Shown here in pieces: positions 1-56,605 of a DNA stretch of 56,605 nucleotides. The DNA lies in the NCBI GenBank assembly GCA_028353405.1, contig JAOMOG010000008.1, forward strand, positions 1 through 56,605. Direction: 5' to 3'. Made by a program: the position numbers and the translations under genes. This DNA comes from Candidatus Poseidoniaceae archaeon (GTDB taxonomy: Archaea; Thermoplasmatota; Poseidoniia; Poseidoniales; Poseidoniaceae). Below the pieces are notes generated by a model. That model saw only the letters and a list, made by a program, of their open reading frames with translations, was not told where the DNA came from and did no database searches. How positions within the stretch are numbered: position 1 is the stretch's first letter; every line of letters begins with the position of its first letter.

Positions 1-912
1 ATTTGAAAGAGTGTCTGAAAGACTGAAATCAAATTCACCTACACCCATACCGAACTCTTCAGTTGGGATACCTGTCAAATCAAAAGCATAATTCATTGAA
101 GCGGAATAAGTTCCATCCATCTCCCCACACTCGTCGTTGACGTCAGCCCACAAATCTGTAGAGCCTGTTTCAATACAGTTCCATTCTGTTTCATCTTCAG
201 TTGAAACTGTGGTGTATAATTCACTAGCTTCATTTAATCTCCATTCTGTGTGGGATGAATCTAATCCAATATCTCCGCTTGCGCTAATTCCAAAATCAAC
301 ATCAAGAACTTCTCCACCACCTTCAATTTGAGCGATAATTGTGAACTCTGCACCCATTCCAGCATTAATCGCTAAGTCTAGGTCAGCACCAACCAATTCG
401 CCGGTACTGATATCAAAATATTCCACATATAGTGCATCGGTTGTAAATGTGTTATCAACATCATAACTTGCTTCTATATCAAATCCTGTAGGGTTCGTAG
501 ATCCAAAGGTTGTCTCATCCCATTGTGTGTATAATGCTGAATCTGCTAACATTCCGTGTCGAATTGTCAAATCAGTTGTTCTTGTCCAAACATCACCGCT
601 AATTCCATTGACATTTTGTGCCGTATGGTCTTCTTCCGAAAGCACATACATATTTGATGCACCAGTTGTGATTTCTGCAACAATGAGTTCAAATCCTGCT
701 GAAGTTGCAGCATCCATTACATCGCCAAGAACATCGTTAAAATCGATTTCGATAAAACCTTCAATGTCGCCATCTAGGTCAGACCAATCATATTCCATAC
801 CATATGAAACGACATTTGTAGGGGTTGAAGCCATGGCCCCTTGAGGGACGATGGATAGGGCTAATATTGTCGCTAAAAGAACGACGGAAACTGTTCGCTG
901 GGACTGCTTCAT
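1..912 (-). CDS. Secreted protein of unknown function, C-terminus cut by window edge
   Basis: An uninterrupted minus-strand frame runs from the ATG at 912 to the window edge, about 304 codons with no stop. The first ~28 residues form a signal peptide: a basic start (MKQSQR), a hydrophobic stretch (VVLLATILALSIV) and a likely cut after GAMA. The mature part is acidic, rich in Thr/Asp/Gly, with alternating hydrophobic residues that suggest beta structure, and has at least two Cys near its visible end. No family is recognised. A TATA-like CTTTTATGA lies about 27 bases before the 912 ATG, which fits leaderless transcription and favours this start over the in-frame ATG at 939. It follows the DHH gene on the same strand after 57 bases. 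Function unknown; export is an inference from the signal peptide. Confidence 0.75.
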   Translation of the reverse strand, partial: MKQSQRTVSVVLLATILALSIVPQGAMASTPTNVVSYGMEYDWSDLDGDIEGFIEIDFNDVLGDVMDAATSAGFELIVAEITTGASNMYVLSEEDHTAQNVNGISGDVWTRTTDLTIRHGMLADSALYTQWDETTFGSTNPTGFDIEASYDVDNTFTTDALYVEYFDISTGELVGADLDLAINAGMGAEFTIIAQIEGGGEVLDVDFGISASGDIGLDSSHTEWRLNEASELYTTVSTEDETEWNCIETGSTDLWADVNDECGEMDGTYSASMNYAFDLTGIPTEEFGMGVGEFDFSLSDTLSN

Positions 913-969
913 AGATGGATTGAGAAGAGAGCCCCTCATAAAAGTTAGGGTTACTATTAAATTCAAAAA

Positions 970-1968
970 TTACCTCAATAAAGATTCTCTCTTGTCCCAT
1001 ATATCAAGCCAATGTTGTAGGTCTGATTCTATGCCTGCTGCTGAAACACGACAACCGCAAGCATTAGCATGCCCGCCGCCCGTTGGATCAAGTGAGGTTG
1101 CTAGCCGAGATAAATCATAACGATCTTGTCCGTTTTCAATAAAGGAGTTAGCATAGAAACTAGCTGATAGCGCTGGCCTATCCGGAGTCTCTATTGCACC
1201 ATCGGAGTAACCATGAATTATGCAGCAAGCATCTGCATCCTCTCCAGCCCATGCAGTTACTAAATAACCATTAGAACGAACTCCTTTTTCATCCATGCGA
1301 CAAATCGCCAATCTATCTACAATCGTAGTGTTGTCTTCCACAATCTTCTGCGCCAAGATTCTGTCAGACTTGGCTCTATCAACATGTTGTGAAATTCTTT
1401 CATCTTGTAACAAATCTTTCAACGATACTCCGCTTGACAATAAATTTAGTACATTTTGAAGGTGCTCGGGGTATTGTAAAGAGAGTGAACGCGATAATTG
1501 TAATACTTTACCGTCGGCCAAAAAATCCTCCTTGGAAATCCCACCTGAATCTAATGCATCCACGATAGGCATTATTTCATTGAGATGATTCAAATCCAGG
1601 ACTGGAGAAAGTAAATCATATGCCAATCTTGCTGCACTGGGAGTTGCCTCCCAATGGCAAACACCACCTCTAGCAATGAATTCCTCCTCTTGTTTTGGAG
1701 AAGGACGATTTGTTTGATGGTGGTCAAGATACCAACCGCAATTTTCATGGAAAGGTAAATCAACAATTGCGGTGTTTTCATCTATGTATGAATCCATTGC
1801 TCCTGAGCGAACCAATGCTGCATGAGCAAAAACAACTTGCGCGTTTGGGTTGGCTGCCTTGAGCACTGCTGCTGCACATAACCCATCTAAATCAGAGTCG
1901 GCAACAATACGTTTGAAATTCGGCAAACCTGCCAACTCCATGACCTCAGCACCGCTCACCATGCCCAT
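970..1968 (-). CDS. DHH/DHHA1 family phosphoesterase
   Basis: 332 residues with the two-domain plan of DHH phosphoesterases (NrnA/RecJ-like nanoRNase, pAp phosphatase or cyclic-dinucleotide hydrolase groups). The N-terminal domain carries the metal-binding motifs: ADSDLDGLCAA near residue 24, VDLPFHEN near 70, and the signature DHHQTN near 83. The C-terminal DHHA1 substrate motif GGGHANACGCRVSA lies near residue 300. The ATG at 1968 is used; an ATG two codons later is equally possible. It is divergent from the Nudix gene, with under 80 bases between starts, so the promoters must overlap. The family hydrolyses short oligonucleotides or nucleotide second messengers; sequence alone does not choose the substrate. 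Confident on family, not on substrate. Confidence 0.85.
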   Translation of the reverse strand: MGMVSGAEVMELAGLPNFKRIVADSDLDGLCAAAVLKAANPNAQVVFAHAALVRSGAMDSYIDENTAIVDLPFHENCGWYLDHHQTNRPSPKQEEEFIARGGVCHWEATPSAARLAYDLLSPVLDLNHLNEIMPIVDALDSGGISKEDFLADGKVLQLSRSLSLQYPEHLQNVLNLLSSGVSLKDLLQDERISQHVDRAKSDRILAQKIVEDNTTIVDRLAICRMDEKGVRSNGYLVTAWAGEDADACCIIHGYSDGAIETPDRPALSASFYANSFIENGQDRYDLSRLATSLDPTGGGHANACGCRVSAAGIESDLQHWLDIWDKRESLLR

Positions 1969-2046
1969 GCGTAAGCACGGGTCAAGAATATGTTTCCCTT
2001 GTCTAAAGCCAAAAGTGACTTCAATAAAGCCTCCTTACCTTTACAC

Positions 2047-2457
2047 ATGGAGACCTCATGCGGAGTTGTTCTTGTAAACCTAGGAACGGTATTACTACTT
2101 CAATACCCGCAAGGGCATTGGGATTTCCCGAAAGGCCATGTTGAAGATTCTGACGCTGATCATTTTGAAACCACCAGAAGAGAATTATTAGAAGAAACTG
2201 GAATTAAAGATATCCATTTCGTAGAGGATTTTGTTGAAAGGAGCGAATACACCTATCGACATAGAGGTAAAATGAATACCAAACAAGTATACTGGTATCT
2301 AGCAGAAACTGAAAGAATCACCGTCACATTATCACATGAACACCGCGGCCATATGTGGCTTGATTGGGAACAAGCTGAAGAACAATTAACTCATGCAGAA
2401 ACAACAAAAATATTGCAACGTGCACGTGTTCATATGCGCTCACTTGGCAAGGAATGA
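2047..2457 (+). CDS. Nudix hydrolase, diadenosine tetraphosphatase (Ap4A hydrolase) type
   Basis: 136 residues from the ATG at 2047, where family similarity begins (METSCGVVLV); an upstream ATG at 1990 adds 19 unlikely residues overlapping the divergent promoter. The sequence HWDFPKGHVE followed by RRELLEETGI is the Nudix box, with the PKGHVE lead-in typical of asymmetric Ap4A hydrolases such as NUDT2. The spacing between G and RE is one residue longer than the usual box, and the first acidic residue is shifted. The C-terminal HMWLDWEQAEEQLTHAETTKIL matches the helix closing this group. Expected role: hydrolysis of Ap4A to AMP and ATP, a housecleaning reaction. It is convergent with the adenosyltransferase, 3 bases between stops. 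Confidence 0.85.
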   Translation: METSCGVVLVNLGTVLLLQYPQGHWDFPKGHVEDSDADHFETTRRELLEETGIKDIHFVEDFVERSEYTYRHRGKMNTKQVYWYLAETERITVTLSHEHRGHMWLDWEQAEEQLTHAETTKILQRARVHMRSLGKE

Positions 2458-2460
2458 GTG

Positions 2461-3156
2461 TTAAATATCATCATATTGAGAATCGGTTTGTCTCATTTTT
2501 TGCAGTATATCTGTAATCCCTGATTCCGCTCCTCGTTTTCCTAATGGTTGCCATAATGTTTCTTCACTAACTAACATTTTTGATATCCAACGGCTCATGA
2601 TAAACAGCCAATCGGAAAACCGATTGATATAGATGAGCGAGATGTTGCTAACTGCGTTTTCTCCCTCTAAATCATTCAGCCTAACCATCTCTCTTTCCAA
2701 CCTCCTTGTAACCGTTCTAGCGAGATGTAAAGCGGCAACTGGGCCATCTCCGGTTGGTAAAATAAAACTAGACAGGGGTTCTAAATCCAATAGCCAAGCA
2801 TCCATTTCTTCAAGCAAAACATCAGATTGTTGTTGACCGATTAATACCATGTATTGGGGGATTTTTTCCGGGTCGCAAGCCAACTCCCCTCCAAGATCAA
2901 ACAACTCATTTTGAATCCGCTTCAGTGCTGAAGATATTACTAACTGAACACGTTCAATTGCTTTACTACCGCCACCATCTTCATGCGCTGGTAAACGATT
3001 AATTTCCATTGCTACGATTCCGAGAACTGCGTTTAATTCATCACAGCAACCTACGACCTCAAATCTCTGGTCAGATTTACTTCTACGTGAACCATCAACC
3101 AATGACGAACTACCGTCATCGCCTCCACCAGTGTAGACTCTTGTGATACGAACCAT
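2461..3156 (-). CDS. pduO: PduO-type ATP:cob(I)alamin adenosyltransferase
   Basis: 231 residues. The N-terminal TGGGDDGSSSLVDGSR corresponds to the ATP-binding TGDKGxT loop of PduO/MMAB enzymes, followed by the helix VVGCCDELNAVLG. The C-terminal helix LHLARTVTRRLEREMVRL contains the conserved R-x3-RR-x-ER core, and YINRFSDWLFIMSRW matches the conserved YLNRLSDLLF. The enzyme transfers the adenosyl group of ATP to cob(I)alamin, making coenzyme B12 in the cytoplasm. A ~25-residue insertion with an acidic, Gly-rich loop follows the first helix. It lies 26 bases downstream of the DUF2203 gene and is probably co-transcribed with it. The window also holds a predicted cobalamin uptake pair near 48-50.6 kb, which would supply its substrate. 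Confidence 0.9.
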   Translation of the reverse strand: MVRITRVYTGGGDDGSSSLVDGSRRSKSDQRFEVVGCCDELNAVLGIVAMEINRLPAHEDGGGSKAIERVQLVISSALKRIQNELFDLGGELACDPEKIPQYMVLIGQQQSDVLLEEMDAWLLDLEPLSSFILPTGDGPVAALHLARTVTRRLEREMVRLNDLEGENAVSNISLIYINRFSDWLFIMSRWISKMLVSEETLWQPLGKRGAESGITDILQKMRQTDSQYDDI

Positions 3157-3182
3157 GGTGCCCCGCCCTCAACCCGACGAGG

Positions 3183-3668
3183 TCATGCCTCTATGAGTGG
3201 TTTGCGGGCGTTGAACCCCGCGTCTACGGCATGATACCATTCGATATCTTCTTCACCCAATGCCCAAGAAAATAGTGCGAGATTGCCATCTATCACTCCA
3301 TACCATTCCAATCGACCTGGTTCCAAACAAGCTACTCTTGTACCTGTTGATTCCAGGTTTTTCGCTGTTTGCTGCCATTGAGAGACAAGTTTAGCCAAAT
3401 ATTCTGCAATCTCTGAGACATGTTCGTGATTTGGATTTAGTGTTTCTAGCAATACTTCAAGTTCTTCACATAGATCGTGGGCTTCATCATTCATTACCTG
3501 TAAATCAATTAACAATTTTGATGCGAGCGGTAAAGATTCTCTAGCACCTTCAATAGTGAGGATAACGGCATCACTTGGGAGGTGTGCGAGCATGGGGTCG
3601 GTGTCTAACAGAGCGGTTATCTCCATTGGACGACCTGAAAACTTTGAAGCATCTATAATTTCAGTCAC
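3183..3668 (-). CDS. DUF2203 family protein
   Basis: 161 residues starting at a GTG (3668) with AAGGA a few bases upstream. The N-terminal half is helical and acidic. The C-terminal 55 residues follow the DUF2203 pattern: RLEWYGVIDGNLALFSW, then LGEEDIEWYHAVDAGF and NARKPL, which parallels the family's G-x-hDFP ... LCW-x-GE-x-h-x-WH ... GFxxRxP. DUF2203 has no established function. It is the first gene of a likely two-gene unit with the cobalamin adenosyltransferase. This pairing is seen here only; I do not claim a role in cobalamin metabolism. Confidence 0.65.
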   Translation of the reverse strand: MTEIIDASKFSGRPMEITALLDTDPMLAHLPSDAVILTIEGARESLPLASKLLIDLQVMNDEAHDLCEELEVLLETLNPNHEHVSEIAEYLAKLVSQWQQTAKNLESTGTRVACLEPGRLEWYGVIDGNLALFSWALGEEDIEWYHAVDAGFNARKPLIEA

Positions 3669-3831
3669 AGTAGTTCCTTGTTATGGCACTCCTTCAAGTC
3701 ATCGGCTAATTCCAATGAGAAAATGATGGTTTTCAAGATGGTTAATTCGGTCAACATAGACCCATTGTAAATCAATTAGCTCAATTATGACCTGTTTCTG
3801 CTCATCTTAATATCGAAAGTTGTGTAAAGGC

Positions 3832-4110
3832 TTACTTTCCGAGACTTGGAACAATGTTAACAGTTTTTAGTTTCAATTTACGAGCCATCTTGACTGCTGT
3901 TAGTCCTGCAAGTAGAATCCACATAGTTATTTCAATTATTATCAGACCGATGTATGCTGGGCCAATGTCTCCAAACAAATCAATTGCATCGTATGGAATA
4001 CCATAAAATCCAATGAAAAGCGCTTGAGAAAGTATGCTAGATGAAAACCAAATCAATACTGCATACCAAAGCATTCCCCCTATACGATTTTGTTGTGCAT
4101 CCCTAAACAT
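3832..4110 (-). CDS. Small two-helix membrane protein, unknown
   Basis: 92 residues from the ATG at 4110, preceded by a GAGG Shine-Dalgarno-like site; a TTG at 4140 would add ten residues. Two hydrophobic segments are visible, about residues 13-36 (MLWYAVLIWFSSSILSQALF) and 51-72, and a basic tail (KMARKLKLK) predicts a cytoplasmic C-terminus. No family recognised. The 163 bases downstream, up to the DUF2203 gene, hold that gene's leader and nothing else I can identify. Confidence 0.55.
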   Translation of the reverse strand: MFRDAQQNRIGGMLWYAVLIWFSSSILSQALFIGFYGIPYDAIDLFGDIGPAYIGLIIIEITMWILLAGLTAVKMARKLKLKTVNIVPSLGK

Positions 4111-4250
4111 CTCAATCCTCAATATACAATTAGTCGTCAATCCTCTTAAGTCCTCCGCCTATTTGTGCAAGGAATTGCTGCATATTGAGCAATTTATACA
4201 TAAAGCGGAAACAAAATACCTAGTTAAGTAGTTTTCCGGAAAGAGTATGA

Positions 4251-5054
4251 TTATTCCTCTTCGCTTAATATTGGAAGATTTTGTGCGGCGATTGGATCGA
4301 TTAATTTCAAATATTGATGAATTGCTTTTATCCATTCTTTTGCTACTGCTTTCTCCCCTCCAACATCAACAAGAGAATCTAGCCATTTATCTGCTTCTTC
4401 AACATCTTGCATGAATAGATAAATTCTGTGAAGTGCCAAATATGCCATTGGGTTAAGATGTTCTTCATCTGCATCCCATCCCTTTTCGAAACAGGATATT
4501 GCCCCATGTGATCCAGATAATTGGCCACGCTGTAAGGCGACCATGCCCGCTTGTGACCATGCCAGTGGTAGACGTCCGATCAACAACCCTCTGAAAACAA
4601 GCCAAGTCTGAATTCCTGCTAGAACGACTAGAGAAAAGAATCCTGCCCATTGCTCACTTAAAGACAAATCTGGCCATGTCTGAATAATTAAGCCCGTCAT
4701 ACCAACACAGAACATGAATCCGGACATTGGAGCGATGAGAACTTCTCTGCGGGTAACCATCATGTGATGGACGCCTGCAATTATTCCAAAAGCACCTAGG
4801 AAAGCAAGAGTCGCTAAATGTCCTGAAACTGCAATTGGATGCGGTGCAGATTGGCCAATGAAAAATCCAAAAGTTATCAGTAATGTTAGTGTTCCAAAAC
4901 GCTTACTGGGTGTTGGGAATGGTTGCCTTCTACTTCCTAGGACGAGTATTATTCCGACCACTGCTTCGAATGCAATCAGTAACCAACGCATATCCGATTC
5001 GTTAGCGAATATCATCTTCTGCCCCAACTCAACCAAATGGCCAGTGTTTTTCAC
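4251..5054 (-). CDS. Polytopic membrane protein with helical repeat-like C-terminus
   Basis: About 267 residues if the GTG at 5054, directly after the RlmH stop, is the start; a GTG at 5081 and ATGs at 5015 and 4991 are alternatives. Five or six hydrophobic segments occupy the first ~155 residues. The last ~100 residues (from LAWSQAGMVALQRGQ through CFEKGW to AYLALHRIYLFMQDVEEADKWLDSL) look like paired amphipathic TPR-type helices. Function unknown. It is coupled to rlmH, so a role near ribosomes or membranes is possible but not shown. Confidence 0.6.
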   Translation of the reverse strand: MKNTGHLVELGQKMIFANESDMRWLLIAFEAVVGIILVLGSRRQPFPTPSKRFGTLTLLITFGFFIGQSAPHPIAVSGHLATLAFLGAFGIIAGVHHMMVTRREVLIAPMSGFMFCVGMTGLIIQTWPDLSLSEQWAGFFSLVVLAGIQTWLVFRGLLIGRLPLAWSQAGMVALQRGQLSGSHGAISCFEKGWDADEEHLNPMAYLALHRIYLFMQDVEEADKWLDSLVDVGGEKAVAKEWIKAIHQYLKLIDPIAAQNLPILSEEE

Positions 5055-5055
5055 C

Positions 5056-5490
5056 CTATGCTTTGTGATATCCGCTACCACGATTTATCTCTGTAGCACG
5101 ATATAATTGTTCAAGCAATAATACTGATGCCAATTCATGTGGAAATGTCATCAAGGATAGTGAGATTCTGGCGATTGTCTGTGATTTTCCGCTCTTTGGC
5201 CATCCATCAAATGGTCCGATCGCCAGATGCGTGTCCTGCCCTTGTAATGCCCACTCTTTGCACAATGTTGCTAATTCTTCAGAAGTATATTGTTTACCTC
5301 CTTCATCTAATAAAATCAATATTCCTTGCTTTGATTGTAATTGTTGCAAATAATCATCAACGCTTAATTTTTCACTATGTACCTCGATTTTTATTCCCCG
5401 TGGCAATATCCTCTCACTATAACTTTGGATTGAGGAAGACATGGATTTATCTTTTGATTTGCCGTGGAAGTGAACTACAATCCTGCCCAT
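5056..5490 (-). CDS. rlmH: RlmH-type SPOUT rRNA methyltransferase
   Basis: 144 residues from the ATG at 5490, which aligns with the usual RlmH start (MGRIVVHFHGKSKD). RlmH methylates N3 of pseudouridine 1915 in helix 69 of bacterial 23S rRNA. The family core is clear: LLDEGGKQYTSEELA, then AIGPFDGW in the S-adenosylmethionine-binding knot loop, and the C-terminal ISLSLMTFPHELASVLLLEQ leading into LYRATEINRGSGYHK, which is near-universal in RlmH. Length is slightly under the usual ~155. The enzyme is best known in bacteria, with some archaeal homologues. The target site in this archaeon is inferred. Confidence 0.9.
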   Translation of the reverse strand: MGRIVVHFHGKSKDKSMSSSIQSYSERILPRGIKIEVHSEKLSVDDYLQQLQSKQGILILLDEGGKQYTSEELATLCKEWALQGQDTHLAIGPFDGWPKSGKSQTIARISLSLMTFPHELASVLLLEQLYRATEINRGSGYHKA

Positions 5491-5610
5491 AGATATGCCA
5501 ATGTGTTTGAGCACATGGCTTAATCGCATGATTTAGTTGAATTGTTGATATGGAGTTGATTGTTAGGGTTTTTACACAAGCCTCAAGTTTAGGAGAGGAG
5601 AGGGTAAGAT

Positions 5611-5946
5611 ATGGGATGGTGGCCGTTCGCAAAGAAATCTGCAAAGCGCGTCGTCAACGACCCGCTATTGAAAGATAATCGCACCTGGATTGGCGAATTA
5701 AGAGATCTTTGTGAAATGAATTTTGATTCACCTGAAGAAGCTCGCCGGCAAATCCGCCATAGACAAGTTGAATGGCGTAATAGTTGCAGTGAAGGTATCT
5801 TGACAAAGGCAAATCTGGAAGGTTTGGAAAGCCGTGCTTTTCACCTTCTAACATGTGATGATTCGGAATGGATGCGATGGTTGGATGACTTGGATTTCTG
5901 GAAACCCGGGTGGAAACCTGTAACGGATGATACAAACGAGGCTTGA
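5611..5946 (+). CDS. Hypothetical protein, tryptophan-rich, 111 residues
   Basis: The ATG at 5611 follows a purine-rich Shine-Dalgarno region (GGAGAGGAGAGGG). The protein is soluble, charged and unusually rich in Trp (GWWPF at the start; WMRWLDDLDFWKPGWKP at the end). The middle is helical with many Arg and Glu. No family recognised. Its stop touches the next gene, so it is probably the first of a three-gene unit with the GST-like and FGE-like genes. Confidence 0.6.
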   Translation: MGWWPFAKKSAKRVVNDPLLKDNRTWIGELRDLCEMNFDSPEEARRQIRHRQVEWRNSCSEGILTKANLEGLESRAFHLLTCDDSEWMRWLDDLDFWKPGWKPVTDDTNEA

Positions 5947-5972
5947 AGAAGGAGAGCCATAGCCCCAAACAC

Positions 5973-6659
5973 ATGGGTAAGCCGACTGTGCACTTGCTGT
6001 ATACTTGTCCATTTAGTTGGAAAATACGTGGCTTAGTAGATTATATTGGTCTTGATGTTGATTACATTGGCATTAATGGACTAAGAGCAAAAAAGGAACT
6101 AGCTTTTGTCGAAGATTGGAATAAAGTTCCAGTCCTAACCGACTCCGATGGCTCAATCCATTACGATTCCACTCCGATGATGTTCTATCTTGATGAGAAA
6201 TACAACTCCTCTAAATTAACGACAACGGGTGATGTTGAGCGACGCGATGAATGGTTGCAATGGGTTGATACAAAAATGTCTAAGGCAACCATTCCAATAT
6301 TATATGGTGGATTATTTTCAGCCCTCCAAACAACTGTTCGGGTTTCAAAACTTGAAAAGTTTGGCTTCTTTTCTAGACGCCTATATGCCTGGGCAGGATT
6401 CCCAATAATGTGGGGGTTTATCGCTCGTTCAAGAGTGAAGAAAGATGGGCGCACCCCTAAGCAATTATGGCATGACCTTCTTAGTGAATTCACATCATCT
6501 CATAACGGAGATTTCTTTTCAGGAGATTCTCCTGATATCGTTGATTTCGCTGCATTTGGCTATATGCGTTCTATCTCACCCTTTCCTCAATTTTCAAAAT
6601 TGGAAGACCATGAAGCTGGAATGGCTTGGTATAATCGCATGATGGCGACTATTCAATGA
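5973..6659 (+). CDS. Glutathione S-transferase-like protein, membrane prostaglandin E synthase 2-like fold
   Basis: 228 residues from ATG 5973 (MGKPTVHLLYTCPFSWKIR); a TTG at 5943 overlapping the upstream stop is an alternative. The N-terminal thioredoxin-fold half has the one-cysteine motif CPFS where glutaredoxins have CPxC, then NKVPVLTDSDGS with the cis-Pro, and YDSTPMMFYLDEKY as the GST N-domain close. The C-terminal half is helical and contains GDFFSGDSPDIVDFAAFGYMRS, the typical GST C-domain signature. The arrangement resembles mPGES2 proteins. A thiol substrate cannot be assigned. The central segment WAGFPIMWGFI is hydrophobic and may touch the membrane. Confidence 0.75.
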   Translation: MGKPTVHLLYTCPFSWKIRGLVDYIGLDVDYIGINGLRAKKELAFVEDWNKVPVLTDSDGSIHYDSTPMMFYLDEKYNSSKLTTTGDVERRDEWLQWVDTKMSKATIPILYGGLFSALQTTVRVSKLEKFGFFSRRLYAWAGFPIMWGFIARSRVKKDGRTPKQLWHDLLSEFTSSHNGDFFSGDSPDIVDFAAFGYMRSISPFPQFSKLEDHEAGMAWYNRMMATIQ

Positions 6660-6668
6660 GGTGAAAAA

Positions 6669-7514
6669 TTGCCAATAGTTAACCTACTCGGACTAGAGTT
6701 TGAGATGGTTGAAGCGGATAGTATCTTTGTTGGAACTGACAAAGGCGGTTGGGTATATTCTGGTCAGAGACCAAGGCATGAAGTGGAATGTCCTAAATTT
6801 TATATTCTCAAAGAACCAATTTCAAGAAGGCAAATTGCAACCATACTTAGTGGTCCAGAACCTGATGAAAGACCTGATGACTTGATGGAAGGCATCGATG
6901 GATCTGCATTGAAGGAGATTCTTTCACATGCAAATAGTAGTCTGCAAAAATTGGCAGATTCCACTTTGGATAAAGAGTATGAATGGGAAGTTCGTTGCCC
7001 AAGTGAAGGGGAATGGCGAATCGCACATCAACAAATAATATTGAATTACCCTGCTAAAAAGGTAGAGATTCTAGCTGATTCACCAGCATCAAATTACCGC
7101 GGTGCAATGATGGATGGCAGCCCTAGAAAATCGCTAGGCATCGGACCTACTGCAAACCACAGGGCGGCGATTGAATCGCACCCAACTAAGAATTTAGTTG
7201 CGCTTTCTTCAATCCCAATGGACAGAAGTTTGAACGATGTGATTGCCAGATTAGTAATTACTCCTATCAGAACAGAGCCACGCTTAATGGTCCCCGATAA
7301 TGCTGATTTTGCAAATAATCTTAGAGTAGAATTGTTCTGGATGACAATTCTTGGAATAGTTCCTTCATTCGCCATCCCAATTTTACGAGGAATGTCTGAT
7401 TATGCAGTAAATGGTTGGCCGAATTTATTATTTGGCGGATTATGTATTGGCTTTGTTAGTGGTGCTTTTTGGAGGCCACGCAGACCGAGTATCACAATAC
7501 AAGATGTGAAGTGA
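6669..7514 (+). CDS. Formylglycine-generating-enzyme-like (SUMF1) domain protein with C-terminal membrane helices
   Basis: 281 residues from a TTG at 6669 (GAGGTGAAAAA just before it). The N-terminal part has the start of the FGE/SUMF1 fold: FVGTDKGGWVYSGQRPRHEVE, then FYILKEPISRRQIA, and later EWEVRCPSEGEWRIAHQQ, matching LPSEAEWEYAAR. After this the family's GGS and active-site Cys region cannot be found; instead PSRKSLG/GPTANHRAAI-type sequence follows. Two hydrophobic helices (about 220-240 and 249-266) sit near the C-terminus. Likely a non-catalytic or specialised member anchored in the membrane. The stop abuts that of maeB with no base between. Confidence 0.6.
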   Translation: MPIVNLLGLEFEMVEADSIFVGTDKGGWVYSGQRPRHEVECPKFYILKEPISRRQIATILSGPEPDERPDDLMEGIDGSALKEILSHANSSLQKLADSTLDKEYEWEVRCPSEGEWRIAHQQIILNYPAKKVEILADSPASNYRGAMMDGSPRKSLGIGPTANHRAAIESHPTKNLVALSSIPMDRSLNDVIARLVITPIRTEPRLMVPDNADFANNLRVELFWMTILGIVPSFAIPILRGMSDYAVNGWPNLLFGGLCIGFVSGAFWRPRRPSITIQDVK

Positions 7515-9839
7515 TTATTCTTCCTCAACATATGGCGTAACCAATGAGTCCCAGTATGAATCTTGGCGGATAGAGTCGGCTGCACAAATTGCAGCCATGT
7601 TGACTATGTGGCGCACACCATCTTGCCTTGCAACTAGTTGTACTGGTTTATCCATACCTTCTAGAATTGGCCCTGTCATCTCTGCGTCTCCAAGTTCCTC
7701 GAGTAATTTGTAAGCGATGTTTGCTGCCGCAAGATTAGGCAAAACAAGTACATTCGCTGGCCCGTCAAAGGCCATGAATTCGTATTCATCTTGTACTGCT
7801 CCATTGAGTGCTGTATCTCCTTGCATTGGTCCGTCTATCATCAAGGACGGATCGAGTTCTCTGGCAAATTCAATCGCTTCTTCAATTCTCTCAGAACGTT
7901 GTGCTCTACTGCTACCAAAATTAGAGAATGATAACATTGCAACCTTAGGGTCAACACCAAAACGGCGAGCAACCTTTGCGGTTTGAACTGCTATTTCCGC
8001 TAATGTTCTACTATCCGGATATACATTGACTGTAGCATCTGCCAAGAAAACGGTTCTACCTTTGACATTCATCATATAACATCCAATAATGCAATGCGCG
8101 TCATCTGCTGAACCTATCAATTCGATAGTTGGCCTAAGCACGTCTCCATAATTTCTTGAAACTCCTCCAACGAATCCATCAGCATGACCGCTCTTTACCA
8201 TTTGACTTGCGAAATATGGGCGGCTCTTCAGCAACCTTGCAGCGTCAAGATGAGTCATGCCTTTCCGTTTCCTATGATCGAACACAGCCTTTGCGTATTC
8301 TCCCTTGCGGCGTTTATCACGCCGCGGGTCATAAGACTCATAATCGAAATGCAAGCCCAATTCTTCAACCATTGAATCTATTCTCTTCTTTGGACCAAGT
8401 AATATTGGAATGCAGATTTTCTGTTCTACTAATTGTGCAGCGGCTTTGATAACTTTCTCATTATCTCCTTCAGGGAAAACAATTCTCTTGCCTTTTCTAC
8501 GGACTTGATTGATGACGTGGCGCATTACTGAATAAGATAATCCAAAGCGACCTTCTAGTTGTTCTTTGTATTTTTCAATGTCGAAATCTTCGGCCTTGAC
8601 ACCAGTTATTCCCTCATCTACAGCCGCTTGTGCAACCGCACTAGCCTCCCAAATTAATACGCGTCTGTCGAACGGTTTTGGAATAATATATTCCGGCCCA
8701 TATTGCATTGTCGCGCCATCATAAGCTGCTGAAATATAATCTGGAACTGGTTCTTTAGCCAATGCTGCAAGCGAATAAGTTGCGGCCATTTTCATACCTT
8801 GTGTAATATCACGTGCTCTAACATCTAATGCTCCGCGGAAAATATATGGAAACCCTAATACATTATTCACTTGATTAGGATAATCTGATCTTCCAGTAGC
8901 AATAATTGCATCATCCCTTACTTCAAGGATATCCTCTGGGTCTATTTCTGGAGTCGGGTTAGCAAGAGCAAAAATTACCGGTTTGGCAGCCATTGTTGCC
9001 ACCATTTCTTTAGAAACTAATCCACCTTTAGACAATCCTAGCATCATATCTGCTCCTTTCAATGCATCTGCTAAATCTCCACCTTTGATATCATGTGCAA
9101 ATGTTGCTTTGAATTCATTTAGTTCGCCGGCATCTAAACGCTTCTTTGTCACAATACCTTGGCTATCTACCATCAAGATGTTTTCATTTTTCACCCCTAC
9201 TGCAACATAGTGGTTGGCACAAGCAATTGCACTTGCACCAGCACCGATAACAACAACTTTGATTTTTGATACTTCTTTTCCTTGTAATTCAACCGCATTC
9301 AACATTGCTGCTGCAGAAATAATTGCAGTTCCGTGTTGATCATCATGCATAACTGGAATGTCTGTTGCTTCCGCAATTCGCCGTTCAATTTCAAAACATT
9401 CTGGCGCTTTGATGTCTTCGAGATTAATACCGCCGAACGTTTTTGCGATATTACAAACTGTATTGATAAATTCTTCAGGATCTTCTGTATCAACTTCAAT
9501 ATCAAAGACATCAATATCTGCGAAAGTTTTCAATAACAATCCTTTTCCTTCCATGACTGGTTTACTGGCTAATGCACCAATATTTCCAAGTCCTAATACT
9601 GCTGTACCGTTTGAAATTACTGCGACTAAATTGCCTTTAGATGTATATTTATACGCATCTTCGGGATTCTTTTCAATCTCCAGACACGGATAGGCTGCAC
9701 CGGGTGAGTAAGCCAAACTCAATTCATATGCGGTTGAATGTGGTTTAGTAGGTACGACCTTGATTTTTCCACGCGGTTCTAGTTCGTGATATTCTAACGC
9801 TTCTTGGCGCAACCTGCGCTCCTTTTTCTCGCGTACCAT
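7515..9839 (-). CDS. maeB: NADP-dependent malic enzyme with phosphotransacetylase-like domain (MaeB)
   Basis: 774 residues, the usual MaeB length. Residues ~20-400 are the malic enzyme: SLAYSPGAAYPC, the NAD(P)-binding NGTAVLGLGNIGALASKPV, the metal/active-site segment PVMHDDQHGTAI, and a second Rossmann motif VVIGAGASAIACA. Residues ~440-774 are the phosphate acetyltransferase-like domain: RIVFPEGDNEKVI, DGFVGGVSRNYGDVLRP and LPNLAAANIAYKLLEEL. It decarboxylates malate to pyruvate with NADP reduction; the PTA part is usually regulatory (acetyl-CoA sensing) in characterised MaeB proteins. It has its own promoter in the gap facing the giant surface protein. Confidence 0.95.
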   Translation of the reverse strand: MVREKKERRLRQEALEYHELEPRGKIKVVPTKPHSTAYELSLAYSPGAAYPCLEIEKNPEDAYKYTSKGNLVAVISNGTAVLGLGNIGALASKPVMEGKGLLLKTFADIDVFDIEVDTEDPEEFINTVCNIAKTFGGINLEDIKAPECFEIERRIAEATDIPVMHDDQHGTAIISAAAMLNAVELQGKEVSKIKVVVIGAGASAIACANHYVAVGVKNENILMVDSQGIVTKKRLDAGELNEFKATFAHDIKGGDLADALKGADMMLGLSKGGLVSKEMVATMAAKPVIFALANPTPEIDPEDILEVRDDAIIATGRSDYPNQVNNVLGFPYIFRGALDVRARDITQGMKMAATYSLAALAKEPVPDYISAAYDGATMQYGPEYIIPKPFDRRVLIWEASAVAQAAVDEGITGVKAEDFDIEKYKEQLEGRFGLSYSVMRHVINQVRRKGKRIVFPEGDNEKVIKAAAQLVEQKICIPILLGPKKRIDSMVEELGLHFDYESYDPRRDKRRKGEYAKAVFDHRKRKGMTHLDAARLLKSRPYFASQMVKSGHADGFVGGVSRNYGDVLRPTIELIGSADDAHCIIGCYMMNVKGRTVFLADATVNVYPDSRTLAEIAVQTAKVARRFGVDPKVAMLSFSNFGSSRAQRSERIEEAIEFARELDPSLMIDGPMQGDTALNGAVQDEYEFMAFDGPANVLVLPNLAAANIAYKLLEELGDAEMTGPILEGMDKPVQLVARQDGVRHIVNMAAICAADSIRQDSYWDSLVTPYVEEE

Positions 9840-10033
9840 TTAGTTCCCCTTCCTGTTGGGAGTGGGTCTGTGGTTTGAGTGTTGTGTGTTTTAATTACAA
9901 ATTGTTCAAGTTTTTTCAGTAAAAAAATCTAACCGGATTGCGGCTGAGAGGGATAATAACGGCGAAATTGGTTGATTATTGGTTTCACATCTAAGGGCCG
10001 CTTTCAAATACTGTAAAAGCCGCCTCGCATACT

Positions 10034-13000
10034 ATGACCCATTATTCCAAGGCACCCAAGGCGTCTCGCAGTGCCAGCCAAGCAGTCTCGCTTGTGCTGA
10101 TAATGTTGCTTTCTAGCCTGGCACCTATACTGGCATCTCCTGTTGTTTCTGCACATGGGTTGAATGATAGTACGATATGGCCAAAGGAGGGGCATAACGA
10201 CACTGGTTGGGTTCAACTCGATACCGTCGGCGCAGGAGTGACTCCTGGTGCCCAAGGCATCACTGAATGGCAATTAGAGTTCGCTCCTGGTGCGGATTTG
10301 TCAAATGTTTCCTTGCAATTAAGAGTAAATGGTAGCGATGGTTTACTAATTGAGGAACCGATTCTTACCGCTTCTGATATCGGAATTAACTTGTTTGATT
10401 GGAGAGGGCTTGGGATGTTTGGTTCAAACGATTTCTTTGATGGCTCCAACCCACATTCCAGCCGATTGAACCCAAATAGTGACACCGGCGCAGGCTGGAC
10501 TCTACCAAGCGATGCTGAAATTACAGAATTGGTATTTGAAGCCTTAGCACCTGCTGACCCCGCTGTATCTTTTGAGCCAATAAATCTCGACATTAGAGCT
10601 AATGCGATTCATCCTGATGATGGTAGAATGATGGTAGGTGTTACAAACTCAGTTGTTGTATTAGATGCAAATAATGATCCACAAATAATTGATATCATCA
10701 CATTTGAAAATGCTACTTCCGTTCTCGATATAGCCGTAGATGAAGTTAATCGCTACCTGATCGTCCTCACCGATACAGATGGGATACATTTCTTGAACCT
10801 AGATGACTGTTCTTTAGCGATGGTCGTTCCTGCTCCTGTCGTAACAGATACATATCAAACAAAATTACTAACACTAAATGGAATGGTCTATTTGGCAGGT
10901 TATGGAGGATTATTCCAATATGATGCTGCTGCAAATTCTTGGCTAAACTTAGCAGATTCTACTGATGCTAATTGGAATGGTGGATTCTCCGTTGACATGA
11001 TCGAAAACAATGGAATCATCTATGTCAGCTCCTGGGAGAATGGTATCAACCGATGGGATATCTCCTCTGCCACTTCCCTCTCTGCTTGGACTACTGCAAA
11101 TGTATTACATTCAGATTATATCTGGTCTATCACAGTCACTAATAATCAAATTTTATTCGGCTCATATGATAACGGAGTTGCCCGCTTTGATTGGAACTCT
11201 AATTTCTGGTTAAGCACTTGGAACTCTGCAAATTGGTTAGCCAATGATGATATTTGGGGTGTCGAATCAATCGGTGATCAATTGCTAATCTTGAACGGGG
11301 CAAATGTCCATTATTACAATACTACAAGTGGAGTTTTCGGAACCACTGATACATTGTCAAGTTATGGCATCTTTGCAGGTAGATCGATGTTTACTTGGCC
11401 TTCAAGTGGCTCTCGCGCACCAATGACTGATACAATCCTACTAACAGACTATACTGGGAAAATTGTCAAATTAACACCTACTAAGACCACTCGCTACGAT
11501 GGTCAAATCTCGATATCAAGCTCACCAAGTTCAGGTGATATGACAAATATTGTTGAGTTGGATAATATCCTATTCATCACTAATCCGTATGTTTTGGACA
11601 GATATGACATCGGACAATCCAAATGGCTAAGTCCAGTAATCCATGGTATGGCTGCTACCTCAATACAAACTGATGGCAGTAGTATATTCATGGGAACTGG
11701 AGCAAATGGAATCATCAATTATGCCAAGAATGGTAGCGTGATTAATTCCTATTCCAATGCAAATGGAATGTATAGCAATTCCATCACAAACTTTGCAATC
11801 AATAATGGAATCATAGTCTCTACTCATCAAAGTGGTGGAATAAGTATTATCAATCTCTCATCGTCTTCAATTTTAAGTTATGATTCATCTGATGGAATGG
11901 ATTCGGATTTCCTAAATGATGTTGCTATTCATCAAGATATTGCTTATGTTGGAAGTGAGGATTCTGGAATAATTCGCTATCATATCACTAATGATACATT
12001 CCTCTCTTCCTGGGTCTCGACTGGTGTCAATGGAGTAGATTACGCTCCTATAGCAGTTGTTGGAGATATACTACATCTAGGACTTTCAGGCTATGGTGTT
12101 GCTCGCAAAGACCTATCTACTGGAGAGATATTAACGCCTTTGACTGCACGTGGGGGCGTCTTGCCAAGTTCTAACATCTATGCTTTGGAAAGTGATGGCT
12201 CTGATCTCTACATCGGGACTCAGGGTGGAGCAATACGCTGGGACGGTAACCAAGCAGATAGTTTTGTTAGCGGTAGTCAATGGTGGACAAGGCCAACTCA
12301 ATTCTTTGACTTCACTATTGATGGAGGAGATTTGTATGCTGGAACAAACATTGGAGTTTGTAAATATGTATTATCAACCATAACTATTGATGATTGTCAG
12401 AATGTCCAAGATGGAATGCCGAATTGGGCTGTATATGCTGTCCACTATGATTCAGATTTCGTATATGGTGGAACTCTTTCCGGTGTTGGGTTAATTGATA
12501 TTACTAATTTTGAACACGATTCAAATTGGGGTGAAGGCGCTCAAAGTGATACTGCGCCTGTTGAAGTAATTGGTACTACAGCCTATATCGGTCTTGATGG
12601 AATTGGTGTATTGAGGTATGATATTACCAACAATACATGGCTTCCTACTTGGACTGTTAATGGGGTATTAGATACAAACGGAATTACCAGTTTAGTGGCT
12701 GACATTAGACCTAACCAAATTTGGATTGGTGGCGATGACGGTTTCCAATTGATTGACATTGTCAATGAAACTGAAGAATATGATATTGAAAAAACCAATG
12801 CTATGTATTCTGGAAATGGCGATCCGTATCAGCTGATGATTCATGGAGATACATTATATTTCCATCAATCCACTCAAAGCGACAGTGTCCGTAGAATAAA
12901 CATCCTGAACTTCACTTCGATGACATCACTCGATATTGGGGCTCAATTATCAGAAAATAATGGTGATGTTTACGGAATGAATTTCATCGGTGACATCTTG

Positions 13001-16000
13001 ATGGTCGGATTGGCTTCCGGACAATGGTGGAATGCAGATGGGTCTGGTGGTATTGCTCAATGGAATGCCAGCAATAATTCTTGGGGGCCAAATGTTGACC
13101 CTATTGGAGAAATTAACCGAGTAACTTCTTACCTTTCATCTGCTGGTAATCATTGGATCGCCTGGGGCGAAACTAAATTGGATCTTTACAATAATGGTTC
13201 TTTAGTTAATTCTTGGGATGATTCTGTATTTGACTTCCCAATAAGAGAAATTGTTGAATTCGATGGCGCGACATTGTTCGCGACTGAAGATGGTGTGGCA
13301 AGATATAACGAATCTTCTAATTCTTGGTTAACAACTTGGACTGAGGGTAGTGGATTACCAAGTAATGCTGGAGAGAGGTTCTATGACATCTGGACAGATG
13401 GTACAGAATTAGTAGTCGGTGGAGCTGAATTCACTAATTGGGGTGGATTTAGAACTGGTACAATTTCTCACTTAGATAGTACTGGTACTTGGTCTACATT
13501 TACTGGTGGGCAGAGTGGAATGCCAAATGGATATCCAATGTCTATGACACTCTGTGGCGGAGTTCTCAATGTTGCCATGTACAATGGTTTCAATGGTGGA
13601 ATTGCAGTAATCGATTTACAAAACGCTACTGCTGGCACTCATATTTCTGGAACTTCTTTGGATGATGATTCTCCTTCAGCAGTGGCTTGTGATGGAGTTG
13701 ATACACTTTACATTGGATATTATGCTGATGATATGCCTATTTCAAAGTATAGTTATCAGACCGGGACTTGGCTAAATGACCTAACTTCTCGAAATCACAA
13801 TCTTCCTACGGACAGAGTGTGGTGGGATGCAATAAATTATCACTCAGGTAAGCTAATCCTAGGACATGGTTTGGGCACTTCTGGCAATAATATTATTGGA
13901 GGAGGATATTCAGTTATCACTACATCCGGGAATACTGCAGCTTCTGCAATGGTAATCTCTCAAGGCTCATCAGTCACATCTTTCCAACCTTACGGGCAAG
14001 GTTGGATTATTGGACAAGCAGGTGGAACTTCCGGGTATAGCCACGTGGACATAGTGTCTTCACAAGGGCAAACTCCTTTGATTAAACTGCCTGGTCTTGT
14101 CAGTGGACAAATAACCAGTATCGCAGGTAGTGCAACAACTATTTGGGTTACGACCTTTGGACAATCTCAAGGGTTTGGAATCGCTGGAGGCGCTGGCATT
14201 CTTCAAGGTGACCGGAATGCTGATGGCTCTATTGAATGGGATTATGGATGGTCTCTTTCCGCACAATCTCGCGGTAATGATATTGAATTGATCGGAAATG
14301 ATCTCTATGTTACTACGTCACCCGCAGGATTGTACAAATTAGATGTTCAAACTCAACAACTTACCACCTATACTGGAGCATTGCACAACAGCCACTATGG
14401 AATGGTGAAAACAGGAAATGATTTGGTTATCGGGTTATCTGGACAAGGTAATTCAATACCAGGTGTGCAAGTTTTCAATATTAATTCTCAGACCTTTACT
14501 CAAGGGAAGTTAATCGCAGGATTACCGTCCCCTATTATCAATGGATTTGGCAGTACTAGTGATGTCATGTACATCGCTACAAATGGTGGAATCGGTAGAT
14601 GGAATTATACTACAAGTGATTGGATGAATCCAATTACCATACTTGAAGGATTACCATCAAACATTGTTGAAGACATATTAGTAGATGGTAATGATATTTG
14701 GTTGACCACTCCAAGTGGACTTGCAAAGTACAGCCCTGGGACTGGAACTGTCACAACTATGACCTCGCAAACTGGATTGTTTGGAACCTCAACTTGGGGC
14801 CTAACAATGAAAACCAGTGGTGCTAATTCCACTCTTTACGTTTCACACGATGGTAAAAGTACGGAAAGACCTGGTGTTTCCAGTTTTGAGATTAGTACAC
14901 CTACGTCGATTGATACTCATCGCTTTGACCAAATTCCTTCCAATACTGTTTCCGCATTGGCTGCAGATTGGTGGGGATTACATATCGCCACTGATATCGG
15001 TCCAATGACACACTGGAATGGTCAAGTCAGTGAATTTGAAGATGGAATGGCCTCTTGGCAAATTAGCGGGTGGCCTATTACCAGTATGCAAAGTGATGGC
15101 GATGATGTTTTGGTTATTACCGAGCAAGGTGCTGCAATAATCAAAGCACGAACTGCTACACACGCAATAACAAAATCCTGGTTTAAGGCCAATGCCTCAG
15201 ATGGAATATTAACTGCTAACAATGTTTGGCTAACCACTGAAAGTGATGGCCTATGGGGTTATGAAAGAACTGCATCTTGGACTGAATTAGATCGATTTGA
15301 AATGCGTCGTGCAATGCCACTGAATGCTGGATTTAATATGAAAAATTCTAACATTAGTGAGTGGACGCATCCTGGCGCTCAAATCCAATTGGTTGATGTT
15401 GACAATCCTGTCAAATTAGATTCCACTGCTGGTTCTGCTGGCGCTCATGGTTTGCTATTCCAAAATGTACCTCTGACCTTTACCTCAACGGTTGCTGGCG
15501 CTGCTACTTGGTCTCGTTCCGTGTCACTGAAATATAATGCTACAGTCAACTTAACCAGTGACCCTGGACTTGAAAATACCATGCAGAATGCTGTTGATAA
15601 CGGTGTGATCATAAATGGAACTCGTTATGTCACACTAACACTACGCTCACCAAGCAATGGCTCCCTACAAGCAAGATTAGTTTATGATTATATCAAGTTG
15701 GAGACTCCTGTTGAAATGACTAATTTGATCGACAGACCTGATGATGGTGGGGGGGCGTTGATAGCTGATTGGACACTCGTTCATGATGAAGACTTTGCTC
15801 GTTACCTCGTATATGTTAGCGAAGGACCATTCGTTACTACTGGTGGTTCAGCATTAACTGCAGCAGACCTCGCTGGAAGAACGGTTGACAAAGCAATCTC
15901 ATTACATAGTCGCTTGTCGAGTGAAGTTACTACTGCAAATGGAATCCCACTTGTTGATGGAACTGAATACTATGCTGTAATTGTCGTTGAATATAATGAT

Positions 16001-18319
16001 GGTAGATGGGGATTAATCTCATCACCGATGGGGCCAGCAATTCCTACAGATGAAGTGCCTAATTCACCACTTTGGGCTACTGCTGGACCATATGATGGTG
16101 GCCAAGATGGTGATTTAGAAGTTGAATGGGCACGATGTACTGCACTTGATTTGGCAAGTACTCGTATTTACACATCAACATCTCAAATGACTGATATTTT
16201 AGGACTTAGCGTAACTGCTGACCTGCCACCAAGTGAAGGAAATACTACCGTATTATCGCTTGATGCTGGAAAACCATACTGGTTAGGTCTAACTTGTGTA
16301 GATGAAGCTGGACAAGAAGATTGGCAGAATGCCACAATTATTGGTCCGGTTGTACCGACTGGGGGACTAAACGATAACACAGCACCTGCTAAATTAGAAA
16401 ATGTTGTTGCAATAGATACTCCAGATGATGATGGTGGAAGAATTACCATCTCATGGAATATTAGTACTGATGAGGATTGTACTTTCTATGCCGTCTTTAT
16501 GATGATGGTGGAAGATGATGAGATTGATGAAGAGGTTCTGTTGCCGAACAATGTTAATTCCTTCTCGCAAACAGCTATCATAAATGACTGTGCTGAAAAC
16601 TCAACAATAGTATCCACTATGGATGGAGTTGATTTGCAAGATGGTCAACTTTACTGGGTTGGCGTTGTTGCATACGATGATTGGTTAAATGTTAACTTGG
16701 ACGATGTTGATGTTGTCGGCGTTACACCGTTTAGAAACACGATGGGTTCAGGCTCAGCACCGAGTCGAATTGGCGTAATCAATGCCTTTGATCATGCTGA
16801 TGATGATGGAACTGCAATAGATGTCATTTGGACTATTTCTGATGCTGATGATTTCTCCCACTACATCGTATGGGTTGCAGATAAACCTGTTACTGACCTG
16901 TCAACACTTTGGGCTGCAAGAGGTGACGATTCAGCAAACTGTGCCTGTTTGAAGGTGAATAAGCAATGGATTGATGAGGATAAGAATCCGATTGAAATCA
17001 CTTTGAGTACTGCTCTCTATGGAGGAGATTCATTATTAGATACAACACCTAAATCAATTATGCCTGATGTTGAATTATATGTCACCGTCACTGTTCATGA
17101 TAACAAAGGAAATGTATTCCTCACTGATTTAGTTCAAGCAACTGTTACTCCAATCGATAATTTGAATGATGTTATTGCACCAGATAGATTACAAGACTTG
17201 GAATTAATTGACAAGCCTGCTGATGATGGAACTGCACTATTACTGGACTTTAATTTGTCTGATGATGGTGATGTGAAGTCATATGAAGTCTATGCAGCGA
17301 CTTGGGAATTCACTTCTGTTAGCACTGGAGGAGATGGCCCAATCGCTCCAATCGCAACTTTATCAAGAAATCCACAATTGCCTCTGTCTATCAAATTGAC
17401 AGCGGGCGATACTCCTGTGGTTCCTGGCCAGATGGTTTGGGTCGCAGTAGTCGTGATAGACTCATCTGGAAACTCCTTTGAAGATAATTTAGTTGTGGTG
17501 AGTGCTGCATCTGTAGACGATGGGATTGATGATATGGGATCTCATTTACCAGATATTATTGGAATTAGTTTAGCATGGAATGAAGAAGTAAATATTCTAG
17601 TTCAGTGGCAACATTCGTCATCGTCTTCAGTTAGAGGATATCAAATTTATATCTCCGATGAAGAATACTCTACTACTGATGATGCTGTATTAGTCGGAGA
17701 AGTAAAGGCCAGTAATACATTCCTAATCACTCAAAATGGATTTGAAGATCTTGTAAATAATACCGCATGGTATGTATCGGTAAGCGCAATCGATGAAGAA
17801 TACCACAAAGAAAGTGTCAAGCCGATTAAATTGGCCGCCTTTGAAGATGGTAATGTTGGCGGTGGAAATGGCGAAACTGGAGCAGAGGATGAAAGCAAGC
17901 AATTGGGTTCATACTTGACAACTCCAAATCTCCTAGCCATGGGATTAGCCATTGTCGCCCTATTCCTAATACTAGCAATTTTCAAGAGTCGGAACAGTAA
18001 CCAACGCCGTAGTAAAGATTGGGAATTACAAGAAGCTACATGGGGATTACAAAACCAAAGTGATGCTGGATGGGATAATGTTCCGAAGGGAACTCCTGCT
18101 CCACCACCTGCAGCCACTGTTACTCAAACTCAATCAAGTGACATATATGCTGCCGCAAACAGAGTTCAATCTGATAGTTATGGCCGACCTGAATATCAAA
18201 GCCAACAACCGGTGTTACAGCCTGTCAGAAATGACACACTGCTTGATGATTTAATCGAAAAGCCGGCACAGCAATCTCAACAGAACATTGACACATCATT
18301 CCTTGATGACCTGTTGTGA
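10034..18319 (+). CDS. Giant cell-surface protein: signal peptide, beta-propeller repeats, FnIII domains, C-terminal membrane anchor
   Basis: 2761 residues, about 15% of the window. Residues 1-40 form a signal peptide ending SPVVSA. Residues ~190-1755 hold dozens of propeller blades of the two-component-regulator type, each with a G-h-W-x-G/G-V-x-R-h-D-x-x-x-x-x-W pattern (for example GVARFDWNSNFW, GVLRYDITNNTW, GIGRWNYTTSDW). Residues ~1755-1895 look like a beta-sandwich. Residues ~1896-2606 contain six FnIII-like domains, four opening with a P-x-DDG motif. A transmembrane helix (~2632-2652) precedes a ~109-residue Gln/Pro-rich tail with acidic-Leu motifs (LLDDLIEKP, FLDDLL). Probably external adhesin, sensor or polymer-binding scaffold. 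A TATA-like site about 26 bases upstream suggests leaderless transcription. Its stop overlaps pabC as TGATG. Confidence 0.85.
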   Translation: MTHYSKAPKASRSASQAVSLVLIMLLSSLAPILASPVVSAHGLNDSTIWPKEGHNDTGWVQLDTVGAGVTPGAQGITEWQLEFAPGADLSNVSLQLRVNGSDGLLIEEPILTASDIGINLFDWRGLGMFGSNDFFDGSNPHSSRLNPNSDTGAGWTLPSDAEITELVFEALAPADPAVSFEPINLDIRANAIHPDDGRMMVGVTNSVVVLDANNDPQIIDIITFENATSVLDIAVDEVNRYLIVLTDTDGIHFLNLDDCSLAMVVPAPVVTDTYQTKLLTLNGMVYLAGYGGLFQYDAAANSWLNLADSTDANWNGGFSVDMIENNGIIYVSSWENGINRWDISSATSLSAWTTANVLHSDYIWSITVTNNQILFGSYDNGVARFDWNSNFWLSTWNSANWLANDDIWGVESIGDQLLILNGANVHYYNTTSGVFGTTDTLSSYGIFAGRSMFTWPSSGSRAPMTDTILLTDYTGKIVKLTPTKTTRYDGQISISSSPSSGDMTNIVELDNILFITNPYVLDRYDIGQSKWLSPVIHGMAATSIQTDGSSIFMGTGANGIINYAKNGSVINSYSNANGMYSNSITNFAINNGIIVSTHQSGGISIINLSSSSILSYDSSDGMDSDFLNDVAIHQDIAYVGSEDSGIIRYHITNDTFLSSWVSTGVNGVDYAPIAVVGDILHLGLSGYGVARKDLSTGEILTPLTARGGVLPSSNIYALESDGSDLYIGTQGGAIRWDGNQADSFVSGSQWWTRPTQFFDFTIDGGDLYAGTNIGVCKYVLSTITIDDCQNVQDGMPNWAVYAVHYDSDFVYGGTLSGVGLIDITNFEHDSNWGEGAQSDTAPVEVIGTTAYIGLDGIGVLRYDITNNTWLPTWTVNGVLDTNGITSLVADIRPNQIWIGGDDGFQLIDIVNETEEYDIEKTNAMYSGNGDPYQLMIHGDTLYFHQSTQSDSVRRINILNFTSMTSLDIGAQLSENNGDVYGMNFIGDILMVGLASGQWWNADGSGGIAQWNASNNSWGPNVDPIGEINRVTSYLSSAGNHWIAWGETKLDLYNNGSLVNSWDDSVFDFPIREIVEFDGATLFATEDGVARYNESSNSWLTTWTEGSGLPSNAGERFYDIWTDGTELVVGGAEFTNWGGFRTGTISHLDSTGTWSTFTGGQSGMPNGYPMSMTLCGGVLNVAMYNGFNGGIAVIDLQNATAGTHISGTSLDDDSPSAVACDGVDTLYIGYYADDMPISKYSYQTGTWLNDLTSRNHNLPTDRVWWDAINYHSGKLILGHGLGTSGNNIIGGGYSVITTSGNTAASAMVISQGSSVTSFQPYGQGWIIGQAGGTSGYSHVDIVSSQGQTPLIKLPGLVSGQITSIAGSATTIWVTTFGQSQGFGIAGGAGILQGDRNADGSIEWDYGWSLSAQSRGNDIELIGNDLYVTTSPAGLYKLDVQTQQLTTYTGALHNSHYGMVKTGNDLVIGLSGQGNSIPGVQVFNINSQTFTQGKLIAGLPSPIINGFGSTSDVMYIATNGGIGRWNYTTSDWMNPITILEGLPSNIVEDILVDGNDIWLTTPSGLAKYSPGTGTVTTMTSQTGLFGTSTWGLTMKTSGANSTLYVSHDGKSTERPGVSSFEISTPTSIDTHRFDQIPSNTVSALAADWWGLHIATDIGPMTHWNGQVSEFEDGMASWQISGWPITSMQSDGDDVLVITEQGAAIIKARTATHAITKSWFKANASDGILTANNVWLTTESDGLWGYERTASWTELDRFEMRRAMPLNAGFNMKNSNISEWTHPGAQIQLVDVDNPVKLDSTAGSAGAHGLLFQNVPLTFTSTVAGAATWSRSVSLKYNATVNLTSDPGLENTMQNAVDNGVIINGTRYVTLTLRSPSNGSLQARLVYDYIKLETPVEMTNLIDRPDDGGGALIADWTLVHDEDFARYLVYVSEGPFVTTGGSALTAADLAGRTVDKAISLHSRLSSEVTTANGIPLVDGTEYYAVIVVEYNDGRWGLISSPMGPAIPTDEVPNSPLWATAGPYDGGQDGDLEVEWARCTALDLASTRIYTSTSQMTDILGLSVTADLPPSEGNTTVLSLDAGKPYWLGLTCVDEAGQEDWQNATIIGPVVPTGGLNDNTAPAKLENVVAIDTPDDDGGRITISWNISTDEDCTFYAVFMMMVEDDEIDEEVLLPNNVNSFSQTAIINDCAENSTIVSTMDGVDLQDGQLYWVGVVAYDDWLNVNLDDVDVVGVTPFRNTMGSGSAPSRIGVINAFDHADDDGTAIDVIWTISDADDFSHYIVWVADKPVTDLSTLWAARGDDSANCACLKVNKQWIDEDKNPIEITLSTALYGGDSLLDTTPKSIMPDVELYVTVTVHDNKGNVFLTDLVQATVTPIDNLNDVIAPDRLQDLELIDKPADDGTALLLDFNLSDDGDVKSYEVYAATWEFTSVSTGGDGPIAPIATLSRNPQLPLSIKLTAGDTPVVPGQMVWVAVVVIDSSGNSFEDNLVVVSAASVDDGIDDMGSHLPDIIGISLAWNEEVNILVQWQHSSSSSVRGYQIYISDEEYSTTDDAVLVGEVKASNTFLITQNGFEDLVNNTAWYVSVSAIDEEYHKESVKPIKLAAFEDGNVGGGNGETGAEDESKQLGSYLTTPNLLAMGLAIVALFLILAIFKSRNSNQRRSKDWELQEATWGLQNQSDAGWDNVPKGTPAPPPAATVTQTQSSDIYAAANRVQSDSYGRPEYQSQQPVLQPVRNDTLLDDLIEKPAQQSQQNIDTSFLDDLL

Positions 18320-19113
18320 TGGGACAGGACGAGCCGGCGCAATCACGTCCGCGTGATTCGGTATTCACCACAGTTACGTGGGATGGGTTACATCATGTCG
18401 CTGATTTCCAAATACACTTGAATCGCTTATCAAATCATGCTGGGCGATTGAGAATGACCTTGCCGGAAAACCTTGAGTCGGAAATAAAAAAGGCATTTTT
18501 AAATATCGTTGCCCTAAAAAACGGAGAACTAAAACAACCGATTGGCCTTGTTAAAATTGTTATTGATTGTACTGGTAAATCTGGTGTGAGGTTGGTGGAG
18601 AGATCAATCACTTTACGGAATGAAGAAATTGAAGCGATCACCTTACCTGCTCCGCGCTGGAATAGAAAGGTTACTGGAACGAAGCATGGAGATTGGGCTC
18701 CTTATCATCGGGCTAGATTAAAGGCTGATAGTAAAGGTTCTGACCTTGCATTACTAGTGCATGAATTCTCAATTATTGATGGCGATAGAGCATCACCAAT
18801 TATTCTTGATGAAGATGGAGTAGTGTGGTATTCCAATAGTGAACAGGGTGGCGTTAAAAGTATCACTAGAAGCATTATACTATCTGGACTTGAACAACAT
18901 GGTTTCCCATTTCAGAGTGGTAACTTAACTGAAAGAATCGTTGCACGTGCACACGAAATGGTTGCGTTAGGGAGTGGAATGGGTGCTTGTAGAATTATTA
19001 CTATTGATGGTGAAGATATTGGTGGCTCTGCTGATTTATTGACTCAGACCTGTCGCCAAATATTATCGCAACACTATGCAGATTCTAACAATTGGACAAA
19101 GATGGTGAATTGA
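18319..19113 (+). CDS. pabC: Class IV aminotransferase fold, probable 4-amino-4-deoxychorismate lyase
   Basis: 264 residues from the ATG at 18319 (GTG at 18316 adds one). The fold-type IV pattern is visible: HLNRLSNHAGRL near residue 34 (ADC lyase helix), GTKHGDWAPYHRAR near 120 with the probable PLP-binding Lys, and a C-terminal region with GGVKSITRSIILSGLEQHG and ARAHEMVALGSGMGACRI. Family members make p-aminobenzoate plus pyruvate from aminodeoxychorismate, or transaminate branched-chain or D-amino acids. The next gene is an ADC synthase fusion starting directly after this stop, which makes PabC the best reading. It overlaps the giant surface gene by TGATG, so the two are translationally linked although functionally unrelated. 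Confidence 0.75.
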   Translation: MGQDEPAQSRPRDSVFTTVTWDGLHHVADFQIHLNRLSNHAGRLRMTLPENLESEIKKAFLNIVALKNGELKQPIGLVKIVIDCTGKSGVRLVERSITLRNEEIEAITLPAPRWNRKVTGTKHGDWAPYHRARLKADSKGSDLALLVHEFSIIDGDRASPIILDEDGVVWYSNSEQGGVKSITRSIILSGLEQHGFPFQSGNLTERIVARAHEMVALGSGMGACRIITIDGEDIGGSADLLTQTCRQILSQHYADSNNWTKMVN

Positions 19114-21402
19114 ATGAGTTGTCCTATTCTAAACTTGCGAAATAGCCTAAAAAAGGCTGGTTTACTTGGAAGAAATGCAGTTAATTACGGGTCTCCTGAT
19201 TCGCTTATCCTACTCTCTGGAGGACCCGAAAGCCATCTTGCACAACATTCATTCCTTTGCGGTCCAAGTTCTACAAGAGTTGTTATCAAACAACCAAATA
19301 GGCAAAAAATAGCGCCACAAGAGACTGCAGATGCATTGAATGGCGAATTCAATCTCTTACTTAAAAAGCCACAATTCATTGCTGAAATTGAGCAATGGCG
19401 CCATGGCTGCTGGTATCATGCAGATTCGATATTTTCTGATGGATTAGACGATTTATTTGTAAAATTGAGACTACATAGCAATGAAGGTAATTTTGTTTCT
19501 AATTCTATTATTTCTGGTCAAAAACTACCACAGCGGCCATTTTGGGGCGGGGGATTGTCATATGATATGTTACAATGGACACAACCAATCGCTCTACAAA
19601 ACCCGCCTAAAGAAGATGCTTTACTAGCAGTTCTTTGGTTGATTGATAAAGTGATTATTCATGATAAGAACACAGAGCAGATAGATGTGTTTTCACTTGC
19701 AGGTGATGATTGGTCCAATAAGGTTAACATATTGTTATCTAAATTTGAAAATAAACCTTTTTTACCACATCAATTACCTAGTGGAGTAATTGAAGAAATT
19801 AGTAGCCACAGTGATCAAGAGCATGAAAATGTAGTAAATCAAATTCAAGATTCTATTCGTTCAGGTCAAGTATACCAAGTTAATTTTGGAAGAAGATGGA
19901 GTGGAGAATTACTATGTCATCCAAGCGATGTATTTGACCGATTGTCAATTGAAAACCCTGCGCCATTTTCTGCATATCTTGAAGCGGAGGACCTTGGGTT
20001 TGCCTTAGCCTCCAGTTCCCCAGAGACTCTGCTGAGGTGTGATGATGAAGTAATCAATACTGCACCGATAAAAGGTACATGTCCGAGAGGAGAGAGTAGC
20101 GAAGAGGAAGAATTGTTACGGATAGAAATGTTAGTTGATGAAAAAGAAAGAAGCGAACATAGAATGTTGGTTGATTTGATGCGTAATGACCTTTCAAAAG
20201 TTTGTTCGGTTGATTCGGTAAGGGTAGAACGTTTTGATGTTGAAGTATATGCAAATGTTCAGCATTTAGTAAGTCATATCAAAGGTTCAATATTACCTAA
20301 TATGAGTGGCATTGATGCGATTCAAAGTATCTTCCCAGGTGGTAGTATTACCGGATGTCCTAAAACTGCAGTTTGTGCAGTAATCGACCAACTGGAAGGA
20401 AAATCACGTTCCTTTTGGACTGGATCAGTTGGTTGGATAGATGTATTCAGTGGTTCAAGTTCTTGGAATATTTTGATTCGCACTTTAGAAGCTCACAGAA
20501 CAGGTAAACTTTGGAGTGGTGAGATTGTTGCAGGTGGTGGAATTACCATAGCAAGTAATCCCGCAGCGGAAGTATCTGAAGCAAAATGGAAAGCTGAGGC
20601 TTTGCGGAGGGCATGTGGATGGATTCCAACTAGTCATCAAAGCGGTCAATCTGCCCAATTGAGTATTCATCCGCAAATAGCTGAAAATAGCGATACCGCT
20701 GGAACTGGAACTCTTGGCAAGGTGTTCCAATTTGAAGAAATGCGTAATTTACTACATGATGATTCTTCAATAAACTCATGCGGAGTATTATTGATTGACA
20801 ATTTAGATTCATTCACCTACAATATTGCGCACAATATCGCAATTCTTGGAAACGATGTGACAGTTCTTCGTGGACGTGGTGCAATCGCAGATGCTTTTTC
20901 CGATCCAACTACATTATTCGATTTGCTAAAATTGTTAAATCCAACTCATCTGATACTAGGTCCTGGACCTGGTAACCCATCTGATTCGGAATTGACTATG
21001 GCATTATCGAGACATGCTCTTGCTGGGCAATTAAATGTGCCACTATTGGGAGTTTGTCTTGGACATCAAGCACTGGCTGAGGCTGATGGCATGAATGTGA
21101 TTCGCGCACCGCTAGGCCCGGTTCATGGCACTCCGAGGCCATGCTACCATAATTCAAGTGGAGTTTTTACTGGAATAGATTCACCTACTAATTTTACTCG
21201 CTATCATTCACTGGTTGTTGAAGGCGAAAATCCCAACTCGCAATTAGTGATTTCGGCCACTGATAAAAGCAAATCTATCATCATGGCACTTCAACATACT
21301 ACGCTACCTATTTGTTCTGTTCAATTCCATCCAGAATCTGTTGGTTCTGAATATGGAAACATTTTGTTGACTAATTTCTTGAGGATGTATGCGGATGCTT
21401 GA
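19114..21402 (+). CDS. pabB: Aminodeoxychorismate synthase, fused PabB-PabA
   Basis: 762 residues. The N-terminal ~510 residues are a chorismate-binding enzyme: DSIRSGQVYQVNFGRR, FALASSSPETLL, APIKGTCPRG near residue 318, DLMRNDLSKVC, and FPGGSITGCPKTAV. The Lys of PIKGT marks PabB rather than TrpE (PIAGT), because PabB uses this Lys for a covalent intermediate. Residues ~555-762 are a class I glutamine amidotransferase with LIDNLDSFTYN, LGPGPGNPSD, the nucleophile Cys648 in GVCLGHQ, and His739/Glu741 in FHPES. The enzyme converts chorismate and glutamine to aminodeoxychorismate. The synthase-first, amidotransferase-last order is that of TrpE-TrpG fusions; known plant and bacterial PabA-PabB fusions are the reverse. 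Confidence 0.9.
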   Translation: MSCPILNLRNSLKKAGLLGRNAVNYGSPDSLILLSGGPESHLAQHSFLCGPSSTRVVIKQPNRQKIAPQETADALNGEFNLLLKKPQFIAEIEQWRHGCWYHADSIFSDGLDDLFVKLRLHSNEGNFVSNSIISGQKLPQRPFWGGGLSYDMLQWTQPIALQNPPKEDALLAVLWLIDKVIIHDKNTEQIDVFSLAGDDWSNKVNILLSKFENKPFLPHQLPSGVIEEISSHSDQEHENVVNQIQDSIRSGQVYQVNFGRRWSGELLCHPSDVFDRLSIENPAPFSAYLEAEDLGFALASSSPETLLRCDDEVINTAPIKGTCPRGESSEEEELLRIEMLVDEKERSEHRMLVDLMRNDLSKVCSVDSVRVERFDVEVYANVQHLVSHIKGSILPNMSGIDAIQSIFPGGSITGCPKTAVCAVIDQLEGKSRSFWTGSVGWIDVFSGSSSWNILIRTLEAHRTGKLWSGEIVAGGGITIASNPAAEVSEAKWKAEALRRACGWIPTSHQSGQSAQLSIHPQIAENSDTAGTGTLGKVFQFEEMRNLLHDDSSINSCGVLLIDNLDSFTYNIAHNIAILGNDVTVLRGRGAIADAFSDPTTLFDLLKLLNPTHLILGPGPGNPSDSELTMALSRHALAGQLNVPLLGVCLGHQALAEADGMNVIRAPLGPVHGTPRPCYHNSSGVFTGIDSPTNFTRYHSLVVEGENPNSQLVISATDKSKSIIMALQHTTLPICSVQFHPESVGSEYGNILLTNFLRMYADA

Positions 21403-21439
21403 AGAATCTAAAGCGACTCGGGTTGTTTGAGGGAACCTC

Positions 21440-21826
21440 ATGCCGACCTGCCGTCACTGCTTCAGCACCTATCCACGTAACTATTTCATTCATGGAGTTG
21501 GCCCTCGAGCGCAAGTGTGTGTTCGTTGCGGAGTTGAGAAAGGTTTGGTGACAGAAGAAGAGGCTCCTACTCTATTCAACAATTCTCAAAAGAATGCTAG
21601 ATTTGGTATTGTTGCACGAAGATACAGTTTCTTTCTCTATCTGCCAATGTTGTGGGTTTTCTGGTCTGTTTCTCTGTCCGAAGTAAATCCATGGGGAATG
21701 TATTTTCTCATTGCTCTAATCTTGTTAACACTATTGGCGCCTCTTTGGTTCATCTATCGTACTTCCAAATTCTCGGGAGATATGGCTCGTTTAACACCTG
21801 CCTATGATCGTCCTGAAGGACATTGA
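21440..21826 (+). CDS. Zinc-ribbon membrane protein, unknown
   Basis: 128 residues. Cys4, Cys7, Cys27 and Cys30 form a C-x2-C ... C-x2-C zinc ribbon, followed by two hydrophobic segments (about 61-79 and 86-107) and a charged tail. The ribbon probably faces the cytoplasm together with the C-terminus. No family recognised beyond the ribbon. It follows pabBA by 37 bases and may be co-transcribed. Confidence 0.65.
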   Translation: MPTCRHCFSTYPRNYFIHGVGPRAQVCVRCGVEKGLVTEEEAPTLFNNSQKNARFGIVARRYSFFLYLPMLWVFWSVSLSEVNPWGMYFLIALILLTLLAPLWFIYRTSKFSGDMARLTPAYDRPEGH

Positions 21827-21834
21827 TACAAGAT

Positions 21835-22461
21835 TCAGTACTGAATCAATTTGTATAGTTCCCATGCAATCCACCCAGGAACTACACCTGCCACTACATC
21901 GACAACATAATGCTGCTTTGTCCACAAAGCGCTTAATGCAATAATTACTGGGAATAAGAAAGGCCAATTCCCAACTTCTGCAACATTATTAGCAACGTGG
22001 AAAGCAACTAAAGTCGCTACAGAAACATGCATGCTTGGAAAGCAGTTGGTATTGTCATCATATTTTTGAACGAATTGCATAAAACGTACACTACGGGTTT
22101 GCTTTAGATTACTGAAGTCTCTCCAATCTGCTGGTGTTGCAACTGGATAATAACGGAAGAAGGCCATTTGAATGAATAACAAAAAGACGAATGACATGAA
22201 AGAATAATTGTATTGCCTCATATCATCAATTGTCAAAACGGTTGCAACGATCATCGGATAATATAAACCAGAATATAGCCAAACCCAATAACCTTTGAAT
22301 TTGAATAATTTGTCAACTTTCATATCAAATTGCTTTGCGGGCTTTATCATATGATTTTGTGTCAAAAAATAAAATTGATATACTCCAACTATCAAAAAAA
22401 CCGTCATTACGATTGCAACTATTAGGTCTCCTAATGGCATCATTAAATAAATCCCTTTCAT
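21835..22461 (-). CDS. PAP2-superfamily membrane phosphatase, Aur1/Ipt1-like
   Basis: 208 residues, six predicted membrane helices. The PAP2 active-site motifs are present: NCFPSMHVSVATL (domain 2, PSxH) and SALWTKQHYVVDVVAG (domain 3, with catalytic His and the H-x3-D pair). The layout and the PSMH form resemble the inositol-phosphorylceramide synthase-like PAP2_3 group. Such enzymes remove or transfer phosphate head groups from polyprenyl or lipid phosphates at the membrane surface. ATGs at 22461, 22443 and 22440 are all possible starts. Stop-to-stop gap with the upstream convergent gene is 8 bases. Lipid substrate not determinable. Confidence 0.8.
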   Translation of the reverse strand: MKGIYLMMPLGDLIVAIVMTVFLIVGVYQFYFLTQNHMIKPAKQFDMKVDKLFKFKGYWVWLYSGLYYPMIVATVLTIDDMRQYNYSFMSFVFLLFIQMAFFRYYPVATPADWRDFSNLKQTRSVRFMQFVQKYDDNTNCFPSMHVSVATLVAFHVANNVAEVGNWPFLFPVIIALSALWTKQHYVVDVVAGVVPGWIAWELYKLIQY

Positions 22462-22532
22462 TTATTACCTTCAATGTTGTTGCGCTATTAGCAACAAAAA
22501 GGTCATTGTTTAACGGGGCCAATTTTACGGCA

Positions 22533-23816
22533 TCAAGATTTTGCATGGATTTTAAGAACATCTCCATCACTTAATTCGTGATCTGCACCAACCACTCTTC
22601 TTGTCCTTCCATCCACTCCTTTGATGAATCCGTCTCCTAAGTCAGAATGTACCTTGTAAGCAAGAGGTTTCGCCTGAATAGCATTCGGAACGACGAAAGC
22701 ATCTGGTAAAACTTTACCATCACCATCAGTCCAATGTAATTCATCTTGTACTGGATATACTACAATGTGGTCTAATTCATCAAAGAGAACTTTGTCAATA
22801 ATTGTTGCAACGCCTGTTCCACCATTAGAACTCAAACGTTCTTGCATATGTGAGAGTGCTTTGATTTGCGCCTCGTTCAATCCTTTATCTCCCTCTATTG
22901 TGAACGAGTCTTGACCAGTGTTGTAATTGATCAAACCTGCTGATTGTGCCCTGCGTAGAGCCAATTCAACATCTGCCATACAAGCAACTATTGTTCCGTT
23001 TGCTGTAATTTCCTTTAGAACTCCTTTAGGTGCGATATCGCATTTATTTGCTGCAATATGAATTGGGAATAAGTAAATGCGAACATGTACTGCCAGTTTC
23101 GTGATTATTTCATCTTGCCAATCCCAAGGTTGTCCACAATCGCCAACTTCATTTTTGAAATCATCAAATGCGTTAGCAACCAAATTTAGAGTAGCACCTA
23201 ATCCAGTTAATCTTTCATGAATAAATGAAATTAAGCCCTTCTCACCTTCAGCTTGAACTCTTCTAACACCTCTTTGCCAACCATCGTTTAGTAAGCCGGA
23301 GATCCAAGCATCTAATTCATCTGCAAGAAACTCAATCTCTTGATTGATTCTCAACTGAGCATCTTCTTTTGTTTGACCAGGTCCGAGCGGATTTCCTTCA
23401 ATATCTGTTGATCCTGCTGCATCGACTACCTGAATTAACGCATCACTATTTGCTAAATCAGCTAAGAACGCGTTACCTCTTCCTTTGCCTTCACTGGCGC
23501 CAGGAACTAAACCTGCTACATCGACTAAGAAACATGGAACTAATCTACGGAATCCAATACAACTCCCTGTTCTTGGCTGACATATACTGCCTTGACGCGG
23601 GTCGTCTTCGCTGCTTGTTGATAAGCGCCCTTCGGACTCCAGTCGTTGTCTGATATCCTTGCAAGGGCATGGTTTACGCGCTTCAATAAAAGCAACACCT
23701 ACATTTGGTTCTATAGTACAAAATGGATAGTTTGCAATGTCAACCTTTGCAAGTGTTGCAGCACTGAAAAATGTTGATTTACCAACATTTGGTTTTCCTA
23801 CAATACCTATTCGCAT
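22533..23816 (-). CDS. ychF: YchF/OLA1-family translation-associated GTPase/ATPase, archaeal type
   Basis: 427 residues. P-loop GKPNVGKSTFFSAAT at the start, switch region NYPFCTIEPNVG, G3 motif LVDVAGLVPGASEGKGRGNAFL, and NKCD near residue 270 as the base-recognition loop (YchF proteins often prefer ATP). The last ~70 residues, DELHWTDGDGKVLPDAFVV and GDGFIKGVDGRTRRVVGADH, form the TGS domain. An extended loop CPCKDIRQRLESEGRLSTSS with several Cys near residue 50 is typical of the archaeal group. Acts on the ribosome; precise role debated. Sits 16 bases downstream of the oxidase-like gene in the same unit. Confidence 0.93.
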   Translation of the reverse strand: MRIGIVGKPNVGKSTFFSAATLAKVDIANYPFCTIEPNVGVAFIEARKPCPCKDIRQRLESEGRLSTSSEDDPRQGSICQPRTGSCIGFRRLVPCFLVDVAGLVPGASEGKGRGNAFLADLANSDALIQVVDAAGSTDIEGNPLGPGQTKEDAQLRINQEIEFLADELDAWISGLLNDGWQRGVRRVQAEGEKGLISFIHERLTGLGATLNLVANAFDDFKNEVGDCGQPWDWQDEIITKLAVHVRIYLFPIHIAANKCDIAPKGVLKEITANGTIVACMADVELALRRAQSAGLINYNTGQDSFTIEGDKGLNEAQIKALSHMQERLSSNGGTGVATIIDKVLFDELDHIVVYPVQDELHWTDGDGKVLPDAFVVPNAIQAKPLAYKVHSDLGDGFIKGVDGRTRRVVGADHELSDGDVLKIHAKS

Positions 23817-23831
23817 TGGGGAATTCCCCCT

Positions 23832-25967
23832 TCAGGCCTCTGAGATAAGGCTGACTAAATCTTTCTTTGTTCCTGATGTATCTAGGCCTAAAGAAGTTGC
23901 AAGTTCAACTAATTCAGCCTTCTTCATCTTGTTGAGTTGTACTTTGGAAGGAGTTCCAACTTCCGATGTTGATTCTTTAGCAGCATTCGCTTTACGAATT
24001 TTTGCAATTGCAATCGAAAGTTCTGGTAAGTTGATTTGTCCATCTCCGTCAATGTCGATAGCAGCAATAAGAGAATCCATTTCCCACGGCGGTAGGTTTG
24101 CAACCTTTGAACTCTTCAATGCCATTTGGAATTCATAAGCATCTATCATACCAGAATCATCTAAATCAATGGACTTGAAAAACTGGAAGATGGTTTGTCC
24201 TGAATCTGCTAAATAATCTGCAAGCATTGTTAATTCATTACCAGTCTCTTTTGATTGTTCTTCTTCAACCACTTCTTCTTCTGGGAATTCGGTGACTTCG
24301 TCATCGTGTAGTGCTGTGGAAACTGCGATTACAGTGCTTCCACCTTCGTCTTCCTCCATTTCCCCTACTATCAACGTGGTATCGACTCCAACTCCTCGTC
24401 CTAGCAGTGTGCGAATTGTTGTTGTTCCATCTCCTAGGTTGTAGGTGTCAATATCCGAAACAGATGTTTGAGAATGATTTGATGTGATCTTTGAAGCACT
24501 TGTTCTTATGACGACTAATGTAGCCAATATTGCGCCTATTGCAGTGAAATAGAATAATGCTGCTCCGACTAAATAGAATCCTTCTGTTTGAGCAACTGCA
24601 TCTTCAACACCTGAATTTGCAACCGCTTGCATTGTAAAGTCTCCAATCAGATTTGTAATTGTAGATGCGAAGCCTCCGAATAGAACAAACCAAACTGTTA
24701 GGTTGGCTTTACTTGGTTCGGAAAGTTCTTTGTTACAAGCCAATGGATGTGAAATGTAAGCTCCTGATAATATCATCAAACCACCAACAGTCCATAGGAA
24801 TCCCATGTCAAGGGTTGTTGCCATATCTCCAAGTTGTCCTGTTCCGAGGAATACGTCCATTCCAGTGAAGAACGCTCCAATTGCATAGAGAGGTAGCAAT
24901 ACCATTGCAAGTGTTGCCGCAAGAGCCCCTGGACTCTTGACGATTGCAGATGTATTGCCACTAGCCGTGAATAGTAAGTTGACGCTACCTGCGATTATTG
25001 GCAGTAGTCCAAGTGTCATTACGATTGCACCAAGGTTGAGTAATGTTGTAGAAGCACTCGCTGAAGCAATGAAGAATGGTGGAAGGGTAATGAATAGCAA
25101 GAATAGATTCGCTTGGCGCATTGAGGCAGACCAAATTGGTATACCTGATGTCATCGGGATAATGTGGTATGCTGCAGAGAATATTAGAGCCAATATTACC
25201 CACGAACTACCCATTTGACCCGCAAGCCAAACTATTTGCGTTGAGCCGGCAAGTTCGCCAAAGAATCCTAAGAACATTGACAAAATAAATGTCAATAGAG
25301 CGAATATCAGAAACCAAGCACTGGTTGAAACTTCTTCATCACCTCTATTTGCAACTGTTAGTAAGACGTTTACAAATAATCCAGCAACGATCATTGCAAC
25401 TGCCAATTTGGAAACTGCATCGATTAATACAATATTTATTGCACTATCTATGTCTTGCCCTAGCAGTCCTAATAGCGATGGTAATAATGAAGCAAAGATT
25501 GTTGTTAAGGTAAACAAAAATGCTGAAAGTGATGCGCTTGCTTCACTTGCCATTTTCCCATTGCTGCTACGTGAAATTGAAACAAGTCCTGCACCAACAA
25601 GAGTTGAAAATACTGCAACTCCAAGGAATTTTGTAGTGGTTGCAGTTAATGCATCACCATTATCGTATGCCCATCCAATACTTGCTAGAGAATCTAGCGC
25701 TGTTGGATCGTAGTGGTGCCACAGTCCGAGGAATCCACAAATTGAAGAGAATACGAACCATAGCATACCGAAATTAATCCATGTTCTAGCACCGCTACCT
25801 GGCTTGCTATCGAATAAGTCCACTAAACCTGCTGGGGCCTTATTGAGGAAGAATAGTGAAAATTGGCGCATTGCCTCAGACATGCTGCCTATTCCTTTTT
25901 CTGTGTAATTCGCGGTAAACCACATTGCGATTACTGTTATTGCAATTCCAAAAAATATTGATTCCAT
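23832..25967 (-). CDS. Heme-copper oxidase subunit I-like membrane protein lacking ligands, with EF-hand pair and SAP domain
   Basis: 711 residues, about 12 transmembrane helices in residues 1-485. Helices 250-400 can be laid on cbb3 oxidase CcoN without gaps: AAYHIIPMTSGIPIWS parallels MYYFVPKxxxRPVYS, and LLPIIAGSVNLLFTASG parallels MPSWGGMINGLMTLSG. Every metal-ligand histidine is replaced: the CcoN GHN position is Gln251, the PHH pair falls at PFFIA (~297-301), the HVH pair at Leu-Asp-Met (~386-388), and the helix II His is Thr (~109). Residues ~510-580 are an acidic linker. Two canonical EF-hand loops follow, DLDDSGMIDAYE (601-612) and DIDGDGQINLPE (638-649), then a SAP-like segment (678-711). 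GGAGGTG sits just before the ATG. It cannot be a working oxidase as written; calcium-responsive sensing is an inference. Confidence 0.6.
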   Translation of the reverse strand: MESIFFGIAITVIAMWFTANYTEKGIGSMSEAMRQFSLFFLNKAPAGLVDLFDSKPGSGARTWINFGMLWFVFSSICGFLGLWHHYDPTALDSLASIGWAYDNGDALTATTTKFLGVAVFSTLVGAGLVSISRSSNGKMASEASASLSAFLFTLTTIFASLLPSLLGLLGQDIDSAINIVLIDAVSKLAVAMIVAGLFVNVLLTVANRGDEEVSTSAWFLIFALLTFILSMFLGFFGELAGSTQIVWLAGQMGSSWVILALIFSAAYHIIPMTSGIPIWSASMRQANLFLLFITLPPFFIASASASTTLLNLGAIVMTLGLLPIIAGSVNLLFTASGNTSAIVKSPGALAATLAMVLLPLYAIGAFFTGMDVFLGTGQLGDMATTLDMGFLWTVGGLMILSGAYISHPLACNKELSEPSKANLTVWFVLFGGFASTITNLIGDFTMQAVANSGVEDAVAQTEGFYLVGAALFYFTAIGAILATLVVIRTSASKITSNHSQTSVSDIDTYNLGDGTTTIRTLLGRGVGVDTTLIVGEMEEDEGGSTVIAVSTALHDDEVTEFPEEEVVEEEQSKETGNELTMLADYLADSGQTIFQFFKSIDLDDSGMIDAYEFQMALKSSKVANLPPWEMDSLIAAIDIDGDGQINLPELSIAIAKIRKANAAKESTSEVGTPSKVQLNKMKKAELVELATSLGLDTSGTKKDLVSLISEA

Positions 25968-25973
25968 ACATCA

Positions 25974-25980
25974 CACCTCC
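25974..25980 (-). promoter_or_regulatory. Shine-Dalgarno site of the oxidase-like gene
   Basis: GGAGGTG on the minus strand, 6 bases before the ATG at 25967. It fixes that start and shows SD-led initiation for this internal gene. Confidence 0.8.
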
Positions 25981-26253
25981 TCAATCCAATAGGACCTCTC
26001 CCAATAAGTTGGAAACTATCACAGCAACTCCTGCGATTAATCCAATCAAGTAATACCAAATCCCTGAACCACCCAAGTTACCAATCAATGGTATTAGGTC
26101 GCTGAGTAATGGAAGGGAATCCCATCCAAATACATTAGAAAAGAGTGCTAATAGGCCAATTACGCCCACTAAAAACAAAGTCAATAGTACGCGGCTAGTT
26201 GATGGTTCTCCGTTTCCGGTGGTCACATCTGGTAGTGTCGTAGTGTTCGTCAT
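25981..26253 (-). CDS. Small two-helix membrane protein preceding the oxidase-like gene
   Basis: 90 residues from the ATG at 26253, which has GAGGACG just upstream; a GTG at 26298 would add 15 residues but lies near the predicted transcription start. The first ~20 residues are Thr/Gly-rich and polar, then two hydrophobic helices (about 22-43 and 62-84) separated by a Leu/Pro-rich loop. No family recognised. It ends 13 bases before the oxidase-like gene and is almost certainly co-expressed, so it may be a small accessory subunit. Confidence 0.6.
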   Translation of the reverse strand: MTNTTTLPDVTTGNGEPSTSRVLLTLFLVGVIGLLALFSNVFGWDSLPLLSDLIPLIGNLGGSGIWYYLIGLIAGVAVIVSNLLGEVLLD

Positions 26254-26322
26254 CGTCCTCGTCTCCAAATTGACCCCATAGGGGTCATTCTGTTCCACTT
26301 GGGGAGCGGTAATAAGTATTGA

Positions 26323-26341
26323 CTAGCAACACAGTTGCTAG
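26323..26341. promoter_or_regulatory. Perfect 8-bp inverted repeat upstream of the oxidase-like operon
   Basis: CTAGCAAC, a 3-base spacer ACA, then GTTGCTAG. On the minus strand it sits directly upstream of a TATA-like ATACTTATTA (about 26308-26318) that would drive the small membrane gene. The position suits an operator. It is also 25 bases past the stop of RaSEA, so a transcript hairpin is possible, but no U-run follows. Confidence 0.45.
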
Positions 26342-26366
26342 ACCATGCATTGGATGGAGTATTTAT

Positions 26367-27533
26367 TCACAATGAACGCAAATTTGCTAGAACGTTGCCT
26401 CGGCGACTTTTTGAGATTCCTAAAGGGGTCGGCAATGTCTCTTCTAAGGAAATTTCAGTTGCCCAAATTGTTTGGCATTGGCATTCTAGTCCACCGAATT
26501 CTCGTAAATCTCCTGAAACTGCATAACGCTCTATTGCAGCAACGACATGCGAATCACATTCACCGCAGTTATGGGCTCCGCGAACTTTTCCTCCAGCCGT
26601 CGGGTGAACGATAAGGCGGGAAATTTGATCTGCATCACCATTGAATCCACCATCGGGATGGATGGAGGGGTGAGCTCTCTTGATCATCTCGACCAGTGAC
26701 CATAACCACGGAGGACGATACTCGTTATTGCGGTGTAATCTATCAATGATTGTACCTCTTTGGATATTCATTGGATTAACGGAAATCTCATCGCTCTTTT
26801 CTGCAACTGCTTCAATCCACTTTACACTATGATTCAATGCATCAGCTTCAGACATAAATGGTGGTTTAAACATTAGATATGTTTTAATTCTGATATTGAA
26901 TTTTTGCATATTAACAACTGCCCGCTCCCAAGATTTTGTTGTAAACCCTTTATTGACATGAAATCTTAATACTTCATCATCATAGGCTTCTAAACCAATT
27001 GCTACTGCAAAGTTTTGATTAATTTTGGTTGCCCATGCTAACTTTTCTTCGGTCATTTGTTCACAGCGACTCTCGACTATCAATTCCTTACCGAGCCGTT
27101 GACAATCTGCTAATACAGTCTCTTGGAATTCCACAGGGATTTCCCTATCTTCAAAGAGACTACCTGAAGTGTAAACCTTAACCATTTGATGGTCTTCGAA
27201 ATCATTGAACCTCTGTTTTGCATATTGCCACTGTGAATGTAGGTTTTCATTGGTAACATCATCACGAGTGTCATTGAAATAGCCGCAAAAAGTACAACCT
27301 GAACTCCACCACCAATGGCAACCTTTGGTTCTAAGAATTACTGTAACTGCGCTACATGGAGTACCATCTGCAGTTGTTTCTGGAGTATAATATACGGTTG
27401 CTGGTTCATCTGCATCCCATGATTGTTGGCGTTCTTTTGCCCAAGGGGTATTCGCTGGAGCTTTTATCAAATCATGAATACGGACTCCTTTGTTACTCTC
27501 GCCGAGCAAAGTAAGTGAAACGGGCTTGTTCAT
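26367..27533 (-). CDS. raSEA: Archaeosine synthase beta subunit RaSEA, radical SAM enzyme
   Basis: 388 residues with GGAGGAAGAG before the ATG. The radical SAM cluster motif is the non-standard C-x7-C-x2-C in CHWWWSSGCTFCGYFND, the hallmark of this archaeal family. Later motifs VYTSGSLFEDREIP, LIVESRCEQM, VAIGLEAYDDEVLRFHVNKG and KTYLMFKPPFMSEADAL fit the TIM-barrel core, and a Cys-rich C-terminus (HNCGECDSHV, LECQCQ) is also present. With ArcS, RaSEA converts the lysine adduct of preQ0 at position 15 of tRNA into archaeosine. ArcS is not in the window. It lies downstream of the decarboxylase gene after a 70-base gap. Confidence 0.88.
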   Translation of the reverse strand: MNKPVSLTLLGESNKGVRIHDLIKAPANTPWAKERQQSWDADEPATVYYTPETTADGTPCSAVTVILRTKGCHWWWSSGCTFCGYFNDTRDDVTNENLHSQWQYAKQRFNDFEDHQMVKVYTSGSLFEDREIPVEFQETVLADCQRLGKELIVESRCEQMTEEKLAWATKINQNFAVAIGLEAYDDEVLRFHVNKGFTTKSWERAVVNMQKFNIRIKTYLMFKPPFMSEADALNHSVKWIEAVAEKSDEISVNPMNIQRGTIIDRLHRNNEYRPPWLWSLVEMIKRAHPSIHPDGGFNGDADQISRLIVHPTAGGKVRGAHNCGECDSHVVAAIERYAVSGDLREFGGLECQCQTIWATEISLEETLPTPLGISKSRRGNVLANLRSL

Positions 27534-27603
27534 GTCTCTTCCTCCAGTTGCTGGGTCAACCCTTTAGCCTTCAATCCACCGATTATAGAAATTAATGCCT
27601 TAC

Positions 27604-28467
27604 CTACTCCACAGGTGTGTAAAGAATCGTAGAACCCGCCATCACGAATTGACCCTTTGGATGCTCCGAATCACCGTCTTCTGCTGAGATCACACCGACA
27701 TTGAATTTTGATGCTTGAACTCTAACGTCGACTCTAGAACCTAGACGTATCATCCCGAATCTTTGGCCTCGGCGCAATGTTGCACCCTGACTTACCCATG
27801 GAACAATCGTTCTTGCCAATGCCCCTGAAATTTGCATGACTTCGGCTATTGTTCCATCATCACTTTGGAATACTGAACGAACTCTTTCATTGTATTGACT
27901 TTCTTTTTTGAATGCTGCAGCAAAGGGTCCACGGCGCATACCCTTGCCAGTTCTGTGTTCCATTGCCGTGATAGTGCTAGCCATTGGAGCGCGATTGACA
28001 TGTACGTCAAGTGGTGACATGAATACTGCTATTCTCCAAACATCTGTATCCGATTCTTGGCCTTTGGGAACTGCTTCAAATTGCTGTTCGGTTGTGAATG
28101 ATAATGGCTCATCCAACGGTTCTGGAAACCAGTCTCCTGTCTGTTTGTCATTTGTACATTTACCAGATTCTAATTCTTTCTTACTTGGCCGGCGTCCGAT
28201 CGCCCTTTCCCTTTTTGCAAACATTACATGGCCATCGGCAGGCGAAGTGATGATTCCTGGTTGAGAAGGGATCTTCCGGTCTGGGTCTCGCCAAAAATTG
28301 GCAAAGAATGCGGATAACATCAAACAAAATATTCCGAAAAGTGGAACGAGACCACTAAGTGGATCAATTATTGCTCCTATGACAACAGCGCTAACGCCCA
28401 TCATCATTGGAATGATGACCGGCCCGTGCCCACCGTGGGCTAAACCACCCACCGATACACACCTCAA
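27604..28467 (-). CDS. asd: Archaetidylserine decarboxylase (phosphatidylserine decarboxylase family)
   Basis: 287 residues from a TTG at 28467 overlapping the upstream stop (TTGA). Two N-terminal membrane helices precede the enzyme core: ITSPADGHVMFAKRE, AVFMSPLDVHVNRAPM, the conserved QYNERV and ALARTIVPWV, then RFGMIRLGSRVDVRV. Cleavage at Gly-Ser of LGSR would form the pyruvoyl group, as in short-type family members. A ~50-residue polar insert (RRPSKKELESGKC to PKGQESD) sits between the first two core motifs and is unusual. Function expected: decarboxylation of archaetidylserine to archaetidylethanolamine at the membrane. It follows the coiled-coil gene without a gap. Confidence 0.88.
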   Translation of the reverse strand: MRCVSVGGLAHGGHGPVIIPMMMGVSAVVIGAIIDPLSGLVPLFGIFCLMLSAFFANFWRDPDRKIPSQPGIITSPADGHVMFAKRERAIGRRPSKKELESGKCTNDKQTGDWFPEPLDEPLSFTTEQQFEAVPKGQESDTDVWRIAVFMSPLDVHVNRAPMASTITAMEHRTGKGMRRGPFAAAFKKESQYNERVRSVFQSDDGTIAEVMQISGALARTIVPWVSQGATLRRGQRFGMIRLGSRVDVRVQASKFNVGVISAEDGDSEHPKGQFVMAGSTILYTPVE

Positions 28468-29180
28468 TTGTCAGACTCTGCGTCTGCTTCATCATCAGCT
28501 TCTGCTTCAGCTTCTGCTTCCGCTTCTGCTTCTTCTTCTGCTTCTTCAATTACTTCAATCGGTGAAGTTTCTTCAGCAGCTGCTTCTGCTTCTGCCTCTT
28601 CTTCTGACATTTCAGAAGCTCTAACTTCAACCATTTCATCGATGCGTTCGTTGAATGCGCGAGTCATGTGTTCACTTTGACGTTCTGTTTCAACAGCACG
28701 TTCAATCATTGTATATCTATCCTTAATGGCCTTATTTAGGTCCTCGAATAATGACATGTGAGCGACATACCAATCGTCACGGGCTTTCATCTCAGTAACT
28801 GCTAAACGCAAATCCCCATCAAGTTCCTCTGCAATGTTGAATACTTTACCAAGGCGATCTTTTTCACGAGAATACTTTTCTTCCATCTTTGCCAAAGCAG
28901 GTTCTAAATGTTCAACTTGCTTTCCACCTCTTACTGCTCTAAGTTCGAGTTCTCTAATTCTAACTTCCTTTTCGGAAAGTAGAGCTTCATTTGCTTCATT
29001 GGTGATTTCTCGCTCAATGATTTCCTTCTCAAGAACTTCGATTTCAGCCTTTGCTGTTCGTAATTCTTCGACCTGTGACTCGTGTGCTGCGAATAACTTC
29101 AACAAACGATCTGTTTGAGTCTCCAATTCTTCTTGAAGTTGTTTAATTCTAATTTCCGGAGTGATAGTTCCTTCAGACAT
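28464..29180 (-). CDS. Coiled-coil protein with acidic Ala/Glu tail
   Basis: 238 residues, ATG at 29180 with AGGTGAG before it. Residues ~8-175 are almost continuous heptad-like helix (for example LQEELETQTDRLLKLFAAHE). The last ~60 residues are an (Ala-Glu)n/Asp low-complexity tail. No enzyme motif. It probably forms an elongated homodimer; the tail is strongly acidic and likely disordered. A 13-base palindrome (TAGGC-ATA-GCCTA, 29191-29203) lies in its leader. It is translationally coupled to asd. Confidence 0.7.
   Translation of the reverse strand: MSEGTITPEIRIKQLQEELETQTDRLLKLFAAHESQVEELRTAKAEIEVLEKEIIEREITNEANEALLSEKEVRIRELELRAVRGGKQVEHLEPALAKMEEKYSREKDRLGKVFNIAEELDGDLRLAVTEMKARDDWYVAHMSLFEDLNKAIKDRYTMIERAVETERQSEHMTRAFNERIDEMVEVRASEMSEEEAEAEAAAEETSPIEVIEEAEEEAEAEAEAEAEADDEADAESDN
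28481..28547. repeat. Six-base tandem repeat encoding Ala-Glu
   Basis: Repeated GCTTCT/GCTTCA units (plus strand) encode the (Ala-Glu)n tail of the coiled-coil gene. Slippage here could change tail length. The repeat also creates Ser- and Leu-rich spurious frames on the other strand. Confidence 0.8.
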
Positions 29181-29296
29181 ATTCTCACCTTAGGCATAGC
29201 CTATGTCTTGAGCCACATGCCACCTCCCTAAGAAACCGACGCATAAAGGGCGGTAAAGTATCCACATCTTGAAAGCAATATAATTTCACGAAGTTT

Positions 29297-30721
29297 TCAC
29301 AATTTTTGTGCTGCATGGGCTGCAATTACTTCCGCAACACAGCCTGTTACTGCTTTACTGGCAGGTATGTGAGTGAATTCGTTAGGTCCGTGTGCATTAG
29401 ATTCAGGTCCTAAAATTCCAGTTATCATAAATTCTGCTTGTGGAAATTGTTGCTGCAACATAGGCATGAATGGAATTGTTCCTCCTTCACCCATAAACTG
29501 AACTGGATTTCCATAGTGATTATTACTTGCTTCAGTTAATGCTGAATGGAGCCAAGCCGCTAGTGGTTTTGCGTGGAAACCATCTGCTGGATGTTCTGTT
29601 TCCCATGTGACATGCGCACCTTGCGGCGGGTTTTCTGTTAGAGTTTGAGCAATCAATTCTGTTACCGATTCACTATCGACTCCTGCGGGAATGCGAATTG
29701 ATAATTTCAGTTTGGTATTAGTTCGCAGTACATTGCCACCTGCCGCACAAGTTGGCATTCCATCCGCTCCAGTAATTTCCAATGCTGGTCTCCAAGTTCG
29801 ATTCAAGATTAATTCACTCAAGTCGCTATCATTCGCTGATACCCCTTCTAAGAAAGGGAACTTTGAATATACTTCATCGCCAAGAATTTTTGCAGCTATT
29901 TCTGCTTGCTCTATTCTAGATTGTGGGATATCAACCCATAATTCAGGAACTATTACCTTGCCAGTTGTAGAATCGGAAATTCTGTCTAAGAGATTGCGAG
30001 CGATTCTAAACGAAGATGGGATAATTCCTCCAGCATCTCCTGAATGCACTCCTGCACTTGAGACTTCGACATTTAGAGTTCCAACTATTACGCCCCTAAG
30101 AGAGGTCGTAAGCCAAAGATGATCCCAGTCACCCGCACCTGAATCCAAGCATATCACCATTGCCGGTGTGCCGATTCTGTCTGCAAGTGCTTCGAGGTGG
30201 GCGGGTAGGTCTGGTGAGCCAGATTCTTCACTGGCCTCAACTATTAATTTCAAATTAGCATGAGGAATTCCTTGTTGTTGTAAACATCGTATCGCGGTAA
30301 GGCTTGCATATGCCCCATAGCCATCATCGGCTCCGCCGCGGCCATACAATTTGTCACCACGGCGAACTGGAATCCATGGGCCAAGCCCTTCATGCCAACC
30401 AACAAATTCTGGTTGCTTGTCTGCATGTTGATAGAGTAATACGGTTTCATCCAACGTTCCTGGAACTTCCATGTAAATCAGCGGAGTCTTTCCTTCAAGT
30501 CTACGAATTTCTACTGTGAGTCCCTCTATGTCCTGTATTTTACACCAATCTGCAATGTGTTGAATCGCTTTCTCAATGTGGCCGTTCTCGTGCCAGTTTG
30601 GATCAAATGCTGGCGATAAAGCAGGAATACGAATATATTCGGACAAGGATGGAATGATGTCATTCTCCCAAGTTTCTTCGATGAGATTTTTCATTTTCAC
30701 TAGGTCAATGTCTACGCCCAT
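29297..30721 (-). CDS. M20-family metallopeptidase (dipeptidase-like)
   Basis: 474 residues from the ATG at 30721 (MGVDIDLVKMKN); longer in-frame starts run into the divergent methyltransferase and add Cys-rich, non-conserved residues. Motifs of the M20 dipeptidase group (CNDP2-like): YQHADKQPEF with the first metal His, GRGGADDGYGAYA with the bridging Asp, and VEASEESGSPDL with the catalytic and metal Glu pair, then LDSGAGDW and, near the end, GPESNAHGPNEF with the last metal His. The lid/dimer domain (HSGDAGGIIPSSFRI) is present. Cytoplasmic, two zinc ions expected, hydrolysing short peptides. Divergent start-to-start gap is about 50 bases. Confidence 0.88.
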   Translation of the reverse strand: MGVDIDLVKMKNLIEETWENDIIPSLSEYIRIPALSPAFDPNWHENGHIEKAIQHIADWCKIQDIEGLTVEIRRLEGKTPLIYMEVPGTLDETVLLYQHADKQPEFVGWHEGLGPWIPVRRGDKLYGRGGADDGYGAYASLTAIRCLQQQGIPHANLKLIVEASEESGSPDLPAHLEALADRIGTPAMVICLDSGAGDWDHLWLTTSLRGVIVGTLNVEVSSAGVHSGDAGGIIPSSFRIARNLLDRISDSTTGKVIVPELWVDIPQSRIEQAEIAAKILGDEVYSKFPFLEGVSANDSDLSELILNRTWRPALEITGADGMPTCAAGGNVLRTNTKLKLSIRIPAGVDSESVTELIAQTLTENPPQGAHVTWETEHPADGFHAKPLAAWLHSALTEASNNHYGNPVQFMGEGGTIPFMPMLQQQFPQAEFMITGILGPESNAHGPNEFTHIPASKAVTGCVAEVIAAHAAQKL

Positions 30722-30772
30722 GTAATCTGCTGTGGGGCATCGGTTCATAGGCCATTTGCTTGAGCATTGTGC

Positions 30773-31393
30773 ATGCGCGATGCTACAGATGTGTTCAGTG
30801 AGTGGGCAGGTAAAGGCAAAGATGAAGGGATGGAAAGAGGTCATGCAGCCTCTGTTAATGAAATGTTAAACTTAGCATTAGCAACAAATAATCTATCTCA
30901 GAGGCCATTTACAGCAATCGATATCGGTTGCGGTAATGGTTGGGTCGTTCGCAAATTGCAATGTCTTGAAAATTGCCTTTCTGCCGAAGGGGTTGATGGA
31001 GCGACTTCCATGATTGAAAAGGCAATACAGATTGACCCTAAAGGAAAATATTCTGTTGCCATGCTACCGCAGTGGCGACCTAATAATCCAGTAGATCTAA
31101 TTCACAGTATGGAATTTCTTTACTATCTACTAGACCCGGTGTCAATGATAAAAATAATTCATGATGAATGGCTGAATAGTGGCGGTGTTTTTGTTGCTGG
31201 TGTTGACCATTACTCTGAAAATAAAGACTCACTGGAATGGCCAACATCTCTAGATGTTCACATGACTACACTCACTCAACAACAGTGGCATGAGGCTATG
31301 CTAAGTGCGGGATTCAGCGGTGTAAAAGTAATAAAAACTGGCGTCAAGGATAATTTTATTGGAACCTTGACAATGCTAGGAATTAAGAAATAA
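30773..31393 (+). CDS. Class I SAM-dependent methyltransferase
   Basis: 206 residues from the ATG at 30773 (a TTG two codons earlier is possible). The SAM-binding motif I is AIDIGCGNGWVVRKL, acidic motif II AEGVDGATSMIEKA, and motif IV PVDLIHSMEFLYYLLDPV; HDEWLNSGGVFVAGVDHY is the post-motif strand. The fold is the Rossmann methyltransferase with UbiE/methyltransf_11-like organisation. Substrate unknown. The C-terminal KTGVKDNFIGTLTMLGIKK completes the sheet. Confidence 0.85.
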   Translation: MRDATDVFSEWAGKGKDEGMERGHAASVNEMLNLALATNNLSQRPFTAIDIGCGNGWVVRKLQCLENCLSAEGVDGATSMIEKAIQIDPKGKYSVAMLPQWRPNNPVDLIHSMEFLYYLLDPVSMIKIIHDEWLNSGGVFVAGVDHYSENKDSLEWPTSLDVHMTTLTQQQWHEAMLSAGFSGVKVIKTGVKDNFIGTLTMLGIKK

Positions 31394-31416
31394 ACAATTG
31401 GTTTGGATGAAAATCT

Positions 31417-31587
31417 TTAATTGATTTTAACCTTTTTAGCTGTACTTTGAGCACATTCTGTGTCTACAGCTGGAATAACTCCATGGATTATGCAACGGAT
31501 TGAACCAATGAAAAATATTACTGCCATTTTCCACGCACCAATTAGGTGGGAAAAGTATCCTTTCTCTACGTCTGCTAAATGACCCAT
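31417..31587 (-). CDS. DUF6356-like small membrane protein, 56 residues
   Basis: A complete short frame ATG 31587 to TAA 31417, beginning 15 bases after the addA-like stop on the same strand. Its sequence has the DUF6356 pattern: GYFSHLIGAWKMAV (family: YxxHxxxA), then a single hydrophobic helix with CIIHGVIPAV (family: HAhhP). The His-containing ends of the helix are the conserved feature. The family is found in bacteria and phages and has no known role. The short size explains why length filters drop it. Co-transcription with the AddBA operon is likely from spacing. Confidence 0.7.
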   Translation of the reverse strand: MGHLADVEKGYFSHLIGAWKMAVIFFIGSIRCIIHGVIPAVDTECAQSTAKKVKIN

Positions 31588-31602
31588 ATTAGAAGCGGCT
31601 TG

Positions 31603-34600
31603 TCAATTGTTGTTAACATGGCCGGTCTTGGCGCCAACGGGGCCGCACAGGCGGATTTTTCCATTGTGGTATGGGCATTGCTTACACTTTGACTCATCTT
31701 CTTTCTTCATCCTATCTGGTTCATCTGATTGATCGCTTAGTCGTGCCATCCAATCTAAATGTCCTTCCAATTCCTTACGCGCTATTTGGTAATCGTCATC
31801 CGTCAAACGGACCATTCTTCCTGATGCTCCAATGAGTAATGCGGGTGCTAAAATCTCTCTTCGTTCCGATACTGGCTTTGCAGATTCCATCGCCTCCAAA
31901 GCAAGCGAATATAGTGTAAGTTGCAAACGGTATTTGTCAAGTATTTTCTTTTCTGCATCAGTGGTTGCAAATGGAGTTAGAGGGTCCCCTTCTAATCTTT
32001 GCAATAGATGGCCTTTACTAACATCTGATTCATTGAATTCACTCCTACAGCCTGTTGTTTTTAGATCGACAACTTGCAAATATCCTTTGTTGGATTTATC
32101 ACGCAATGCCAATACTAAATCAGCTCTTCCGTCAAATGAAATTGTAACTTGTTCTACTTCTGCAACTGGTTGTGGGCCTGATAATGAAAACACTGTTTTG
32201 TATTTATCTTGCATCGAAATATTATGCTTGTATAAGAATGGCAATTCTGTCCTCAGACCTTCAACAGTAAATCCATCTTGAGTTTCTCCAGCTGATAATT
32301 TTCCAAGTAATCCATTTTGAGTTAACTGTGATAATTGAATCAGTCTCTTTGCGGTTATTCTGGCTTGCTGTGCAATGTTTTTATCGCTGCTAGAAGAGTC
32401 AATATTGAATTCCGCCAGTACTTGATTAATGACTGTCTTATCTGCTAAAGCATCCTCACTTTTCTGGCACCAACCATCTGGCAAGTCTAGGCAAGGTTTC
32501 CCTGCTAATGCTGCCGGATTGGCAAGGCCTACCTCGACCAATCGATGCATTATTAATCCGAATTTTTTAGCGCTTGGCCAATCATCGACTGAATCAACTT
32601 GTTCATTCATCAGTTGCATTTTCTCTGGTTTCCATCCCTTGATATGTTCTAGCCAATGGCGGCGGCGGCATTCATGGGATGTGTCTAAGGAGTGCGAACT
32701 CATCCGAATTGATTGAGAAACCATTGGCAAATTGGTAACGGTTGTTGGAGTAGGCGGTTTGGCCTTCAATATTTTGTTTACTCTGGTTTCAACTTCTAAC
32801 CAATTGCTTAGTGGTGACTTGGTTTTAACACTGTCAAAACAATCTGGTGAATGGTAAATCCTAATGCTTGAAATGGCATTTCCGCCTAAACCGGAATCTG
32901 AATAAAGTTTCAGTGGATCTATTTTTAATTCTGATTCGGCATATGGAGTCAATGGTGTACCAAAAATATCTTTTTCGAGTAGCCAAGGTGAATCGATCTC
33001 TGAATTTGAATGGGCTACTCCACGTAATCCCTCTAGTAACATCAATCCCATACTACGCTTGCTAGGCTTACCCTTTTTCAATTTCAAACAGGCTTCTTTT
33101 GCGTCTTGGGTTGCCTCTTTTTTATGGCTACCTACGAGAATTAATCTATCCTCAACCCGAGTCAAAGCAACATAAAACTCGCGCCTTCTTTCTGCTTGTG
33201 TTTGCGCTGAATCCATGTTCTTTGTGAATTGCCACAGGCCATCATATGGTCTCTCTCGACTCACCCATGGATTGATTCTTCCAGCAAGAACTTGGGGGGT
33301 GACTAATACGTTTTCTTTGACCGCCATCGTCGCATCCATTTTACCGGCATTGAAAATTCCAGCAACTACAACGACCTTTGATTGAAGTCCTTTAACGCCA
33401 TGAATTGTCATTATCTGAACTGCCCCGCCAGAAGGTACTGATACTGCCTTAGGGCCTTTTTTCTTGAGTTCGGACAATTGTTTCATTCGGCGATATATTG
33501 CACTGCAATCATGTCCTAATTCATTACCAATTTTATTTGCTAAAGCATACCATGCTTCTCCGTTTTGCCTGTCAGCATCTCCTGGATAGGCAGTTAGTAA
33601 ATCTGAATGATCTAATACTGCATCAAACACGTCATAAACTGCTCCAGCATCTACTAGTTCTGACATATGTTTAAGCAGATTCTTGACCGAGTCGGTGGGT
33701 GAATTTTCGATCAATTTAATCCACCATCCTTGTTTACTAGGTTTTGAAAAGGCTTTTGCTATTTGTTTATCTGTCAGCCCCATTATCGGTGAACGGCAAA
33801 TGGCTAATGCTGCGTGTTTGGATTTTGGATTACTCATCAATTCTAATACTGCCATCAAGGTAATACAAACTGGACGAGCTAGCAATGCGCCTTGTTTATC
33901 AGCAAGTACTGGAATTCCTTTTGCCTGTAATTTGTCAATTAAATCAGGTAAATGGGTTCTAGCATGTAATAATATTATGACATCATCTGGTGAAATCACA
34001 TCGCCTGTTTCTTTGATTTCAACCATTTTATTTGTTGCTCCATCCAAAATCTTTGTTGGCGCTTTGTTGAACAATGCATGTAATCTTGAAGCGATCATTT
34101 CATGCTCCAATTCGGATGTTTTGGCCTTGGGATTATTGAATGCGATTAGGGGTTTCAGCGTATCAGTTTCCGGAGTCCCAGCCTCTAGTTGTAGAGGTAA
34201 TATCCATTCTAAGATTCCTTCAGAATCATCATCTCTCGCTGGATTAAGATCCTGAGAGTTGGCATGCCAATCTCCAGGTAATGCTTGATGTCGTTTGTCG
34301 AAAACATCTCTGAAAACTCCATTCAAAGTATGTACTAAATTGTGCAGAGTTCTATAATTTGAAGTCAAATCAATATGGCCTTCTTGACGCTGTAAGAAAC
34401 GAGGATTCAATATCGGAGTAGATTCGTCATCTTCTATTCCTGCTGGAATATGTGTCCACGGCTCTGAATGCGCCACACCTTTGTACAATGCGCTGATGAA
34501 TGAGTGCCCACCGCCTGTTGGCCGCGGGTCTCGCCCGTATCCAGGTTTACGATACGGAGTAAATTTTGGATCTGAAAATTCAATTTGGTTATTTTTTCTT

Positions 34601-36561
34601 ATTTCTGTAACTGCACGAAGCATCACGGTTACTTCTGCCTGACGGAATCGATAGATGCTTTGTTTCATATCACCGACGATGCAAATCGTTGGATCCCATT
34701 CGCCCAATGGTGGGCTTGGTTCATCTGGTCTTCTATCTCGTGGCCCCCAAAGACGTGCGAGTAATCTAAAATGAGATGGGTTAGTATCTTGATATTCATC
34801 GATGATGAATGCTCGATATTTTCTTCTCAAAGATTGTAATACTTTGAATCTACGACCTAAATCATCAAGACATTTATCATTGCCTTGTGCAAGTGTAAAG
34901 GCTTGAGAGATGTGATAATCTGTCCACGGCTCATCGCCTAAACTATCCAAAGCATCTACAACTGCAGATGGGTAGTCCATACGGCAAATTTCCGGGCAGC
35001 GAGATAGTAGCAAATCCCCTACCAAAACCTGTATATCATCGTAATCATGTACCCCTTCCTGTGCCTTTCTCAAAGTCATTATTGCTTTGCAGCCTTTATG
35101 CACAGTTAACAAATCAGCGAGAACTCTACTTTGTAATTCACTAGAGATTCTTAAAATTCCTTTTGGCGCTTTTTCTGGTGGATTTAGAGTTAGAGGCGAG
35201 ATTCTATACTTGCAATCAGCAGGCATCCATTTGATGTTTGTATATGGCTCCAGTGTGAAAGAGCTGCGGCCTAGCATTCTGATCAAACGGCCTTCTTGTC
35301 CATCCAAAAGTAATTTTATTTTGTCAATGAGTTCTTTGGATTCTGCTGCAATCCTTGTCTTTTCTGTACCCTTGACGCCTGTGACATTACTTTTTGCAAG
35401 TAAACCATTCGGCCATCCTTCTTCAGACAATTTGTCGGCTGGAAGGTTACCGCGTGGAAACAATGAGACATCATCCTCTTTGTGTAATGATTTCCAATTT
35501 ACAACCGCGATTGCTACTAACCAAACCCATTGTATTTGTTGTGTAGCGTCAGTAGGTAATGGTTCGTTGGCCAAGTATTGAAGATGGCGGAAACGTGTGA
35601 GGTGAGTTCCTTGTTCTTTCTCTGCCGCTCCTAAATAAGAAGCATCGTAATTGAGGAATAACTTAGTCCAATCTTTCAAATGGCCTTGTAGTTTTGTAGT
35701 AAATGCAAGTGCTTCATCTTGTACAGGTTCTACCATCATTTGCAATAATGCCTCACTTGGTGGGGCGCTAACTCCGTCCCAAGCGAGTTTCATTTGCTCA
35801 CAACGATGCATTAGTGAGCGTCTTGATTCTTCAACGAATAATGACTTCCAAAGCAGCCCTTTGAATACTACTTCCGCCTTTTGTTGGCCTCCAAGCAATA
35901 CTGCAAGTCGGTTTCTCGCAGCAATGAATTCTGATTCACCTACTGTTATTCCAGCCTCTCTTGCATCATATTCTGAACGAACCCGCCACGCGGTATGTAA
36001 CGATTCTTGTTGTAGTAAAGGCGTTCTTTCCTCAGCAATTTGTTCACGACTTGGGTGTATTGCGACCATGTCCAAATGTGGCGACACTATTCCTGAAAGG
36101 AAAGCGTCAATCGTAGAAATAGGTGCATCATCCAAGGCTGCAACCAATTTCTCTACATCAGCTAAAGATTTGATACGAGAATCATAAATCAAATCATCTT
36201 GAGTTGGATCTTTCGGCAAAGGCCTAAGAAGTGAAACGCTCTTACGGATTCTAGCTTTCAACTCCGCTGCTGCTTTCTTGGTGAAAGTAATTGCAACCAC
36301 TTCGCTTGGGATAAGCCCTCTCCATTCCTTGAAATTTTTACGCTCTTTTGCTGGAGCCCGGAGTGAACCTTGTCCTTGTAACGGCTCTCTAGGCCCATTC
36401 GGCAAACATAGCGTGGCGCGTTGTTCTGAGGTGATTAAATGTTGAACGTATCTTTCCGCCATCACTGTAGTTTTACCAGTCCCTGCACCAGCATCAAGAG
36501 CAATGTGCTTATCCAAATCCAATCCTAACATTTGACTGAAATTAAAAGGTGGTTTAGCCAT
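31603..36561 (-). CDS. addA: AddA/RecB-like UvrD helicase with Fe-S PD-(D/E)XK nuclease
   Basis: 1652 residues. Superfamily 1A helicase motifs in order: AGAGTGKTT (Walker A, 24-32), AITFTKKAAAELK, IIDEYQDTNPSH, VGDMKQSIYRFRQAE, LTSNYRTLHNLV, IMTIHGVKGLQ, and REFYVALTRVEDRLI. The C-terminal RecB-type nuclease has GLIMHRLVE, GRADLVL, VVDLKTTG and QLTLYSLAL. Cysteines in HECRRRHW and CKQCPYHNGKIRLC make a four-Cys iron-sulfur signature around it. Processes double-strand DNA ends in recombination repair, with AddB. It starts 1 base into the addB stop (TAATG) behind a perfect GGAGGTGATG. Confidence 0.9.
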   Translation of the reverse strand: MAKPPFNFSQMLGLDLDKHIALDAGAGTGKTTVMAERYVQHLITSEQRATLCLPNGPREPLQGQGSLRAPAKERKNFKEWRGLIPSEVVAITFTKKAAAELKARIRKSVSLLRPLPKDPTQDDLIYDSRIKSLADVEKLVAALDDAPISTIDAFLSGIVSPHLDMVAIHPSREQIAEERTPLLQQESLHTAWRVRSEYDAREAGITVGESEFIAARNRLAVLLGGQQKAEVVFKGLLWKSLFVEESRRSLMHRCEQMKLAWDGVSAPPSEALLQMMVEPVQDEALAFTTKLQGHLKDWTKLFLNYDASYLGAAEKEQGTHLTRFRHLQYLANEPLPTDATQQIQWVWLVAIAVVNWKSLHKEDDVSLFPRGNLPADKLSEEGWPNGLLAKSNVTGVKGTEKTRIAAESKELIDKIKLLLDGQEGRLIRMLGRSSFTLEPYTNIKWMPADCKYRISPLTLNPPEKAPKGILRISSELQSRVLADLLTVHKGCKAIMTLRKAQEGVHDYDDIQVLVGDLLLSRCPEICRMDYPSAVVDALDSLGDEPWTDYHISQAFTLAQGNDKCLDDLGRRFKVLQSLRRKYRAFIIDEYQDTNPSHFRLLARLWGPRDRRPDEPSPPLGEWDPTICIVGDMKQSIYRFRQAEVTVMLRAVTEIRKNNQIEFSDPKFTPYRKPGYGRDPRPTGGGHSFISALYKGVAHSEPWTHIPAGIEDDESTPILNPRFLQRQEGHIDLTSNYRTLHNLVHTLNGVFRDVFDKRHQALPGDWHANSQDLNPARDDDSEGILEWILPLQLEAGTPETDTLKPLIAFNNPKAKTSELEHEMIASRLHALFNKAPTKILDGATNKMVEIKETGDVISPDDVIILLHARTHLPDLIDKLQAKGIPVLADKQGALLARPVCITLMAVLELMSNPKSKHAALAICRSPIMGLTDKQIAKAFSKPSKQGWWIKLIENSPTDSVKNLLKHMSELVDAGAVYDVFDAVLDHSDLLTAYPGDADRQNGEAWYALANKIGNELGHDCSAIYRRMKQLSELKKKGPKAVSVPSGGAVQIMTIHGVKGLQSKVVVVAGIFNAGKMDATMAVKENVLVTPQVLAGRINPWVSRERPYDGLWQFTKNMDSAQTQAERRREFYVALTRVEDRLILVGSHKKEATQDAKEACLKLKKGKPSKRSMGLMLLEGLRGVAHSNSEIDSPWLLEKDIFGTPLTPYAESELKIDPLKLYSDSGLGGNAISSIRIYHSPDCFDSVKTKSPLSNWLEVETRVNKILKAKPPTPTTVTNLPMVSQSIRMSSHSLDTSHECRRRHWLEHIKGWKPEKMQLMNEQVDSVDDWPSAKKFGLIMHRLVEVGLANPAALAGKPCLDLPDGWCQKSEDALADKTVINQVLAEFNIDSSSSDKNIAQQARITAKRLIQLSQLTQNGLLGKLSAGETQDGFTVEGLRTELPFLYKHNISMQDKYKTVFSLSGPQPVAEVEQVTISFDGRADLVLALRDKSNKGYLQVVDLKTTGCRSEFNESDVSKGHLLQRLEGDPLTPFATTDAEKKILDKYRLQLTLYSLALEAMESAKPVSERREILAPALLIGASGRMVRLTDDDYQIARKELEGHLDWMARLSDQSDEPDRMKKEDESKCKQCPYHNGKIRLCGPVGAKTGHVNNN

Positions 36562-39500
36562 TAATCATCACCTCCAACGACTGTTGCAACTGGGCATGAA
36601 TTCTTGACCAAACAGAACCTGCAGTTTTTCTTTGAAGGGGTTGGATTAACCATTCCTTCTTCTGCCGCGGTTACCGCTCTTGCTGAAGTGCGAATTCTTT
36701 CACTGATCCACGCTCTAAAGGCATTCGATTTTGGAGGTGCATCTTCTCCTAAATTGCGATAGTGGATTTGGCAACTCTCAAATTGTTTTCCAATTGATAA
36801 ATCCTTTAGATATTCTTTCAAATCACTATCAATATCAACATAGTGAACCGTATCTTCGCCAACTTCACTCACACCTACGCCAACTACTCTATCTCCTGGA
36901 TTGATAAGTTCCCAAGCCCTAGCATAAACGCCGAGTTGTACTTCATCAAAAATTGCCCTTCTATGGCGGTCTCCTTCTTCGCCTTCTTTGGGACCTTTGA
37001 TGGTCTTCAAATCTCTAATAATTATCCATCTCTTAGCCGGACCACAAGACTCTTTGCCTAATGTAAGAGATTTCATATCCTCTGTTTTATCACTTAAGAC
37101 GCCGTTCTTTATTGCCAATTCCCGAATATCTTTCGGCAGTATTACTTCATCGACCCTATCAATTCTACCCTTGCCCGAAAATTTGAAAGGTTTTTTATTT
37201 CCAGATTCATCAGTTGCATCAATAGTCACAGAATCACTACCTTTGGCCTTGCAAAACCATTCACAAGCAATAGGAGCGACGTCCTTTAGTGCTAAATCGG
37301 CATCTACTAATCGGCCAAGTCTGCCGCTTGCAGAAGGTGTATTTATACCATCCAAGTATTCTTGCCATTGTTCAGTTGAAATTCCAAGCAAATCCCTGGT
37401 TCGATGAACTGCAACTGCGTCTTTTCTTGCTAACCATGGTACATTTTCTTTCAAATATTCAAGTACTACTTTCCAAGCTTTATCGGTTGTTCCAACCGGT
37501 CCTTTTTCCAGTGATACGCCTTTGGACAATGCTGGGCCGCCGAGTTTTACACCATGTCCTTCCAATATCGCACCTTCGCAATCGTGAATGATAGTTCCCC
37601 CGGTTCTATCGTCAAGGTCTTCGCTTTGTGTTTCTTCTATACCGGCGCGTAAATGAGATTTCATCCACGCTTCCCGTGGACATTTTAGCCATGCTTGGAG
37701 GCGGCTAGCAGACCACATATCAACCTCTATTTTTATTGTTTCAGAACCAATATAATTGTTGATTTTATTCTTTTTGAAGGTGGCTGGAGGCAAAGGTCTA
37801 GGGTCGATCGCTGGGGTTTTTTCGTCCTTGTTCGTTGTCTTTTCTCCAAGTGCTGGCCAAACTTCCTCTCCCCTACCACCCTTCTTTACTTGTTTTTTAC
37901 TTGGTTGTAGTAGTATTGTATCATAACTTAACATTTCTTGTCGTTGCTTCCAAGAAATTGTTTCACCAACTTTTAGGTTAGAAAAATTAGGCTGTCTTGC
38001 AAATCTATCGGCTTGCAGTTTTTGTTCATGGGCTATCGCTATTGTTCCAATGTGAGCTGGGGAGCCTTCTTCATCCCATCCTCCAGCAATCGCCAAACCA
38101 AGGCGTTGTTTTCTATCTCTGCCCCTATTACCTGAACGTTGGCCTCGTGCAGTTCCAGATTCCATCACCATGGAAAATGGGCGCGGTGTTAGCCATTCAC
38201 CTTCACCACTTTGACGGCCAACTAAATGCCACGCTCTATTAGGATACTTTTCTAAATATTCTGTGTCTGGAATGAATGATGGAATTTTAGAATGTTCTGT
38301 AATTTTTCCTTCTAATCTCAAATCCCCAAGCCATTCAGCCAATGGTGCACTCGGCCCGCAACCTTCATCAGCTGTGGTATCAAAAATTACTACTGTTTTT
38401 GCTGCATTTAGCAAATGACGAAGATGATGGCGCCCTCTACGAATTGGTAAATCAGTGGTGTGAAGTCCTAATTTTATTCTCGCCTCAGAATCAATCCATG
38501 GAACTTTAGGTGCTTTCATAGACCAAGCGTTAACATCACATCCTGCTAGAATTATCAAATCTGCTTGTAATCCATGTGCATCCTCTGGAGTTGCTAATGT
38601 CAAATTTTGATTAGTGGTTCGCGAGGTATCTAGTTTCGATTTGCTGGCTATTAATTCTAATAATTCTGTAAATTTAATACCGCTAGATGCGATCTTGAAA
38701 CCACAATTATGCATTTGTTGAACCAAATTATTGAAGGATTCGTTTATAATTTGTAATGCTTGGATGGAGCGGTCTTGATTTGCATTTCTTTGCATCAATT
38801 CCTCCCAATTAACTTTTGATAGGATGTGATTGAACCATTCTGCGCCGCTTGTTAGTGGTTCTGGTAGAGGCAATATCTCCCCACTGGAACACCCAATCAC
38901 ATCTTCACTCAACAATGCTTTATCGCCATCCAGTAGGAGTGGCGCCCAGATTCGAGATAATGATGCAATCCACCATTGAGTTTGTTCCAACTCTTTTGGA
39001 GTTTCTTCTTTATCACCTAATTGGGGCTTGACTTGCTCTAACATTCTCATCCATCTTTTTAGCGCACCTTGGCCGCCTAAGACGTGAAATGACTGCGCCA
39101 TTTTCTCCAAAATAGAAGGAGTCGGTTTTGCCTGCCAATCTTTCTTTGTTGGATGTTTGTCGTTGGTCACGGAGCCTGTCCAAAGTGGTAAAGCATTAGA
39201 TGAATACAAGTTCAGCAGTTCTGCTAAACTCCATGCATTTTGGCCACTACTCATTCTAGCCAGTCGTAATATTGCTGCGATAGCTGGTTGGGAATCCAAC
39301 TCGTCAGCAGTCAGTGGCAAATCATATCCTAATTCTTTCAGTCTCTTTGACCAAACTTGTTCTCTTGAAGATTTGGCGCCATCAACCAATAGAATTGTGC
39401 CCAAAGGGTTTTCACAGTTTGCTTGATAATTTGAAATGACTTCAATTGCTGCATTGATTGAATGTTCACTTCTATCTAAAGTTACTATGTGATGGGATGT

Positions 39501-40337
39501 CTCCTTTTTTGCACCTATTGAGGAGAGCCAATCGTCTGGAGAATCTACCGCCAATACCTCGTGATTCGGTAACCACTCGGGAAGTTCGGATTGAGTGATG
39601 AAATGTGTATCTTGAATGTATGAGCCATGGTGGCCTATGCGGAAATTACCGGCATTACATAGTTGATGGATGGGTTTGAATTTTGCAATTGCAGTTAACA
39701 GATCAATTTCAATCTCGGTAAAGTCTGGCGCCATATCTAAAATTACTATCCCACTTATTTCTTTTAATGAAAATGGAATCTCATTTTCATCTATTGATTC
39801 TAGCACCTCCACCAATCTTCTTTTGACCAAGTCTGGGTGTGATCCTCCTAATTTCTCTTCGATACCAAGCAGTATTCCGACTAAGTCTTGTGCACCAGGG
39901 TCGTCTTGCCAAGCCTTGGGGTCTCTAACTTCAGATAATACTCGATGCAATTGTAGTAATCTCTCAGTTTTGAAAGTAGTCCATGCGCCATATTCCCCGG
40001 TATGCATTAGGGGGAATTGATTATTCTTTGCAGATTCAACACATTCCTCGTGGACTAGCGAAAAGAGGGTAGCGTCGTTTTCAAGCATTCCTGGCAAACG
40101 AAGATCCAAATGTAGAGATGCCACCAATCGTTGAATTGTTACATGCCGAGTTGTATCTGCAGGAATTCCATTCATCGACAATTGCCGTAACAAGCTTGAA
40201 CGCGAATTATCAGTAGAGTGGATAATTAGAATATCTTTGCCGGACTCGGTTTGTATACCATCTTCTAACCATTGAGGAACTGCCAAACCATGAGGTATTG
40301 CCTCTTTGGTGATTGTTACCTGTACCGGGTCTGACAT
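36561..40337 (-). CDS. addB: AddB-like inactivated helicase with Fe-S PD-(D/E)XK nuclease
   Basis: 1258 residues. The helicase-like half lacks a Walker A: the expected P-loop place reads IHSTDNSRSSLLRQL. The middle segment LIILAGCDVNAWSMKAPKVPW and ARIKLGLHTTDLPIRRGRHH follows the alphaproteobacterial-type AddB pattern (VILGGLNEGxWP ... DPW ... RRIGLxAHDF). The nuclease has GTIIHDCEGAI, GKGRIDRVDEV, IIRDLKTIKG and DEVQLGVYARAW. Cys in WLKCPREAW and CRFCLVKNSCPV give the four Fe-S ligands known from AddB. Partner of the downstream AddA-like gene. A TATA-like site at 40406-40417 and AGGAGTAG before the start suggest its own promoter. Confidence 0.85.
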   Translation of the reverse strand: MSDPVQVTITKEAIPHGLAVPQWLEDGIQTESGKDILIIHSTDNSRSSLLRQLSMNGIPADTTRHVTIQRLVASLHLDLRLPGMLENDATLFSLVHEECVESAKNNQFPLMHTGEYGAWTTFKTERLLQLHRVLSEVRDPKAWQDDPGAQDLVGILLGIEEKLGGSHPDLVKRRLVEVLESIDENEIPFSLKEISGIVILDMAPDFTEIEIDLLTAIAKFKPIHQLCNAGNFRIGHHGSYIQDTHFITQSELPEWLPNHEVLAVDSPDDWLSSIGAKKETSHHIVTLDRSEHSINAAIEVISNYQANCENPLGTILLVDGAKSSREQVWSKRLKELGYDLPLTADELDSQPAIAAILRLARMSSGQNAWSLAELLNLYSSNALPLWTGSVTNDKHPTKKDWQAKPTPSILEKMAQSFHVLGGQGALKRWMRMLEQVKPQLGDKEETPKELEQTQWWIASLSRIWAPLLLDGDKALLSEDVIGCSSGEILPLPEPLTSGAEWFNHILSKVNWEELMQRNANQDRSIQALQIINESFNNLVQQMHNCGFKIASSGIKFTELLELIASKSKLDTSRTTNQNLTLATPEDAHGLQADLIILAGCDVNAWSMKAPKVPWIDSEARIKLGLHTTDLPIRRGRHHLRHLLNAAKTVVIFDTTADEGCGPSAPLAEWLGDLRLEGKITEHSKIPSFIPDTEYLEKYPNRAWHLVGRQSGEGEWLTPRPFSMVMESGTARGQRSGNRGRDRKQRLGLAIAGGWDEEGSPAHIGTIAIAHEQKLQADRFARQPNFSNLKVGETISWKQRQEMLSYDTILLQPSKKQVKKGGRGEEVWPALGEKTTNKDEKTPAIDPRPLPPATFKKNKINNYIGSETIKIEVDMWSASRLQAWLKCPREAWMKSHLRAGIEETQSEDLDDRTGGTIIHDCEGAILEGHGVKLGGPALSKGVSLEKGPVGTTDKAWKVVLEYLKENVPWLARKDAVAVHRTRDLLGISTEQWQEYLDGINTPSASGRLGRLVDADLALKDVAPIACEWFCKAKGSDSVTIDATDESGNKKPFKFSGKGRIDRVDEVILPKDIRELAIKNGVLSDKTEDMKSLTLGKESCGPAKRWIIIRDLKTIKGPKEGEEGDRHRRAIFDEVQLGVYARAWELINPGDRVVGVGVSEVGEDTVHYVDIDSDLKEYLKDLSIGKQFESCQIHYRNLGEDAPPKSNAFRAWISERIRTSARAVTAAEEGMVNPTPSKKNCRFCLVKNSCPVATVVGGDD
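36566..36575 (-). promoter_or_regulatory. Shine-Dalgarno site of addA inside the addB end
   Basis: GGAGGTGATG on the minus strand, complementary to the 16S 3' end, 5 bases before the addA ATG and overlapping the last addB codons. It decides the addA start and indicates coupled AddB/AddA synthesis. Confidence 0.8.
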
Positions 40338-40680
40338 TGAAACTACTCCTAGACTATGTGAACTAAAGTCAACCGTTATTGAAGGCTTGCATTATTATCC
40401 AAGTATCAACTATATTTTATGGAGAATGGGGAGTTGTTTTTCGCGAGACGATGTTCACTAAACTTTACATTTTCTTCGAATAAATATGGCCCACTCGAAT
40501 GTTATGCAAACCAATGTAGTAAAGGAAAATGGAGAAGTTTTTACATTTCAAATGTGCCTTTAAGCACTGTTTTGGATGGTGTGTTACATTCATGTTTCCT
40601 TACTTTATATAGGGTCGATGGAATGTTATTAATGTGAACAAGACTAATTCATGTTCGGCCATTATACGACATCTCAGGCG

Positions 40681-40692
40681 AAAGTTTTAAAT
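40681..40692 (+). promoter_or_regulatory. BRE/TATA-like promoter of tfb
   Basis: AAAGTTTTAAAT: purine-rich BRE followed by a TATA-like TTTTAAAT. A start site about 25 bases downstream would give a long leader before the 40835 ATG, unlike the leaderless genes nearby. Confidence 0.5.
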
Positions 40693-40820
40693 GAGAGGGC
40701 GTGTATACCTTACTGTTGAGCGCCGAATTAGACCCTACAGGACCTATTTTTAGGCAACCCTAATCCGTTCTCATCATCAAAAGGATCGTGCAACTCCTTA
40801 TTAAGAATGCACCATAAACT

Positions 40821-40827
40821 GGAGGAA
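40821..40827 (+). promoter_or_regulatory. Shine-Dalgarno site of tfb
   Basis: GGAGGAA, 7 bases before the ATG at 40835; it confirms that start. Confidence 0.75.
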
Positions 40828-40834
40828 GTAAAAT

Positions 40835-41959
40835 ATGAATGATAAAACAAACAAACAAGAAGACAGAAGAGACAAGTGTGAAGACTGTGGTAGCGACGAG
40901 TTTACCACTAACTACGTGCGTGCAGAAAAGGTATGTGACGACTGCGGATTAGTAGCAGTGTTCCAAGTCTACACTGCCAGTGATGACAACCGTAATCATG
41001 GCGAAGAGGCAACTGCTGGAAGAGTCAATACATTTGGTAAGACTGACAAAGGCACTGCTCTTGGCAGCAAACCACTCTCTAAGCAGGAAATCCGTGGCCT
41101 ATCCCCTTCTGCTAGAAAGGCATTCTTTCGCTTGAGGTTGATGGAACGTGGCACTGTACGTGACAGCCATCCATTCTATGGCAAGGTAATGAATCAGATG
41201 AAAAGCCTTTATGGCTCTTATTCCGCTATTCGCTTAGAGCACTTAGCTCGTATGGCTTGCACCCCATTGACTCTTAAGGAATCTAAGATACGTGATGGTT
41301 TGAAGAGTTGCGACCAAAAAAGGTTGGCTATGCCCAAACAATCTATCTGTCGTCAAAAGGATGACCTGAAAGGTGACTCTGAAGAAAATAACGCCAGAAT
41401 TATTGCCATTGCTTTGGCTGAGATTGGTGGTGACTTGCAAATCACTTCCAAGATTGACCGTCGCTATGACCTACCTCGCTTCGGACTTACCGATAAGCAG
41501 ATCTTAACTGCTAAAACAATAATCATGAAGCACTACAAGGCACGTGTTAGTTTCCTAGGAGTGGCTCCACCTCGTAGAATCGACCCTAGTGAATTACGTG
41601 ATGATGATGTAGACCAAGTGACTGCCCATCTTGAAGAAAATCTTTCCACCACATTAAGTGATGCTGATTTAGATGCTGTCCACAGAAACGCTGCCTACAG
41701 ACTCGACCTCTTGTGCGAACCTGGCGATGGAGTGCAGACTCCACTAACTGTCAATACCAACATTCGTATGGTTGTTGCATGTGTCTATTATGCTGCATTG
41801 CAATCTCTTGACCTTGCTGATGGTTTGTTAAACCGTGTTGCTTCAACCTGCCGCCTTACTGGAAGTGGTGTTTCATCACGCTTAGAACAATTCCGTGACG
41901 AGGATGCTTCTGGGAAGCTATTCGTCGATGGTGCTTTCGAGGATTTCGTACAATTGTAA
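40835..41959 (+). CDS. tfb: Transcription initiation factor TFB, divergent
   Basis: 374 residues. The N-terminal zinc ribbon is complete: Cys15, Cys18, Cys34 and Cys37 (CEDCGSDEF ... VCDDCGLV). The B-reader/linker (about 40-95) has GTALGSKPLSK where TFBs have GLST-x-IG. The first cyclin repeat is strongly altered (YGSYSAIRLEHLARMACTPL) and lacks the usual GRS segment; the second is recognisable in its C-terminal part (TNIRMVVACVYYAAL, then VASTCRLTGSGVSSRLEQF in place of VTEVTIRxRY). It is longer than the ~300-residue norm. TFB bridges TBP-bound promoters to RNA polymerase. This one may be an alternative factor with its own promoter set; a general TFB elsewhere is likely but unseen. Confidence 0.8.
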   Translation: MNDKTNKQEDRRDKCEDCGSDEFTTNYVRAEKVCDDCGLVAVFQVYTASDDNRNHGEEATAGRVNTFGKTDKGTALGSKPLSKQEIRGLSPSARKAFFRLRLMERGTVRDSHPFYGKVMNQMKSLYGSYSAIRLEHLARMACTPLTLKESKIRDGLKSCDQKRLAMPKQSICRQKDDLKGDSEENNARIIAIALAEIGGDLQITSKIDRRYDLPRFGLTDKQILTAKTIIMKHYKARVSFLGVAPPRRIDPSELRDDDVDQVTAHLEENLSTTLSDADLDAVHRNAAYRLDLLCEPGDGVQTPLTVNTNIRMVVACVYYAALQSLDLADGLLNRVASTCRLTGSGVSSRLEQFRDEDASGKLFVDGAFEDFVQL

Positions 41960-42019
41960 AGCGTACAATATTACCGCAAACAAGATAGTTCATATTGAAT
42001 CACTAGATGGGTTTGATTA

Positions 42020-42922
42020 ATGCGCTTCATATCTTGTCTTGTCTCGTTAATGCTAGTTTCGATAATTATTCCAATCAACGCCGATGCCGCAGCGGCTGAA
42101 GAGTTGTCAATTGGAGTCATATTCGGCGGCCAGTGGGCTGAAGCAAACAATAGTTCTGTTCAGACAAGTCAGTTGGCCGATTTCCCTGCAATTGTTGAAG
42201 ATTATACTGCCACATGGTGTACTAATTGTGTTGAAGTTGAACATGCACTTGATGATGTAGCGCTACAGGTGCCGATTCAGCAATATAATTTCCATCGCTC
42301 TATTGGCGAAACTCAGGATCCTTTCGGTACTGACGTTTTGGACCTTCGCTGGGAGTCAAGGTATGGTCAAAGAGTCCCTCCCACCGTTGTTTTTAACGGT
42401 AGCCAAAAGCAAGTAGGGAGCGTCTCTAATGGAGATACTTTGCAAGATGATTTTACTGCATTAGCGCAACTTGACTTAGGTCTTGGACAAGGGAGTTCTA
42501 GTTTTAGTTGGACTGGTACTGGACAAAACAGTGGTTCTGTTTCATGGAATCTTTCAATCGACAGTTCTCAATTCGGAGATAGTATTATTTCGGTAAATTT
42601 GTGGGTTGTTGAAACAACTGCTCATTTCAAAGATGGGACTAATGGCTTAGAAGATTATCCACTTATCGTACGTGAAGTTCAATCGTTGGGCAATTCAACT
42701 AGTGGCACAGAACAAATCTCTCTACCTGATGCATTTGACGGAGATGATCTCACAGTGCATTTGATCTACCAATTAATCGATCCAGTCGTTGATGAAGAAA
42801 TAGTAGCCAAGGAGCCTTTAACCTCAAATGAAAAAGGATTACCTGCTGTATCACTAATTGCTACTCTTGCGATTGTTGTCGCAGCTGTACAGTTAAGAGA
42901 ATCACGGACTATCAAGGAATAA
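42020..42922 (+). CDS. Secreted, membrane-anchored thioredoxin-fold protein
   Basis: 300 residues. A signal peptide (~1-23) is followed by a thioredoxin-like domain with DYTATWCTNCVEVEHAL, where Cys67 and Cys70 form the C-x2-C redox site, and VPPTVVFNGSQ with the cis-Pro. Residues ~150-265 are an extra beta-rich domain with many Ser/Gly. The end is a hydrophobic helix (LPAVSLIATLAIVVAAVQL) and a short charged tail. This LPxx-helix-basic end resembles archaeosortase-type sorting signals, but I cannot confirm the motif. Likely a surface disulfide oxidoreductase or reductase. It overlaps the convergent 809-residue gene by 11 bases at the 3' end. Confidence 0.75.
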   Translation: MRFISCLVSLMLVSIIIPINADAAAAEELSIGVIFGGQWAEANNSSVQTSQLADFPAIVEDYTATWCTNCVEVEHALDDVALQVPIQQYNFHRSIGETQDPFGTDVLDLRWESRYGQRVPPTVVFNGSQKQVGSVSNGDTLQDDFTALAQLDLGLGQGSSSFSWTGTGQNSGSVSWNLSIDSSQFGDSIISVNLWVVETTAHFKDGTNGLEDYPLIVREVQSLGNSTSGTEQISLPDAFDGDDLTVHLIYQLIDPVVDEEIVAKEPLTSNEKGLPAVSLIATLAIVVAAVQLRESRTIKE

Positions 42923-45341
42923 TATCTACGTTGATTGGGCCTGCTCCTTCATCGCGTAGATCTTCTTCTAATTCCCATGGAAATTCAGGTACTTCTTGAG
43001 GTGCTTCTGGCGCCTCTCCATAATGCCACCACCAGGGTGGAGCGCCTCTCGCCCCATTTCTTTGTTGTAAGGCCTCAATTATTCGAGTCATAGAACGGCG
43101 GTTGTTTGGTAGTGGGTGATCTCTGCGAACCAATACTATCTGGCCATTGAAAACTCCATCTTCAACATAGCCTAATAATTCAGCAAGTCTTACAACTGTA
43201 CGCTTCTCGGTTCTGTTTCTCAACGTCACTCTTAGATTACAATGTTCAAAGGATACTGCCTGCATATTTTGTTCTCCGAGTCTAATTGTTGAACCAAGTG
43301 GTTGAAGCTGAAGGGCTTGCCAAATACGCGGCATTAATTCACACCAACGACGCTCTCCGTTTCTAATATCACCAATGGGATAGTTCCGATTGCCGATGCC
43401 GTCATTTCGCAAGTACATCCAATCGTCACCATAAGGCGGATTCATTCTATGAGTGAGTTCTATTGCTTCATTAAGCGGCTTGAATGATACTTCTTGGCGC
43501 CATTCTTCAACGAATTTTTCAATTGGCGGTGGGTTTCCTTGCGAAACTTCTCTAAGTGTTGCGTTGATGTATTTTGTATTGCGCGGCCTCCTTTGGCCCC
43601 CCCAATACTGGTCGGCTCTGATCCTAAATAATTCCCCTCCAACTGGCCCTCTGTTGGGGACTACTCGGCGGGCGTCGTAATTTCTTTCTAGTAAATTTTG
43701 TAACGAGTCCTTTTCCTGCTCTGGAAGAGAATCTTCATCAAACTCATACCATGCGATAGATTTTACTCTCCTTGAAGACTGATGACGCAATTGCTCAAGT
43801 GCTTTGACATCGATAAATGGTTTTTCGATCGGAGTTAGTTTATTATTAAATCCAAATGGCGGATTAGTTGTTATTTCTGTCAGTAAACTCTCAACCCTAT
43901 TGGCCAATGTCACATCATCCACCAGTGAAAGTACTACTGAAGCAATGGTGTCTCCCAAAGGTACTTGGGCGTGGAATCTTCCATGATGGATGCACAATGG
44001 AATGGGCGAGTGTGGCGATAAACACCTGAGGGCGCTGATATGGAATGGCGCCCCATGCGCCCCTTTTCCAACACGTACTTCGTAAAAATGGCCCAGGCGA
44101 CCAATTACCAATATTCTACCTGATTGAACAAATACATTATTTGGATTAGCCGTAATTATCTGGTTTAGAAAACTAATCGATCGGAGCATTGGAGCTGAAA
44201 TATCTAATTTGTCATCATGGCTAGCAGTCCAATTGTTTTGCATGGCCAATAAGTTTAATCCGGTTTGTGATTCAAGTGGAGATAATACTGCGGATATCAA
44301 ATAAGCCCAAATTACTGGGTCTTCTGGTATATTTGTTAAGCGCGAATTACCTGCCTTTGTCCTAACTCTAAATTGCCATTTATTTCTTGTAAGTTTTAAC
44401 GGCCAATCCTTGAGTGCTAGAGGCCTATCTGTCGGCCTATGAGTTAGCCATCTAGATATCCAAGGAGAAGTTATCAAGTCGAGAGAACCTTTTGGATGAT
44501 GGTCGAAACCTTCAATCACTACCTTTTTGAAAGTGGTTGGACTTGAGACATGAACTCGTAAACGTACATCTCTTGCCCATGCACTCAATGGATGAGTGCC
44601 ATTAGATTCTTCACTAGCAAGTTGATCTTCAACTTCTATTTGCAGCCAAGTTAGCATCGCCACCAGGGGTCGCTTTTGGCAGTTATTTGGTTGCTGTCGC
44701 CCGTCACGTAATTCTCTCCTCCGCATCATTCTATGCCTTCTATATTCATTGAAAACACGACCATAATGCTCTTGTTCTCGAGAAGTGATGGCATCGTATA
44801 CTAATGATCCCATAGTCGAAACTAACTTTGAAATATTCCACCCAATTCTTTTTTTCTCATTAGAGATTAGAGTTAATATTGAAATCATTGGAATGGGTGC
44901 GGGAAGTTTTCTTCCATCGAGTACAGCTGTATCTTGTAAAAAGGAAAGAAGTTTTCCATCGTGTAATGCGAAGCCAATTTGCAATATTCTCCGCTCTTCG
45001 TGTTGTAATCGGTGACCCTCTTTTATCAAATGAATAATTCCCTTAAGTTGTTCGATTGAACAGGGTAATGATTGGATTGGATCCTCATTATCCCTCAACC
45101 TAGCCCATGTAACGTCTGCAGTTCCGTCTACATTTGCTTTTAATTTCGACCAGCGTTGCTTTGAGGTTCGGCCTCTCCCCCCGAACAATTCAATTCCTTC
45201 TTCATGTTCCCTTGGAGTTAAAACTACATTCCAATCTGTACCTAATGAATTACCAACAATAGACTGGCATAACAGGCAGAGAGTTTCAGAACCAGAATTG
45301 TTTTTACAAGCATCACAATTTTGCTTATCCTTAGAACTCAT
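42912..45341 (-). CDS. 809-residue orphan with N-terminal zinc knuckle
   Basis: Not recognised. Cys9, Cys12, Cys22 and Cys25 (CDAC ... CLLC) form a small zinc-binding site at the start. A basic Arg-rich helix (EYRRHRMMRRRELRDGRQQ) lies near residue 205. Around 430-500 the pattern GRLGHFYEVRVGKGAHG, PLCIHHGRFHAQVPLGDTI and SVVLSLVDDVTLANRVESLL loosely recalls domains in which a short zinc or ubiquitin-conjugation-like fold is followed by PLGD and an acidic helix, but I cannot assign it. The C-terminus is Trp/Pro-rich and acidic (APPWWWHYGEAPEAP, EFPWELEEDL). No membrane segment or signal. The high Arg/Trp content suggests nucleic-acid contact; this is inference. Confidence 0.7.
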   Translation of the reverse strand: MSSKDKQNCDACKNNSGSETLCLLCQSIVGNSLGTDWNVVLTPREHEEGIELFGGRGRTSKQRWSKLKANVDGTADVTWARLRDNEDPIQSLPCSIEQLKGIIHLIKEGHRLQHEERRILQIGFALHDGKLLSFLQDTAVLDGRKLPAPIPMISILTLISNEKKRIGWNISKLVSTMGSLVYDAITSREQEHYGRVFNEYRRHRMMRRRELRDGRQQPNNCQKRPLVAMLTWLQIEVEDQLASEESNGTHPLSAWARDVRLRVHVSSPTTFKKVVIEGFDHHPKGSLDLITSPWISRWLTHRPTDRPLALKDWPLKLTRNKWQFRVRTKAGNSRLTNIPEDPVIWAYLISAVLSPLESQTGLNLLAMQNNWTASHDDKLDISAPMLRSISFLNQIITANPNNVFVQSGRILVIGRLGHFYEVRVGKGAHGAPFHISALRCLSPHSPIPLCIHHGRFHAQVPLGDTIASVVLSLVDDVTLANRVESLLTEITTNPPFGFNNKLTPIEKPFIDVKALEQLRHQSSRRVKSIAWYEFDEDSLPEQEKDSLQNLLERNYDARRVVPNRGPVGGELFRIRADQYWGGQRRPRNTKYINATLREVSQGNPPPIEKFVEEWRQEVSFKPLNEAIELTHRMNPPYGDDWMYLRNDGIGNRNYPIGDIRNGERRWCELMPRIWQALQLQPLGSTIRLGEQNMQAVSFEHCNLRVTLRNRTEKRTVVRLAELLGYVEDGVFNGQIVLVRRDHPLPNNRRSMTRIIEALQQRNGARGAPPWWWHYGEAPEAPQEVPEFPWELEEDLRDEGAGPINVDIIP

Positions 45342-45410
45342 AATGATGCATCGAGCCTAGGGTATTTGAAGTACGCAAACAAAACATTATGCAGCAATAC
45401 TAAACAAATT

Positions 45411-46454
45411 CTAACTTAATTGTGAAAAGGCTTGGATTATTCTCTGTTCATCTTCATCATCAATATGTAAATGACAAACAATTCTGACACTATTTGGACC
45501 TAGGTCAAAGAGATCAATTCCATTCTTCTGCAACTCTTTCACTACCTTATTTGCAGATTTTTCACAAGTAACATAAACCATATTTGTTTGAACTGTGTCC
45601 AAATCTACAGAGAAGGAATCCATGGAATTAATGGCTGTAGCAATACGTTTTGCTCGCTCATGATCTTGTTCCATCCTCTGAATATTATTGTCCAATGCAA
45701 AAAGACAAGCTTGGGCTAATATTCCCGCTTGTCTCCAACCTCCACCGAACATCTTTCTCCAACGATGAGCCCGCGCGATGAACTCTGTACTGCCGACCAA
45801 AACAGAACCTACAGGAGCTCCCATTCCCTTTGAGAAACAAATTGAAACCGAATCATAATCTCTAGTCATTCGTTTTGCATCTATTCCCGTTTTGATTACC
45901 GCATTGAATATTCTTGCTCCATCGATATGTGTTTTACATCCATTTTTATTGGCAACTGCTGCTATATCATCTAATGTCTGTTGAGGATAACAGGTGCCTC
46001 CGCCTAAGTTTGAGGTGTTCTCTACGCAGACCAATGTCCCGTTTGGATAATGTCCTTGGCTACCTTCTGATTTTCGTATTGCCAATGCGACATTATCTGG
46101 ACTCATGATGCCGTTTATTCCCTCGACTAAAGCAATGCTAACTCCGCATAATGCTGCGTATCCGCCACCTTCATATTTGTAAATATGAGCGGTTTTATCA
46201 CATACAATCTCATCACCAGGAACGGTATGTGCTCGAATTGCAATAGCATTGGACATCGTTCCCGAAGCTACGAAAAGTGCGGCTTCTTTACCGAATAATT
46301 TTGCGACTCTATTTTGTAATTCGATAACTGTTAAATCATCACCCAGAACGTCGTCTCCAACACTAGCACTCTCCATTATGGCTCGCATTTGAGCGGTTGG
46401 CTGGGTTACTGTGTCCGAGCGGATATCAACTCGGTTACTCGGATGGTCGCGCAT
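45411..46454 (-). CDS. ltaE: L-threonine aldolase (low-specificity)
   Basis: 347 residues from the ATG at 46454 (MRDHPSNRVDIRSDTVT); a GTG at 46478 adds eight Cys-rich residues. Fold type I PLP enzyme: RSDTVTQPTAQMR, GDDVLGDDLTVIELQ, ALFVASGTMSNAIAI, THIDGARIFNA, and the PLP Lys in SICFSKGMGAPVGSVL, then RKMFGGGWRQAG. These match the threonine aldolase family in order and spacing. Cleaves L-threonine or L-allo-threonine to glycine and acetaldehyde, a glycine source. Divergently transcribed from the amidotransferase gene. Confidence 0.93.
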   Translation of the reverse strand: MRDHPSNRVDIRSDTVTQPTAQMRAIMESASVGDDVLGDDLTVIELQNRVAKLFGKEAALFVASGTMSNAIAIRAHTVPGDEIVCDKTAHIYKYEGGGYAALCGVSIALVEGINGIMSPDNVALAIRKSEGSQGHYPNGTLVCVENTSNLGGGTCYPQQTLDDIAAVANKNGCKTHIDGARIFNAVIKTGIDAKRMTRDYDSVSICFSKGMGAPVGSVLVGSTEFIARAHRWRKMFGGGWRQAGILAQACLFALDNNIQRMEQDHERAKRIATAINSMDSFSVDLDTVQTNMVYVTCEKSANKVVKELQKNGIDLFDLGPNSVRIVCHLHIDDEDEQRIIQAFSQLS

Positions 46455-46526
46455 GTACTCGCCTGTTCGGCAACACACATCAAACCGGTGGTTTTGTGTA
46501 ATCTTTTACAAAGTCGTAGGCAAGGA

Positions 46527-46536
46527 TTAAAATATA
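46527..46536 (+). promoter_or_regulatory. TATA box of leaderless glutamine amidotransferase gene
   Basis: TTAAAATATA, centred about 25 bases before the ATG at 46556, so transcription would begin at or next to the start codon. Confidence 0.6.
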
Positions 46537-46555
46537 CTCGGAATAATTTAGAGTT

Positions 46556-47272
46556 ATGTGTGATTTATTTGGAATGAGTTGTAATGAAGAAGATAGGGCT
46601 ACAAGAAGTTTGCCAATATTTTCAGAATATGCCCACAGAAACCCTGATGGTTGGGGTATTGGATGGTTTGAAGGGAATAATGCTGTAGTGCGTCGTGCTC
46701 CATGCAGAGCAGACTGGGATGAGACTTTCTTTGACAGCATGGATGAAGCACGAAGTCACAATCTAATCGCTCATATTCGCTATGCCACACATGGTGAGCG
46801 CAATGATTGTAATTGCCACCCTTTCACTCGCCATCACAAGGGAAGAGATTGGATGTTAGCCCATAATGGATGGGTCGTTGGCGCAGGTGGCCATCCTGGT
46901 GCAGAAGGGGATACTGATTCAGAGACTATTTTTCACGAAATAATGGACAAGGTCGGCGAGTATCAAGACTCTGGAGCTTTTAGAGGAAAATATGTGGCGT
47001 TGAAAAAGGCGATTGAAAATGTGTTTAATTCACATCACGGTACTATCAACTTGAATCTGTTGATCAGTGATGGAAACATGTTGTATGCTTTCAACCATTA
47101 TAGTGCTAAACCAATGTATATGCTTAGGCGTTCAAAGGCATATGGTGGAGCAATACTAGTTTCTACAAAGAAATTAACTGATGAGAATTGGGAAGTTATT
47201 CCCAAAGATAGGTTGCTTTCTATCAATAATGGTGAAATCGAAATGTTGTCCCGTCCATTCTTTGATGAATAA
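46556..47272 (+). CDS. Class II glutamine amidotransferase domain protein (YafJ-like)
   Basis: 238 residues. The protein starts MCDLFGMSCN, so Cys2 becomes the N-terminal nucleophile after Met removal, as in Ntn glutamine amidotransferases. Other marks: HRNPDGWGIGWFEGNN, AHIRYATHGERNDCNCHPF (glutamine-binding Arg) and LAHNGWVV with the oxyanion Asn-Gly, and DSETIFHEIMDK. Stand-alone domains of this type supply ammonia to a partner or hydrolyse a gamma-glutamyl amide; no synthase domain is fused. Physiological partner unknown. TATA-like leaderless promoter upstream. Confidence 0.88.
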   Translation: MCDLFGMSCNEEDRATRSLPIFSEYAHRNPDGWGIGWFEGNNAVVRRAPCRADWDETFFDSMDEARSHNLIAHIRYATHGERNDCNCHPFTRHHKGRDWMLAHNGWVVGAGGHPGAEGDTDSETIFHEIMDKVGEYQDSGAFRGKYVALKKAIENVFNSHHGTINLNLLISDGNMLYAFNHYSAKPMYMLRRSKAYGGAILVSTKKLTDENWEVIPKDRLLSINNGEIEMLSRPFFDE

Positions 47273-47286
47273 TTAGATAAATGAAA

Positions 47287-47703
47287 TTAAAGAAGTTTGA
47301 GAGTACCTGTTATTTTCTCAAGCAACTCATCTTGGCAAGGACCAATTGCCAATACGGTCAGAGAACCTGAAGGGATTTGAGTATGTCCTGCATCGTGAAC
47401 CTTTGAAGTTAGCAATCCTTCATCAATAGCCAATTTTTCTAATGCCAGTAAATGGTCTGCATCGTCACCTTTTAGACAAACTTTTTTTTGTCCAGAAGAT
47501 AACCATGCTTGGAGAGCAAGAGGGTTGTTTTCTCCAGCCTTCAATGTTGCTTGGACCGAGGCATGACCAGCTTGAGCAGCGATTTTTCCTTTGCCCATTT
47601 TCAATCCATTATTGATTATAAGAACTAATTTGACCGGCCCGGAAGGCGATTCACCTAACGCCGAAGGAGCAGTCATCTTGTGAATAATTGAGCGTAGTCC
47701 CAC
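47287..47703 (-). CDS. pth2: Pth2-type peptidyl-tRNA hydrolase, paralogue with canonical ending
   Basis: 138 residues from a GTG at 47703 with GAGGGG upstream; ATG 47676 is the alternative. Pth2 motifs: LIINNGLKMGKGKIAAQAGHASVQAT, QKKVCLKGDDADHL, HDAGHTQIPSGSLTVLAIGP and ITGTLKLL, the normal Pth2 C-terminus. It hydrolyses the ester bond of peptidyl-tRNAs released from ribosomes. It lies 33 bases after a second pth2-like gene. The Asn-Asn pair replaces the usual R-x-D in the first motif (VVRxDL), so activity may differ. Confidence 0.87.
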   Translation of the reverse strand: MGLRSIIHKMTAPSALGESPSGPVKLVLIINNGLKMGKGKIAAQAGHASVQATLKAGENNPLALQAWLSSGQKKVCLKGDDADHLLALEKLAIDEGLLTSKVHDAGHTQIPSGSLTVLAIGPCQDELLEKITGTLKLL

Positions 47704-47736
47704 TTCATCCCCTCAAGTAGAGGCAGGGCTCAACCC

Positions 47737-48105
47737 TCAATAAGGCTTCAACTGTGAAGTGAGTGCATCGATTGACCTTCTTGGTGCTGGTCCAATGCCG
47801 AGAACTGTTATCGTTCCAGGCTCCACTTCTGTATGGCCAGCATCTTTGACAATGTGTGTTACCAAACCTGCTGCTTGTGCCTGTCCGGCTAATTGTTGCA
47901 AACTTTGTAGATCGTCAACTTTGAGGCATATCTTTCTAGCTCCACCATTTAGCCACCTCTCCATTAATCTTGAATTGGCCTTACGCGAAGACATGGTGCA
48001 CGAAACCGCTGCATGTGCGCACTGAACTGCCATTTTACCTGCTGATAAGTTGAGATCTTTTCGAACTATCAAAGCCATTGAAGGGGAATCATCGCTAGTT
48101 GACAT
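47737..48105 (-). CDS. pth2: Pth2-type peptidyl-tRNA hydrolase, first of a tandem pair
   Basis: 122 residues. Motifs ALIVRKDLNLSAGKMAVQCAHAAVSC, ARKICLKVDDLQSLQQL, VKDAGHTEVEPGTITVLGIGP and LTSQLKPY match Pth2. It keeps the canonical VRKDL and CAHAAV but has AGKM where most have KGKI. In both copies the DAGRTQ motif reads DAGHT. With its neighbour it forms a tandem pair of diverged paralogues, about 35-40% identical by eye. Both follow the ECF and GatE genes in one transcription unit. Confidence 0.88.
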   Translation of the reverse strand: MSTSDDSPSMALIVRKDLNLSAGKMAVQCAHAAVSCTMSSRKANSRLMERWLNGGARKICLKVDDLQSLQQLAGQAQAAGLVTHIVKDAGHTEVEPGTITVLGIGPAPRRSIDALTSQLKPY

Positions 48106-48127
48106 GACCTTCTACAACCTTCATCAT

Positions 48128-48799
48128 TCATGATTGCTGAACAATAGATTCCACTGTTGTGGATTTAATTTCTTCAACAACGATATCTTCTGCAACTACA
48201 TCTGCAAACCATGAACCAAACCAAACTGCAAAGGTTAGGTTGCCGAGTGCATGTAGCAAATCATATGGGATTCCATGAGCAAGATACGTTAGGAAAGTTA
48301 CTATCGTAAATGAACTATCAATGATTGATAACGAGGCGATAAGGTCGAAGACGAAAGCAGAAGCAATCGCTGCAATAAAGAGACGGCTGCGTTGTAATTC
48401 TCCATTGACGATTAATGATAACTTTGAGCCCATAACCGCGACGCTTGCCCAACCGATGGCTTGGAAAATGGTCCACCATCCGTTACCGATTATTGCATTG
48501 GAAAGCATTGCGACCAATATTGCGAAAGCAGCACCACGTCGTGCACCTAATTGAGCTCCAACGATTAATGCTGCAACTGTCACAGGTTGAATATTAGGCA
48601 AAGGTTGCATCAATATTCGTGTTGCTGAAACAGCGAGAACTAATGTTAGTAGTAATAGTGAATCTCCAAGACTTTTCTTTGAAGGAGTTGCCAATAACCA
48701 AAATGCTGCAACTAACAAAATTACATCCAAAACAAGACTAGTTGTTGGAGAAAATACTGGTCCGTGTGTACCAAGGGCTTGGAACATGTAACAAGCCAA
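48128..48799 (-). CDS. ECF-type transporter S component, CbrT-like (predicted cobalamin)
   Basis: 223 residues from a TTG at 48799, chosen because AAGGAGG ends 8 bases upstream; a TTG at 48829 and ATG at 48787 are alternatives. About six membrane helices. LPNIQPVTVAALIVGAQLG, RRGAAFAILVAMLSN and GNGWWTIFQAIGWASVAVMG match S components in the CbrT group (cf. IPNVxP ... SN-x-FxGxGPWTxxQMxxWG). S components bind the vitamin and need an EcfT-EcfA energising module, which is not in this window. The upstream gene carries a DUF4430 (transcobalamin-like) domain, so cobalamin is the best guess. Substrate is inference. Confidence 0.7.
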   Translation of the reverse strand: MACYMFQALGTHGPVFSPTTSLVLDVILLVAAFWLLATPSKKSLGDSLLLLTLVLAVSATRILMQPLPNIQPVTVAALIVGAQLGARRGAAFAILVAMLSNAIIGNGWWTIFQAIGWASVAVMGSKLSLIVNGELQRSRLFIAAIASAFVFDLIASLSIIDSSFTIVTFLTYLAHGIPYDLLHALGNLTFAVWFGSWFADVVAEDIVVEEIKSTTVESIVQQS

Positions 48800-48850
48800 A
48801 GGTAACGCCTCCTTGAGGGTTGCGCGCAAATTAGCAATGATTTTGCAATA

Positions 48851-50605
48851 TCATGCAGGTAGCCAATGAACGATTGTGTTTTCTTCAATAGCAATATTTT
48901 CAGCCGATAATGAACCTCTTGAACCATTGACGAAAAACTCCCAACCGTGTCCTTGGTGACCATTAAACGAAGTGATATAAGTGCCGATTTCTGATTGCTG
49001 TGAACTAATTGTAATGTTTAGATCAGAGGCTGCTTGAGTCGTTAACTGTAAGACATTGTCAAATCCAGAATATCCACCCACAGTATGCTGGTGTCCATCT
49101 ATTTCAATAATTAATATCTGAGTATCTTGCCATTGTTCGGGCCAACTTTGATTCCATTCACCTTCTACTCCATTTGTTGCGCCTTCATCTCCAATCGATT
49201 CACTCAAATCATCCACTTTGCCCGACCATTGGGTCGACAACGTTGGTATTGTGATAACCGCTATGATCAAAATAAGTAATATTGAAAATTTCTTACCTTG
49301 TTGGGGCTTTCCTGCCGCGAATAATATTGCACAGAAACTACTGAAAATTACAAGTAAAATGATTTTACTATTATTTTGTTTATCATTATCTGTTGAAAGG
49401 TTTTCATCCACCTCTTCAACAATATTTGTTTCATTTAATCCACGCCAATAAACAACCATTCTGCCAGCATCATTTGCCAGTACTAACCAATCTGAATCTT
49501 CTTCAGAAAATACTGCAGGGGCTGCGGTTGTATATGTTGAGAAGCCCGGCTGGAAGCCTCTAACATGCTCAAGTAATCCATTTTCAACCAATGTGAATCC
49601 TTTCCATCCACCTTGGGCAGTGTTGAGTGGCACCATGAATTGCCCATCTAATCCCATTGCCATCTCACCGTTGGTAGCGAATGTTAGAGAAGATAATGCA
49701 CTGCAATTTTGAGAACAATCAAATGAACGTAATTCAGATGAATCACCCGTTACCAAATACCCATCTACCATAATTGGCATCGCTGGAGAAGAACCTGAAG
49801 TATGACTGTTAATTATTGAATAGTTTTCGTCTAGTAGGGCAATTGTACTCTGTCCTTGGCCTTGAGCATGTATTACTATTCCTCCATTGGTCAAGAGAGG
49901 AGAGTGCCTAATCTTGCCAATTGCCAGTGGATATGATGTCAAATTGCCTTCGCGTGATAGATGCCATAGAGTTCCATTTTCATCGCCTGCTAGATAGCCT
50001 GTATCAGTCACAGTAACACCATTTCTCCAGCCTAAGTCAGTCGTTGCGTTTTGAATTAAAGTTCCATCTGCAAGGCATAAACTAACGATTCCTGTTCTTG
50101 TTGGCGCTACTAATTTGTCCGCATCTTGGGCTAATGAACCTGTAACTCCCCAAACATTTACCTCGCTTTGATAGTGCCAATTTCTCATCCCTGTCATCGG
50201 TTCAAGTGATTCGATTAATCCATCAGACCATGCTACAATGAGTTGCTTAGACCAGGTTCCGCATTGCCCTTGGCCTGCTTCTATTATTTTCAATGGAGAC
50301 ATGTCATGCTGGGTGGCATTTTGATTGGTGTTATTCCATAACTCCTTACCTGTTAATTCGTATGCAAAAACTTGCGGTCTGTCTTGGCCAATCCACATTC
50401 CACTAGTTCGCACGAATATTGTTGCATCATCTATTATGGGTGCAGTAGTAACATATCCAGCGGCGAATTGTTGAACCCATTGCGCCTCAAATCCATAAAT
50501 TTGGTCGGACTCACTTGGATTTGATATTGCACTCGCAGCACCCGTGCTTAGAATTAGAAAGGTCGCGCAGAGTAAGAGAATATTTTGTGGCCGATTCATG
50601 GCCAT
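48851..50605 (-). CDS. Surface protein: PQQ-like propeller, two membrane helices, DUF4430 (transcobalamin-like) domain
   Basis: 584 residues from ATG 50605 (overlapping the gatE stop as TGATG); ATG 50596 (MNRPQNILLLC) gives the cleanest signal peptide, cut near GAASA. Residues ~30-390 form a PQQ/WD-like propeller with blades such as VFAYELTGKELWNN and GVTVTDTGYLAGDENGTLWHL. Two hydrophobic helices (~402-420, ~429-446) flank a short basic loop, placing both soluble parts outside. Residues ~490-584 are DUF4430: YSGFDNVLQLTTQAA, GTYITSFNGHQGHGWEFFVNG and the closing IEENTIVHWLP. DUF4430 is the C-terminal cobalamin-contacting fold of transcobalamin-like proteins. It precedes the ECF S component and probably hands cobalamin to it. 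Confidence 0.75.
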   Translation of the reverse strand: MAMNRPQNILLLCATFLILSTGAASAISNPSESDQIYGFEAQWVQQFAAGYVTTAPIIDDATIFVRTSGMWIGQDRPQVFAYELTGKELWNNTNQNATQHDMSPLKIIEAGQGQCGTWSKQLIVAWSDGLIESLEPMTGMRNWHYQSEVNVWGVTGSLAQDADKLVAPTRTGIVSLCLADGTLIQNATTDLGWRNGVTVTDTGYLAGDENGTLWHLSREGNLTSYPLAIGKIRHSPLLTNGGIVIHAQGQGQSTIALLDENYSIINSHTSGSSPAMPIMVDGYLVTGDSSELRSFDCSQNCSALSSLTFATNGEMAMGLDGQFMVPLNTAQGGWKGFTLVENGLLEHVRGFQPGFSTYTTAAPAVFSEEDSDWLVLANDAGRMVVYWRGLNETNIVEEVDENLSTDNDKQNNSKIILLVIFSSFCAILFAAGKPQQGKKFSILLILIIAVITIPTLSTQWSGKVDDLSESIGDEGATNGVEGEWNQSWPEQWQDTQILIIEIDGHQHTVGGYSGFDNVLQLTTQAASDLNITISSQQSEIGTYITSFNGHQGHGWEFFVNGSRGSLSAENIAIEENTIVHWLPA

Positions 50606-52647
50606 CACTCTATCACTTTTTGAATCGCTACTCGTAATAATGCGCTAACCTGCTGACCATCTGCTCCAGCAGCAGCCTGCATTACAATTCCCATCAATGG
50701 ACCCATAGCACCCATGCCTCTTTCTTTAACAAAGTCAATTCTTTGGGCAATTATTGAATCTACTACCGAAGCCAAATCTGCAATATCTGCAGGTTTGTAT
50801 CCATTATTTTCAGCGTATTCGGCAATCTCTTCAAGTGTCGGATTTGAACCTATGAATGTTGTAACGATCTCATTCATAGATTCGCGTGAAAGATGTCCTG
50901 CTTCCTTTGCCCGTAGTACATTAGCCAATAATTGAGGATTTACAGTATCATTTTCCAAAATCAATGTAGCTAGCCCCTTGTGTGGTAAATCACTAATATT
51001 GTCCACAAAAATATCATCCAATTGCCTTGCAATTATTTGTTTAGATTGGTCTTGTGAAATCTCAAACTGTTGCATTCTGATATTCCGTTCATCATCACTC
51101 ATCGGTAAATTATCAATAATATTGTGCCACTCTTCGTTAGATAGAGAGAAGGATGGAATATCTGTTTCCGGATACATTCTAGCACCACCTGGAAGCGGTC
51201 TCATCGGAGAGGTTGTACCATCTTCAGGAGCCCCTTTTTTGATTACTACATTGCGTACTTCTTGTGGAATCCGGTGCCACGCTAAACGTGCCCTGTGAAG
51301 GACGCTTTCAAGTGCTAATTCTGCTTGCCAACGAGGTGCTAAACACAAGATGAATGCATCTGAATCTGCAAGTTTCAGCTCACTACGAACTTGTTCTACT
51401 TGTTCTGCCTCGACTCCATAGGCTGGTAACTCATCCGAATGGAATACGCCTTTGACACCTGCTTGCTTTGCCGCACCAGCAAGTTCACGGCCGAGACGCG
51501 GTAGTTGAGAACCGCCATTATCCATTTGTTTTGTTCCTATCTTTCCGGCGAGGTTTGCAAGTGGTAATGCCATCATTACACTGCCATTGGATAAACCATT
51601 GACGACCATTTTGGAGGTACATTGTGTAAAACAATTTGTAACATCATGCAAATCTAATGGTAATAATTGTGCAACTGCTGCTGATACTTGAGATTCTATT
51701 GCCAAATCTGTAGTTCTCCTATCAGGAGTTAGTAATGGTAGATTCATTGAACTCCTCAATTCATTTGTAAGGCGATAAAAATGTAATTGCCTTGCCATTT
51801 CAAGACTAATTATTCTTGGAATCCAAGATAAATCCTGACAGCCTTTGATTTCAACTCTATCACCGCACATCAATGAGACATTGAGGTCTTGACGGATTGA
51901 ACCCAATCCGCGGCGAACTCTTCTTGTTTGACGTAACACTCTTCCCAAAGCAATTGCAGTTTCCTTTGCATGTTGTGGTGAAGTGATATCTGGAGCTGTT
52001 GCGATCTCGATTAAAGGTAGACCAAGGCGGTCGAGATTGTAAATAACATTTTCACCCTCAGTAGTCATTTCAGTTTCTAACTTACGTGCAGAATCTTCTT
52101 CAAGACATAGTAAATCAATTCCCACTGGACCTGTTTCAGTAGATAGTACTCCATCGGTTGAAATCAGGGAAGTTCGTTGGAATCCACTTGTATTGGAGCC
52201 GTCAACCACTGTCTTGCGCATGGTTTGAATTAACGATACTGGCTTTGCTTGAAGTAATGCTGAGACTGTTAATGAGATATCTATTGCATCTTGGTCATGC
52301 GGTAAAGGAGGTTGCTCATCCAATTCTATCAAACCAGCATTAGGTGATTGAACATAGGTAAATGAACGATTTCTGAGGGATTCAAATCGTGCTGCGACAT
52401 CTATTTTTCCGCCTTCCCCCTTACCTGCTCTAAGTCTGCGGTTATAGCGCGGCCAGTCTTCGGGAACTGTATCTATTGTAACATCATATAGTTCGCCTTT
52501 TTGACGTGAATGAAGTTTTCCGGTTGCCAATTGTTGATGGACTTCTATACCACACATGAAACCTAAAATCTCTGGGTTCAAAGCATCAGCATCAGCAATT
52601 TCGCCAACTGGCTGCTCTGTGAATGTCTCCCCCATAACAAAGCCCAT
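50605..52647 (-). CDS. gatE: Glutamyl-tRNA(Gln) amidotransferase subunit E
   Basis: 680 residues from the ATG at 52647, preceded by GGTGAG; ATGs at 52662 and 52635 are possible. GatB/GatE kinase domain: CGIEVHQQLATGKLHSRQ, RSFTYVQSPNAGLIELDEQ, RKTVVDGSNTSGFQRT, ICLEEDSAR-like LLCLEEDSARKLE, and RLGLPLIEIATAPD. A GAD insertion (AAKQAGVKGVFHSDELPAYG) distinguishes GatE from GatB. The C-terminal ~150 residues are the tRNA-binding YqeY/helical domain. With GatD it converts Glu-tRNA(Gln) to Gln-tRNA(Gln), the archaeal route; gatD is not in the window. It follows mcm by 45 bases. Confidence 0.94.
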   Translation of the reverse strand: MGFVMGETFTEQPVGEIADADALNPEILGFMCGIEVHQQLATGKLHSRQKGELYDVTIDTVPEDWPRYNRRLRAGKGEGGKIDVAARFESLRNRSFTYVQSPNAGLIELDEQPPLPHDQDAIDISLTVSALLQAKPVSLIQTMRKTVVDGSNTSGFQRTSLISTDGVLSTETGPVGIDLLCLEEDSARKLETEMTTEGENVIYNLDRLGLPLIEIATAPDITSPQHAKETAIALGRVLRQTRRVRRGLGSIRQDLNVSLMCGDRVEIKGCQDLSWIPRIISLEMARQLHFYRLTNELRSSMNLPLLTPDRRTTDLAIESQVSAAVAQLLPLDLHDVTNCFTQCTSKMVVNGLSNGSVMMALPLANLAGKIGTKQMDNGGSQLPRLGRELAGAAKQAGVKGVFHSDELPAYGVEAEQVEQVRSELKLADSDAFILCLAPRWQAELALESVLHRARLAWHRIPQEVRNVVIKKGAPEDGTTSPMRPLPGGARMYPETDIPSFSLSNEEWHNIIDNLPMSDDERNIRMQQFEISQDQSKQIIARQLDDIFVDNISDLPHKGLATLILENDTVNPQLLANVLRAKEAGHLSRESMNEIVTTFIGSNPTLEEIAEYAENNGYKPADIADLASVVDSIIAQRIDFVKERGMGAMGPLMGIVMQAAAGADGQQVSALLRVAIQKVIE

Positions 52648-52692
52648 GCACTCACCCTTCATCAGTCAAGCGATTGATATTACCAGAATCGC

Positions 52693-54822
52693 TCAAACAA
52701 TTGACAATGTTCCATCCACAAGTGATGGGCGCATCAATGTACCACTTAGAACCAATTTTTCAATTATGGTTTCTGCATTATTTCTATCGATTCCTACTTT
52801 TTCTGCTTCATTATACACATCTAATGAATTTGCGATTCCATCGCCATCATTCTGTAGTCTTGAAACAATATCTCGAATCGCCCTCTCCTTATTACGAACC
52901 GAACCTTTCTTTCCAGCATACGTTGAGGTCTCATCATAATTTTCACCCATTAATGCATATCGCCATAAGCTAGTGAGAGTAATCGCTCTTTCAGCATCCT
53001 CTACTGTTGCATCTTGAGATAAACGAATTCTTGCACTCGCCTCTGCCAATCTTGCTAACGCTTCAAGTGAACGAGCTGTGATCGAAACGCTATCGCTTGA
53101 ATTGCCGCCTTTTTTCCTGGTTTCGATGTAAAACTTGACGATTAGGTCTCTCGCTTCAGTTGTTAAATTAGGATGGACTGTTCTCTTGGCATGGGCGATG
53201 TATTTGCGGATTAAATCTCTTGGCAATGTCTCTGTATCGTCTGATGATATTTTCAATTCTGCTGATGATTTAGACGGGTCTGATGCACTACCTTCATTGA
53301 CTAACAATTCACTGACACCACGTAATCTATTTTTGATGATGTGATTAGCAATTTTAGCGTCTTTGTTTTCGTCTGCATCATCGGTTAACAACCAAATTAC
53401 ATCAAAACGAGAAACCAAAGGTGGAGTCAAATTGATTTGCGCCGTAAAGGGAATCTCTGAAACCGGTTCAAACTTACCTTTCTTTGGATTTGCCGCTGCT
53501 AAAATCGCACATCTAGTTCGCAGACTTGCATTTATTCCTGCCTTTGAAATAGAGATTCTTTGTTGTTCCATCGCTTCGTGCATACTCGACCTATCGCCCT
53601 CATTCATCTTGTCGAATTCGTCGATTGCAGCAAGACCCAAATCTGCTAGAACCAATGCACCGGCCTCTAATGTCCATCTTCCATCAGCCGATGGGTCTTG
53701 GACCGCAGCGGCTGTTAAACCTGCAGCGGATGCTGATTGTCCTGACGTGAAACGCCCTCTTGGAGAAAGTTTTGACATGTAATTGAGTAATTGAGATTTA
53801 GCAACCCCGGGGTCACCCATTAGCAGAATGTGAATATCTCCACGGTTTCTTGTACCATCTTCATTTAATCTAGCTACTCCACCAAATAATTGTAACATTA
53901 AAGATCCCTTTATTTCATCCATACCGAAAATTGAGGGAGCGATACTGTTGGTGAAGAGTTTGTATATGTCTGGGCGTCTTGCTAGTTCTTTGATCTCCAA
54001 CTCTTCATCTTGGGTAATAGAAATCTCTTCTAGTGGAATATTTTGCCTTTCCAATGATTGAATTCGTAAAAATATGTCAAACACAGGGGTATCTTTTCCA
54101 CCTTTTCTCTGAGAGCGTATGAAGAGAACTCCGTTTGCTTTTACTCGGTCACCTGGATTCAACTTTCCTGCAAGGTCGTGTTCACCGATACAGACTATTC
54201 TTTCTGGTTGAATCCCACCCTTCATCTGTTCAGGCAATTCTTGTAATTCGATAAATTGAGAATTAATCAATATCGATTCTTTATGATTCAAGACAAATCG
54301 GGTTAGGCGTTTTGCTCTTCCGCAACCACCTGTAATTTGTTCACATTCAATTGGTTCTATCAATTCCTGTTCATTTGGTTGATTGATGACCATAGAATGC
54401 TGACACGCCACACACTCAAACACTGCAGAGTAAATACGCGGTCTAACACCTGAGATTTTTGTTACTACTGAATCAAGTGCTAACATTTGACCAATATCAT
54501 CGGCTCGTAGTTGTGACACAGTGCGAACTTGGTCACTCGGAAGATGGATTATGCGGACAAAGGGGTACATTGCTGCTCCACCTGCATCGATTAGGAATTG
54601 GCGAAGTGCCTGATTTACTGCATGGAAATGGAGATCTGGGTTTTTGACAATATCATTGGCAAATTCCGTATCGAATCCTTCTATTATACGATATGAGACC
54701 TCCAAAGACTGTTCATCTGGCCATGTCTGTGCCAAATTGTGAACTGCTTCCGAGAAGTAGTCTTGGATGAGGGAAGTCCAACGCGCTGGTAAGTCAAATT
54801 CTTGTAACATTTTGAACACCAT
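52693..54822 (-). CDS. mcm: MCM replicative helicase
   Basis: 709 residues (ATG 54822; ATG 54810 also possible). The N-terminal part has a zinc-binding CVACQHS ... CEQITGGCG region and the OB-fold. The AAA+ core shows Walker A GDPGVAKSQLL, LEAGALVLADLGLAAIDEFDKM with Walker B, the sensor 1 AAANPKKGKF, and the arginine finger PPLVSRFD. The C-terminal ~80 residues form a winged-helix domain. No intein is present. It unwinds DNA at replication forks as a hexamer. It heads a minus-strand unit with gatE; the gap before it contains ORB-like repeats. Confidence 0.96.
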   Translation of the reverse strand: MVFKMLQEFDLPARWTSLIQDYFSEAVHNLAQTWPDEQSLEVSYRIIEGFDTEFANDIVKNPDLHFHAVNQALRQFLIDAGGAAMYPFVRIIHLPSDQVRTVSQLRADDIGQMLALDSVVTKISGVRPRIYSAVFECVACQHSMVINQPNEQELIEPIECEQITGGCGRAKRLTRFVLNHKESILINSQFIELQELPEQMKGGIQPERIVCIGEHDLAGKLNPGDRVKANGVLFIRSQRKGGKDTPVFDIFLRIQSLERQNIPLEEISITQDEELEIKELARRPDIYKLFTNSIAPSIFGMDEIKGSLMLQLFGGVARLNEDGTRNRGDIHILLMGDPGVAKSQLLNYMSKLSPRGRFTSGQSASAAGLTAAAVQDPSADGRWTLEAGALVLADLGLAAIDEFDKMNEGDRSSMHEAMEQQRISISKAGINASLRTRCAILAAANPKKGKFEPVSEIPFTAQINLTPPLVSRFDVIWLLTDDADENKDAKIANHIIKNRLRGVSELLVNEGSASDPSKSSAELKISSDDTETLPRDLIRKYIAHAKRTVHPNLTTEARDLIVKFYIETRKKGGNSSDSVSITARSLEALARLAEASARIRLSQDATVEDAERAITLTSLWRYALMGENYDETSTYAGKKGSVRNKERAIRDIVSRLQNDGDGIANSLDVYNEAEKVGIDRNNAETIIEKLVLSGTLMRPSLVDGTLSIV

Positions 54823-54894
54823 TTGCGATAGATTGTACTACCCGACTAATCGCATGTGAAGTCAACAGTTTATGATGATTAATGTTGAGAATCT

Positions 54895-54970
54895 ACACCC
54901 CTTGGTTTCCACTGCAAATAGAAAGCGGGCAACAGGTAAACAATAGCAGTGGAAATTTACTACCACTGCA
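54895..54970. other. ORB-like repeats: candidate Orc1/Cdc6 binding cluster
   Basis: Three CAGTGG-containing elements lie within 75 bases. The first, read on the minus strand (54898-54915), is GCAGTGGAAACCAAGGGG, which matches the core CAGTGGAAAC and the G-tract of archaeal origin recognition boxes. The second (54946-54955, plus) is GCAGTGGAAA and forms a perfect 10-base inverted repeat with the first. The third (54963-54969, minus) is GCAGTGG, weaker. Archaeal Orc1/Cdc6 proteins bind such boxes in opposed orientation. No clear AT-rich unwinding element lies between them, and no orc1/cdc6 gene is in the window. Confidence 0.45.
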
Positions 54971-54993
54971 CGAATGCCGATGATGAAATTCTA

Positions 54994-55001
54994 GTTTTTA
55001 T
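54994..55001 (+). promoter_or_regulatory. TATA-like promoter of the esterase gene
   Basis: GTTTTTAT, about 25 bases before the predicted transcript start near 55020. Confidence 0.45.
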
Positions 55002-55036
55002 CAGCAACCGATTAGCCCATGTGTGTGTTCATCTAC

Positions 55037-55045
55037 GGAGGTGAT
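55037..55045 (+). promoter_or_regulatory. Shine-Dalgarno site deciding the esterase start
   Basis: GGAGGTGAT directly before the ATG at 55046. It favours this start over the ATG at 55019, which would otherwise be read as leaderless. Confidence 0.75.
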
Positions 55046-56077
55046 ATGCCGGAGCATAATTTCACTCCTCTTAGCGGCCGAATGGAGAGGTTTTCAGTAG
55101 ATTCAGAATTACTGCAAAACCGCCTCGGAGATCCTACTCTCAGGGAGATTTTAGTACACATCCCACATCAAGCGAAAGTGGCAATGGAGAGGGGGGAATT
55201 GATTCCGGTTATCATCTATCTTGCACCATTTACATCTTCTGGACCACAACGCGCTGGATGGAAGGCTTTTGCTGAAACATTGCCACAGCGCCATGAAAGA
55301 CTTATTTCTGAAGGCAAAATGAAACCAACTATTCTTGTATTCCCTGACACCTTTACCAGCCTTGGTGGCAATCAATTTGTTGACTCTCCAATAATGGGTA
55401 AGTGGTCAAGTTGGCTATCTCAATGTTTGAAACCTGAAATCTCTAAACGTTATTCTACTAACGGAAAATTCGCCTTGGTCGGCAAATCATCCGGTGGCTA
55501 TGGGGCATTGTATAATGCCATGACACAATCCAATGTTTGGTCTGCTGTCGCCAGTCATTCTGGAGACGTAGGTTTTGACCTGATGTACAAGCCTACTTTT
55601 GCTGAAACAATTACTCATATAGCGAAACATGGAAGTGCTGCTAAATATGTAGAAAGTGTTGTTCAAGCCGGATCTTTATCCGGTGCTGATTTCCACTCGT
55701 TGATGATGTGTGCACTAGCAGCATCTTATGATCCTAAATCTGTAACTTCAGACAACCCTCTCGGAATTACTCTACCCGTATCATTTGACAAATGTCTAAT
55801 CGATGAGCAGTCTTGGAATAATTGGTTGCAGTTTGACCCATTAACGCTAGTTGAAAATGCTTCACAGAACTTACAGGGGCTAAGTGCGTTATACATCGAC
55901 TGTGGTAATCGAGACCAATATCACATCCAATATGGTTCTCGTAGTTTGGTTGGACGCTTGTCCGACCTAGGAATTGACCATCAATGGCAAGAATTTGTTG
56001 GTACTCATTCCTCTATTGATTACCGCTTAGATACCTCACTCCCTATACTTTCAAATGCCTTATATCAAGAAAATTAG
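55046..56077 (+). CDS. Alpha/beta hydrolase, esterase D-like
   Basis: 343 residues from the ATG at 55046. An esterase-family alpha/beta hydrolase: VIIYLAPFTSSG and GWKAFAETL near the start, ILVFPDTFTSLGGNQFVDSPIMGKW-type oxyanion segment in two pieces, nucleophile motif GKSSGGYGALYNAM (Ser in G-x-S-x-G), acid in LYIDCGNRDQYH, and the catalytic His in GTHSSIDYRLDTSLP. The overall scheme is that of the esterase D/antigen 85 group. No signal peptide; cytoplasmic. Substrate (ester or S-formylglutathione-like thioester) cannot be read from sequence. Confidence 0.85.
   Translation: MPEHNFTPLSGRMERFSVDSELLQNRLGDPTLREILVHIPHQAKVAMERGELIPVIIYLAPFTSSGPQRAGWKAFAETLPQRHERLISEGKMKPTILVFPDTFTSLGGNQFVDSPIMGKWSSWLSQCLKPEISKRYSTNGKFALVGKSSGGYGALYNAMTQSNVWSAVASHSGDVGFDLMYKPTFAETITHIAKHGSAAKYVESVVQAGSLSGADFHSLMMCALAASYDPKSVTSDNPLGITLPVSFDKCLIDEQSWNNWLQFDPLTLVENASQNLQGLSALYIDCGNRDQYHIQYGSRSLVGRLSDLGIDHQWQEFVGTHSSIDYRLDTSLPILSNALYQEN
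56060..56065 (+). promoter_or_regulatory. TATA-like promoter of purM
   Basis: TTATAT, overlapping the last esterase codons, about 60 bases before the purM ATG; a short leader is predicted. Confidence 0.4.
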
Positions 56078-56121
56078 AGTAATTCATCAAGCGCATGGTT
56101 CTTCAAACCCCTTGCTTTGGA

Positions 56122-56605
56122 ATGGTTATGGACGAGCCAATGGACTATGCTAGCGCAGGTGTCGATATTGACCTTGAAGGTTCAGCAGTCGCTTCTTTAA
56201 TCGGTGCATTGGGCAAATCGGTTCGCAAAGCCGGAACTCCAGGAGCTCCAGTTGACTTACCCGGGGGTTTCGGAGGACTAATCGAGTTTGGAGATAATCT
56301 TCTTGCTTTGGCTACTGATGGTGTCGGTAGCAAATTACAAATTGCTAGCGCATTAAATCAATGGGCCGGAGTTGGTATTGATTGCATGGCTATGAACGTC
56401 AATGATCTACTCTGCGTAGGTGCTGAACCAATCGCTTTTGTTGACTATGTTGCAGTACCAAAACCTGATCCAGAAACACACGCTGCTTTAGGAGCATCTT
56501 TGGCTGAAGCTTGCCGTTTAGCAAGAGTAACTCTCGCTGGTGGAGAAACTGCATCACTACCTGGAATCGTTACTGAATTAGATATGTCTGGAACTGCCCT
56601 GGGAT
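56122..56605 (+). CDS. purM: Phosphoribosylformylglycinamidine cyclo-ligase (PurM), N-terminal part
   Basis: About 161 codons, open at the window end. The reading frame begins at ATG 56122 (ATGs at 56128 and 56140 are possible) and has DYASAGVDIDLEGSAVASLI, GGFGGLIEFGDNLLALATDG, VGSKLQIA, and CMAMNVNDLLCVGAEPIAFVDY, all typical of PurM, and LAGGETASLPG further on. It closes the imidazole ring to give aminoimidazole ribonucleotide using ATP. Truncated only by the window, not by mutation. Confidence 0.93.
   Translation, partial: MVMDEPMDYASAGVDIDLEGSAVASLIGALGKSVRKAGTPGAPVDLPGGFGGLIEFGDNLLALATDGVGSKLQIASALNQWAGVGIDCMAMNVNDLLCVGAEPIAFVDYVAVPKPDPETHAALGASLAEACRLARVTLAGGETASLPGIVTELDMSGTALG

Follow-up and report, generated by a model that had tools for sequence, protein, structure and literature searches.

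Heme-copper oxidases (HCOs) are redox machines, and a cross-linked Tyr in TM VII defines the cbb3 oxidase. To our knowledge, no described family keeps the scaffold of the HCO catalytic subunit order-wide and under strong selection without its metal ligands. A halobacterial family, fam02696, is distantly related to subunit I of the HCOs and is often found near cbb3 or NorB genes (PMC9258230). By that description it can be set beside the HCO-like protein reported here (HCOL) as an archaeal, lineage-specific distant HCO relative; one haloarchaeal hypothetical protein, not identified as a fam02696 member, gave no match to HCOL (hhalign, 0.8%). The re-use of a membrane enzyme fold without catalysis for regulation, accompanied by added domains, is described for the iRhom pseudoproteases (PMC6451368), and these proteins, being unrelated to HCOL, serve as an analogy only. 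HCOL belongs to the Poseidoniales-group marine archaea, which had no cultured isolates as of 2019 according to PMC6336850. A literature search conducted outside the subscription journals found no description of the HCOL family, nor of EF-hands within subunit I of an A-type ATP synthase. The described protein with which HCOL is best compared is the C-type (cbb3) oxidase subunit I, CcoN: the two align over most of the 12-helix core and share W, P, R, T, N and G positions, whereas HCOL lacks the heme and TM VII copper His residues, the cross-linked Tyr and adjacent CcoO/CcoP, and carries an extra N-terminal helix (in a poor structural model) together with an EF-hand and SAP tail. If confirmed, HCOL would be a respiratory pseudoenzyme.

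The window, which is the whole stretch of DNA analysed, comprises 56,605 nucleotides from a Poseidoniaceae (Marine Group II) genome of 65.9% completeness. The gene, its domains and its neighbours are as follows:

23832..25967, minus strand: HCOL, 711 aa, with an ATG start (ORF, homologues)
24483..25967, minus strand: membrane domain of HCOL, residues 1-495, cbb3 subunit I-like (profile comparison)
24363..24455, minus strand: residues 505-535 of HCOL, within which lies the tail motif TTIRxLLxxGxxxDTxL (alignment)
24000..24194, minus strand: EF-hand pair of HCOL, residues 592-656 (Pfam, loop pattern)
24132-24167 and 24021-24056, minus strand: the two EF loops of HCOL
23850..23936, minus strand: SAP domain of HCOL, residues 678-706 (Pfam)
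25981..26298, minus strand: small two-helix membrane protein, candidate partner gene (ORF, alignment)
22533..23816, minus strand: YchF-related GTPase, downstream neighbour of HCOL (Pfam, synteny)
26367..27533, minus strand: archaeosine radical-SAM protein RaSEA (TIGR01210), upstream neighbour (synteny)

The closest named relatives were Candidatus Poseidoniaceae, Poseidoniales and Euryarchaeota MAGs, at 81-98% identity. The small two-helix gene is located upstream of HCOL with a 13-base gap and, judging from the alignment, its translation probably begins at an internal ATG; the gene of the YchF-related GTPase follows 15 bases downstream of HCOL. When the neighbours were compared in 57 loci, many of them with a flank of ~1.5 kb only, the small two-helix gene and RaSEA adjoined HCOL in all 57 and YchF in 55, the other two being one contig that ends there. 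The immediate neighbours in these 57 loci were RaSEA, the small protein and YchF, with no CcoO or CcoP gene beside HCOL. YchF and RaSEA look like ordinary housekeeping neighbours. The reading made from the sequence alone (hereafter the sequence-only reading) had HCOL expressed with the small protein and YchF, and the adjacency of both genes is conserved.

The relation of HCOL to the oxidases was determined by profile comparison. A profile of 41 HCOL members, searched against 177,635 distinct PDB sequences, gave five matches at E <= 10 (3mk7, 9g6b, 8smr, 9g83 and 6xkw; E 1.1e-7 to 9.3e-5, up to 355 profile positions), and all of these were CcoN chains, two of them named cbb3 subunit I and three named 'cytochrome-c oxidase' and showing the same CcoN motifs in the alignments. 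Using hhalign, HCOL scored 120.3 (98.4%) over 315 columns against an alignment of six CcoN sequences, in comparison with 12.1 against the reversed CcoN alignment, 34.8 for the best of 30 block-shuffled ones, and, as a yardstick, 108.7 for CcoN against type B, which are true homologues. The score was 128.4 against three divergent C-type proteins. The type A, type B and NorB-like (pair) alignments gave 40.6, 36.1 and 22.9, respectively; as these last three are near or below the best shuffle, the link to the HCOs rests on the C-type. Positions agreeing with CcoN are spread along the chain and include W70, P88, R133, T204, R208, W218, W247 and P277, and further S280, P323, N330, T334, P408, W426 and G431. 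The profile comparisons thus established that HCOL is homologous to the C-type catalytic subunit over the 12-helix core, and the HCO-like membrane half that the sequence-only reading had recognized by eye was borne out by the exclusively CcoN matches in the PDB and by the hhalign score far above the best shuffle. That the likeness to CcoN is a generic membrane-protein similarity is extremely improbable: single-sequence scores are indeed weak, with COX1 matched at E <= 1 by only 4 of the 41 members, but CcoN alone was retrieved among all PDB chains, the reversed and shuffled controls scored far lower, and the agreement proceeds motif by motif along the chain.

In the searches with single sequences, no HCOL member exceeded the COX1 cut-off of 34.8 bits (best 27.9), and a divergent member from family f2 (L042, genome G057) matched COX1 over residues 59-433 with 27.8 bits and E 1.5e-6. 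The Pfam and NCBIfam scans of the 41 members matched the cbb3 model PRK14485 at E 0.009 and, besides COX1 and PRK14485, gave a best E of 0.028 or weaker; for the membrane half of the window protein, Pfam returned no oxidase match but only a DUF at E 0.49. Searching plasmids by tblastn with L042 retrieved cbb3 subunit I at 2e-8, and all of the listed matches that have a feature name were cbb3-type subunit I; the same search with L044 gave no match, and viral contigs gave no HCOL match. The best long pairwise matches of L042 were C-type oxidases on Paraburkholderia/Sinorhizobium plasmids (L132-L134, 23-26% identity), which, unlike HCOL, adjoin genes annotated as cbb3 subunit II. In an unrooted tree with a long HCOL branch (a stem of 2.05 changes per column), HCOL formed one group with a support of 100/100 outside the nine C-type rows (88/92). 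A comparison of the HCOL profile with one window protein, an MCM helicase and not a membrane protein, gave no match and is no useful control. The resident HCOs of these archaea were searched by PF00115, and the six that were placed (L061-L063, L110, L111 and L124) comprise five of type A and one of type B; an origin of HCOL by duplication of the resident aa3 oxidase is not favoured, because the score of HCOL is 120 with CcoN, compared with 40.6 for type A, 36.1 for type B and 22.9 for the NorB-like pair. An AlphaFold model of the whole HCOL, built with eight close sequences (85-98% identity to the first), had a pLDDT of 37.4 and a model of the tail one of 56.0, both of which are poor.

The conserved metal-binding positions of the C-type oxidases were then located in the window protein, where other residues occupy them:

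25638..25640, minus strand: T110, where TM II of CcoN has the His of the low-spin heme (alignment)
25215..25217, minus strand: Q251, in the place of the TM VI CuB His (alignment)
25071..25076, minus strand: F298-F299, in the place of the two TM VII CuB His (PDB-profile register, by eye)
24804..24812, minus strand: L386-D387-M388, in the place of the TM X H-x-H that binds heme b3 and heme b (alignment)

By MAFFT, the TM VII CuB His positions fall on A301/S302 of the window protein. The ligand positions were counted in 69 homologues, comprising the 57 loci and 12 further ones (67 distinct sequences; 47 from family f1 and 22 from f2), of which f1 was identified as Poseidoniaceae from record names and f2 is taken to be Thalassarchaeaceae. 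No His was found at the heme-ligand positions of TM II and TM X in any of the 69; at the TM VII copper positions it was found in 0/69 at the first and in 1/69 at the second, and at the TM VI copper position in 14/69 (4/47 in f1 and 10/22 in f2). Accordingly, none of the six His that bind the two hemes and CuB is conserved at its position in HCOL. A seeded second alignment agreed on TM II, VI and VII and left TM X unaligned. At the position of the cross-linked Tyr, HCOL carries V, I, L or F, and S once. The replaced ligands agree with those that the sequence-only reading had named (T at ~109, here T110; Q251; F298/F299 or A301/S302; L386 and M388), and its question of whether the orthologues keep them can be answered for the heme ligands, which are missing in these too. 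Ligand loss in HCOL is thus well supported by the alignments.

Other His residues were also inspected. No alignment column holds a His that is conserved in f1 and f2 alike; H84 and H268 are present in 37/37 f1 members and a His at position 129 in 18/20 f2 members. Near the ligand sites, His occurs at position 111 in 3/69 (L041, L042 and L123), at 384 in seven, at 383 in three, and at 387 and 302 in 1/69 each. The TM II His of L041, L042 and L123 was considered as a kept ligand and rejected, being one residue off the aligned CcoN position. That HCOL binds heme or copper via other residues and keeps a redox role is very improbable: the His at 251 in 14 of the 69 and the family-specific columns H84, H268 and 129 could provide such residues, but no column is common to both families and the heme-ligand positions hold no His. 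It is very unlikely that HCOL performs redox chemistry, and likely that its scaffold has been re-used, because the heme ligands are gone in all members seen while the residues of the fold stay. HCOL would then contain neither heme nor copper.

The residues that occupy the vacated site bear on whether HCOL is an ion channel or transporter on the oxidase scaffold, Ca2+-gated through its tail, which we regard as rather unlikely. Position 251 carries R in 27, Q in 14, H in 14, K in four and other residues in ten of the 69, so that R, K, H or Q is present in 59, and polar or charged residues within helices are widely kept, namely N200 and N330 in 69/69, E142 in 67, D371 in 59 and D387 in 47. Against a channel, the CcoN residues S241, Y252 and Y318, which presumably belong to the proton path of cbb3, are not conserved in HCOL; N330 and T334 may be structural, since they are about equally conserved in redox-active CcoN; and the Pfam/NCBIfam scans of the 41 members gave no convincing match to a transporter family. 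Among the combinations at 251 and 387, R-D was the commonest (22/69) and Q-D the next (13); with Q-D in 13 of the 69, the idea that R251 and D387 pair up in the membrane interior and fill the vacant site is therefore a lead only.

The membrane half of HCOL evolves under constraint. In 12 pairs, dN/dS was 0.034-0.097 over residues 1-500, and in the tail it reached up to 0.34 over residues 501-570 and up to 0.17 over residues 571-660. By this measure, HCOL is not a decaying gene and selection on its membrane half is strong. In the low-confidence AlphaFold model, an N-terminal helix and 12 further helices were counted, and, using the helix borders of the same model, the mean number of K+R per loop was 3.6, 0.3, 0.9, 0.2, 1.2, 0, 0.7, 0.1, 1.25, 0.3, 2.2 and 0.25 in succession, with 2.4 for the tail. 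By the positive-inside rule, this charge distribution places the tail in the cytoplasm; the outer loops L2 and L12 are acidic. The motif TTIRxLLxxGxxxDTxL, which directly follows the last helix, is common to both families, and its T530 is invariant in 57 members.

The distribution of HCOL was determined at three levels. A first genome search found HCOL or fragments of it in 55/59 Poseidoniales genomes; the four without it (G008, G014, G020 and G030) were also without a full YchF match, and therefore the HCOL locus is absent from those assemblies. Among 292 genomes of the phylum, HCOL was present in 80, all of Poseidoniales, and G030 was the only genome of the order without it among the listed rows, while a class-wide draw found it in 38/39 Poseidoniales genomes. 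In the sister family f3, HCOL was found in 0/21 genomes at E <= 0.1, and the stretches beside YchF (three, of 2.8-4.2 kb) held no homologue of HCOL, the small protein or RaSEA. HCOL is thus order-wide in Poseidoniales and was found nowhere else among the phylum genomes searched.

The cytoplasmic tail carries two kinds of domains. In the window protein, Pfam assigned an EF-hand pair to residues 592-651 (4.8e-9) and a SAP domain to residues 678-706 (3.3e-7; 30.2 bits, cut-off 23.9), both over the cut-off, and the two 12-residue loops DLDDSGMIDAYE (601-612) and DIDGDGQINLPE (638-649) fit the loop pattern, so that both the Pfam scan and the pattern indicate canonical EF loops in a pair. The two EF-hand loops and the SAP-like segment of the sequence-only reading were hence recovered by Pfam. 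The EF-hand pair was found by Pfam in 35/57 members, all of f1, the two f1 members without it being at a contig end, and the loop pattern was found in 0/22 members of f2. Of ten further f1 loci, eight carry two loops by the strict pattern, one (L116) has one loop by the strict pattern and a pair by a looser one, and in another (L117, genus g15) the pair pattern gave no match, although a single loop can be made out by eye. EF pairs are thereby present in the HCOL of 7/8 f1 genera sampled, g15 being the exception. The SAP domain was found in 22/57 members at E <= 0.001, including L042 of the distant f2 genus g7; those without it include, by eye, a set of 655-659 aa from genus g1 and most of f2. 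The EF-hands are thus a feature of family f1, and SAP comes and goes. As judged from their loops, the HCOL EF-hands probably bind Ca2+. The nucleic-acid-binding type of tail of the sequence-only reading is thus not a core property of the family. This distribution also bears on whether HCOL tethers nucleic acid to the membrane via the SAP domain, for which the Pfam-supported domain at the end lying in the cytoplasm, its presence in the distant g7 member and a helix-hairpin-helix-like tail in L115 (by eye) could speak; with SAP in just 22 of the 57 members, we consider a tether quite improbable.

The EF module of the window protein strongly matched (E to 1e-35) other proteins within the genus, which are A-type ATP synthase subunit I proteins with an inserted EF-hand pair; the insert separates their soluble N-half from the membrane half. 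The module of subunit I (L125-L129 and L174-L193) is 88 residues long with 36-61% identity to that of the window protein, and its flank is similar to that in HCOL, whereas the membrane domain of subunit I (V_ATPase_I) is unlike HCOL. All 25 fetched subunit I frames, which were chosen as matches, carry the module and have a flanking segment alike (ELVMLSDYL...PPWEM...LPELDI); two of the 25 were confirmed by Pfam V_ATPase_I plus EF-hand_7 and one by a PDB V-type subunit I. In an order-wide search with PF01496, 23 genomes of genus g1 matched, and in 19 of them the subunit I frames are 777-847 aa long (13 seen with the EF pair, six judged by length); the remaining four comprise G001 and G323 with 694 aa, one truncated frame of 575 aa and one without a listed length. 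No EF pair was found in 30 other subunit I loci, namely those of G001 and G323, 23 of other f1 genera (two of them truncated frames of 433 and 594 aa) and five of f2. Since subunit I of G001 and G323, which are close relatives of the window, is without the module, the link to the ATP synthase does not extend to every member of even this one genus. A tree of the 88 module columns was poorly resolved and did not group the subunit I modules. Copying of the module from HCOL to subunit I is a plausible and the simplest reading of these sequences, because the module is widespread in HCOL of f1 and was seen in subunit I only within genus g1.

The shared module could also be read as a sign that HCOL serves another membrane complex, e.g., the oxidase or the ATP synthase, either as a structural subunit or as an assembly factor. 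Its mostly single copy, near-universal presence in the order and strong selection would suit such a role, as would the small membrane partner that is always present in the loci compared and the likeness of its EF module to that of ATP synthase subunit I. However, no oxidase or ATP synthase family was found among the 27 window proteins scanned with Pfam, RaSEA and YchF are what directly flanks the gene pair in the 57 loci (within ~1.5 kb of flank in many), and the module is absent from subunit I in the 23 f1 loci of other genera; we consider this role unlikely, though still worth weighing.

The reading that we prefer, tentatively and at somewhat less than an even chance, is that HCOL is a cofactor-free, non-redox regulatory or sensing membrane protein on the CcoN scaffold, with a Ca2+-responsive tail in f1. 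It starts from the observed homology, ligand loss, purifying selection, synteny, inner position of the tail and sharing of EF loops with subunit I. According to this proposal, the scaffold would have been kept while the heme, copper and cross-linked Tyr positions were replaced, and HCOL would probably be complexed with the small two-helix protein whose gene lies just upstream. A ligand or partner would be received at the conserved acidic outer face, to which loop 12 and the DPTALxSLxSxGYS loop belong, and a signal would be relayed from there to TTIRxLLxxGxxxDTxL of the cytoplasmic tail, which in f1 would have gained the Ca2+-binding EF-hand pair. The acidic face, the small partner, the inner tail and the Ca2+ loops would together fit a regulatory membrane protein. 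The sharing of the module with subunit I suggests that the output of HCOL, or its control by Ca2+, concerns the energy-converting membrane and may act there on energy metabolism. A broader version, in which an O2-reductase core became a cofactor-free membrane receptor in Poseidoniales and, in Poseidoniaceae, a single Ca2+ module was exchanged between the receptor and subunit I to make up a respiratory-membrane Ca2+ circuit, appears doubtful. Through the EF-hand module that HCOL and subunit I have in common, a connection of Ca2+ with ATP synthase in this group of marine archaea can be tested directly.

Minor variation was observed among the members. HCOL is mostly present in one copy per genome, and G010 (listed contamination 5%) has two near-full-length copies; in addition, the protein of L039 carries two further EF loops.

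An EF-hand pair was found inserted in subunit I of the A-type ATP synthase at loci L125-L129 and L174-L193, which lie outside the window in genomes of g1, a genus of the Poseidoniales family f1. In these 25 frames, picked because they match the EF-hand module of HCOL, the CcoN-like membrane protein without heme ligands, the inserted pair closely resembles that of HCOL. The pair was not found in subunit I of G001 and G323, two g1 genomes closely related to the window, nor in 28 further subunit I loci of the order Poseidoniales.

A protein from the window's own genome weakly matches the EF module of HCOL:

L002:274-2070, (-) strand, EF-loop protein

Inspection by eye shows CxxC motifs in this protein along with several EF-hand loops, and two of its segments read as hydrophobic.

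The HCOL tail itself varies among relatives. Two extra EF loops precede the usual pair on its N-terminal side in L039:6001-8301 (+), and the 862-aa HCOL of L115 extends past the EF-hands to a C-terminal end that appears helix-hairpin-helix-like by eye.

A small protein is encoded within the window:

21440-21826, (+) strand, small protein, adjoining the PAP2 gene

Its product begins with a cysteine-rich (CxxC) stretch and has two hydrophobic segments, and no Pfam or NCBIfam family scored above its own cut-off.

Among genomes of f2, the second HCOL-bearing family, G044 is one that encodes an aa3-like heme-copper oxidase together with a type-B-like one, the latter being divergent and located at L110:397-2073 (-).
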